A stretch of 43,315 nt of DNA from Acidobacteriota bacterium (GTDB lineage: Bacteria; Acidobacteriota; Vicinamibacteria; Vicinamibacterales; UBA8438), in the NCBI GenBank assembly GCA_021296515.1, contig JAGWAH010000007.1, forward strand, positions 17,817 to 61,131, in the 5' to 3' direction. A program made the position numbers and the translations under genes. Below the pieces are notes generated by a model. That model saw nothing but the letters and a program-made list of their open reading frames with translations, made no database searches and was not told the origin of the DNA. Within the stretch, counting starts at the first letter, position 1. Each line of letters begins with the position of its first letter. Below, in pieces: positions 1 to 43,315 of the stretch.

Positions 1-164
1 ATGGCCGTAAAGTCGGCGTGTGGCTGTTCGAACCAGCCGAGGAAGGCGGCGGAGCAACTGTGCAAGAGGTGGCACTGGACGCCGATACCGGCCTCTACCC
101 GTCCGGATTCGACGCGGTCGCGGCGAAGCTCCACAACGACTGGGCTCAGATCTCGGACAGGTAA
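1..164 (+). CDS. C-terminal tail of an unidentified protein (partial, cut by window start)
   Basis: Reading from base 3, an open frame gives about 53 residues ending in WAQISDR and a TAA at 162-164. It starts before the window. The composition (VGVWLFEPAEEGG, then ALDADTGLYPSGF) reads like a real protein end, and the downstream ATPase gene begins right after its stop. The tail loosely resembles the C-terminus of AAA/SMC-like ATPases that end in a DUF3696-type domain, but this rests on a few residues and is only a guess. The ATG at base 1 in another frame is not a credible start, because it would lie inside this gene. Confidence 0.5.
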   Translation, partial: GRKVGVWLFEPAEEGGGATVQEVALDADTGLYPSGFDAVAAKLHNDWAQISDR

Positions 165-180
165 GGTAAGCTGCCTCCCC

Positions 181-1734
181 GTGGGTTCCCGACGCAAGCT
201 GCCCATCGGCATCCAGACCTTCCGCACGATCCGTGAGGAGGGCTGCTACTACGTCGACAAGACCCCCTACGTCCGGCGGCTGATCGAGGAAGGCTCCCAC
301 TACTTCCTCTCGCGCCCCCGGCGCTTCGGCAAGAGCCTCTTCCTCGACACGCTGAAGGAGCTGTTCGAGGGCAACGAGTCGCTGTTCGACGGTCTGGACA
401 TCCACGGCCGCCACGACTGGTCGATCCGCCACCCGGTGCTGCGGCTCAGCTTCGGTGCTGGCGATTTCGAACAGCCGGGCTTCCTTGAGGCCAGCGTCAT
501 GGAGAAGCTGGCCGCCGCCGAGGCCGAAGCGCAGGTGACCACCGACTACGCCACGGCCACCGGGCGCTTCGCCGCGCTGCTCTCGGTGCTGCACCGCCGG
601 ACCGGACAGCGGGTCGTGGTGCTGGTGGACGAGTACGACAAGCCGATTCTGGATGCGCTGGAGACGCCGCACATCGCCCGCGCCAATCGGAACTTCCTCC
701 GCGGCCTCTATTCGGTGGTCAAGGACAGCGGCGCCCACGTGCAGTTCACGTTCATTACCGGTGTGAGCAAGTTCTCGAAGGTGAGCCTGTTCTCCGGACT
801 CAACAACCTCCGCGACATCACCCTGGACCCGCGCTACTCCGGCATCTGCGGTTACACCGAAGCGGACCTGGACACCGTGTTCGCGCCGGAGCTGCCCGGA
901 CTCGACCGGGACGAGATCCGCCGCTGGTACAACGGCTACGGCTGGCTCGGAGAGGAAAGGGTCTACAATCCGTTCGACATCCTCCTGCTGTTCGACAGCC
1001 GCAAGTTCGCCGCCCACTGGTTCGAGACCGGCACGCCCAGGTTCCTGGTCGAAACGCTTGTCGAACGAGGGGTGGGCTCCTTCGCACTGGAGGGGATGGC
1101 CGGTACCGACGAACTGCTGTCCACCTTCGACGTGGGCGACATGGCGACGGAAGCGCTGCTGTTCCAGACCGGCTACTTGACGATCCGGGACCACGAGCGC
1201 GCCGGCGGTCGGGTCGTGTACGGGCTGGGCTATCCCAACCAGGAGGTGCGGCAGAGCCTGAACGACAGCCTGTCGCGGTACCTGGCCGGGGATTCGACGC
1301 GCCAGACGGCGAACAGCATCCGGCTCCACCAGTTGTTGAAAGCCAACGACTTCACCGGGCTGAAGACGCTGTTCCACGCGTTCTACGCCAGCATCCCCCA
1401 CCAGTGGTATTCCAACAACGACATCGCCAATTTCGAGGGGTACTACGCGAGCGTCTTCTATTCATACTTCGCGGGACTGGGTCTGGACGTGGAGGTCGAG
1501 GACAGCACTAGCCACGGGCGTCTGGACATGGCGGTGCGCTTCAACGGGCACGTGTACCTGTTCGAGTTCAAGGTAGTGGAGATGGCGCCGGAAGGCGCCG
1601 CGATGGCGCAGTTGAAGGCACGGCGGTACGCGGACAAGTACCGACACCTGGGTCAGCCAATTCACCTGATCGCGGTAGAGTTCAGCAGGGAGACCCGCAA
1701 CCTTGCTGCGTTCGAAGTAGAGCTTGCGGCGTAA
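181..1734 (+). CDS. AAA-ATPase-like protein with C-terminal PD-(D/E)XK nuclease-like domain
   Basis: The protein is about 517 residues. Its N-terminal part matches the AAA-ATPase-like family (PF09820): LPIGIQTFRTIREEG, YVDKTPYV, a P-loop-like RPRRFGKSLFLD near residue 45 and a Walker B-like VVVLVDEYDKPILDAL. The C-terminus has the PD-(D/E)XK-type pattern GRLDMAVRF...YLFEFKVVE (DUF1703-type), with the expected D...ExK spacing. These proteins are common, often multicopy, and of unproven function; roles in DNA processing or defence have been suggested. I chose the GTG at 181 because family members begin just before LPIGI, a purine-rich AGGTAAGGTAAG lies at 159-170, and sequence before 165 belongs to the upstream gene in another frame. 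The frame itself stays open to base 1, so a longer start cannot be formally excluded. Confidence 0.8.
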   Translation: MGSRRKLPIGIQTFRTIREEGCYYVDKTPYVRRLIEEGSHYFLSRPRRFGKSLFLDTLKELFEGNESLFDGLDIHGRHDWSIRHPVLRLSFGAGDFEQPGFLEASVMEKLAAAEAEAQVTTDYATATGRFAALLSVLHRRTGQRVVVLVDEYDKPILDALETPHIARANRNFLRGLYSVVKDSGAHVQFTFITGVSKFSKVSLFSGLNNLRDITLDPRYSGICGYTEADLDTVFAPELPGLDRDEIRRWYNGYGWLGEERVYNPFDILLLFDSRKFAAHWFETGTPRFLVETLVERGVGSFALEGMAGTDELLSTFDVGDMATEALLFQTGYLTIRDHERAGGRVVYGLGYPNQEVRQSLNDSLSRYLAGDSTRQTANSIRLHQLLKANDFTGLKTLFHAFYASIPHQWYSNNDIANFEGYYASVFYSYFAGLGLDVEVEDSTSHGRLDMAVRFNGHVYLFEFKVVEMAPEGAAMAQLKARRYADKYRHLGQPIHLIAVEFSRETRNLAAFEVELAA

Positions 1735-1814
1735 TGCGGCCGTGGCACTTCATGGCTGAAGACACCCGTCCCCGAGCGCATCACGCCGTAGACGCGAGTG
1801 CGCGGCGCTGCAAA

Positions 1815-3322
1815 CTACCGGCGGCGCCTCCGTCGCGTCGGATCCTCCATCCCCAACTGCGCCCAGAAGTCGCGGCCGAGATCGAAGCCGAGCGTCGTGT
1901 CGGCGCCGAGCGCCTCGAGGACTTCTCCCGTCTCCTCGTGCCGATAGAAGGACCCCGCGCGGCAACCATCCAGGGCGTCTGCCCGCGCAGGTTGATCACG
2001 TCCATCTCGGCGCCCTGCTCCACCAGGTACGGGGCGATGAGCGTGCCCCCCATGTAGACGGCGCCGTGCAGCGGGGTCTGGCCGGCGTCGTTCACCGCGT
2101 TGACATCGAGCCCGAGATCCAGGCAGTACTTCGTCGCCTCGAACGCGCGCCGCTGCAGCGTCTCGTAGTAGGCGGGATAGGAGCGCACGCCGTACTTGTC
2201 CTGCCCCTCCACGTAGTCGGCGCCGGCCGCGACCATCAGTGCGGTCGTGTTGTCGTCGGCGGTCAGGAACGGGTCGGCGCCCGCCTCCACCAGGATGCGC
2301 ATGCTCTCTACGTCGCCGAAGCTCGCCGCGAGCAGAAACGGCGTCGAGCCTATCGTGGTCGGGGTCAGGCCGTTGTCCTGCGTGATGCGGCGCGACACGA
2401 GCGGCAGTGGCTTCTCGAGGCGCGCGTCGGGATCCGCGCCCGCATCGAGCAGCGCCCGGACCACGTGCGGCATCTCGCGCTGGACCGCCGCGTGCAGCGG
2501 CGTGCGTCCCGCCCCGTCGTGGTTGGGGTCGGCCCCGCGCGCAAGGAGAAAGTGCGCCATCTCGGCGTGGCCGCTGTCGATGGCGACAAGCAGCGCCGAA
2601 GCCTCGGTGTCCTCCTTGAACAGGGCCCGCGCGTTGGTGTCGCCGCCGATGCCGTCCGGGGCCGCCTCGTTGATGGCGGCGCCCGCGGCAAGCAGCAGCC
2701 GGGCCAGATCGACGTTGCCCTGCTGCGCGGCGAACAGCAGCGGGGTGAAGCCGTTGGCCGAGCGCACCGTCGCGCCGCCGCCCGTCTCGAGCAGGACGCT
2801 CGCCACCTGCGGCTGGTTCTCGGCAATCGCCCACATCAGCGCGGTCTGGCCACGGGTCTTCTCGGCATCCGTCGGATCAGCCCCCGCGCGCAGCAACCGA
2901 CGGACGACCTCCACCTGACCGACGCGCGCCGCGGTCATCAGTGGCGTCACCCCGCTGGCCCGCGCGACGTTCGGATCGGCCCCGGCCTCGAGCAGCAGCT
3001 CGACCATCGCGACGCTCGCGTTGAGGCAGGCCAGCGCCAACGGCGTCAACCCGTGGTCGTCGGCGGCGTCCACGTCGGCGCCGGCGCCGACCAGCAGTGC
3101 GGCCACGTCCAGCAGGTCGCGGTGGGCCGCCCAGTGGAGCGCGGTGGCGCCGTCTCCCTGCGGCTCGTCGACGTCGGCGCCGGCGGCCAGCAGCCGCTCC
3201 ACGCGGCCGGGATCCGCCAGCTTGACCGCGTCGATCAGGGGCAGGTCGACGGCCGCGGGCGCGGGCGCCGCCCCGAGTGGTCCCACGGCCAGAAAGGCAA
3301 CGATGATCGGCAGGATCCGCAT
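1815..3322 (-). CDS. secreted ankyrin-repeat protein, frameshifted near its 3' end
   Basis: ATG at 3322 follows GGAGGGGG at good spacing and opens a signal peptide (MRILPIIVAFLAVGPLGAAPAPAA). About nine to ten ankyrin repeats follow, recognisable by GADVDA, GLTPLALA, LLLEAGADPN, GRTPLHAAV and GQTPLHGAV. The product is probably periplasmic or secreted and should bind proteins; no catalytic domain is visible. After GQTPWMVAA (about 1960-1975) the frame yields unlike, Arg/Ser-rich sequence to a stop at 1781. The next frame instead continues sensibly as SFYRHEETGEVLEALGAD and FDLGRDFWAQLG to a stop at 1815. That ending fits the family, so one small indel is likely in the GC-rich run near 1950-1965. 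With it corrected the protein is about 500 residues. The gene is divergent from the PSCyt gene, and related ankyrin proteins often sit beside PSCyt/DUF1552 pairs. Confidence 0.8.
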
Positions 3323-3354
3323 GGCTGGACATCCCCCTCCGCGCAAGACGCTTC

Positions 3355-3384
3355 TTGACACCCCCGAAACATCGTCATGATAAT
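3355..3384 (+). promoter_or_regulatory. sigma70-type promoter of the PSCyt/DUF1552 pair
   Basis: A perfect TTGACA at 3355-3360, an 18-base spacer and GATAAT at 3379-3384 form a strong housekeeping promoter pointing right. Transcription would begin near 3391, leaving a leader of about 46 bases before the ATG at 3437. This supports that start over the ATG at 3377, which lies inside the promoter. Confidence 0.7.
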
Positions 3385-3436
3385 GCACTCTTACTCGACA
3401 CGCGTCTCGCGGAATTCGCGCGCAGCCGGACGGCCC

Positions 3437-5875
3437 ATGAGATTTCACCTCCCCGTACGCCGCCTGCGACCGCTCGTCTCCCTGTGCATGCTCGCCGCGC
3501 TAGGCGCACCTGCGGCGGTCGCCGCGCAGGCTGCGGCGCCGGCGGATCCGGCGGCCGAGCATGGCCGGGTGCTCCGGCGCTACTGCGTCGGCTGCCACAA
3601 CGACCGGACGCTGACCGCCGGACTGACGCTCCAGAGCCTCGACCTCGCCCGCGTCGGCGAGCTGGCCCACGAGACCGAGATCTGGGAGAAGGTCGTCCGC
3701 AAGCTCGGCACCCGCTCGATGCCGCCCGCGGACCGGCCGCGGCCGGACGAGGCGACCTACGACGAGCTGACGGCCTGGATCGCCGGCCGTATCGACGCCG
3801 CCGCCGCCGAGCGTCCCGATCCGGGCCGCCGCCACGCCGTGCACCGGCTGAACCGCGCCGAGTACGCCAACGCCATCCGCGACCTGCTGGCGCTCGACAT
3901 CGACGAGCGGACGCTGCTGCCGCCGGACGATTCCGGCTTCGGCTTCGACAACATCGCCGACGTGCTGTCGGTCTCGCCGATGCTGACCGAGCGGTACCTG
4001 GCCGCATCGCGCAAGATCGCCCGGCTGGCGGTCGGCGATCCGCTCCTGCAGCCGACCACCGAGGCCTTCGAGGTCGACAAGAACCTGCGCCAGAACGAGC
4101 GCGTGAGCGATGCGCTGCCGTTCGGCTCGCGCGGCGGGCTGGCCGTCGAGCACTACTTCCCGGTGGACGGCGAGTACGTCGTGAAGATATTCCTCCTGCG
4201 GACCTACGACGGGCGTGTCCGCGGGCTGCTGGAGCCGCATACGCTGGAGGTCCGGCTCGACGGCGCGCTCATCGAGTCCCTGACGGTCGGCGGCCCGGTC
4301 TTCGACGCGGACGGCAACCCCACGCGCCGCGACCTGCGGAACGTCCCCGACGACGGCCAGGAAGTACGGTTCGCGGCGCCGGCCGGACCGGCGACGCTGG
4401 CCGTGAGCTTCGTGGACCAGCAGGCGTACCTGGAGGGCATGCGGCGCCCCGACTACCGCGTCACCAGCTACGAGTACGCCGGCGACCAGACGGTCCCGCC
4501 GGGCATCGGCAGCGTGGAGCTGCGGGGGCCGTACCACGTGACCGGGCGCGGCGACACGCCCAGCCGGCAGCGGATCTTCACGTGCCGCCCGACCACGGCG
4601 GCGGATGAAGTCCCCTGCGCGACCGAGATTGTCACCCGCCTCGCCCGGCGAGCGTTCCGCCGCCCGGTGACCGCCGGCGACACCGAGATGCTGCTCGGCT
4701 TCTTCGAATCGGGCCGCGCGCGGGGCGACTTCGACGCGGGCATCGAGATGGCGCTGCGGCGCATCCTGGTCAGCCCGGACTTTCTCTTCCGGCGCGAGAC
4801 CGACGCAGCCGACGTCGGCCCGGGCGAGCCGTACGCCATCACCGATCTGGAGCTGGCGTCGCGGCTCTCGTTCTTCCTCTGGAGCAGCATTCCCGACGAC
4901 GAGTTGCTCGATGTCGCCGAACGCGGCCGACTCCGGGAAGCGGAGGTGCTCGGCGCCCAGGTCCGGCGGATGCTGGCCGACCCGCGCACGGGCGCGCTGG
5001 TCGACAATTTCGGCGGGCAGTGGCTGTATCTGCGCAACATGCCCCTGGTGACCCCCGATCCGCAGGCGTTCCCCGAGTTCGACACGAACCTGCGCGAGGC
5101 GATGGCCCGCGAGATGACGCTGTTCCTCGACAGCCAGATCCGCGAGGACAGCAGCGTGCTGGATCTGCTGACCGCCGACTACACGTTCGTCAACGAACGG
5201 CTGGCCGACCACTACGGCATGCCCAGCATCTACGGGAACCACTTCCGGCGCGTCGAGCTCGGCGGGCCACAGGCCGTCCGCCGGGGGCTGCTCGGCAAGG
5301 GCAGCCTGCTGACCGTGACCTCGTACGCGCATCGCACGTCCCCGGTGCTGCGCGGCAAGTGGCTGCTGGAGAACATCCTCGGCACGCCGCCGCCGCCGCC
5401 GCCGCCCGACGTTCCCGCGCTCGAGGAGAACGACGAGGCGGGCGTCGCCCCGCGGTCGGTCCGCGACCGGCTGGAGCAGCACCGCGCCAACCCGGTCTGC
5501 GCGAGCTGCCACCGGATCATGGATCCGCTCGGCTTCGCGCTCGAGAACTTCGACGGGGTCGGGCGCTGGCGCGACGTGGGCGAGGACGGCACGCCGATCG
5601 ACGCCAGCGGGACGCTGACCGACGGCTCGCCGGTCGACGGCCCCGGCACGTTGCGGCAGGCGCTGCACGGCCGGGGCGAGAACTTCGTCACGACGGTGGC
5701 CGAGAAGCTGTTGACCTACGCGATCGGACGCGGAGTGGAGTCGTTCGACGGACCCGCCGTCCGGAGCATCGTGGACGCGGCGGCCGGCGAGGGGTATCGT
5801 TGGTCAGCCCTCGTCGAGGGCATCGTCCGGAGCACGCCGTTTCAGATGAGGAGATCAGCGGAAGGACTCGCTTCC
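3437..5875 (+). CDS. PSCyt-type secreted protein with DUF1587/1595/1592/1588/1585 domains (3' end uncertain)
   Basis: ATG at 3437 begins an export signal (MRFHLPVRRLRPLVSLCMLAAL...AVAAQ). A haem-binding CVGCH lies at residues 50-54. DUF1587 follows (RLNRAEYANAIRDLLALD, DDSGFGFDNIADVLSVSP), then a carbohydrate-binding-like region, DUF1595 (LARRAFRRPVT), DUF1592 (LASRLSFFLWSSIPDDELL), DUF1588 (FVNERLADHYG, HRTSPVLRGKWLLENI, a proline run) with a second CxxCH (CASCH), and DUF1585 to STPFQM. It is probably a periplasmic c-type cytochrome-like protein; the substrate is unknown. Family members end soon after this last motif, about residue 805. Here no stop follows and the frame runs to 7171, out of phase with the real DUF1552 gene. 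I take this as a lost stop or indel near 5850-5880, so the end given is approximate. Confidence 0.8.
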
Positions 5876-7208
5876 CCGCCGAACGTTCCTGCGCGGCGTC
5901 GGCGCCTCGCTGGCGCTGCCGCTGCTCGACAGCATGGTCCCGGCGTTCGCGGCCGTGCGCAGCTCCGCGGCGAAACCGGTCCCGCGGCTGTTCACCGGCT
6001 ACGTGCCGAACGGCGTGATCATGGACCAGTGGACGCCGGCGGCCGAGGGCGCCCTGACCGACCTGCCCGCGACGCTGCAGCCCCTGACCCCCTTCAAGGA
6101 CAAGCTACTGATCGTCAGCGGCCTCGCCGACGCGCCCGCCTTCCCGCTGCCCGGCGAAGGCACCGGCGACCACGTGCGCGCCGCCGCGACGTTCCTCACC
6201 GGCGTGCATCCGAAGAAGACCGACGGTCCGGACATCCGCGGCGGCACGTCGATGGACCAGATCGCGGCCGGCGTGCTGGGCAGGGAGACCGTCCTCGCCT
6301 CGCTGGAGCTCGCCATCGACCCGAACGAGCTGATTGGCGCCTGCGAGGCGGGCTGGAGCTGCGCCTACGCCAACACCCTGTCGTGGCGCAATCCGACCAA
6401 CCCGCTCCCGATGGAGAACCAGCCGCGCGCCGTCTTCGAGCGGCTGTTCGGCGACACCGACGACACGACGCCCGAGGCGCGGCTGGCGCGGATTCAGGAA
6501 GATCGCAGCATCCTCGACTCTCTCGTGCACGAGGTGGCCGACTTCCAGCGCGTGCTGGGGCCGGACGACCGGACCAAGGTGACGCAGTACCTCGACGCCA
6601 TCCGCGACATCGAGCGGCGCATCCAGCTCGCCGAGGCGCAGAGCCACCGCGAGCTGCCGGAGCTGGCGCGGCCCAGCGGCGGCATCCCCGACACCTTCGA
6701 AGAGCACGCCCGGATGATGATCGACCTGCAGGTGCTCGCGTTCCAGGCCGACCTGACCCGCGTCATCACGTTCATGATGTCGCGCGAGGTGAGCCCGCGG
6801 ACCTATCCCGAGCTGGGCATCCCGGATCCGCACCACGGGCTGTCGCACCACCAGAACCGCCCCGAGCAGATGGCCAAGCTGGCCAAGCTCAACCAGCACC
6901 ACATCTCGCAGATCGGCTACTTCATGGACAAGCTGGCGGCCACGCCGGACGGCGACGGCACGCTGCTCGACCAGGTGCTGATCCAGTACGGCTGCGGGAT
7001 CAGCGACGGCAACCAGCACCTCCACGTGAACCTCCCGGTGCTCGTGGCGGGCGGCGCGGCCGGCCGCGTCGAGGGCGGGCGGCACATGCGGGTGGCCGAG
7101 GAGACGCCGCTGACGAACCTGCAGCTCGCCGTGCTCGAGAAGCTCGGCGTGCCGACGGAGAAGCTGGGTGACAGCACCGGCGTCGTGAAGCACCTGTCGG
7201 GGGTCTGA
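5871..7208 (+). CDS. DUF1552 domain protein (start codon unresolved)
   Basis: From about 5880 the frame reads RRTFLRGVGASLALPLLDS, the usual Tat-like N-terminus of DUF1552 proteins. The family body follows: FTGYVPNGVIMDQWTP, LLIVSGLAD, GDHVRAAATFLTG, SMDQIAA, SRNPTNPLP-like WRNPTNPLPMENQPR, FMMSREVSPRTYPELG and HHGLSHHQN. It ends normally at the TGA of 7206-7208, about 445 residues. No ATG, GTG or TTG precedes the twin arginines: this frame has a TGA at 5847-5849 and then no start codon until the ATG at 5934, which would drop the export signal. A base missing from or added to 5850-5880 would explain both this and the missing upstream stop. The gene is nearly always paired with the PSCyt-type protein before it. 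Function is unknown; export by the Tat route is likely. Confidence 0.75.
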   Translation, partial: LPRRTFLRGVGASLALPLLDSMVPAFAAVRSSAAKPVPRLFTGYVPNGVIMDQWTPAAEGALTDLPATLQPLTPFKDKLLIVSGLADAPAFPLPGEGTGDHVRAAATFLTGVHPKKTDGPDIRGGTSMDQIAAGVLGRETVLASLELAIDPNELIGACEAGWSCAYANTLSWRNPTNPLPMENQPRAVFERLFGDTDDTTPEARLARIQEDRSILDSLVHEVADFQRVLGPDDRTKVTQYLDAIRDIERRIQLAEAQSHRELPELARPSGGIPDTFEEHARMMIDLQVLAFQADLTRVITFMMSREVSPRTYPELGIPDPHHGLSHHQNRPEQMAKLAKLNQHHISQIGYFMDKLAATPDGDGTLLDQVLIQYGCGISDGNQHLHVNLPVLVAGGAAGRVEGGRHMRVAEETPLTNLQLAVLEKLGVPTEKLGDSTGVVKHLSGV

Positions 7209-7256
7209 TCCATCGACGCCGCCGCGACAGGCATCGCCTCGCACGACCGGATAGGG

Positions 7257-7285
7257 CGCCGCCGGGCCGACCTGGCTCGGCGGCG
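7257..7285 (+). terminator. strong GC hairpin after the DUF1552 gene
   Basis: CGCCGCCGGGCC (7257-7268), a five-base loop GACCT and GGCTCGGCGGCG (7274-7285) give 12 continuous pairs, one of them G-U. It lies 49 bases after the DUF1552 stop and before the ABC transporter operon. There is no T run after it, so it is either a U-tract-poor terminator or an RNA-stabilising hairpin. Confidence 0.5.
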
Positions 7286-7345
7286 TGTCGTGTACAGTCG
7301 TGATCGGAGTCGGCGGACGATGCGGCCGGAAGCTACGCCCGGTCT

Positions 7346-8146
7346 GTGACCAACCCCGACCACCCCGCCATGATCCAGGCCGATGGCCTCACCAAGCGCT
7401 ACGGCGACGCGACCGTCGTCGACGGCTTCAGCCTGAACGTGAAGGCGGGCGAGCTGGTCGTCCTGCTCGGCGGCTCGGGCTCGGGCAAGACGACCACCCT
7501 CAAGATGATCAACCGGCTGATCGAACCGACGGCCGGTTCCGTGCGGCTCGACGGCGTCGACACGGCCGAGCTGCCGCCGCACGAGTTGCGGCGGCGCATC
7601 GGGTACGTTTTTCAGCGGATCGGCCTGTTCCCCCACATGACGGTCGGCGAGAACGTGGCGGTGACGCCGGGGCTGCTCGGGTGGCCCCTCGAGCGGACCG
7701 CGGCGCGAGTGGACGAGCTGCTCGAGCTCGTGGAGCTGGATCCCGCCCTGCGCGACCGGCGGCCGAGCGAGCTGTCGGGCGGGCAGCAACAACGGGTCGG
7801 GGTGGCGCGCGCGCTGGCCGCCGAGCCCCGCGTCATGCTTCTGGATGAACCGTTCGGGGCGCTCGACCCGGTCACCCGCGAGCGGCTGCAGCAGTCGTTC
7901 CTGCGCATACGGACGAGGCTCGCGCTGACGACCGTCTTCGTGACCCACGACATGACCGAGGCCCTGACCCTCGCGGACCGCATCGGCGTCATGCACGACG
8001 GCCGTCTGCTGCAGCTCGGCACGCCCCGCGACCTGCTCACGCGCCCCGCCGACGACTACGTCGACCGCCTGATGAGCACACCGCGAAGGCAGGCGGCCGT
8101 CGTCGACGCCCTGATCGGCGGGACGACCGCCGAGGCCCGTTCATGA
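7346..8146 (+). CDS. ABC transporter ATP-binding protein, osmoprotectant (OpuCA/ProV-like) type
   Basis: The 266-residue protein carries all ABC ATPase motifs: Walker A GGSGSGKTTTLKMINRL, the signature LSGGQQQRVGVARAL, Walker B VMLLDEPFGALDP and the switch VTHDM. The MINRLIEPTAG stretch and the QRIGLFPHMTVGENV loop are typical of glycine betaine/choline/proline importers. It lacks the C-terminal CBS domains that sense ionic strength in many OpuA/OpuC ATPases, ending soon after DDYVDRLMSTPRRQ. It would energise import through the fused permease encoded next, whose ATG overlaps this stop by four bases (ATGA at 8143-8146). GTG at 7346 is the start used; the ATG at 7370, just before the first strand of the fold, is an alternative. 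The real substrate is unproven. Confidence 0.88.
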   Translation: MTNPDHPAMIQADGLTKRYGDATVVDGFSLNVKAGELVVLLGGSGSGKTTTLKMINRLIEPTAGSVRLDGVDTAELPPHELRRRIGYVFQRIGLFPHMTVGENVAVTPGLLGWPLERTAARVDELLELVELDPALRDRRPSELSGGQQQRVGVARALAAEPRVMLLDEPFGALDPVTRERLQQSFLRIRTRLALTTVFVTHDMTEALTLADRIGVMHDGRLLQLGTPRDLLTRPADDYVDRLMSTPRRQAAVVDALIGGTTAEARS

Positions 8147-9675
8147 CCGAGCTGCTCGCACTGCTGCCGTCGTACCTGACCGCGCACCTGCAGCTCACGC
8201 TGCTGGCGTTGCTGCTGAGCGCCGGCATCAGCGTGCCGCTGGGCATCGCGGCCAGCCGCATCACCTGGCTCGAGCAGCCGTCCCTGGCCCTGGCCGGGAT
8301 CATCCAGACCGTCCCCAGCCTGGCCCTGCTCGCCGCCATGGTGCCCGTGCTCGCCGCCCTCGACCTGCAGAGCATCGGGTTTCTGCCGGCCATCGTCGGC
8401 CTGACGCTCTATGGTGTGCTCCCGGTGCTGCGCAACACCGTGACGGGCATCGCCGGCGTCGACCCCGCGCTCCGGGAAGCGGCCCGCGGCGTAGGCATGA
8501 CCGCCCGGCAACAGTTGCTGCTGGTGGAGTTGCCGCTGGCTATGCCGGTCATCGTCGCGGGCATCCGCACCGCGACGGTCTGGGTGGTCGGCATCGCGAC
8601 GCTGTCGACGCCGGTGGGAGCGACCAGCCTCGGCAACTACATCTTCAGCGGACTGCAGACCCGCAACTACGCCGCGATCCTCGTCGGGTGCGTGGCCGCT
8701 GCCGGCCTGGCTCTGCTGCTCGACGGACTGGTGCGGGCCATCGAGGTCGGTCTCGTGCGGCGCCGGCGCGGGCGTCTGGCCGCGGCGCTGGGAGCCGTCG
8801 CAGTGCTCTACGCCTACGCCGGGATCACGCTCGCGGCCCCGTTGCTCGGCGATCGGGAGCGGCCGATCGTCGTCGGCGCCAAGAGCTTCACCGAGCAGTA
8901 CATCCTGAGCGCCGCGATCGCGGGCTGGGTCGAACGCGAGACCGGCCGGCCGACCGCGCTGCTGCAATCGCTCGGCTCGCTCGTGGCCTTCGACGCCGTC
9001 GACACCGGTGAGGTGGACGTCTACGTCGACTACACCGGCACCATCTGGGCGAACGAGATGGGACGGGCGCAGATCCGAGCGGGGCGAGCCGAGATGCTCG
9101 ACGGCGTCCGCGACTTCCTGGAGGACGGGCACGGCATGACGCTCGCGGCGACGCTGGGGTTCGAGAACACGTACGCCCTGACCGTGCGCGCGGAGCACGC
9201 GGAGCGCCTGGGCCTGCGGACCATCGGCGACCTGGCGGATCACGCGCCGCGGCTGGCCATCGGCGCCGACGTCGAGTTTTTCGCCCGCCCGGAATGGCCG
9301 GCGGTCCGCGACACCTACGGGCTGGATTTCCGGGAAGAGCGCGCCATGGACGCGTCGCTCATGTACCAGGCCGCGGCGACCGAGGAGGTCGACGTGATCA
9401 GCGCCTATACGACGGATGGGCGGATCGCGGCCTACGACCTGCGCGTGCTCGAGGACGACCGCGGCGCGATCCCGCCCTACGATGCGATCCTGGTTGCCGG
9501 CGCCCGACTCGCCGCGGAGGCACCGGACGTGCTCGACGCGCTGGCGCGTCTCGAAGGCGCCATCGACGCGGAGCGGATGCGCAGCATGAACCTGCGGGTC
9601 GACGAGCGGGGGGAAGACCCCGCGACGGTGGCGGCGGCGTTCGTCGAGACACTGTCCAACGACCGCGCTCCGTGA
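8143..9675 (+). CDS. ABC transporter permease fused to substrate-binding domain (OpuCB-OpuCC type)
   Basis: This 510-residue protein combines two functions. Residues 1 to about 210 form a membrane permease with several hydrophobic helices and the EAA-like loop ALREAARGVGMTARQQLLLVELPLAMPVIVAGIRTAT. A linker with another membrane helix (about 217-237) leads into an OpuAC-type periplasmic binding domain from about residue 244 (VVGAKSFTEQYILSAAIAGW, VDVYVDYTGTIWANEM, LGFENTYAL, VDVISAYTTDGRI). Such fusions are known for glycine betaine/choline/carnitine importers, where the binding domain is tethered to the outer face of the inner membrane. It is translationally coupled to the ATPase gene before it. 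The two genes make a complete importer with no separate binding protein. Ligand residues cannot be assigned with confidence from sequence alone. Confidence 0.88.
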   Translation: MTELLALLPSYLTAHLQLTLLALLLSAGISVPLGIAASRITWLEQPSLALAGIIQTVPSLALLAAMVPVLAALDLQSIGFLPAIVGLTLYGVLPVLRNTVTGIAGVDPALREAARGVGMTARQQLLLVELPLAMPVIVAGIRTATVWVVGIATLSTPVGATSLGNYIFSGLQTRNYAAILVGCVAAAGLALLLDGLVRAIEVGLVRRRRGRLAAALGAVAVLYAYAGITLAAPLLGDRERPIVVGAKSFTEQYILSAAIAGWVERETGRPTALLQSLGSLVAFDAVDTGEVDVYVDYTGTIWANEMGRAQIRAGRAEMLDGVRDFLEDGHGMTLAATLGFENTYALTVRAEHAERLGLRTIGDLADHAPRLAIGADVEFFARPEWPAVRDTYGLDFREERAMDASLMYQAAATEEVDVISAYTTDGRIAAYDLRVLEDDRGAIPPYDAILVAGARLAAEAPDVLDALARLEGAIDAERMRSMNLRVDERGEDPATVAAAFVETLSNDRAP

Positions 9676-9796
9676 GCGGTCCCGTTGTCGACCGCAAGAC
9701 GCGCCACTGAGGGTGAGGCGACCCGTCGGCAAAGCATCCACGGCGTGCCCGGCGAGCAGAACGCACGGGCGACCGGGGCCTGCGAGGAGCACACGC

Positions 9797-10342
9797 ATGC
9801 CGATTCTGGAATACCTGGGACTGGCCGGCGCCCGCGAAGATGCGTCGCGCGAGGCCGACGTCGTCCGCCACATCGTCGGCGAGCTGGAAGCGTTGCCGGA
9901 AGACCGCGCCCGCTACCTCGCAACGTTCGCCTGGGTGCTCGGCCGCGCCGCCCACGCAGACTCCCACGTGAGCGACGACGAGACACGGAAGATGGAGGAC
10001 ATCGTCCGCGTCCTCGGGCATCTGCCCGAGGCGCAGGCGGTGCTGGTCGTGGAGATGGCCAAGCACCAGGTGCGCCTGTTCGGGGGCACCCAGAACTACG
10101 CGGTGACACGCGGCTTCCGCGAACTCTCGACCCCCGAGCAGCGCGTCGAGCTGCTCGAGTGCGTCTTCGCCGTCTCGGCCGCCGACGAGTCGATCACGGT
10201 CGTCGAAGAGGGCGAGGCCCGCAAGATCTCGACCGAGCTCGGACTCGACCACGCCGAGTTCGTTCGCGCCCGCGCCGCCTACGTGGAGCACCTCGAGGCT
10301 CTGAAGACGCTACGCGGCAGGCGCCCGCCCCTTGCGCGTTGA
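9797..10342 (+). CDS. TerB-like (tellurite-resistance TerB family) protein
   Basis: The 181-residue, helix-rich, acidic soluble protein resembles the TerB/DnaJ-N-like family: LATFAWVLGRAAHADSHVSDDETRKMEDI and a second half with VFAVSAADESITVVEEGEARKI, two similar helical units each with an AxADxxxxxxE pattern that in TerB proteins binds metal. I chose ATG 9797 because GAGGAG lies about seven bases upstream; an in-frame GTG at 9713 would add a poorly conserved leader. A direct role in tellurite resistance is not implied, since lone TerB domains occur widely without the ter operon. Its 3' end overlaps the convergent AI-2E-type gene by 33 bases. Confidence 0.72.
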   Translation: MPILEYLGLAGAREDASREADVVRHIVGELEALPEDRARYLATFAWVLGRAAHADSHVSDDETRKMEDIVRVLGHLPEAQAVLVVEMAKHQVRLFGGTQNYAVTRGFRELSTPEQRVELLECVFAVSAADESITVVEEGEARKISTELGLDHAEFVRARAAYVEHLEALKTLRGRRPPLAR

Positions 10343-11428
10343 GACCGACACGGCCGGATTCGCATCGAGCATCACCGCCAGCCAGCGCAGGTCGGCGGTG
10401 TTCTCCAGGGCGATCTTGACGACCATGGTGAGGGGGACCGAGAAGAGCATCCCGACCGGCCCCCAGACCCAGCCCCAGAAGACGAGGGACACGAAGACCA
10501 CGAGGGTCGAGAGTCCGAGGCGCCGGCCGAGAAGCGTCGGCTCGATCAGGTTCCCGAACGCGACGTTCACCAGCAGGTACCCCGCCGCGATGATCACGGC
10601 CGGACCGGGTCCGAGTTGCAGCAGCGCCAGCAGCACGGCCGGAATCGCCGCGAAGATGGAGCCGAGGGTCGGAATGAAGTTGAACATGAAGGCGACGACG
10701 CCCCACAGCAAGGGAAAATCGAGCCCCATGATCGCAACCCAGATCCCGACGATGACCCCGGTGGCCGCACTGACGGTGGCCTTGGTGACGAGGTAGGTCT
10801 GGATCTGGGCGGAGATGCGCCCGAGGTGTCCGAACGGGTCGGGTCCCGCCCCGAACGCGAGCTTGATCTTCGCAGTGAAGCCTGCCGCCTCGAACAGGAT
10901 GAAGACCACGGTCAGGAACACCAGAAAGGCGTTGGAAAGAAAGGCGCCGATCGTCCGTACCGTGTTGCCGATGATCGCGCCGGTGTTGCCGATGATCGCG
11001 CCGATCGTGTCGGCGGTTCCGAATGCCGCGAGCGAGGCCGATTGCCACTCTTCCCGCAACTCCTCCACCGGCAGGCCGAGGGTTGCGCCCAGCGCGGTGA
11101 CGGAGGTCGCCAGATCGCCGACCCGGGCGCGGTAGCGGGGAATCACCTCCGTCAACTGGTTGACCGACTGCGCCAGCAGCGCCACCAGGATCCCGATGAC
11201 CGAGGCGACCGCCAGGACGGTCAGCAGAACGGCCAGCGGTTTCGGGACGCGCATGCGCACCAGCCAGTTCATCAGCGGCACGTTCACTACCGCGAGAAAT
11301 ACGGCGATCAGAAAGGGCAGGATGAGGGCGGCTGCGGCGCGCAGGCCGGCGATGACGATGACGATGCAGGCCGCGGCGACGAGGAATCGCAGGCCGGCGT
11401 CGCGGCGCTGGCGCGGCTCAGGGCTCAT
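10310..11428 (-). CDS. AI-2E family transporter (PF01594 type)
   Basis: The 372-residue membrane protein has the family layout: two N-terminal helix pairs (FLVAAACIVIVIAGLRAAAAL, ILPFLIAVFLAVVNVPLMNWL, PLAVLLTVLAVASVIGI), a soluble segment with VIPRYRARVGDL, and a C-terminal helical bundle including FLVFLTVVFILFEA, GVVAFMFNFIPTLGSIFAAIPAVLLALLQ and GNLIEPTLLGRRLGLSTLVVFVSLVFWGWVWGPVGMLFSVPLTMVVK. The GNxIEP and GPxGMxLxxPL-like motifs are diagnostic. Relatives include TqsA (AI-2 export) and Na+/H+ antiporter-like proteins, so the substrate is open. It lies directly after egtD, whose stop is 16 bases away, across a short duplication that repeats the start region. Confidence 0.85.
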   Translation of the reverse strand: MSPEPRQRRDAGLRFLVAAACIVIVIAGLRAAAALILPFLIAVFLAVVNVPLMNWLVRMRVPKPLAVLLTVLAVASVIGILVALLAQSVNQLTEVIPRYRARVGDLATSVTALGATLGLPVEELREEWQSASLAAFGTADTIGAIIGNTGAIIGNTVRTIGAFLSNAFLVFLTVVFILFEAAGFTAKIKLAFGAGPDPFGHLGRISAQIQTYLVTKATVSAATGVIVGIWVAIMGLDFPLLWGVVAFMFNFIPTLGSIFAAIPAVLLALLQLGPGPAVIIAAGYLLVNVAFGNLIEPTLLGRRLGLSTLVVFVSLVFWGWVWGPVGMLFSVPLTMVVKIALENTADLRWLAVMLDANPAVSVSTRKGRAPAA

Positions 11429-11447
11429 GGCGCGGCTCGGGGCTCAT
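11410..11447 (-). repeat. 19-bp tandem duplication spanning the egtD stop and the next start codon
   Basis: Two adjacent 19-base units, 11410-11428 and 11429-11447, differ at one base (TGGCGCGGCTC[A/G]GGGCTCA on the + strand). Each contains a CAT, an ATG on the minus strand. The first ATG (11447) overlaps the egtD stop as ATGA but opens only a nine-codon frame ending at 11418. The second (11428) starts the transporter. Confidence 0.75.
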
Positions 11448-12439
11448 GGCGCGTCGAAGAGGGTCAGCGCGAATGCCGCGGCGGGCTCGATCCACTGTGC
11501 GCCGTACGCGAATCCGGCGCGCGCGGCCATGTCCACCACGTCATCCGGGCGGTACTTGTGCGAGCTCTCGGTCCAGATCGTCTCTCCCTCGGCGAACCGG
11601 ATGCAATGATCGGCGCCCGGAAGACAGACGGTCTGCTCCGCCTGACTGACGAGATAGGACTCGACGCGCGACTCCTGCGCGTTCCAGACGACGCGGTGCG
11701 CGAACTGCTCGATCTCGAAGTCGGCGTCGAGCTCGCGGTTCAGGCGGACGAGGAGATTGCGGTTGAACGCCGCCGTCACTCCCAGCGGATCGTCGTAGGC
11801 GAGCATCAGCTCCTGCTCCGGCTTGACGAGATCCGTGCCGAGCAGGAGACTGTCGCCCGGCCGCAACGCCGCGCCGACGTCGGCGAGGAAGCGATCCGCT
11901 TCGCTCGGGGCCAGGTTGCCGATGTTCGACCCGAGAAACAACACCATGGCCGAGCGGCCCGGCTGGAGCTCGGCGACGGCGGCGCGCAGGCCGTCGGCGT
12001 ACGAGCCCCGGTGGCCGCGCACCGCGATCGACGAATGGCGCGCGAGGGTCCGGCCGGCGCGGGCCAGCGCCGTCTCCGAGATGTCGATCAGATGGACCGT
12101 CGCCGCTCGATCCTGCGCGGCCAGACCCGCGGTCAGGATGGCGAGCTTCTCGCCGTTGCCGCCGCCGAGCTCGACCAGCGTGGCGGGATCGTCGAGCCGC
12201 GCGAGGATCGCATCGCGCTCCCGTGTCAACAGAGCGCGCTCGCCGCGCGTGATCGGGTACCAGGGCAGCTCGCAGATGGCCTCGAACAGGTGCGACCCGA
12301 GCGCGTCGTACAGGTACTTCGCCGCCAGACGCTTGGGCGATCTCGTGAGCCCCTCGACCACGTCGCGTGCGAGAGCCTCGTCGCGGGTCGCCTGCCCCGC
12401 CGCCGCGGGGCGGTCGGATACCGCTTCCAGCGCCGTCAC
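11444..12439 (-). CDS. egtD: L-histidine N(alpha)-methyltransferase EgtD
   Basis: EgtD trimethylates histidine to hercynine with S-adenosylmethionine, the first step of ergothioneine synthesis. The 331-residue protein shows the family signatures: LTRSPKRLAAKYLYDALGS, LFEAICELPWYPITRGE, LVELGGGNGEKLAILTAG (SAM-binding), HLIDISETAL, VLFLGSNIGNLAPSEA, LLLGTDLVKPEQELMLAYDD, FNRNLLVRLNRELDADF and the late MAARAGF. I start it at GTG 12439, which overlaps the egtB stop as GTGA; the frame stays open further upstream inside egtB but does not look like protein there. Pairing with egtB makes the assignment firm. The product acts in the cytoplasm. Confidence 0.93.
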   Translation of the reverse strand: MTALEAVSDRPAAAGQATRDEALARDVVEGLTRSPKRLAAKYLYDALGSHLFEAICELPWYPITRGERALLTRERDAILARLDDPATLVELGGGNGEKLAILTAGLAAQDRAATVHLIDISETALARAGRTLARHSSIAVRGHRGSYADGLRAAVAELQPGRSAMVLFLGSNIGNLAPSEADRFLADVGAALRPGDSLLLGTDLVKPEQELMLAYDDPLGVTAAFNRNLLVRLNRELDADFEIEQFAHRVVWNAQESRVESYLVSQAEQTVCLPGADHCIRFAEGETIWTESSHKYRPDDVVDMAARAGFAYGAQWIEPAAAFALTLFDAP

Positions 12440-13770
12440 TGCGTGTCTCCGGCGCAGCGGAAAGTCGCGTACGCGTACGGATAGTGCGGCCGGAACCAGT
12501 TCCGGAAGCTGCGGCGCACGAGACCGCGCGCGGTGGCCGGCGATGCCCCCTTGACCACGAAGTGCTCGCCGTCGAAGAAGTCCGCGGAGTACTCGGGATA
12601 GGAGGCCATCGCCTCGAACCCGGGAAAACCGGCGAACGGCGTGGACGTCCATTCCCAGCCGTTGCCGGCGAGATCGTGCACACCCCAGGCGCTCGCACCC
12701 GCCGGGAAGGAGCCCACCGGCACCGGATCCCGGTAGCGGAAATCGAAGTTGCCCCGGGTTTCATCCGGCGGCGCAGCGCCCCAGGGGTGCGCCCGTTCGG
12801 ATCCGTCCGGCGTTCCGAAGGCGGCCCGGTGGTACTCGGCTTCGGTCGGCAGCCGCCGCCCCTTCCAGCGCGCGAAGGCGCTCGCCTCGTCGTGCGTCAC
12901 GTAGACCGGCCACCCCTGCGGCAGCGGCACGCGGCCGAACATGCCGCGCCAGAACCAGTCGCCGTCCGAACGTTCCCAGAACAACGGGTACGCGCGCCCG
13001 GCCTCCTGGCGCCGCCGCCACGCCGCTGGCGACCACAGCGCGGGGTCGTCGTACCCGAGGTACTCGGCGTTGGTCACATCGTGCACGTCTATCGCGAACG
13101 CGGGAACGTCGACGCGGAGGAACGGAAACTCGTTGTCCCAGCCGAAGCGGACCTGCGTCGTCGAGGCGCCGAGCGTGGCGCGGCCGGCCGGGATCGTCAC
13201 CATCTCGCGCCGAGCAGGAGCGGACTCGGCCACCCCGGCCGGCTCGTACCCGGCGGGACGCCGCTTGAAGCGCGGATCGAGACGGTGCCACATGTAGAGC
13301 AGCGTCTCCTGGTGCATCTCCTCGTGCTCCAGGATCGTGAAGACGCCCTGGCCGCGCCGCAGCACGGGGTTCTCTTCGCCCTCGACAGGGGCGGATGCGA
13401 GCGCGGACAGGATGGCGTCGTCGGCCTGCTCCGCGTAGCGGCGCACGGCGTCCCGGGACGGCCAGCTCCGGACAGCCGACGCCGAGGCGGCCGTCCCGTC
13501 AGCGGGGTCGATCCCGCGCGCGAACAGCACCTCCAGGTCGCCGTCGACACCGGGATGCCCGAGCCCGCGCTTCAGAAAGGCGTTCACGGCGAACGCGGGA
13601 ATATGACCGTCATAGAAGACGACGGGATGCCGGAGCGGGATCGGCTGCTCGTAGTAGGCGTCCGGCGTGAGCATCTCGAAGAGCTCCCGCGTCCGGTTCC
13701 GATTCTCGCGATAGGCCTGAATCACCTGCCGGCGATCGACGACCCCGGCGCCGGACGGCGCAACCTGCAT
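12436..13770 (-). CDS. egtB: EgtB-type iron-dependent sulfoxide synthase (ergothioneine biosynthesis)
   Basis: EgtB joins hercynine to a thiol (gamma-glutamylcysteine or cysteine) with O2. The 444-residue protein has an N-terminal DinB-like four-helix domain and a C-terminal formylglycine-generating-enzyme (FGE/SUMF1) fold. Probable iron ligands are His in VVFYDGHIPAF and the HxxxHxE of EHEEMHQETLLYMWH. The FGE half shows VTIPAGRATLGAS, DVHDVTNAEYLGY, WPVYVTHDEASAFARWKGRRLPTEAEYHRAAFG and GNGWEWTSTPFAGFPG. ATG 13770 is preceded by GGGAGG at good spacing. The LRHPVVFYDGH region also recalls OvoA and selenoneine-synthase relatives, but the overlapping egtD argues for ergothioneine. No EgtA, EgtC or EgtE gene is nearby. 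Confidence 0.9.
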   Translation of the reverse strand: MQVAPSGAGVVDRRQVIQAYRENRNRTRELFEMLTPDAYYEQPIPLRHPVVFYDGHIPAFAVNAFLKRGLGHPGVDGDLEVLFARGIDPADGTAASASAVRSWPSRDAVRRYAEQADDAILSALASAPVEGEENPVLRRGQGVFTILEHEEMHQETLLYMWHRLDPRFKRRPAGYEPAGVAESAPARREMVTIPAGRATLGASTTQVRFGWDNEFPFLRVDVPAFAIDVHDVTNAEYLGYDDPALWSPAAWRRRQEAGRAYPLFWERSDGDWFWRGMFGRVPLPQGWPVYVTHDEASAFARWKGRRLPTEAEYHRAAFGTPDGSERAHPWGAAPPDETRGNFDFRYRDPVPVGSFPAGASAWGVHDLAGNGWEWTSTPFAGFPGFEAMASYPEYSADFFDGEHFVVKGASPATARGLVRRSFRNWFRPHYPYAYATFRCAGDTQ

Positions 13771-13851
13771 CAAGGCAACCTCCCGAATCGAGCCATGCTT
13801 CCCATGATCGTACCAGAACGGGACACGCCGGACGCAGGCGGCGCGCCGGGC

Positions 13852-13860
13852 TGGTATGCT
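13852..13860 (+). promoter_or_regulatory. possible extended -10 promoter upstream of tRNA-Leu
   Basis: TGGTATGCT (TGn plus TATGCT) ends 53 bases before the tRNA. No good -35 element is visible. On the opposite strand TGGTACGAT at about 13806-13814 could serve egtB in the same way. Both are weak calls. Confidence 0.3.
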
Positions 13861-13913
13861 AGTCTGATCCGCGGCAGCGGCGCCCACGGCTCCACCCCGC
13901 GCCGGCGAACGAC

Positions 13914-13998
13914 GCGAAAGTGGCGGAACTGGCAGACGCGCCGGATTTAGGATCCGGTAGCCGCAAGGCTATGGGGGTTCGAGTCCCCCCAGACCGCA
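13914..13998 (+). tRNA. tRNA-Leu (anticodon UAG) with mispaired acceptor stem
   Basis: The D arm (GCGGAACTGGCAGACGC), the anticodon arm CCGGA-TTTAGGA-TCCGG with anticodon UAG, a long class II variable arm AGCC-GCAA-GGCT and a T arm GGGGG-TTCGAGT-CCCCC are all intact, which identifies a leucine tRNA reading CUN codons. The 5' acceptor strand GCGAAAG does not match the 3' strand AGACCGC: only the outer GCG/CGC pairs form. One extra C also sits between the T stem and the 3' strand. CCA is not encoded. The gene could be a chimera, a decaying copy or an assembly fault; see findings. Confidence 0.8.
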
Positions 13999-14064
13999 AC
14001 GCAGCCTCGGTGCCGTCGGCGGGACCAGCGGCCCGCCGGGGGTTGGAGCTGCCGGCAGTACACG

Positions 14065-15360
14065 ATGACGACGGCGATGAAATCGGAACTGAGGGACGTC
14101 GGCGCGTGCCGCAAGGAGCTGGCCGTCGAGATCCCGGCGGCCACGGTCGACGGGGCGATCGACCGCATCTCGAGACGCTACGGCAAGTCGGCCAAGGTGC
14201 AGGGATTCAGGCCGGGCAAGGTGCCCGCCAGGGTCGTACGGGTGCGCTTCCACGATCAGATCCTCCGCGACGTCGCCCAGGACCTGATTCCCGAGGCGGT
14301 GGAAGAGGCCGTGGCGGAGCACGAGCTGCAGCCGGTGGCCGCGCCGGAGATCCGCGACGTGGAGGTCGACGACGGGAAGCCGCTCACCTTCACCGCGCTT
14401 CTCGAGACAATCCCGGAGGTCGATCCGGGCGACTACACCGCGTTCACGCTGCGACAGACGCCGGTCACGGTGGACGCCGGCGCCGTGGAGCAGGCCGTCG
14501 AACGGCTGCGCCAGGGGCGCGCGCAACTGGAACCGGTAGCCGAACGCCCCTCCGAGCGGGGCGACGTCCTGACCGTCGATCTCGAGCGACGGCTGCCGGA
14601 CCAGCCGGGCGCGGCGCCGGAACATCTCCAGGGGGTGCGGGTCGAGATCGGCAGCGACGCGAATCCGCCCGGGTTCGACGACGAGCTGGTCGGGCTGGAG
14701 ACCGGCGCCACGCGCTCGTTCACGGTGACCCACGCGGAGAACGACGCCGTCCGCAGGCTCGCGGGCCGGCAGGCGTCCTATGCGGTCGAGGTCAAGAACG
14801 TGCAGCGGCCGGTGCCGCCGGATCTCGACGACGAGTTCGCCCGCTCACTCGGCAAGTTCGACGATCTGGCCGCCCTGCGGGCGCGGGTCGACGCCGACCT
14901 GCGGGCGCAGGCCGACGCCGAGGCGCGCAACGAGGTGCGCCAGGACCTGCTGCGGCAGCTCGCGAACCGGGTCACGGTCGAGGTGCCGGAAGCGCTGATC
15001 GGGCGCGAGCTGGACCGCCGCGTCGAGCAGGTCGCCCGGCGCCTCCTGGAAGAGCAAGTCGACCCCCGGCAGGCGCGCATCGACTGGAACGCGTTCCGCG
15101 AGCAGCAGCGCGCATCGGCAACGGACACCGTCCGCGGGACGCTCGTGCTCGACGCGATCGCCGGCCGGGAGGCGATCGAGGTAACGGGCGGCGACGTGGA
15201 CCAGGAGGTCGAACGCCAAGCGGCGCTGAGCGGCCGCACGCCCCAGGCGATCCGAGCGCTCCTCGAGAAGGACGGGGGCATCGGACAGCTCCGGGCGGGC
15301 CTGCGGCGCGAGAAGGCGATCGCGCTGCTGATGAAGCGCGCGACGATCGTGAGCCTCTGA
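14065..15360 (+). CDS. tig: trigger factor, ribosome-associated chaperone and prolyl isomerase
   Basis: Trigger factor binds ribosomal protein L23 at the exit tunnel and shields nascent chains. The 431-residue length is normal. The N-terminal ribosome-binding domain contains the signature-like GFRPGKVPARVVRVRF (family GFRxGKxP). A PPIase domain follows at about 160-250 (ERPSERGDVLTVDLE, GFDDELVGLETGATRSFTVT, YAVEVKNVQRPVPPDLDDEFARSL), then the C-terminal helical chaperone region. It opens the classic tig-clpP-clpX-lon cluster. The usual strong ribosome-binding site is not obvious; ATG 14065 or 14077 could be used. Confidence 0.95.
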   Translation: MTTAMKSELRDVGACRKELAVEIPAATVDGAIDRISRRYGKSAKVQGFRPGKVPARVVRVRFHDQILRDVAQDLIPEAVEEAVAEHELQPVAAPEIRDVEVDDGKPLTFTALLETIPEVDPGDYTAFTLRQTPVTVDAGAVEQAVERLRQGRAQLEPVAERPSERGDVLTVDLERRLPDQPGAAPEHLQGVRVEIGSDANPPGFDDELVGLETGATRSFTVTHAENDAVRRLAGRQASYAVEVKNVQRPVPPDLDDEFARSLGKFDDLAALRARVDADLRAQADAEARNEVRQDLLRQLANRVTVEVPEALIGRELDRRVEQVARRLLEEQVDPRQARIDWNAFREQQRASATDTVRGTLVLDAIAGREAIEVTGGDVDQEVERQAALSGRTPQAIRALLEKDGGIGQLRAGLRREKAIALLMKRATIVSL

Positions 15361-15421
15361 CCCGTGCCGGCGGCGGCCAGCGCGGCGCAGGCCCGGGCTT
15401 CGTACCATGTAACCTATTCCC

Positions 15422-16024
15422 ATGCCTGAATCCCGATCGCAGCTCATTCCCATGGTGGTCGAGCAGACCAACCGGGGCGAGCGCGCCTACGACATCTACT
15501 CCCGCCTGCTGAAGGACAGCATCGTCTTCATCGGGTCGTCCATCGACGACGCGCTCGCGAACCTGGTCATCGCGCAGATGCTGTTCCTCGAGGCGGAGGA
15601 TCCCGACCGCGACATCCTGCTCTACATCAACAGCCCGGGCGGGGTGATCTCGGCCGGACTCGCGATCTACGACACCATGCAGTTCATCAAGCCGGACGTG
15701 CAGACCTACTGCATCGGCCAGGCCGCCTCGATGGCCGCGGTGCTGCTCGCGTCGGGCACCGGCGGGAAGCGGTTCTCGCTGCCCAACTCGCGGATCATCA
15801 TCCACCAGCCGCTGATGACCGGGCTGGGCGGCCAGGCGACCGACATCGACATCCACGCCAAGGAGATCCTGCGCACGCGCGCGCGGCTCAACGAGATTCT
15901 GGCCGAGCACACGAAACAGTCGCTCGACCGGATCGCCGAGGACACCGAGCGGGACTACATCATGAGCGCCGAGCAGAGCCGCGAATACGGTATCATTGAC
16001 GACGTGATCCGGGAACGGGCGTAG
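15422..16024 (+). CDS. clpP: ATP-dependent Clp protease proteolytic subunit ClpP
   Basis: The 200-residue serine peptidase forms the tetradecameric barrel that degrades substrates fed by ClpX. The catalytic triad is visible: Ser in [12 protein letters not shown], His in SRIIIHQPL, and Asp in the late [12 protein letters not shown] region. Other hallmarks are [23 protein letters not shown] and [20 protein letters not shown]. It lies 61 bases after tig and just before clpX in the same direction, so co-transcription is likely. Confidence 0.97.
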
Positions 16025-16047
16025 CGCCAGCGAGTGTGCGTCAGGCC

Positions 16048-17298
<1,251 letters not shown>

Positions 17299-17319
17299 CC
17301 GGGCCAGGATCCTCATCGC

Positions 17320-19686
<2,367 letters not shown>

Positions 19687-19687
19687 G

Positions 19688-19705
19688 CGCGACCCTACGG
19701 TCGCG
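19688..19705 (+). terminator. hairpin directly after lon
   Basis: CGCGACC-CTAC-GGTCGCG forms a perfect 7-bp stem with a 4-base loop, starting one base after the lon stop. No T run follows. It may attenuate or stabilise the lon message. Confidence 0.4.
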
Positions 19706-19708
19706 TTG

Positions 19709-19732
19709 GGAGTTCCGCTGGGGCGAAACTCC
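19709..19732 (+). terminator. second hairpin between lon and engB
   Basis: GGAGTTCCGC (19709-19718), loop TGGG and GCGAAACTCC (19723-19732) pair over ten positions with one C/A mismatch, three bases after the first hairpin. There is no T tract. The tandem pair may partly insulate engB from the clp-lon block. Confidence 0.4.
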
Positions 19733-19795
19733 TGCGTAGACACGCGCCGCGCCTGGCGCTGCCAGAACGTCGAACGGGCGCGCGGGCTTCCCCCG

Positions 19796-20461
19796 GTGAA
19801 GATCCTCGACGCCGATTTCGTCACCAGCATGCCCGCGGGCGGGCGGCTGCCGCCCGATTCCGGCCCCCTGATCGCGATGGTGGGCCGGTCGAACGTCGGC
19901 AAGTCGAGTCTCATCAACGCGCTGATCCGCCGCGGTCTGGCACGGGCCGGCGCCAGGCCGGGCACCACGCGCCTCGTGAATCTCTACGCCGTGCGCGCCG
20001 TTCCGGCGGCTGGGAGGCGCGCCATGCGATCGACTTTCGCGGACCTGCCCGGCTACGGCTTCGCCCGCGGAGGACCGGAAGCACGCCACGAATTCGAGAC
20101 GATCGTGCGGGACTTCTTCGTGCAGGCAACGGTCCGAGCGGACCCGCGCCGACCGTTGGACCCGCGCCTGGCGGGCGTCATTCTACTGGTGGATGGCCGA
20201 CACCCGGGACTTGACAGTGACCTGGCGGCACACGCCTGGCTCGCCGAGCAGGGCTACGAGCGCATCGTCGTGACCACGAAGAACGACCGCATGTCGCGCA
20301 GTGCGCAGGCCCGAGCGCGACACGCGCATGAAGTCGCGCTCGGCCGCTCCGTGCTTCCGGTGTCCGGCAAGACCGGCACCGGCGTGCCCGCGGTCCGCAC
20401 GGCCGTCGGACAGATGCTGAGCGCGGCGACCGCGCCAATTCCCGCCGACGGCCTGCTATAA
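19796..20461 (+). CDS. engB: ribosome biogenesis GTPase EngB (YihA/YsxC)
   Basis: This TRAFAC GTPase assists large-subunit assembly. G1 GRSNVGKSSLINAL, G2 in PGTTRLVNLY, G3 DLPGYGFA and a G5-like SGKTGTG are visible. G4 reads TKNDR where the family usually has TKxDK. From the GTG at 19796 (VKILDADFVTS) the protein has 221 residues, close to the normal 200 or so; the frame extends 30 codons upstream to a GTG-type start at 19706, which would run through the hairpins, so I prefer the shorter form. No clear ribosome-binding site precedes 19796. The stop overlaps the rpmE promoter. Confidence 0.9.
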   Translation: MKILDADFVTSMPAGGRLPPDSGPLIAMVGRSNVGKSSLINALIRRGLARAGARPGTTRLVNLYAVRAVPAAGRRAMRSTFADLPGYGFARGGPEARHEFETIVRDFFVQATVRADPRRPLDPRLAGVILLVDGRHPGLDSDLAAHAWLAEQGYERIVVTTKNDRMSRSAQARARHAHEVALGRSVLPVSGKTGTGVPAVRTAVGQMLSAATAPIPADGLL

Positions 20462-20462
20462 T
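20454..20462 (+). promoter_or_regulatory. extended -10 promoter for rpmE
   Basis: TGCTATAAT is a perfect extended -10 (TGn-TATAAT) overlapping the last codons of engB, whose TAA is inside the TATAAT. No -35 is needed for this class. Start would be near 20469, giving a leader of about 26 bases with GGGAG before the GTG at 20495. Confidence 0.6.
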
Positions 20463-20494
20463 TCCCTGTTGCGTAGTCGAACAGGGAGCAGAAC

Positions 20495-20734
20495 GTGAGG
20501 GCAGACATCCACCCGCAATACCATGAGGTCGACGTCCGGTGCGCGTGCGGCGCCACCTGGAAGACCCGGTCGACCAAGAAGGAGCTGCACCTCGAAATCT
20601 GCTCGAGCTGCCACCCGTTCTTCACCGGACGCCAGAAGCTGGTCGACACCGAGGGCCGCGTCGAGCGCTTCATGAAGAAATACGGCAAAGTGACCGTGGA
20701 AGGTCGCCGCAAGCAGCAGCGCACGCAGCGCTAG
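20495..20734 (+). CDS. rpmE: 50S ribosomal protein L31
   Basis: The 79-residue protein is the zinc-binding (C+) form of L31, with Cys16, Cys18, Cys36 and Cys39 in RCACGATW and [26 protein letters not shown], the family signature. L31 sits on the large subunit and helps bridge the subunits. GTG 20495 has GGGAGCAGAAC just upstream. Its TAG shares a CTAG with the stop of the convergent SDR gene. Confidence 0.97.
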
Positions 20735-21507
20735 ATCAACGACCGCGACTGGCAGCCGTCGACGGTGACGGACGCGCCGCTCACCCAACTCGCCCGCGGC
20801 GAGGCGAGAAACGCGACGACGGCGCCCACTTCCTCTGCGCGGCCGAAGCGGCCGAACGGGAGTTGCTCCCGCACGAACGCCGCCATCCCTTCCGGGTCTT
20901 CCTGCTGCCGGCGGTGCCACGACCCGCCGGGAAACGAGATGGACCCGGGCGCCACGCTGTTCACGCGGATATTGTGAGGCGCCAGCTCGCGGGCCATCGA
21001 CTTGGCGAGACTGATCTCGGCCGCCTTGACCGCGTTGTAGGTCATCCTCCCACCGGACTCGCGGCCCCAGATCGACGCGATCATGATGATGGCCCCGCCG
21101 CCGCGCGCGCGCAGATGCGGCACCGACAGGCGCGACGCCCGGATGGCCGGAAACAGCGTCTCGTCCAACGCCGCGTTCCAGGCCGCATCCTCCGTCTCGA
21201 CGATGCCCCCGCCGCCGGCCCGCCCGACGTTGTTGACCAGGACGTCCAGGCCGCCGAACTTCTCCACGGTCCGGCCGACGACCGCCGCGACGCCTTCCGC
21301 CGTCGACAGATCGGCCTGTACCGCCAGCACGCGGACCGCGCCGCGCTCCCGCCGCAGCGTCTCTGCCGCCGCCTCGAGGCGCTCGGCGCCGCGGGCGCAG
21401 ATGGCCACCTTGCAGCCCTCGTCGAGCAACGCGCGCGCCGACGCCAATCCGAGGCCGCGGCTCGACCCGGTCACCAGGGCAATCCTGTCCGTGAGTTGCA
21501 GATCCAT
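20731..21507 (-). CDS. short-chain dehydrogenase/reductase (SDR), 3-oxoacyl-reductase-like
   Basis: The 258-residue classical SDR has the NAD(P)-binding TGSSRGLG, the NNVG motif, catalytic Ser in IIMIASIWG, and YNAVK with the Tyr and Lys of the active site. The PG motif region is [14 protein letters not shown], and it ends [10 protein letters not shown] as FabG-like enzymes do. The Arg after the first Ser pair (SSR) and CARG in strand two suggest preference for NADP(H). The substrate cannot be told. It stands alone between rpmE (convergent) and the DUF547 gene, 32 bases downstream of the latter. Confidence 0.9.
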
Positions 21508-21539
21508 TTCCTGTCCGTGCCGTCATCGGAAGCGCACCG

Positions 21540-22526
21540 CTACGGGCGGCCGCCGGTGAGATCGTTCAGCCGCCAGTCGAACTCCTGATACTCGAAACTG
21601 AACGTGTTCTGCGCGAGAAAGGCCCGTTCGCTCGGAAAGAGCGACGACTCGATCAGGTTCAATACGGCCCGCTCTATCGGGGAACGCCCCGAGTCCGTCC
21701 AGCCGCGGTCCGCGTAGGCTCGGATCAACGCTTCCCGCCGCCACCCGAAGATGGGACTCACCCGCACCGTATCCGCCAGTCGGTCCAGCGCAACGCCCCA
21801 CGGCTCAGTAGCGAACTCCTCCACGACCGCCGCCAGTTGCTCCTCGAGGCGCGCGGCGGAATAGGCCTCGCTGCGCAGCCGACCGCTGCCGACGGCGCCG
21901 CGGCCGAGCGCGAGGAACACCCGCGGGTCGCCCAGCGACGCCAGGGCGGAGGACTCGATCGCGTCGAGCGTGAGCTCCCGGCCGGCCACGGTGTGCGTGA
22001 TTCCCTCGAAGGCCCCCGGAATCTGGCGGATGCTGTCCGGCGGATACCCTGGCGAGTCTCCGCGGATCGGGTAGTGAGCCACGACGGTTCGGAGCACGAG
22101 CGCGTTGTAGGCGTTCAGCCAGAAGGCGATCCGCTGCCCCGTCGACCAGCCGTCGAAGCCGGCCGGCACCTCGCGCAGGGCTCGGACGTAGCGATCGAGA
22201 ACAGTCCGCTCGGCGCGGAGCGCGCGGTAGTAGACGAGCCCGTCGCGCACGTAAAGGTTGAGAATGCGATCCAGCGGTTCGTCCGCCGCCCGCTGGACTG
22301 CAGCCGACGCTGCGACGGATGCCGCCCCCGGAGCCGGTTCCGCCGGCGAACTCGCTGCCGGCCGAGCCGCGGCGTACGGTCTCCCCATCGCGCCCGGCGC
22401 CGCCAACTCCCCGGCATCGGCATTGCCGGTCCCCAACAGCTCACCTGCACCGATGAGCGCTGCCAGAACAGCCGCGATCGCGCTGAGGACGGACCTGAAC
22501 ATCGGCGGGCGTCCGGACACCGTCAT
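21540..22526 (-). CDS. DUF547 domain protein with N-terminal export signal or anchor
   Basis: The 328-residue protein begins with a hydrophobic segment (FRSVLSAIAAVLAALIGAGELL), then an Ala/Pro-rich linker to about residue 80, and a DUF547 domain (PF04784): LYVRDGLVYYRALRAER, GQRIAFWLNAYNALVLRTVVAHYP, SIRQIPGAF, LTLDAIE, DPRVFLALGRGAVGSGRL, and VSPIFGWRREAL. The domain is thought to be thiol-peptidase-like; the YWINxYNAL-type motif here reads FWLNAYNAL. Cellular role is unknown; it is probably periplasmic. ATG 22526 or 22502 could start it; neither has a strong ribosome-binding site. It is divergent from the small membrane protein at 22584. Confidence 0.8.
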   Translation of the reverse strand: MTVSGRPPMFRSVLSAIAAVLAALIGAGELLGTGNADAGELAAPGAMGRPYAAARPAASSPAEPAPGAASVAASAAVQRAADEPLDRILNLYVRDGLVYYRALRAERTVLDRYVRALREVPAGFDGWSTGQRIAFWLNAYNALVLRTVVAHYPIRGDSPGYPPDSIRQIPGAFEGITHTVAGRELTLDAIESSALASLGDPRVFLALGRGAVGSGRLRSEAYSAARLEEQLAAVVEEFATEPWGVALDRLADTVRVSPIFGWRREALIRAYADRGWTDSGRSPIERAVLNLIESSLFPSERAFLAQNTFSFEYQEFDWRLNDLTGGRP

Positions 22527-22583
22527 CGGCGGGGAACACTACGACCTCCACCGCGCGACGCGGCATGATACAACAGAGGAACG

Positions 22584-22988
22584 ATGCTCAGAGTAGCCGC
22601 GCTCGGCATGTTCCTCTACGGCCTGCACGACGTGGTCGTCGGCGCGGCCGACCTCCTCGGCGCCGGCGCCCTCGAGTGGTGGGCCAACGTTTGGCGGATG
22701 CTGGCCGGAGCGATGCTGGCGCTGGCCGCCGCGCTCGTACGCGTGTCGATGCCGGGCGGACTCGCCCTTGCCGTCGCCGCGCTGCTCGGCCTGCAGTCGA
22801 TCAGCCTGCACAACGACGCGCACTTCTACGGGCGGCTCGATCTGATGGTCGTCCCCCAGACCCTTCGCGCGGTCTTCGCGGCCACCCTCGTCGCCCTGGC
22901 GCACTTCGGCTGGGGCATGGTCGGCGGTGGCGACAGTCCGAACGCCGGAGGCGTGAGCTCGGATCACAATGAACCTGACCGAGTCTGA
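22584..22988 (+). CDS. small hypothetical membrane protein
   Basis: The 134-residue protein has about four hydrophobic segments (MLRVAALGMFLYGLHDVVVGAADLL, MLAGAMLALAAALV, LALAVAALLGLQSISL, LRAVFAATLVALAHFGWGM) and a short polar tail. I do not recognise a family. The even hydrophobic pattern, ATG start and fit between two genes on the other strand make it likely real. Function unknown; inner-membrane location inferred. Confidence 0.6.
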   Translation: MLRVAALGMFLYGLHDVVVGAADLLGAGALEWWANVWRMLAGAMLALAAALVRVSMPGGLALAVAALLGLQSISLHNDAHFYGRLDLMVVPQTLRAVFAATLVALAHFGWGMVGGGDSPNAGGVSSDHNEPDRV

Positions 22989-23021
22989 GAGTCTGCGATG
23001 ACGCTGTGACGTGTCTCTTCG

Positions 23022-25790
23022 CTACGCGCACCCGCTCGTGGCGCCGCAGTTGACGCACTTGTAGCAGGCGCCGTTGCGGATCATGATCGCGCCGCAGGTC
23101 GAGCAGGGCGGCGCGTCCTCGTCGTTCTGGATGGCGTAGGCGGGCGAACCGTTCCGCCCCGCGCTCCGCGCGGGAGCGTCGGTCGGGATCGCCTCGCCGA
23201 AGGTCAACTGCTCGCCGGTCTCGGCCGCGACCTCGTCGCTGACGTTGACGCCCGCGTGGAACTGCGCCTCCGGCGAGAGGAACTTCGTCGCCAGCCAGCG
23301 GAAGACGTAGTCGACGATCGACTTGGCCATCGTCAGGCCGGCCGGCTCGAACCGCACGTGGCTGAACTTGTCGACCAGGACCTGCAGCGGCACGCCGTAC
23401 TGCAGCGAATAGGAGACGGCCTGCGCGAACGCGTCGGCGAAGCCGGAGATGGTCGACCCTTCCTTGGCCATCACCAGGAAGATCTCCCCGGGCGTGCCGT
23501 CCCCGAACAACCCGACCGTGATGTAGCCCTCGTGCCCGGCGATGTCGAACTTGTGCGTGATGGCATCGCGCTCGTCCGGCAACTTGCGCCGCACGGGCTG
23601 ATCGCCGGACGCAGCCACCGCCTCTTCTGCTGTCTGCTTGGCGGTATTGAGCGGCTGCGTCCGCTTGCTTCCGTCCCGGTAGATCGAGACCGCCTTGGTG
23701 CCGAGCCGCCAGGCGTCGAGGTACGCCCGCTCGATATCCTCGACCGTCGCTTCGTGCGGCACGTTGATGGTCTTCGAGATGGCCCCGGAGATGAACGGCT
23801 GCGTCGCCCCGATCATCTTCAGGTGCCCCGTGTAGTGGATGAACCGCGAGCCCTTGGCCGGCTTGAAGGCGCAGTCGAACACCGGCAGGTGCGCCGGGTC
23901 GAGATGCGGCGCGTCCTCGATGGTGTCGTGCTCGTCGATGTACTGCACGATGCTGTTGATCTGATCGTCGCCATACCCCAGCCGCGCCAATGCCACCGGC
24001 ACCGTGTGATTGACGATCTGCATCAGGCCGCCGCCCACGAGCCGCTTGTACTTCACGAGCGCGATGTCCGGCTCCACGCCGGTGGTGTCGCAGTCCATCA
24101 TGAAGCCGATGGTCCCGGTCGGGGCGAGCACGGTGGCCTGCGCGTTGCGAAAGCCGTGCTTCTCGCCGAGCTCTACCACGTCGTTCCACGAGTCGGCCGC
24201 GGCCTGACGCAAATCCGCCGGCACGTGCGCCCCGGAGACGTTCTTCAGCGCGTCGCGGTGCTTCCGCATCACCCGCAGGAACGGCTGCTCGTTCTTGGCG
24301 TAGCCGGCGAACGGCCCGCCGCAGTCGCGCGCGATCCGGGCCGACTGGGCGTACGCCTCACCCGTCATCAGGGCGGTGATGGCCGCCGCGTAGTCGCGCC
24401 CCTCGTCGCTGTCGTACGGCACCCCGCGCGACATCAGCAACGCGCCGAGGTTGGCGTAGCCGAGACCGAGCGGGCGGAAGTCGTGGCTGTTGCGGCCAAT
24501 CGCCTCGGTCGGATAGCTGGCGTTGCCGACGATGATCTCCTGCGCGGTGATCAACGTCCGGACCGCGGCGCGGAACGTCTCGACGTCGAACTCCCCCGGC
24601 TCGTGCGGCTTCATGAACTGCATCAGGTTCAGCGAGGCGAGGTTGCACGCCGAGTCGTCCAGGAACATGTACTCCGAGCACGGATTCGACGCGTTGATGC
24701 GGTCCGTGTGCGGACACGTGTGCCAGTCGTTGACGGTGGTGTCGAACTGCATCCCCGGGTCGCCGCAAACGTGCGTCCCCTCGGCCACCGCCCGCATCAG
24801 GTCGCGGGCCCGATAGGTCTCCATGACCCGACGGTCGCCGTGAACGGCGCGCGTCTGCCATTCCCCGTCGTCGACCACGGCGCGCATGAACTCGTCCGGC
24901 ACGCGCAGGCTGTTGTTCGAGTTCTGGAAGAAGACGGAGTTGTACGCCGGGCCGGTGAACGAACCGTCGTAGCCGGCGTCGATCAGGGCCCAGGCCTTGC
25001 GCTCCTCCTCGACCTTGCAGTTGATGAACTCGAGGACGTCCGGGTGGTCGGCGTTGAGGATCACCATCTTGGCGGCGCGGCGCGTCTTGCCGCCCGACTT
25101 GATGACCCCGGCGAAGGCATCGTAGCCCTTCATGAACGACACCGGCCCCGAGGCGGTTCCCCCGCCCGCGAGCAGCTCGCGCGACGACCGGATCGGCGAG
25201 AGGTTCGTGCCCGTGCCGGACCCGAACTTGAAGAGCATCCCCTCGGTCCTGGCGAGCGTGAGGATCGACTCCATCGTGTCCTCGACCGAGTTGATGAAGC
25301 AGGCCGAGCACTGCGGCGCCTTCTCGAAACCGCAGTTGAACCAGACCGGGCTGTTGAACGCCGCCTTCTGCCGCACCAGAAGGAACTTCAGGTCGCCTCT
25401 GAACGCCTGGAGGTCCTCCGCCGTCGCGAAATACCGCTGCCGGTCGGCCCACCCGGCGATGGTGTCGACCACCCGGCCGATGAGCTGCCGGACGCTCCGC
25501 TCGCGATCCGGGGACGAAAGCTGACCTCGGAAGTACTTCGAGACGACGATGTTGGTCGCCTGTTGCGACCAGAACGCGGGAACCTCCACGCCGCGCTGCT
25601 CGAAGACGACGTCGCCGCGCTCGTTGGCGATCACCGCCGACCGCGTCTCCCACTCGATCTCGTCGAAGGGATCGACGCCGACGCGGCTGAACGCGCGGGG
25701 AAACTCGAGCCTCGTGCTCGTCGACCTGATCGGGTCCATAGCCGGCGGCGACACCGGTACGGCGGACTCCTGCGCAGCGCCTCCTGACAT
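23022..25790 (-). CDS. nrdJ: vitamin B12-dependent (class II) ribonucleotide reductase
   Basis: NrdJ reduces ribonucleotides using an adenosylcobalamin-generated thiyl radical, with or without oxygen. The 922-residue protein shows FNSPVWFNCGFEKAPQCSACF (first redox Cys), LFKFGSGTGTNLSPIRSS, the active-site NASNPCSEYMFLDDSACNLASLNL (radical Cys and Glu), PTGTIGFMMDCDTTGVEPD and a C-terminal zinc-ribbon-like tail CSTCGAIMIRNG...CYKCVNCGATSGC that renews the active site. ATG 25790 (MSGGAAQ) follows AAGGGG and GGAG; the frame extends upstream to 25853 without family sequence. No nrdAB or nrdDG is in the window. A promoter and NrdR-like boxes lie upstream. Confidence 0.95.
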   Translation of the reverse strand: MSGGAAQESAVPVSPPAMDPIRSTSTRLEFPRAFSRVGVDPFDEIEWETRSAVIANERGDVVFEQRGVEVPAFWSQQATNIVVSKYFRGQLSSPDRERSVRQLIGRVVDTIAGWADRQRYFATAEDLQAFRGDLKFLLVRQKAAFNSPVWFNCGFEKAPQCSACFINSVEDTMESILTLARTEGMLFKFGSGTGTNLSPIRSSRELLAGGGTASGPVSFMKGYDAFAGVIKSGGKTRRAAKMVILNADHPDVLEFINCKVEEERKAWALIDAGYDGSFTGPAYNSVFFQNSNNSLRVPDEFMRAVVDDGEWQTRAVHGDRRVMETYRARDLMRAVAEGTHVCGDPGMQFDTTVNDWHTCPHTDRINASNPCSEYMFLDDSACNLASLNLMQFMKPHEPGEFDVETFRAAVRTLITAQEIIVGNASYPTEAIGRNSHDFRPLGLGYANLGALLMSRGVPYDSDEGRDYAAAITALMTGEAYAQSARIARDCGGPFAGYAKNEQPFLRVMRKHRDALKNVSGAHVPADLRQAAADSWNDVVELGEKHGFRNAQATVLAPTGTIGFMMDCDTTGVEPDIALVKYKRLVGGGLMQIVNHTVPVALARLGYGDDQINSIVQYIDEHDTIEDAPHLDPAHLPVFDCAFKPAKGSRFIHYTGHLKMIGATQPFISGAISKTINVPHEATVEDIERAYLDAWRLGTKAVSIYRDGSKRTQPLNTAKQTAEEAVAASGDQPVRRKLPDERDAITHKFDIAGHEGYITVGLFGDGTPGEIFLVMAKEGSTISGFADAFAQAVSYSLQYGVPLQVLVDKFSHVRFEPAGLTMAKSIVDYVFRWLATKFLSPEAQFHAGVNVSDEVAAETGEQLTFGEAIPTDAPARSAGRNGSPAYAIQNDEDAPPCSTCGAIMIRNGACYKCVNCGATSGCA

Positions 25791-25934
25791 CTCCAACCCC
25801 TTTCCACTGTCGCCGCCGCCACCACCCGCAAATCGGACGCGAACGCAAAGCATCGTTCACTCACGATACCCCGGTGCCCCACTCGAAACGGGGGCACGCC
25901 CAACGCGTTCACCCGTATGGCAACGGACCGCTCA

Positions 25935-25963
25935 ATGATGCGCCAGTCTCGCACCGGTGTCAA
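25935..25963 (-). promoter_or_regulatory. probable nrdJ promoter
   Basis: On the minus strand TTGACA (25963-25958), 17 bases, then CATCAT (25940-25935, three of six to TATAAT). Start would be near 25928, giving a leader of about 140 bases. I see no cobalamin riboswitch in that leader. The -35 lies inside the first NrdR-like box. Confidence 0.5.
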
Positions 25964-26003
25964 CATGTGGGGGCATTGCCCATAGAACCCCAATATATTG
26001 GGA
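25958..26003 (-). promoter_or_regulatory. NrdR-like operator (two boxes)
   Basis: CCCCAATATATTGGGA at 25988-26003 contains the palindromic core CAATATATTG of the NrdR box (consensus acaCwAtATaTwGtgt). A weaker box, TGTCAACATGTGGGGG at 25958-25973, has its centre 30 bases away, close to the roughly three-helical-turn spacing of paired NrdR sites. NrdR represses ribonucleotide reductase genes according to (d)ATP level. The weak box overlaps the nrdJ -35. No nrdR gene is in the window. Confidence 0.65.
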
Positions 26004-26054
26004 TAGCTGTGGAAAGACTGTTGGCGGGCTGTGGCAGGATGCTAAAGTGCCGCA

Positions 26055-26858
26055 GTGGTTGATCCGGACCGTGAGACTGACCCTGGCCGGCCGGCTGTGG
26101 ATTCCGAAGCCGAACCGGACACCGCCCCGGCGGGGCCCGCGCCGGAAACCCGCGTCCCCGGCCGCGTCGTGCCGTCGCTCTTCGAGGTGATCCTCTGCTC
26201 CGGGTTTCCGACCCAGCTCGTTCTCTCGGCCTTGCTGACCGCGGCCGGATTCGCGGCGCTGTCGCCGACCGGCGACCCATCGTTCGGCTACATCGTCGCG
26301 CTCACGCTGCTGGATGTGGTCGTCGTGCTCGTTCTCGTCACGACCTTCCTGCACGCGCGGAACGAGTCGGTCCGCGAGCTCGTCCTCGGCGCTCGTCCCC
26401 CGCAACGCGAGGCGGCACTCGGCGTACTGCTCACGCCGCCGATCGTCGTGGGCGCCGTGGGCACGCTGCTGCTCATCGGATGGCTGGCGCCGGGACTGCG
26501 CAACGTGCCCGACAATCCGCTCGGCGCCATGCTCTCGACGCCGGAACGTGCGCTGCTCTTCGCCCTCGTCGTCGTTCTGGCCGGCGGACTGCGCGAGGAA
26601 CTGCAGCGGGCCTTCATCCTGCGCCGCTTCGATCAGCATCTGGGCGGCGGCTGGCTCGGTCTCGTCGTCTTCAGCATCGCCTTCGGCCTCGGCCACGCCA
26701 TCCAGGGCTGGGACACGGTCATCGTGACCGGTGCGCTCGGCGCCCTCTGGGGCGTGCTCTATCTCCTGCGCGGCAGCGCGGTCGCCGCCATGGTCAGCCA
26801 TACCGGCTTCAACCTCACGCAGATAGCGCTGGCCGTCGCCGGAGCCCAGGCTGCCTGA
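26055..26858 (+). CDS. CPBP-family (CAAX protease/Abi-like) intramembrane protein
   Basis: The 267-residue membrane protein has a disordered acidic/Pro N-terminus (about 1-40), then several membrane helices and the three CPBP motifs: REELQRAFILRRF, FGLGHAIQGWD (FxxxH) and SHTGFN (HxxxN). Relatives include CAAX prenyl endopeptidases and bacteriocin-immunity proteins, but most bacterial members have no known substrate. The first motif has its Arg one place earlier (EExxR) than the common EExxxR. GTG 26055 is the start used. The gene is divergent from nrdJ, separated by 264 bases that hold the NrdR-like boxes, and convergent with the SurA-like gene. Confidence 0.82.
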   Translation: MVDPDRETDPGRPAVDSEAEPDTAPAGPAPETRVPGRVVPSLFEVILCSGFPTQLVLSALLTAAGFAALSPTGDPSFGYIVALTLLDVVVVLVLVTTFLHARNESVRELVLGARPPQREAALGVLLTPPIVVGAVGTLLLIGWLAPGLRNVPDNPLGAMLSTPERALLFALVVVLAGGLREELQRAFILRRFDQHLGGGWLGLVVFSIAFGLGHAIQGWDTVIVTGALGALWGVLYLLRGSAVAAMVSHTGFNLTQIALAVAGAQAA

Positions 26859-26907
26859 CACGCCTGCCGAACGTCGCCGGAGTCGCATCGACGGCCCGGA
26901 ACGAGTC

Positions 26908-27543
26908 TCACCGGTCCACCCGCATCACCTCCGCGCGACGCAGCAGACCGGCGAGCCAGCCCTCGACCAGCGCCGCACGGCGGTCCGTCCAGAGGTCTTC
27001 CCGGACCCGGTCGCGCACGGCCTCGAACGGAAGCTCCTCTCCGTCTTCCAGGAACCGCGCGCGGTGCGCATCGTAGTGGGTGCGCAACTGCGCCTCGGTC
27101 AGCCGGCCGGGACCTCCGAAACGACCCGCCACATACTCCTCGACGCGGATGTCGTCCCGCAGGATCTGCCGCAGATCGTCCACCCCGATCCCGACCGTCG
27201 AGAGGAAGCGGGCGAACGCGGCGGGGTCGGCGAAACGCGCTTGCACGGCCGCCACGTCGCGCTCGACGCGGGCCGGCGGAGGTGAAGCCTGACGGTATCG
27301 ATTGACCTCGTCGAGGGCGAGCCGGCGCTCGATCAGCCGGCTCAGGGCCGCCGCTTCCCGAGCCGCGGGCTCCCGATCGCGGACGTTCCACAACCCCCGC
27401 TCATGCAAGCCGAGATCGAGGAACGCCCGCACGTCCGAAGCGAGAATCACCTGCCCGGACACCACGGCGAGCACCCGGTCGAGGGCTTGGGCCGCCGGGC
27501 CGGACGGCCAGCCGAACAACACGAGCAGCAGGCAGAACAGCAC
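26908..27543 (-). CDS. SurA N-terminal-like periplasmic chaperone lacking a parvulin domain
   Basis: GTG 27543 opens a signal peptide (VLFCLLLVLFGWPSGPAAQ). LDRVLAVVSGQVILASDVRAFLDL follows, the typical start of SurA/PpiD-type chaperones, then helical sequence with LSRLIERRLALDEVNRY and a C-terminal LPFEAVRDRVREDL helix that closes the SurA core. At 211 residues there is no parvulin (rotamase) domain; SurA of E. coli has two. It begins 17 bases after the BamA-like stop, in the same direction, which suits a chaperone for outer-membrane proteins. Function is inferred from the fold signature and neighbours. Confidence 0.7.
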   Translation of the reverse strand: MLFCLLLVLFGWPSGPAAQALDRVLAVVSGQVILASDVRAFLDLGLHERGLWNVRDREPAAREAAALSRLIERRLALDEVNRYRQASPPPARVERDVAAVQARFADPAAFARFLSTVGIGVDDLRQILRDDIRVEEYVAGRFGGPGRLTEAQLRTHYDAHRARFLEDGEELPFEAVRDRVREDLWTDRRAALVEGWLAGLLRRAEVMRVDR

Positions 27544-27559
27544 GCTGACGGACCGGCGG

Positions 27560-30517
27560 TCAGAACGCCTGCCCGAAGCTGAAGTGCAGCGCCATGAGCT
27601 GCTCCTGTTGCGGGCTCGTCTCGTCACCGAAGAAGTGCCGCTCACCGAGCTTGAAGCCGATGTCGAACCCCAACGGCCCAACCGGCGAGTTGTAGCGCAC
27701 GCCGAACCCGGCGCCGCTCCGGATGCGGCCGAGACTCACGTGCTCCACTCGATCATAAACGTTCCCCGCGTCCACGAACGTGACGACGCCGATCGCCGGG
27801 GTCACGCGAATCCGCAACTCGCTGTTGAAGATGATCACGGCGTTGCCGCCCTGCGGGAAGCCGGCCTGGTCGATGGTGCCCCCGGTCTGGGTGCGGGGGT
27901 TGCCGAGCCGGTCCAGGGCGAACCCGCGAACCGTGGTGTTCCCGCCCGCGAAGAACCGCTCGCTGATCGGCAGCGCGAGCGAGCTCGCAGCCTCGACTCG
28001 TCCCTCCCGGGACGCGTCGAGGGCGTCGGGGGCGTCGAGGGCCTGCGGAAACCCCCAGGCCACGCCCAGACGCGCGCCGGCCGCCAAGACGATTCTCGGA
28101 ACGCCGGGCAGCCGACGATACACCGACCCGGAAAGAAAGCTCTTCGAATAGCCGACCTCCGAGCCAATCGCGCGCGCGGCCACCTCGGACTCGAGCGTCA
28201 CCAGGGTTCCGCGGGCCGGCTCGACGGGATCGTCACGGGTGTCGCGCACCTGACTCGCGCTGAACGACGACAGGCGCACGTTGGGAAACAGGCGGTCGAC
28301 GATGTTCTCGTCCTCGGGGTTCAACTCGCGGTTGGACGTGTCGTTGTTGCCGAGACGGTAGCCGATGGAGGTGCCCGTCGCCACTCCCGACGAACGCGTC
28401 ATCTGCGCCGTCACGCCCCGGCTGAAGAGATCGAAACCGGGACGGATCGCCTGCTCGACGAAACCCGACATCTGCACGTCCCAGTCGCGCCCGATCGCCC
28501 GCGGCTCGCGATAGGTGGCGAGCACGCGATACTCGTTGAACCCGAACGCGCCGCCGGTCTCCACCGGTGCGAACAGAGGTGGGTCGTTCTTGCGCCGGAC
28601 GCTGACGCGCGTGAACAGGTCCAGCGAGCGATTCCTGCCCCACAGATTGCGGCGGCCGATCTCGAAAGAGCCGCGCGGTGCGAACTCGATCCGCTCGACC
28701 GCCTGGCTGCCCGCCGCCCGGACCTCCCGCCGGAGCCGCTGCGACAGCTCGAACCCGCCCCCGTAGGCGAGCCGGGTCGCCGCCGCCTCCTCGACCTCGA
28801 TGATCACGTCCCGCCGATCGGAGCGGCCGTGACTGAACTCGCGGATGTCGAGCCGCCGGAACATGCCGAGCGCGTTGAGGCGGCGGCGCGTCTCCGCGAC
28901 GTCGTCGAGCCCGAGCGGGGCCCCCGGAACCAGCGTGACCTCCCCGCGAATGGTGGCGCTGTCGACCGTCCGGTTGCCCACGATCAGCACGTGGTCCACC
29001 AACACCTGGTGGCCCTCGGCAATCCGGAAGACGAGATCGACCGTGCTCAGATCGTCGGCGAACCGCGCATCCAGGATCACCTGCGCCTGCTCGTACCCCT
29101 CGTTCAGATACGACTCCAGAAGGGCGTCTCGATGACGCTCGATCTGAGGCCCGTGGTACGCGTCGCCGGGACGCACATCGACCACCTGCTGCAGGACCGC
29201 AGAGGATTGGGCCGACCCGACGAACGTCACCTCCCCGATGATTGTCCGCACCCCTTCGTCGATCGCAATCTCGACGCGCTGCTCCACCACTCCGTCCTCG
29301 CGGCGCCCACCCGTGCCGCTGAAAGAGCGGACGGCCCTCACCGTGGCGAAGCCGAGACGGCTGTAGTGCTCCTCGATGGCGGCCAGACCCGCATCGATCT
29401 CCCGGACGACGAGGGGTGCGCCGGCCTCCACGCCGAGAATGGAGCGGACCTGGTCGTCCGAAACCGCCTGATTCCCGCGCGTGACGACGTCGCGGACGCG
29501 ATACAGCGGGCCGCGCGTCACGCCGAAGACGATGGAGAGCCGATCCGCGTCGCCGTCGCGCGTGTGGGTCACCGCGGCGTCACGATAACCGAGCGCCTGC
29601 AGGTGCCCGGCAATGCGCCGGTCAGCGTCTTCGAGAAGGTCTTCGTCGACGCTCGCCTCGCGAGCGACCGGCACCAGGTCGGCCAGCCGCGCGCCCGGCA
29701 CTTGGTCACCCTCGAACGTCACCTCGACCCGCGGCCCGCGCCGAATGGCGAGCCGCACGTCGACCTCGACGTCGCTCAGCCGCTGGATCTCGTGCGACAG
29801 CCGGGCCTCGTAATAGCCGCGCCGCCGCAGATCGCCCTCGTAGTCGCCGAGCCGCTGCGTGATCTCCACACCGTCGTAGGGCGTCCCGGGACTGCGAAGA
29901 CCGAGCCGGGTGCGGATCGTGTCGTGGAACACCGGCGACTCGCCGGTGATGTGCCAGCGCCGGACGACGGCACGCGGCCCGGCCTCGATCGCCATCCGCA
30001 GAACACGCCTCGAAACGGGCCCGCTGATCTCGAGGCGCACGCGTGCAGTGAAGAAACCGCGTTCGGCGTACGCCCTGCGCACGGTGTCCTCGACCGCGGC
30101 GGCATCGCCGGCCGGGAACGTCGTCCCGTGGCGCTGGGAGACGAAACGGCGCAGCCACTCCTCCGGTACGCCGCGCACCCCGGTGAACTCGACCCGGTTC
30201 ACCGTCTCGAGTGACTGCAGGTCGTAGACCAGCGCGACCCCGCCGCGCCTGTCGCCGGCGCCTACCTCGACGCTCCTGAAGAGGCCGAGACTGAACAGAT
30301 GCGCCAGCGACTCGCGGACCTCCCGCATCGACAGCGGCTCGCCCGGCCGCGTCTCGACGAGTTCACGGGCGGTCGGATCGTCGAACGGCCGGCCGTCCGC
30401 CGTCAACCGCACCTCGACGACGTTCCGTCCGACGTAGCGGTCCACGTCGCGCGCGGCCTGCGCGGGAGCGGCCGTCCAGCAGAGACCCGCGAGCAGCCAG
30501 AACGCCCATCCACGCAT
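27560..30517 (-). CDS. BamA/TamA-family outer-membrane protein assembly factor (Omp85), seven POTRA-like repeats
   Basis: The 985-residue protein has a signal peptide (MRGWAFWLLAGLCWTAAPAQA), a long periplasmic part and a C-terminal 16-strand-type barrel (Bac_surface_Ag) over roughly the last 400 residues. I count seven POTRA-like units, each ending in a GYY/GFF-type strand: near VEVRLTADG, VNRVEFTGV, VRRWHITGE, VEVTFEGD, YRVRDVVTRGN, IIGEVTFVG and LVDHVLIVGN. Classic BamA has five and TamA three. The barrel has FFAGGNTTVRGFALDRLG (the VRGF/Y motif of Omp85 lid loops) and ends MALHFSFGQAF with the terminal Phe beta-signal. Its ATG overlaps the tamB stop (TGATG), so it may serve as the TamB partner, the main BamA, or both. 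Confidence 0.88.
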   Translation of the reverse strand: MRGWAFWLLAGLCWTAAPAQAARDVDRYVGRNVVEVRLTADGRPFDDPTARELVETRPGEPLSMREVRESLAHLFSLGLFRSVEVGAGDRRGGVALVYDLQSLETVNRVEFTGVRGVPEEWLRRFVSQRHGTTFPAGDAAAVEDTVRRAYAERGFFTARVRLEISGPVSRRVLRMAIEAGPRAVVRRWHITGESPVFHDTIRTRLGLRSPGTPYDGVEITQRLGDYEGDLRRRGYYEARLSHEIQRLSDVEVDVRLAIRRGPRVEVTFEGDQVPGARLADLVPVAREASVDEDLLEDADRRIAGHLQALGYRDAAVTHTRDGDADRLSIVFGVTRGPLYRVRDVVTRGNQAVSDDQVRSILGVEAGAPLVVREIDAGLAAIEEHYSRLGFATVRAVRSFSGTGGRREDGVVEQRVEIAIDEGVRTIIGEVTFVGSAQSSAVLQQVVDVRPGDAYHGPQIERHRDALLESYLNEGYEQAQVILDARFADDLSTVDLVFRIAEGHQVLVDHVLIVGNRTVDSATIRGEVTLVPGAPLGLDDVAETRRRLNALGMFRRLDIREFSHGRSDRRDVIIEVEEAAATRLAYGGGFELSQRLRREVRAAGSQAVERIEFAPRGSFEIGRRNLWGRNRSLDLFTRVSVRRKNDPPLFAPVETGGAFGFNEYRVLATYREPRAIGRDWDVQMSGFVEQAIRPGFDLFSRGVTAQMTRSSGVATGTSIGYRLGNNDTSNRELNPEDENIVDRLFPNVRLSSFSASQVRDTRDDPVEPARGTLVTLESEVAARAIGSEVGYSKSFLSGSVYRRLPGVPRIVLAAGARLGVAWGFPQALDAPDALDASREGRVEAASSLALPISERFFAGGNTTVRGFALDRLGNPRTQTGGTIDQAGFPQGGNAVIIFNSELRIRVTPAIGVVTFVDAGNVYDRVEHVSLGRIRSGAGFGVRYNSPVGPLGFDIGFKLGERHFFGDETSPQQEQLMALHFSFGQAF

Positions 30518-33500
30518 CAGAAAGCATGCCGGACCCGCACGTCGAGCGCGTAGGTCCGGTCTTCGTTCTGCGACAGGACCCACGACAGCCGTTCGGTCGC
30601 GTCGTACTCGAAGACCACGATGAGGTCCTGGTTGCTGCCGCTGACGGCGCGGGAGAAGGTCAGGTGCGCCCGGTCGGAGATGCGCTTGCCGATCAGCACG
30701 CGCGCGGTCGGGACGAGCTGCGTCGATTGCTGGGCCGCCGGATCGTCGAGGGACGGCGTGATCTCGAAGGTGTCGACGCCGAACGACCGCTCCACCACTC
30801 CCCCGACCTCCGCCAGCACGGGATTGTTCAAGAGGCCCGCCCCGATGCCCTGCATCAGCAGCCCCTGCTGAGACGCCTCGGGCGCCCGCAGGGTGCGGAT
30901 CTCGGCCTGCTGCGGGTCCCGGACATCGCCCAGCAGCAACCCGACGATCTCGAACTGCTGCAGCGGCGGATCCGACTCCAGCGTCGGCGGCTCCAGCCGA
31001 TCGAGCGGTCCGGTGAGGCCCAGCGTGATGCGGTAGGTCTGACCCGGAACGCGGATGTCGGTCTCCGCCTCGACATCGAGGAACGGCTCCATCGCGACGG
31101 GGTTCGTGAATCCGACGCTGCCGCGGGTCAGCCGATACCGGTTGCCCTCGAAGTAGACCTGGCCGCGCTCGATCTCCGCGTTGCCGAGCAGGGACGGCCG
31201 ATCGTACGTGCCGGTCAGGGTCAGGTCGGCGCTGGCGACGATCTGGGCCCGGTTGTCCGAGATGCGAAGGCTCGAGGGTGCCGAGATGCGCAGATCGAAC
31301 CGCAGGGGCAGGGTGGTTTCCGCCGCACCGGCCGCGGTCTCGTTGCCCATCAGATTCATGAGGCCGCCGTCGGACTCGAACAGCTCCAGCCAGATTGCGT
31401 CCTGCACGGTCACGAGCCCCCCCAACGTCGGAGCATCGACGGATCCCTGCAGAATCAGTTCCGCATCGACGCGGGACCGAATGCCCTCCGGGTAGCGCAG
31501 AGAGATGTCCCGGCCGGTGGCGGTCACACCGAGCTCGCCGAGGCGGTAGCCCTGCAGCCCCACCCGGCCGCCGAAACTGACCGGACCGCCGCCGAGCTCC
31601 GCGGTCAGCTCGTCGAAGCGAATCCCGCCCGGTTCCAGAATCACGCGGCCATTGACCACGTCCAGTGCGTGCGGCAGCGACAGATACCGGACCCGGCCGT
31701 TCGTCACGCGAGCCTCGCCGGTGACGACAGGTGCGTCGAGCGAGCCGCCGATGTCGGCCGCGAGCCTCATCGATCCGCGGCTGCGCACGTCGGGAATCAG
31801 GCCCTCGAGAATGCCGAGCCCGGCATTGCCCTCCGCACGCAGTGCCAGCCGCTCGTCGGCCAGCGTCACTTCGCCCGCCAGCTCCAGATTCGTCCCCTCG
31901 CCCCGCAGCCGCATCCGGTCGACGTGCACCGCGTTGTCGGCGAGAGAAAGACGGACCGGGCCGTCGTTCTCCAGCTCGAAGTCAAACACCGTCAGCGCGA
32001 GACGATCCGCCCGGACGTCGACTCCGAGACGCGCGAGGTCGAGCAGCTCCCCGTCGACGGTGACGGTGCCGCTGGCCACCAGCGCCGTCATCTCCGACAA
32101 CCCCGGCTGCAGGGCGCGCGCGAACGGGTCGAGCCGGGTGTTGGTCAAGCTGAAGCGAAACCGGGCGGGCACCTCGTCCACCAACCCGATGCGGCCGGAG
32201 CCGGAGACCGCGACGTCCGGCGACGCCGCCTCCAGCTCTACGCTCATCACGGCTCCCGCGACGTCGAGACGTCCCGTCACCTCTCCGACCGCAGCGCCCG
32301 CCATGGTCACGTCGGTCATCGTGCCCCGGATCTCGTAGCGCGGGTCGGCGAAGGCGCCGGCGCCCGAGATGGCGGCGTCGATGCGTCCGGCGGCGGCCAC
32401 CGGAACGCGCTCCACCATCCGCGACGCGGAGAGCTGCAGGTCGCGGGCATCGGCCGTGACCGAGTAGGTGCCGTTCCACTGCACGTACATCGCCCCGGTG
32501 ACCTCACCGCCTCCCTGCCGTACGGTCAGGCCGTTGAGCCAGACGCCGTCGCCGTCGAACCGGAGGTCGGCCTCCGCTTCGTCGAAAGACTCTCCGTAAG
32601 CCAGGCCTGCGCCCAATCGCATCCGACCGAAGCCGAGCGGTGCGCCGTAGTCTCCGTACAGGCGGATCTGGCCGTACGTCGGGCCGTCGATGGTGTAGCC
32701 CTCCAGCTCGAAGGCGTCGCGGATGTACTGGGCCGGCAGTGCGTCGACCTCGAACCGGGCATTGATCTGCTCGCGTCCGGAACGCGCCGCACCGATGGCG
32801 AAGCGGCCATTGACGGCCAGACTCGACCCCGCCTGGCGAAACCGGGCGCCCGCAACCTCCAGCATGGAGTCCTCGACGACGATGTCCCCCTCGCCGCGGC
32901 CCCACTCGACGTTCCAGGCCTCGATCGCCTCGCCGGCGAAAGCCGCCTCGATGCGCGGCGACGTCAGCGCCCCCAGCATCGCGCCGGTCATCGTCCCGCG
33001 GCCGTCGATCGTCAGATCGCCGGTCGAACGCCCGAACGCGGTCATGACGGCGGCCATGACCCGATCGCTCTCCTGCCAGTCCGCGCTGGCGACGTGGAAC
33101 GGAATCCTCGACCGCCTGCCCCAGGCGGTGCGGCCCGAGAAAGTCATTGCCGTCAGAGGCGTCGCGAACCAGCTCGGGGCAATGTCCACGCCGTCCGGCT
33201 CGAACGTGAACTGCATGTCTCCACCGAACGGAAACCGCCACGGATCCGCAGCAGGCCGGAACGGTTGTGCGTCATGGGGCCACCCCTCCCGCGGCTCCGG
33301 CAGCCCGCCCCGGGGCAACAGGGCGACTCCCGCCGGCGGCGTGACCGACACTTCGCCGCGGCCCTGCCGCTCCGCGAACCGGCCGAGCGGCCATGCCAGG
33401 CTCAGCTCGCCCGCGAGGCTGCCCCGGGGACGCGCTCCGGGCACGTCCAAGTCGTCGAGCAGCGGCTCGAGGGCCGCCCCTCGTACTTGCGGAGTGAACG

Positions 33501-34896
33501 TGGCGATGCCGGGCTCCGGGACCCCCAGCGGCTTCATCGCGTAGGTGAAGTCGAGCTCGCCGCCGTAGAACCCGGAGTGCGCCTGCGTGATCTCGAGGCG
33601 GTCGCGGGTCCAGACCAGATCGCCCTCCAGCTCGGGAAAGCCGAGTCCCGCAAGCGTGGCGTCCGCGCTGGCGAACGAGCCGGTCAGCTCCCGCCCGCCC
33701 TCGAACAGATGCCACACACCGTTGAACGCGGCCTCGCCGGTGACCGTGAAGTTGTCCCGCGCGAAGAAGATCTCCTTCATCGCCGGCAGGTCGATTGCCA
33801 TCTGCCGAACGTTGTAGGTCGACTCCGGCCAGTTCAGCATGTCGACACGGCCGTCGACCCGCGCCGTGAAGCCACGGTCGGCGGCCCACAGATCGATGTG
33901 CGTCAGGTCGACCAGACCGCCGTCGAGCACGTAGTCGGCGTCCATGTTCAGCGTCATCGGTTCGAAATCGCCGATGACGAGCGTCCCGCCCCGGAACTCG
34001 GCCGTCCCACCGTAGCCGGTGGATTTCCCCAGCGTCATGTCGATGTTGGGCGCGGTGATGCTCCACGGCGCCACGTGGTCCTCGTACACGAACTCTCCGT
34101 CGTAGGCGCGCAGGTGCTGCACCGTGGTGACGAAGATCCGGCCCTCTTCCCCTTCCTCCGCCACGGGTGCCGTGGCACCGGTATCGCCCGCGGAGAGTGT
34201 CGCGTCGGCTCCTTCGGCGCCGTCCGCCGGCTGGACGAACCTCGGAAAGCTCTGCCGCCCGTCGGAGAAAGACTCGACCAGCATGCGCCAGCCGCTCAGC
34301 TCGACGGCGTCCACGAGCACCTCGCCGTGCAACAGGGGCACCCACTCGGTCGAGATCTCGATGCGGTCCACCTGGAAGAACGGACGATCGCCGGGATTGA
34401 GGCCTCCGATCTCCAGGTCTTCGATCAGGAAGCGGCCGGGCGCCAGGTAGGTGCTCAGACGGCCAATCGTGACCGACCGCTCGATATAGCCGGCGAACGC
34501 CCGCTCGGCCTGCGCGCGCAAGCTGGGGCCGAGGTCGATGGTGGTCACCGACACGATGCTGCCTGCAATGAGCGCCACCACGGCGATGGTCGTCCACACG
34601 AGCGACCTGCGCACCCCCGGCCGCAGGCGCCGGACCCAACGCCAGCGCAGGGGGCGCAACCCCAGCCGCCTCACCTGGCGTGCCCAAACGGCGAGGAGCG
34701 TGTTGGCGGGAGATCGCGTGTCACCGGTCTGCCGTGGGCGCATCCAACGCGCGAGAATGGCGGCCGCCCGGGACACGACCGCCTTCACCGCGGGCGCGGA
34801 GTTGGCCCGCTTCGCTGCGGGCCGCTCCGTCAGCGGCTGCTCCGCGGCCGGCGCGGCGAAGAGAACGCTACCGGGACGCGACAGCTCATCTGACAT
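30517..34896 (-). CDS. tamB: TamB-like translocation/assembly protein (DUF490, AsmA-like)
   Basis: The 1459-residue protein has one N-terminal membrane helix (about 98-118, LVWTTIAVVALIAGSIVSVTTI) after a basic cytoplasmic stretch. A very long beta-rich, repetitive periplasmic region follows, then the C-terminal DUF490/TamB domain (GLQGYRLGELGVTATGRDISLRYPEG, LRISDNRAQIVASADLTLTGTYDRPSLLGNAEIERGQVYFEGNRYRLTRGSVGFTNP split across the domain). It ends ALDVRVRHAF with a terminal Phe. TamB-type proteins bridge inner and outer membranes and take part in lipid transport and outer-membrane protein assembly. The next gene, one base overlapped, encodes the Omp85 partner. The start at 34896 leaves a longish N-tail; a shorter start is possible. 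Confidence 0.88.
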   Translation of the reverse strand: MSDELSRPGSVLFAAPAAEQPLTERPAAKRANSAPAVKAVVSRAAAILARWMRPRQTGDTRSPANTLLAVWARQVRRLGLRPLRWRWVRRLRPGVRRSLVWTTIAVVALIAGSIVSVTTIDLGPSLRAQAERAFAGYIERSVTIGRLSTYLAPGRFLIEDLEIGGLNPGDRPFFQVDRIEISTEWVPLLHGEVLVDAVELSGWRMLVESFSDGRQSFPRFVQPADGAEGADATLSAGDTGATAPVAEEGEEGRIFVTTVQHLRAYDGEFVYEDHVAPWSITAPNIDMTLGKSTGYGGTAEFRGGTLVIGDFEPMTLNMDADYVLDGGLVDLTHIDLWAADRGFTARVDGRVDMLNWPESTYNVRQMAIDLPAMKEIFFARDNFTVTGEAAFNGVWHLFEGGRELTGSFASADATLAGLGFPELEGDLVWTRDRLEITQAHSGFYGGELDFTYAMKPLGVPEPGIATFTPQVRGAALEPLLDDLDVPGARPRGSLAGELSLAWPLGRFAERQGRGEVSVTPPAGVALLPRGGLPEPREGWPHDAQPFRPAADPWRFPFGGDMQFTFEPDGVDIAPSWFATPLTAMTFSGRTAWGRRSRIPFHVASADWQESDRVMAAVMTAFGRSTGDLTIDGRGTMTGAMLGALTSPRIEAAFAGEAIEAWNVEWGRGEGDIVVEDSMLEVAGARFRQAGSSLAVNGRFAIGAARSGREQINARFEVDALPAQYIRDAFELEGYTIDGPTYGQIRLYGDYGAPLGFGRMRLGAGLAYGESFDEAEADLRFDGDGVWLNGLTVRQGGGEVTGAMYVQWNGTYSVTADARDLQLSASRMVERVPVAAAGRIDAAISGAGAFADPRYEIRGTMTDVTMAGAAVGEVTGRLDVAGAVMSVELEAASPDVAVSGSGRIGLVDEVPARFRFSLTNTRLDPFARALQPGLSEMTALVASGTVTVDGELLDLARLGVDVRADRLALTVFDFELENDGPVRLSLADNAVHVDRMRLRGEGTNLELAGEVTLADERLALRAEGNAGLGILEGLIPDVRSRGSMRLAADIGGSLDAPVVTGEARVTNGRVRYLSLPHALDVVNGRVILEPGGIRFDELTAELGGGPVSFGGRVGLQGYRLGELGVTATGRDISLRYPEGIRSRVDAELILQGSVDAPTLGGLVTVQDAIWLELFESDGGLMNLMGNETAAGAAETTLPLRFDLRISAPSSLRISDNRAQIVASADLTLTGTYDRPSLLGNAEIERGQVYFEGNRYRLTRGSVGFTNPVAMEPFLDVEAETDIRVPGQTYRITLGLTGPLDRLEPPTLESDPPLQQFEIVGLLLGDVRDPQQAEIRTLRAPEASQQGLLMQGIGAGLLNNPVLAEVGGVVERSFGVDTFEITPSLDDPAAQQSTQLVPTARVLIGKRISDRAHLTFSRAVSGSNQDLIVVFEYDATERLSWVLSQNEDRTYALDVRVRHAF

Positions 34897-34906
34897 CGGT
34901 CGCTTG

Positions 34907-35434
34907 TCACTCGATGGCAGCCAGCAACCGGCCGGCCTCTACCGACATGCCTTCGGTGACCGGCACCTCTGTGACAGTGCCGGCCCGCGGGGCGCCCAGC
35001 TCGTTCTCCATCTTCATGGCCTCGACGACCACCAGCGGCTGGCGGGCCTCGACCTGGTCGCCGGGCGCCGCCAGAACCCGCACGACCTTGCCCGGCATCG
35101 GAGCGACGAGTCGCGACGCGCCGCCCGCTGCGCCGCCGGGGGCATCCCCGGCCGCCCGCCGGCCGTTGATCACCGCATCGACGATCACGTCGCCGAGGTG
35201 CACCCGCGTCAATCCGTTCCGGCCGGTCGCCACGCAGCGCACCTGCCGGCTCGCGGCGCCGGCGCCGACCCGCACGAGCGACAGCAGCATCCCATGCCGA
35301 TCGCGCTCCACGAGGCGCGCATCGACCTCCCGCGTCGTCCCGTCCCACGACACGTGCACGCGTCCGGGGCGCGCCGCGTCCGGCTCGACGCTGACGTCGC
35401 GTACGTTCCCGTTGACCTCGATCTCGATTCGCAT
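34907..35434 (-). CDS. biotin carboxyl carrier (biotinyl/lipoyl-attachment) protein
   Basis: The 175-residue protein ends in a biotinyl domain with the attachment motif VVEAMKMENEL (Lys modified) and the turn APMPGKVVRVLAAPGDQVEARQPL typical of acyl-CoA carboxylase and decarboxylase carriers. The first 100 residues form a small beta domain (MRIEIEVNGNVRDVSVEP) like the BT domain before the biotinyl domain in propionyl/methylcrotonyl-CoA carboxylases. ATG 35434 is preferred; a TTG nine bases earlier is also in frame. It is 12 bases after accC, and with the carboxyltransferase at 37080 completes a three-part acyl-CoA carboxylase. Confidence 0.9.
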   Translation of the reverse strand: MRIEIEVNGNVRDVSVEPDAARPGRVHVSWDGTTREVDARLVERDRHGMLLSLVRVGAGAASRQVRCVATGRNGLTRVHLGDVIVDAVINGRRAAGDAPGGAAGGASRLVAPMPGKVVRVLAAPGDQVEARQPLVVVEAMKMENELGAPRAGTVTEVPVTEGMSVEAGRLLAAIE

Positions 35435-35446
35435 GCCGGACAACGT

Positions 35447-36964
35447 CTATCGTAGTCCCTCGACCCGCGCCGCCTGCTTCCAGCGCCCGCCGGCCGCCGT
35501 ACCCGCGGCGGGGCCGGCGCCGGCTGCCGCGCGTCCCAGCGTGACGGACAACGCCGCGGCGATGACGGCAAGCTCCTCGGCGTCTTCCGGCGGATCGACG
35601 AAATCGGTTCCGTCCCTTCCGGCCAGCACGCGGTCGAGAAACGTGGTGTCGAAGCGCGCGGCGACGAAGTCGGCATGACGGAGCAGCCACCGGAACATCG
35701 GAACGGTGGTCGGGACGCCGCCGATGTCGTATTCCGCGAGGGCGCGGTCCATGCGGTCGATGGCCAGGCGGCGATCCGCCGCGTGGGCGATCACCTTGGC
35801 CACCATCGAGTCGTAGTGCACGGGCACCTCGAAGCCGGCCGCGACGCCGGCGTCGACGCGGATGCCCGGACCCTCGGGCGGACGATGCGTCTCGAGCAGT
35901 CCGGGACACGGCATGAAGCCCGCGTTCGGATCCTCGGCATAGACCCGACACTCGATGGCGTGGCCGTCCGGCGCGAGGGCCCGCTCCGGATCGACGTCCA
36001 GCCGCTCCCCCTGCGCGACCCGGAGCTGCCAGCGCACCAGGTCGATGCCGGTCACCATCTCCGTGATCGGGTGCTCGACCTGCAGCCGGGTGTTCATCTC
36101 CAGGAAATAGAAGCTCCCCGACTCGTCGAGCAGGAACTCGATGGTGCCGGCGTTCGTGTACCCGACCTCGGCGGCCAGCCGGGCCGCGGCCGCCGCAAGC
36201 CCGCGCCGGGTCTCGATACCGACCACCGGCGACGGCGTCTCCTCGATCACCTTCTGATGGCGCCGCTGAATCGAGCACTCCCGCTCGACGAACGGCACCA
36301 CGCCGCCGTGATCGTCCGCGAGAAGCTGCACCTCGATGTGCCGGCCCCGCTCGATGCAGCGTTCCAGGTAGACGGCGCCGTCGCCGAAGGCCGAAGCCGC
36401 CTCCGACCGCGCGCCCTGGATCGCGCGCGGCAGGCCTTCGGGCTCGCGCACCAGCCGCATCCCCTTGCCGCCGCCGCCGGCGACCGCCTTGACGAAGAGG
36501 GGATAGCCGATGGCGTCGCCGGCCGCTTGCAGCTCGGCCTCCGTAGCCCCGTCCGGCAACGGTCCGCCGCTTCCCGGCACTATCGGCACGCCGGCCCGGC
36601 GAGCCGCTTCGCGCGCCGCGGTCTTGCCGCCCATCAGCTCGATGACCCCGGCAGGCGGGCCGATGAACTTGAGCCCCGCGTCGGCGACGGCCTGGGCGAA
36701 CCCGGCGTTCTCGGCGAGAAACCCGTACCCCGGATGCACCGCGTCGGCGCCGGTCCGGCGCGCCGCGGCAATGATCTTCTCGACGTGCAGGTAGCTGGCG
36801 GCCGGCTCGTCCGCCTCGAGCGCCACCGCCTCATCGGCATAGCGGACGTGCGGCGCCAGCCGGTCGCAGTCGGAGTAGACGGCGACCGTCGGCAGTCCCA
36901 TCTCGCGGCACCCGCGCATGATTCGGACCGCGATCTCGCCGCGGTTGGCGATGAGCACCTTCAT
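35447..36964 (-). CDS. accC: biotin carboxylase subunit of an acyl-CoA carboxylase
   Basis: The 505-residue ATP-grasp enzyme carboxylates biotin on its carrier with ATP and bicarbonate. Signatures are MKVLIANRGEIAVRIMRGC, VHPGYGFLAENAGFAQA, KFIGPPAGVIELMGGKTAAR, the glycine-rich loop GGGGKGMRLV, ERCIERGRHIEVQLLADD, CSIQRRHQKVIEETPS, and FYFLEMNTRLQVEHPITEMVTGIDLV. It is longer than AccC of E. coli (about 450) and like the biotin carboxylase part of propionyl/methylcrotonyl-CoA carboxylases. ATG 36964 has AGGAAAG upstream; a longer in-frame start is less likely. The preceding 115 bases to the carboxyltransferase gene hold nothing I can name. Confidence 0.93.
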   Translation of the reverse strand: MKVLIANRGEIAVRIMRGCREMGLPTVAVYSDCDRLAPHVRYADEAVALEADEPAASYLHVEKIIAAARRTGADAVHPGYGFLAENAGFAQAVADAGLKFIGPPAGVIELMGGKTAAREAARRAGVPIVPGSGGPLPDGATEAELQAAGDAIGYPLFVKAVAGGGGKGMRLVREPEGLPRAIQGARSEAASAFGDGAVYLERCIERGRHIEVQLLADDHGGVVPFVERECSIQRRHQKVIEETPSPVVGIETRRGLAAAAARLAAEVGYTNAGTIEFLLDESGSFYFLEMNTRLQVEHPITEMVTGIDLVRWQLRVAQGERLDVDPERALAPDGHAIECRVYAEDPNAGFMPCPGLLETHRPPEGPGIRVDAGVAAGFEVPVHYDSMVAKVIAHAADRRLAIDRMDRALAEYDIGGVPTTVPMFRWLLRHADFVAARFDTTFLDRVLAGRDGTDFVDPPEDAEELAVIAAALSVTLGRAAAGAGPAAGTAAGGRWKQAARVEGLR

Positions 36965-37079
36965 CGGCAGTTCGTCTTTCCTATCGTACTGCACGAGCGG
37001 CGCCGGATCGCACCGGGTCTGCTTCCCTCGTTCGCGCCGCTCCGTGGCGGGACCGTCCGGGCAGGCCGGGGCGCGGGCG

Positions 37080-38585
37080 TCACAGCGGGATGTTGCCGTG
37101 CTTCTTCGGCGGGTTGCGGTCCCGCTTGCCGTCGAGGCTGCGCAGGGCCGCGATGATGCGCGGGCGGGTCGTGCGGGGCGCGATGACCTCGTCGAGGAAA
37201 CCGCGGCCGGCGGCGACGAAGGGGTTGGCCAGCTTGTCGCGGAACTCCTGCACCTTCGACGCGCGCAGGGCTTCGGGATCCTCGGCCGCGTCGAGCTCCC
37301 GCTTGTAGAGAATGTTCACCGCCCCCTCGGGCCCCATGACCGCGACCTCCGCGGTCGGCCAGGCCAGGTTGACGTCGGTGCGGATGTGCTTGCTCGCCAT
37401 CACGCAGTAGGCGCCCCCGTAGGCCTTGCGGGCGACCACCGTCACCTTCGGCACGGTCGCCTCGGCGAACGCGTAGAGCAGCTTCGCCCCGTGCTTGATG
37501 ATGCCGCCGTACTCCTGCACCGGCACGTCCTCGAACGTAACCAGCGGTAGGTTGAACGCGTCGCAGAAGCGGACGAACCGCGCCCCCTTGATCGACGCGT
37601 CGATGTCGAGCGCTCCGGCCAGGTGCGCCGGCTGGTTCGCCACCACCCCGACCGGCTGCCCGCCGAACCGCGCGAAGCCGACCACGATGTTGGGCGCGAA
37701 GTGCCGGTGGACCTCCAGAAAGTCGCCGTCGTCTCCCACCGCGCGAATCAGGTCGAGCATGTCGTAGGGCTGGTTCGGGGACTCGGGCACGAGGGCATCG
37801 AGCTGCGGGTCCTCCCGGTCGATCGGGTCGGCCGTCTCGATGCGCGGCGGATCGTCGAGGTTGTTGGAGGGCAGGTAGCCGAGCAGCAGGCGCAGCAGCC
37901 CCAGGCAGTCCTTGTCGGTCGGGACCGCGAAGTGGGCGGCGCCGCTCTTCGCGTTGTGGGTCATCGCCCCGCCGAGCTCGTCCTTGGTCACCTCCTCGTG
38001 GGTGACGGTGCGAATCACGTCCGGCCCGGTGACGAACATGTAGCTGGTCCCCTCGACCATCACCGTGAAGTCGGTGATGGCCGGGGAATAGACGGCTCCC
38101 CCGGCGCACGGTCCCATGATGGCCGAGAGCTGCGGGATGACGCCGGAGGCGAGCGTGTTGCGCAGGAAGATGTCCGCGTAGCCGGCCAGCGAGGCGACCC
38201 CTTCCTGGATCCGGGCGCCGCCCGAGTCGTTGAGGCCGACCACCGGCGCGCCGTTCTTCATCGCCAAGTCCATGATCTTGACTATCTTCGCGGCGTTCGT
38301 TTCCGACAGCGATCCGCCGAACACCGTGAAATCCTGGGCGAACGCGTAGACGAGGCGCCCCTCGACCTCGCCGTGGCCGGCCACCACGCCGTCGCCCGGC
38401 ACGAGCTGCGTCTCCATGCCGAAGTCGCGGCAGCGGTGGGTAACCAGCTTGTCGATCTCGCGAAACGTGCCGGGATCGAAGAAGAGGTCGATCCTGCCCG
38501 CGTCGTGCTGCCGCCGTTGCCGGGCCTCGCCGCCGCCCGTTTCCGCACGCCGCTCGTAGTCCGCCAGCGTTTCCAGTCTGTCCAT
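37080..38585 (-). CDS. pccB: acyl-CoA carboxylase carboxyltransferase subunit (propionyl-CoA carboxylase beta-like)
   Basis: The 501-residue protein is a complete two-crotonase-fold carboxyltransferase: [13 protein letters not shown]-like [67 protein letters not shown], and the second half with [51 protein letters not shown] and [13 protein letters not shown]. It ends [15 protein letters not shown], the tail usual in PccB. The enzyme would make methylmalonyl-CoA (or malonyl-CoA) with the accC and carrier proteins encoded next. Substrate choice between acetyl- and propionyl-CoA is not settled here. Confidence 0.92.
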
Positions 38586-38613
38586 GCCGTGAATCCGTCG
38601 GTTGGAGGGGCGC

Positions 38614-38784
38614 GGCGCAGACTCCTAGCCCGACAATCGTCGCCTCCGGCTCCTATTGCCGCCCAACCGCGCCTGACTAGCAGTCTACGCCGTTTCTACG
38701 GCGCAGACTCCTAGCCCGACAATCGTCGCCTCCAACCGGGCCTGACTAGGAGTCTACGCCGTTTCTACGGCGCAGACTCCTAGG
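38614..38784. repeat. short structured interspersed repeat: two copies plus one end (REP-like)
   Basis: Copy A (38614-38701) and copy B (38700-38770) abut, and a further end (38769-38783) follows. Each opens GGCGCAGACTCCTAG, has a small hairpin CGAC-AATC-GTCG, and closes with CTAG[C/G]AGTCTACGCC then CCGT-TTCT-ACGG. The two outer arms are inverted repeats with one mismatch. B lacks 17 bases of A's middle. The region lies between the transaldolase and carboxyltransferase genes; the TAG that ends the transaldolase gene is inside the last arm. A further copy is at 40262. Confidence 0.8.
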
Positions 38785-39433
38785 CCCGGACGGCCTGCGC
38801 CTTGTCCCAGTCGGCCAGGAACTTCGCCAGGCCGATGTCGGTGAGCGGGTGGTTGAACAGCATGTCGATGACTTTCGGGGGGCAGGTGCAGACGTCCGCG
38901 CCCATGCGGGCCGCCTCGACCACGTGGGCCGGACCGCGCACGCTCGCCACGAGGACCTCGGTCTCGAACTCGTAGTTCTCGTAGATCTCCACGATGCGGC
39001 TGACCAGGTCCATGCCGTCGGTCGCGATGTCTTCCACCCGGCCGACGAACGGGCTGACGAACGCCGCGCCGACCTTGGCCGCCAACAGCGCCTGCGCGGG
39101 CGAGAAAACCAGCGTCACGTTGACGCGAATGCCCTCGCCCGAGAGCACTGCGCACGCCTGGACGCCCGCCTTGCCGAACGGCACCTTGACCACGATATGC
39201 TCGTCGATGGCCGCGAGCCGGCGTCCCTCGCCGATCATCCCGTCGGCATCCGTCGCCACCACCTCCGCGCTCACCGGCCCGCGGACGGCGCGGCAGATAC
39301 GCGCCAGCGTCTCGTGCGGGTCGCCGGACTCCCTGGCCAGCAGCGACGGGTTCGTCGTCACGCCGTCGACGATGCGCAACGGCACCAGGGCCTCGACGGT
39401 CTCGGGATTCGCACTGTCCACGAAGATCTTCAC
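38780..39433 (-). CDS. fsa: transaldolase of the short FSA/TalC type
   Basis: The 217-residue protein belongs to the small transaldolase/fructose-6-phosphate aldolase group: MKIFVDSANPETVEAL, VDGVTTNPSLLA, the Schiff-base Lys in HIVVKVPFGKAG, GIRVNVTLVFSPAQALLAAKVGAAFVSPFVGR, TEVLVASVRGPAHVVEAARMGAD and FNHPLTDIGLAKFLADW. It acts in the cytoplasm on C3-C7 sugar phosphates; whether true transaldolase or FSA cannot be told by eye. GTG 39433 has GGAGAG seven bases upstream. Its last codons run into the interspersed repeat, which supplies the stop. Confidence 0.92.
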   Translation of the reverse strand: MKIFVDSANPETVEALVPLRIVDGVTTNPSLLARESGDPHETLARICRAVRGPVSAEVVATDADGMIGEGRRLAAIDEHIVVKVPFGKAGVQACAVLSGEGIRVNVTLVFSPAQALLAAKVGAAFVSPFVGRVEDIATDGMDLVSRIVEIYENYEFETEVLVASVRGPAHVVEAARMGADVCTCPPKVIDMLFNHPLTDIGLAKFLADWDKAQAVRA

Positions 39434-39469
39434 GAGCTGCTCTCCTGCACTGCGGATCGGCTCCGCACG

Positions 39470-40228
39470 TCAGCCGGCCACCACGTCGTTGACGAGTTCG
39501 CCAACGCCCTCCACCGAGATCGCCACCCGATCGCCCGGCGCGAGGGGCCCGACCCCCGGCGGGGTCCCCGTCGCAATGACGTCGCCCGGCAGCAGCGTCA
39601 TCACGTGGCTGACGAACTCCACCACCCGCTCCGGCGGAAAGATCATCTCCCGCGTGCTCGACGCCTGCCGCGTGTCGCCGTTGACCGTCGAGCCGACGGC
39701 CAGCCCCGTCCAGTCCAGCCCCACGGCGATGGCCGGGCCGACCGGCGCGAACGTGTCGAAGCCCTTCGCCCGCGTGTACTGCACGTCCCGCTTCTGGAGG
39801 CCGCGATCGGTCACGTCGTTGACGCAGGTCAGCCCGAGCACGTAGTCGCGCGCCTCTGCGGCCCGCACGTTGCGCGCCGTACGCCCGATGACGATGCCGA
39901 CCTCCGCCTCGTAGTCCACCCGGCCCGCGCCCGGGGGAATCACGATCGACGCTTCCGGACCGATGACGGCCGACGGGGGCTTCAGAAAGATGAGCGGCTC
40001 TTTCGGCAGCGCCTTGCCCATCTCCTTCGCGTGGTCCCGGTAGTTGAGGCCGACCGCGACGATCTTCGACGGCGTCACCGGCGGCAGCACCCGCAGGCCG
40101 TCGGGTTCGAAGGCGTCACCGGCCCGGTGCTCTCCGAACAGGTCGCCGTCGAGCTGGCGCCAGGCGCCGTCCCGCTCGATCACGAGCTGCGCCCGCCCGT
40201 CGATCTCGATGCGATATACACGTGTCAT
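39470..40228 (-). CDS. fumarylacetoacetate hydrolase (FAH) family protein
   Basis: The 252-residue protein matches the FAH/HpaG fold: KIVAVGLNYRDHAKEMG, PLIFLKPPSAVIGPEASI, VDYEAEVGIVIGRTARN, YVLGLTCVNDVTDRGLQKR and a C-terminal GDVIATGTPPGVGPLAPGDRVAISVEGVG. The metal-binding E...ExE...D set is present (YEAEVG and NDVTDR). Members hydrolyse, hydrate or decarboxylate 1,3-diketo acids; many act on catechol-pathway intermediates. The exact reaction is unknown. ATG 40228 has AAGGTG upstream. It starts 34 bases after a copy of the repeat. Confidence 0.9.
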   Translation of the reverse strand: MTRVYRIEIDGRAQLVIERDGAWRQLDGDLFGEHRAGDAFEPDGLRVLPPVTPSKIVAVGLNYRDHAKEMGKALPKEPLIFLKPPSAVIGPEASIVIPPGAGRVDYEAEVGIVIGRTARNVRAAEARDYVLGLTCVNDVTDRGLQKRDVQYTRAKGFDTFAPVGPAIAVGLDWTGLAVGSTVNGDTRQASSTREMIFPPERVVEFVSHVMTLLPGDVIATGTPPGVGPLAPGDRVAISVEGVGELVNDVVAG

Positions 40229-40261
40229 GAATCACCTTGCGGCCGCCAGCCGGCCCGGACC

Positions 40262-40339
40262 GCTAGCCCGACAATCGTCGCCGCCGGCGCCGATTGCCGC
40301 CCAACCGGGCCTGACTAGCAGTCTACGCCGTTTCTACGG
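40262..40339. repeat. third full copy of the interspersed REP-like repeat
   Basis: From GCTAGCCCGACAATCGTCGCC to the closing CTACGCCGTTTCTACGG this copy matches copy A at 38614, with a few changes in the middle. It lacks the GGCGCAGACTC outer arm; the left edge reads CGGCCCGGACCGCTAG instead. On the minus strand it encodes the last residues (RRNGVDC) and the TAG stop of the lipoprotein gene before it. Confidence 0.8.
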
Positions 40340-41724
40340 TCCGTCACCGGCTCCGAAAGCGGACTCGCGTTCGGCGGGACCGCGCTATCGAGCGCCAGCA
40401 CCTGGTAGACGTAGCGCCGGCCTGCCGTGACGTCGGTATCCTGGAACGCCGTCTCGACGAGCGGCTCAAGCGTGAGCGGTTGGAGTGTCGCATCTGGCGG
40501 CGTTCCGCGCAAGACCACGTAGCCGGCGAGATCGTCCTCCCCGTTGTCGTCCCAGACGAGGCTTATGCCGTTCGTGTCGACCACCGCGATGACGCCGGTG
40601 GGCGCCGCCGGCGGGAAGGTGTCGGTCAGGACGACGCAGGTCGCCGGCGACGCTTCGCCGAGCAGTTGCAGTCCGTCCTCCGGCGACTCGTTCTGCAGGC
40701 GCCGCGAGGCGACGTAGTCGAGGACGCGCACCGCGTAGCAGCGGGTCTCCAAGAAAGTCGGATCACCGTCGGTATAGGACGCTTCTGAATCGGGCTCGTC
40801 GAGCCGCTGCGGGCGCTCGACGTCGGGATCACCGGATGCCGCCAAGTCGTACACCACGTACGCCGACGGCTCCGGCCCCTCCACGACCGGGGTCGACTCG
40901 AGCATCGGCGACTCGACCTCCTCCGCCTGCACCGGCAACCGGAACGTCGGAGGCTCCTCCCAGACGATCTCGATCTCGCCGGAGTCGTACGACACGGCCA
41001 CCGGCCCCGGGGGCAGCGGAGGGGTGACGAGCGGCACGTCAACCAGATCGGACGGTTCGCCCAGCCGGTTCCTCGACGATACCGCGAACGCGACGTAGGA
41101 ACGAATCGGAGGCTCCGGCGCCGGAGGTGAAACCAGCGGCATCGGCCGGACCTTTTTCGTATCCTCGTCCTCGTCGTCCTCGTCGTCCTCGTCGGGATCG
41201 CCCACGGTCACCGGCACGAGCGTCTCGGGCGTCAAGCGCTCGACCACGGTCACCGCATCCCCCTGGACGACCTCGAAGAACGCCACCGGACCGGTAGCCG
41301 CCTCACGGTTCTGGACATCGTCGAGCATGTCGGCGAGCCTCGGCTCGGGCTCGGACGCAGCGCTCGCTGGTTCAGCGGAGGCCGCATCGTCGGGAAGGCG
41401 CACCGGCAGAACGGCGATCAGCGTCGCGGCATCGAGCCAGTCTTCCGAGAACTCTTCGCGCGGCCTCAGGTCCGTGGGCTGCGTGGTCAGCGCGTAGACC
41501 TCGATCCACTCGATGTCGCCCGGTGTCGTGCCGTCGGTGTCGCCGTCCGGCGCATCGAACTCCAGGTAGACGCGGTCGCCCAGGCGGGTCGCCTCGGGGG
41601 CGGAAATCGTGTCCGGCAGGACGACCAGCGGCGGGCGCGGGGGGGCCCGCGCGCCGCAGGCTGCGACCAGAGCCGCAGGCGCCAACAATACGACCAGCCG
41701 GATTGCCGCCCGGAGACGAGTCAC
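40315..41724 (-). CDS. hypothetical lipoprotein with fibronectin type III-like repeats
   Basis: GTG 41724 overlaps the hslU stop (GTGA) and opens a lipoprotein signal peptide ([23 protein letters not shown]) with lipobox LVAAC near residue 23. The 469-residue mature part has repeated beta-sandwich-like units ([79 protein letters not shown]), which look like fibronectin type III modules, and an acidic run [16 protein letters not shown]. It is probably anchored in the outer or inner membrane. I know no function. Its last seven residues and its stop come from the repeat at 40262. Confidence 0.7.
41159..41205 (-). repeat. GAC/GAG-rich trinucleotide run encoding an acidic stretch
   Basis: A CTCGTC/GTCCTC pattern repeats here on the + strand and translates on the minus strand to [16 protein letters not shown] inside the lipoprotein gene. 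Such runs may expand or shrink by slippage in steps of three, changing the acidic linker without breaking the frame. Confidence 0.5.
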
Positions 41725-43133
41725 AGAATGTAGCGGGAGAGATCCTCGTCCTCGACGATCTCCGAAAGCATGCGATCGACGTACGCCGCGTCGATCACGA
41801 CGCGCGTCTGCCCGAGGTCCGGTGCGTCGAACGAGATTTCGTCGAGCAGCTTCTCCATCACCGTGTGCAGGCGGCGCGCCCCGATGTTCTCGCTCCGCTC
41901 GTTGACGAGGCTCGCGATCTCGGCGATCCGCCGCACCGCCCCATCGTCGAAATGCAGGTCGATGCCTTCCGTTCCGAGCAAAGCCCGGTACTGTGTCACG
42001 AGGGCGCCCTGCGGCTCGGTCAGGATGCGCACGAAGTCGTCCGTGCCGAGCGCCTCGAGCTCCACGCGAATGGGGAACCGGCCCTGGAGCTCCGGGATCA
42101 GGTCGGACGGCTTGGCCATGTGGAACGCGCCGGCCGCGACGAACAGGATGTGGTCGGTTCTCGCCATCCCGTGCTTCGTGTTGACGGTCGTCCCCTCCAC
42201 GATCGGCAGGATGTCGCGCTGTACGCCCTCGCGGCTCACGTCCGGGCCGCCCTGCCTCCCGTCGCTGCCGGCGATCTTGTCGATCTCGTCGACGAAGATG
42301 ATCCCCGCCTGCTCCACCCGCTCTATCGCCGCACGGCCGACGCTCTCCATGTCGACGAGCTTCTGCTCCTCCTCGCGGGCGAGGTGCTCGGCCGCTTCCG
42401 GCACCTTCATCCGACGCTTTCGGCTGCGCCCCTGAAACAGGCCTGGGAGCATGTCCTTCATCTTGACGTCGATCTCCTCGATCGACGACCCGGCGATGAC
42501 CTCGAAGGACGGAAACGACGACTCGCGGACGTCCAGCTCCACCACGCGCGCGTCGAGGCCGCCCGAGCGGAGCTGGTCCCGCAGCTTCTCGCGGGTGCGG
42601 CCCGCCGCCTCCCGCAACGCCCGGCGATCGACCGGCGAGTCCGGGCCGGCCGGAGAAGCCGGTACCGCGGGCGCCGGCCGCACCGGCGGCACCAGCAGAT
42701 CGAGCAGACGTTCCTCGGCGTTGGCCCGCGCCTTGTCTTGTACCTCGACGATCCGCTCGTCGCGCACCATCGTGACGGCCAGCTCCACCAGGTCGCGGAC
42801 CATCGACTCCACGTCGCGTCCCACGTAGCCCACCTCGGTGAACTTCGACGCCTCCACCTTGATGAACGGGGACTGGGCGAGCCGCGCGAGCCGCCGGGCG
42901 ACCTCGGTCTTGCCGACGCCGGTCGGCCCGATCATGAGGATGTTCTTGGGCGCGACCTCTTCGGCCAGCTCGGGGGGCAGCTTCTGCCGCCGCATGCGGT
43001 TGCGGAGCGCGATCGCCACCGCGCGCTTGGCCTGGTGCTGTCCGACGACGTGGCGGTCGAGCTCGACCACGATCTCGCGCGGCGTGAGAGCGCCGACCGA
43101 GGAGGCGGCCGTCTCCGGCAGGTAGATGGGCAC
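41721..43133 (-). CDS. hslU: ATP-dependent protease ATPase subunit HslU (ClpY)
   Basis: HslU unfolds proteins for the HslV protease. The 470-residue AAA+ protein has [35 protein letters not shown], Walker [16 protein letters not shown], the pore loop [14 protein letters not shown], the I-domain insertion (about 140-250), Walker [12 protein letters not shown], and [23 protein letters not shown]. It ends in the ClpY docking tail [10 protein letters not shown] start it at GTG 43133, two bases after the hslV stop; the frame runs further upstream inside hslV but not as protein. The stop overlaps the lipoprotein start by four bases. Confidence 0.95.
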
Positions 43134-43135
43134 GA

Positions 43136-43315
43136 CTAGAGCTCCTCGATGGTGACATTGGCATTCGTGTAAATGCAAATGTCGGCGGCGATGCGCATCG
43201 CCTCGTCGGCAATCGCGCGCGGGTCGAGCGCGGTGCGCCGCGCCAGCGCCTTGGCGGCGGCCATGGCGTAGGGGCCGCCGGAGCCGATCGCCACGATCCC
43301 GTCGTCCGGCTCGAT
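43136..43315 (-). CDS. hslV: ATP-dependent protease subunit HslV (ClpQ), C-terminal part, cut by window end
   Basis: The last 59 codons read [20 protein letters not shown], then [20 protein letters not shown] and [19 protein letters not shown], the standard end of HslV, a Thr-type proteasome-like peptidase. The N-terminal catalytic Thr lies outside the window. It is the first visible gene of the leftward run that goes on with hslU. Confidence 0.93.

Follow-up and report, generated by a model that had tools for sequence, protein, structure and literature searches.

A conserved TamB–Omp85 cassette with seven POTRA domains and a SurA-like gene in Acidobacteriota, and its relatives with TamB and Omp85 in one polypeptide

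The window, i.e. the whole stretch of 43,315 nucleotides of acidobacterial DNA analysed here, carries on its minus strand three genes that follow one another head to tail in the order tamB (P0003, 30517..34896, 1459 aa), omp85 (P0001, 27560..30517, 985 aa) and a gene for a SurA-like protein (P0002, 26908..27543, 211 aa). The TGA of tamB and the ATG of omp85 have one base in common, and 16 bases separate the end of omp85 from the GTG start of the SurA-like gene. A sequence-only reading of this DNA had described such a coupled set of outer-membrane assembly genes, and both the coordinates and the spacing proved to be correct. It had also taken TamB, encoded directly before Omp85, as the partner of the latter; the neighbourhood is confirmed and the partnership appears likely.

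The TamB (DUF490) domain (PF04357) occupies residues 1097-1445 of the tamB product (30562..31608) and was recognized by Pfam with an E-value of 2e-39 and 136.4 bits, the cut-off being 22.4, while the N-terminal part of the protein is AsmA/DUF748-like. A hydrophobic stretch at residues 98-117 (34546..34605), located by eye in the translation, is the likely inner-membrane anchor. At the other end, the C-terminal stretch (residues 1448-1459, 30520..30555) finishes in Phe, an aromatic last residue such as outer-membrane proteins have, and the same final residue is present in 54 of the 60 TamB proteins encoded separately from Omp85 (hereafter the split form), including that of the window. A search of the PDB with TamB as a single sequence gave no match.

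In the case of Omp85, Pfam reported POTRA with 180 bits in 5 stretches, in addition to POTRA_2, and Omp85 with 128 bits (the frames scanned by Pfam carried extra N-terminal residues, 22 for Omp85 and 46 for the SurA-like protein). The number of POTRAs is nevertheless seven, as the sequence-only reading had counted, and this is borne out by profile comparison and by an AlphaFold2 model. Profiles of the seven segments, made from 61 rows of the window and same-order orthologues, were compared by hhalign with each other and with five barrel segments. P2 to P6 matched pairwise at 96-100%, P1 matched P5, P6 and P7 at 89-95%, P7 matched P5 and P6 at 94-97%, and the five barrel control segments reached 2% at most. 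The distant pairs P1-P2, P1-P4 and P4-P7 gave no match in hhalign, so the seven segments are joined via P5 and P6. When a POTRA profile was built from these segments, it found seven in 61 of 61 rows, a partly circular result since the profile comes from the same segments; applied to outside controls, it recovered all five POTRAs known in E. coli BamA and two of the three known in E. coli TamA. The AlphaFold2 model (mean pLDDT 85.0, pTM 0.60, from 51 input rows that were mostly fusion relatives, see below) presents the arrangement beta-alpha-alpha-beta-beta seven times across residues 32-577, followed by 16 strands.

All on the minus strand, POTRA 1 spans residues 24-104 (30206..30448) and shows strands and helices in the model, and POTRA 2 spans residues 103-183 (29969..30211), with hhalign values of 97-99% to P3-P6. 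They are followed by POTRA 3 (residues 183-264, 29726..29971), POTRA 4 (residues 263-341, 29495..29731; 96-97% to P2, P3, P5 and P6), POTRA 5 (residues 340-428, 29234..29500), POTRA 6 (residues 427-506, 29000..29239) and POTRA 7 (residues 505-583, 28769..29005), all five seen both by hhalign and in the model. The barrel, recognized as Omp85 by Pfam and built of the 16 modelled strands, takes up residues 585-985 (27563..28765). All seven POTRAs, including the inner ones, look genuine.

The third gene product had been described as a SurA-like protein reduced to its chaperone core, and the profile searches agree with that description. In the window protein, SurA_N_3 (PF13624) scored 17.2 bits, below its cut-off of 27.2. 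With a profile of 21 rows, the best five PDB matches (E 0.0007-0.008) comprised four entries for SurA and a fifth under the name peptidylprolyl isomerase; for the C-terminal part there was a weak match (E 0.04) to the end of entry 3rgc, a periplasmic protein. A SurA-type N-terminal part and a C-terminal helix are common to P0002 and 20 orthologues, the middle being short or absent. E. coli SurA contains parvulin domains; in the window protein no parvulin domain was found by Pfam at E 0.01, and one orthologue (L112) matches positions 1-37 of a rotamase model below the threshold. Judging from these matches, P0002 is best regarded as a SurA core without parvulin. SurA-type N-domains are holdases for many outer-membrane proteins, and P0002 may act likewise.

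The coupled cassette is conserved in the window's order. Some match to the window Omp85 was present in 80 of 80 genomes, the best match having an E-value of 1e-90 or better in 72 of them and being weaker or partial only in the other 8. The surroundings were fetched for 60 of the order's genomes, and tamB lies just upstream on the same strand in 59 of these 60 orthologous loci, the remaining one being cut by its contig, which argues that the adjacency of tamB and omp85 is not due to chance. The estimated gap between both genes has a median of 11 bases and a range of -27 to 278. The SurA-like profile matched at 57/60 loci; in two of the others (L061 and L085) the contig ends just after omp85, and in L095 there is no match. 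A weaker, single-sequence search located the SurA-like gene in 55 order loci, on the same strand in 54 and on the opposite one in L106; three of those 54 matches lie 0.8-0.9 kb beyond omp85, and four alignments begin inside the omp85 frame and are probably overextended. Outside the order, 16 loci of the phylum were chosen by hand. A tamB lies close by in the same orientation in 15 of them, upstream in 13 (once at a distance of 1.7 kb) and downstream in two, and the SurA-like gene was found in 13 of the 16. At L247 and L248, where omp85 precedes tamB, the SurA-like gene sits between them. Two of the three phylum loci without a SurA-like match, L246 and L252, have seven POTRA hits, so the SurA-like protein is not indispensable to the seven-POTRA arm. 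The cassette has a conserved third gene, which encodes the parvulin-less SurA-like protein. Viral contigs scanned with P0001 gave 7 pattern matches and no relative.

The search of the order also turned up long open frames, 20 of which were fetched: 19 are 2,158-2,489 residues long, and the remaining one, truncated by the contig, has 1,704. Four of them were scanned, and in each the TamB domain is followed by POTRAs and Omp85 in one frame. Using a fusion as query against 199 genomes of the phylum, we counted by eye at least 46 genomes with a stop-free match crossing from TamB into POTRA, that is, from query residue 1302 or before to 1548 or beyond. A scan aimed at fusions in the contigs of named genomes yielded 80 loci. 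In 55 of these, a single open frame contains both domains; the TamB profile is covered almost completely in 51 of the 55, with a median length of 2,223 residues, and the shorter frames include ones cut by contig ends. It should be noted that fusions were called by domain hits and not by frame length alone, because these GC-rich genomes hold long antisense frames. An assembly artefact was rejected in view of the frames of similar length in 55 of the 80 named loci, among them that of a cultured DSM strain.

The sources of the fusions are mostly acidobacterial metagenome assemblies together with, as deposited, two Aminicenantes, one Cyanobacteria and one Acidimicrobiia. The cultured strain is the gammaproteobacterium Povalibacter uvarum DSM 26723 (L182, 2265 aa), which also has BamA and a TamA-like Omp85; its fusion is the sole match at E 1e-30 or better among 117 genomes drawn from its order, which suggests that it was gained by transfer. 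In the window's order, the split orthologue co-occurs in 20 of the 20 genomes whose fusion was fetched. No fusion was seen in the window's own genome (3.3 Mb in 158 contigs, 88% complete), where a search for the TamB family matched the window tamB alone. The SurA-like gene was found at none of the 20 fusion loci of the order (0/20), and its matches among the 80 named loci, many of them cut by contig ends, were limited to L205 and L218, neither of which is a fusion. Around four fusion loci, a scan of 9 neighbour proteins revealed no common partner gene, and 7 of the 8 flanking genes, roughly picked, are on the opposite strand.

Of the 49 fusion frames longer than 1,900 residues, 44 have a hydrophobic stretch in their N-terminal part, and three of the five without it begin at a contig end. 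With a profile tuned to the split form, five POTRAs were counted in 35/55 fusions, four in 19/55 and three in 1/55, and never six or seven. For the five POTRAs of the fusion P0004, the best matches in the window were POTRA 3 for F1, POTRA 4 for F2, POTRA 6 for F4 and POTRA 7 for F5; F3 matched best P6, with P2 and P5 close, and was assigned to POTRA 5 by order. These five are therefore collinear with P3-P7, and P1 and P2 are the ones missing from the fusions. Between the end of the TamB profile and the first POTRA hit there are 17-40 residues (52 fusions measured), and in the rows inspected this linker is often rich in Ala, Pro and Arg. When the 1,200 C-terminal residues of one fusion were modelled (51 rows, mean pLDDT 82.1, pTM 0.73), the TamB end came out as two helices plus six strands, followed by the link, five POTRAs and then the barrel; pLDDT falls below 50 in the link and in part of the second helix (low confidence at residues 440-450). 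This TamB end matches the C-terminal domain of E. coli TamB, which is reported to have six strands and two helices (PMC12800296). In the last TamB strand of the fusions (51 rows), Arg-His is conserved in about 71% and Phe in 71%, and the position after Phe is Gly in 96%; the split TamB ends in a similar stretch with a different His-Phe spacing.

To place the cassette, a tree was built from the last two POTRAs and the barrel of 66 rows hand-picked for spread, with a midpoint root used for drawing only; several rows have an unusual letter make-up. Twenty-one fusions fall on one side of a branch (98/96), 28 split forms constitute another branch (96/87), and both join at 99/94, apart from BamA. 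According to this tree, the fusions are one clade, sister to the split form. E. coli TamA did not group with the cassette Omp85, a placement that is unsure given its long branch.

The possibility that the fusions are cleaved after export into TamB and Omp85, and so are not one-chain machines, concerns these relatives and not the window. The short link, often rich in Ala, Pro and Arg and modelled with low confidence, would be in line with it; against this, the open frame is kept at 55 of the 80 named loci as well as in a single branch of the tree, and P1-P2 are absent, as expected if the covalent link replaces docking. We consider cleavage rather improbable, and the fusions are most likely a natural one-chain TAM.

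The family models did not assign the window Omp85 to TamA, TamL or BamA. Its score with NCBIfam TamA was 89.7 bits (cut-off 625) and with TamL 71.6 (cut-off 400); POTRA_TamA_1 gave 20 bits, below 26, and TamA is defined by three POTRAs, the first of TamA type, whereas here there are seven. BamA TIGR03303 came close, with 278.3 for a cut-off of 297.15. When both models were searched with Foldseek, BamA chains were at the top by E-value; by target TM-score, among the rows inspected, P. aeruginosa TamA reached 0.62-0.73, BamA at most 0.63 and E. coli TamA 0.54. As the two rankings disagree, the fold does not decide between TamA and BamA.

Regarding the role of the cassette, the sequence-only reading had proposed an integrated machine combining TAM and BAM. 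In the window's own genome, the Omp85 family search located a canonical bamA immediately followed by an OmpH/Skp gene and a FabZ-LpxA frame; an lpxD was not seen near this bamA-skp pair. Its product has four Pfam POTRA stretches and was placed by the tree in the BamA branch (100/99), outside the cassette's branch. A further member of the family in this genome is a patatin-Omp85. In addition, two parvulin genes are present, one for a SurA (SurA_N plus rotamase, 354 aa, one parvulin) and one for a PpiD-like protein. Since bamA-skp and a parvulin SurA are there, the cassette is an addition to BAM and SurA. The alternative of a merged or replacement BAM, with the seven-POTRA Omp85 doing BamA's general work and TamB and the small SurA as accessories, draws on the BamA-like score just below the cut-off and on the linked SurA-like gene, but this candidate was rejected on the strength of those same separate genes and of the position of the cassette Omp85 outside the BamA branch, and we regard it as very improbable. 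What the sequence-only reading had named as fatal to its proposal came true in part: a separate bamA beside skp exists, but the POTRA count did not turn out to be three to five. In consequence, "TAM plus dedicated chaperone" suits the cassette and "TAM and BAM in one" does not.

The reading that we prefer, and hold to be probable, is that the three genes encode a TAM made of two proteins and, for it, a dedicated SurA-like chaperone, beside a normal BAM and SurA. TamB would be anchored in the inner membrane and span the periplasm as a bridge, and its C-terminal domain would dock on Omp85, whose seven-POTRA arm would extend into the periplasm. The SurA-like protein, a SurA without the isomerase domain, would be a dedicated holdase that delivers unfolded outer-membrane proteins to this arm, and the whole would work alongside BAM and SurA, not replacing either. 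We infer that TamB and the window Omp85 bind each other; as the sister branch consists of natural covalent TamB-Omp85 fusions, such a physical pair is very likely on comparative grounds. A pairing between the final TamB strand and the first strand of the barrel is described for E. coli TamAB (PMC12800296), as is a requirement of POTRA1 of TamA for TamB binding (PMC4525385), and in Borreliella the DUF490 domain of TamB binds the POTRAs of BamA (PMC11361582). The cargo may be outer-membrane proteins and/or phospholipids, and the SurA-like chaperone presumably serves the TamB-Omp85 machine.

Another explanation would make the cassette mainly a phospholipid bridge, with TamB as the conduit, Omp85 only as its outer-membrane dock, and the SurA-like protein as an assembly factor for that Omp85 instead of a cargo chaperone. 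The AsmA-like parts that Pfam finds in TamB would agree with it, and E. coli TamAB has been reported to move phospholipids (PMC12800296). Moreover, the SurA-like gene remains with omp85 at L247 and L248, where tamB is on the other side, and it was not found around the fusions. However, a dock would hardly seem to need seven complete POTRAs, and the holdase activity of SurA-type N-domains on many outer-membrane proteins speaks for a cargo chaperone. We find this explanation unlikely.

As mentioned above, the fusions have neither P1-P2 nor a linked SurA-like gene, and the simplest reading of this is that P1-P2 aid a docking which the covalent link makes needless. This correlation across two branches counts as one event, and a tight linkage between P1-P2 and the SurA-like gene is not claimed, given the seven POTRA hits and no SurA-like hit of L246 and L252. 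We tentatively put forward, as a possibility that falls a little short of even, that Acidobacteriota have two divergent TAM machines: a split one, which has seven POTRAs and comes with a parvulin-less SurA of its own, and a one-chain one of about 2,200 residues, which would lead from an inner-membrane start through the TamB bridge to the outer-membrane barrel. P1-P2 would then serve as the adaptor on which TamB and/or the small SurA dock, and the fusion could do without it.

When compared with the literature, the cassette is an acidobacterial TAM-type module, TamB plus a duplicated seven-POTRA Omp85, of a kind known since 2015. Duplicated BamA proteins of Acidobacteria, linked to TamB and in some cases with seven POTRAs, are described in Heinz 2015, where it is proposed that TamA originated from copies of this sort (PMC4494059). 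The window shares with them an Omp85 additional to the canonical BamA, its seven POTRAs and its position beside tamB. The order differs, being BamA-TamB in the Acidobacteria of that study and tamB first here, and the genuineness of an inner POTRA was left unclear there, whereas all seven look genuine in the window (PMC4494059). The parts of that article covered make no mention of a SurA-like third gene, and "fusion" or "fused" occurs 0 times in its main text (PMC4494059).

With E. coli TAM, the cassette has in common TamB and Omp85 from neighbouring genes and a TamB ending in an aromatic residue; in E. coli, however, tamA precedes tamB and TamA has three POTRAs (PMC4104836), in contrast with the seven POTRAs, the leading tamB and the additional chaperone gene found here. 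E. coli BAM and SurA likewise present a POTRA arm with a barrel and a SurA-type chaperone, but BamA has five POTRAs and no TamB beside its gene. In Bacteroidota, TamL-TamB also joins TamB to an Omp85 partner, with the difference that TamL is a lipoprotein (PMC12045153). The Omp85/TpsB proteins that Heinz and Lithgow 2014 sorted into ten subfamilies have in common with the cassette an Omp85 barrel with varied N-terminal parts; in the portion of that text covered, "DUF490" appears 0 times, "TamB" once, in the introduction, and "fusion" once (PMC4104836). Apart from this single "fusion", whose context was unseen, the covered parts of PMC4494059, PMC4104836 and PMC12800296 contain none, and a full-text search of openly accessible journal articles returned no prior report of a TamB-Omp85 fusion; entries of this make-up may well exist in domain databases.

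With respect to these known systems, what is new here is the conserved SurA-like third gene, which would be a chaperone given over to a single Omp85 machine, and the occurrence of TamB and Omp85 in a single chain of about 2,200 residues. A natural one-chain TAM of fixed one-to-one make-up, one carrier of which is the cultured P. uvarum, would make the hybrid-barrel model of E. coli TamAB directly testable, since the TamB end of the fusions lies so few residues before the first POTRA and they lack the two POTRAs that are outermost in the split form.

A single polypeptide of approximately 2,200 residues that combines TamB and Omp85 was found in 55 of the 80 named loci, all of them outside the window, where the two proteins are encoded by separate genes. 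The loci carrying this fusion are L038-L057, L148-L201 (with the exception of L188), and also L207 and L222. In the phylum-wide query, the fusion was present in at least 46 of the 199 genomes, as tallied by eye. Two separate fusion genes per genome were observed in G046, G026 and G258.

Regarding the SurA-like gene, in two loci chosen elsewhere in the phylum (L247 and L248) the order is omp85, SurA-like gene, tamB; the SurA-like gene remains with omp85 where tamB is located on the other side. In L106, a locus from the taxonomic order of the window, it adjoins omp85 on the opposite strand. A frame of 345 residues lies approximately 3.5 kb after an Omp85 gene in a deltaproteobacterial locus (L218:14757-15791(+)), and it matches the SurA-like profile at both ends, with a gap between them; this frame is perhaps a SurA that has a middle domain.

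The stretch 34907-38585(-), which lies upstream of tamB in the window, on the same strand and separated from it by 10 bases, encodes a biotin carboxylase and a carboxyltransferase together with a biotin carrier. In the same genome, the canonical bamA (L005:4247-7174(+)) presents a low-complexity, Asn-Gly-rich insert preceding the last POTRA, and downstream of skp a single open frame comprises FabZ and LpxA (L005:7986-9233(+)).

A patatin-Omp85 is also present in the window's genome (L003). In Povalibacter uvarum, a cultured gammaproteobacterium, a patatin gene (L182:15621-17933(-)) is convergent with the fusion gene, and the far end of its product shows a weak likeness to Omp85; it perhaps encodes a PlpD-like protein.
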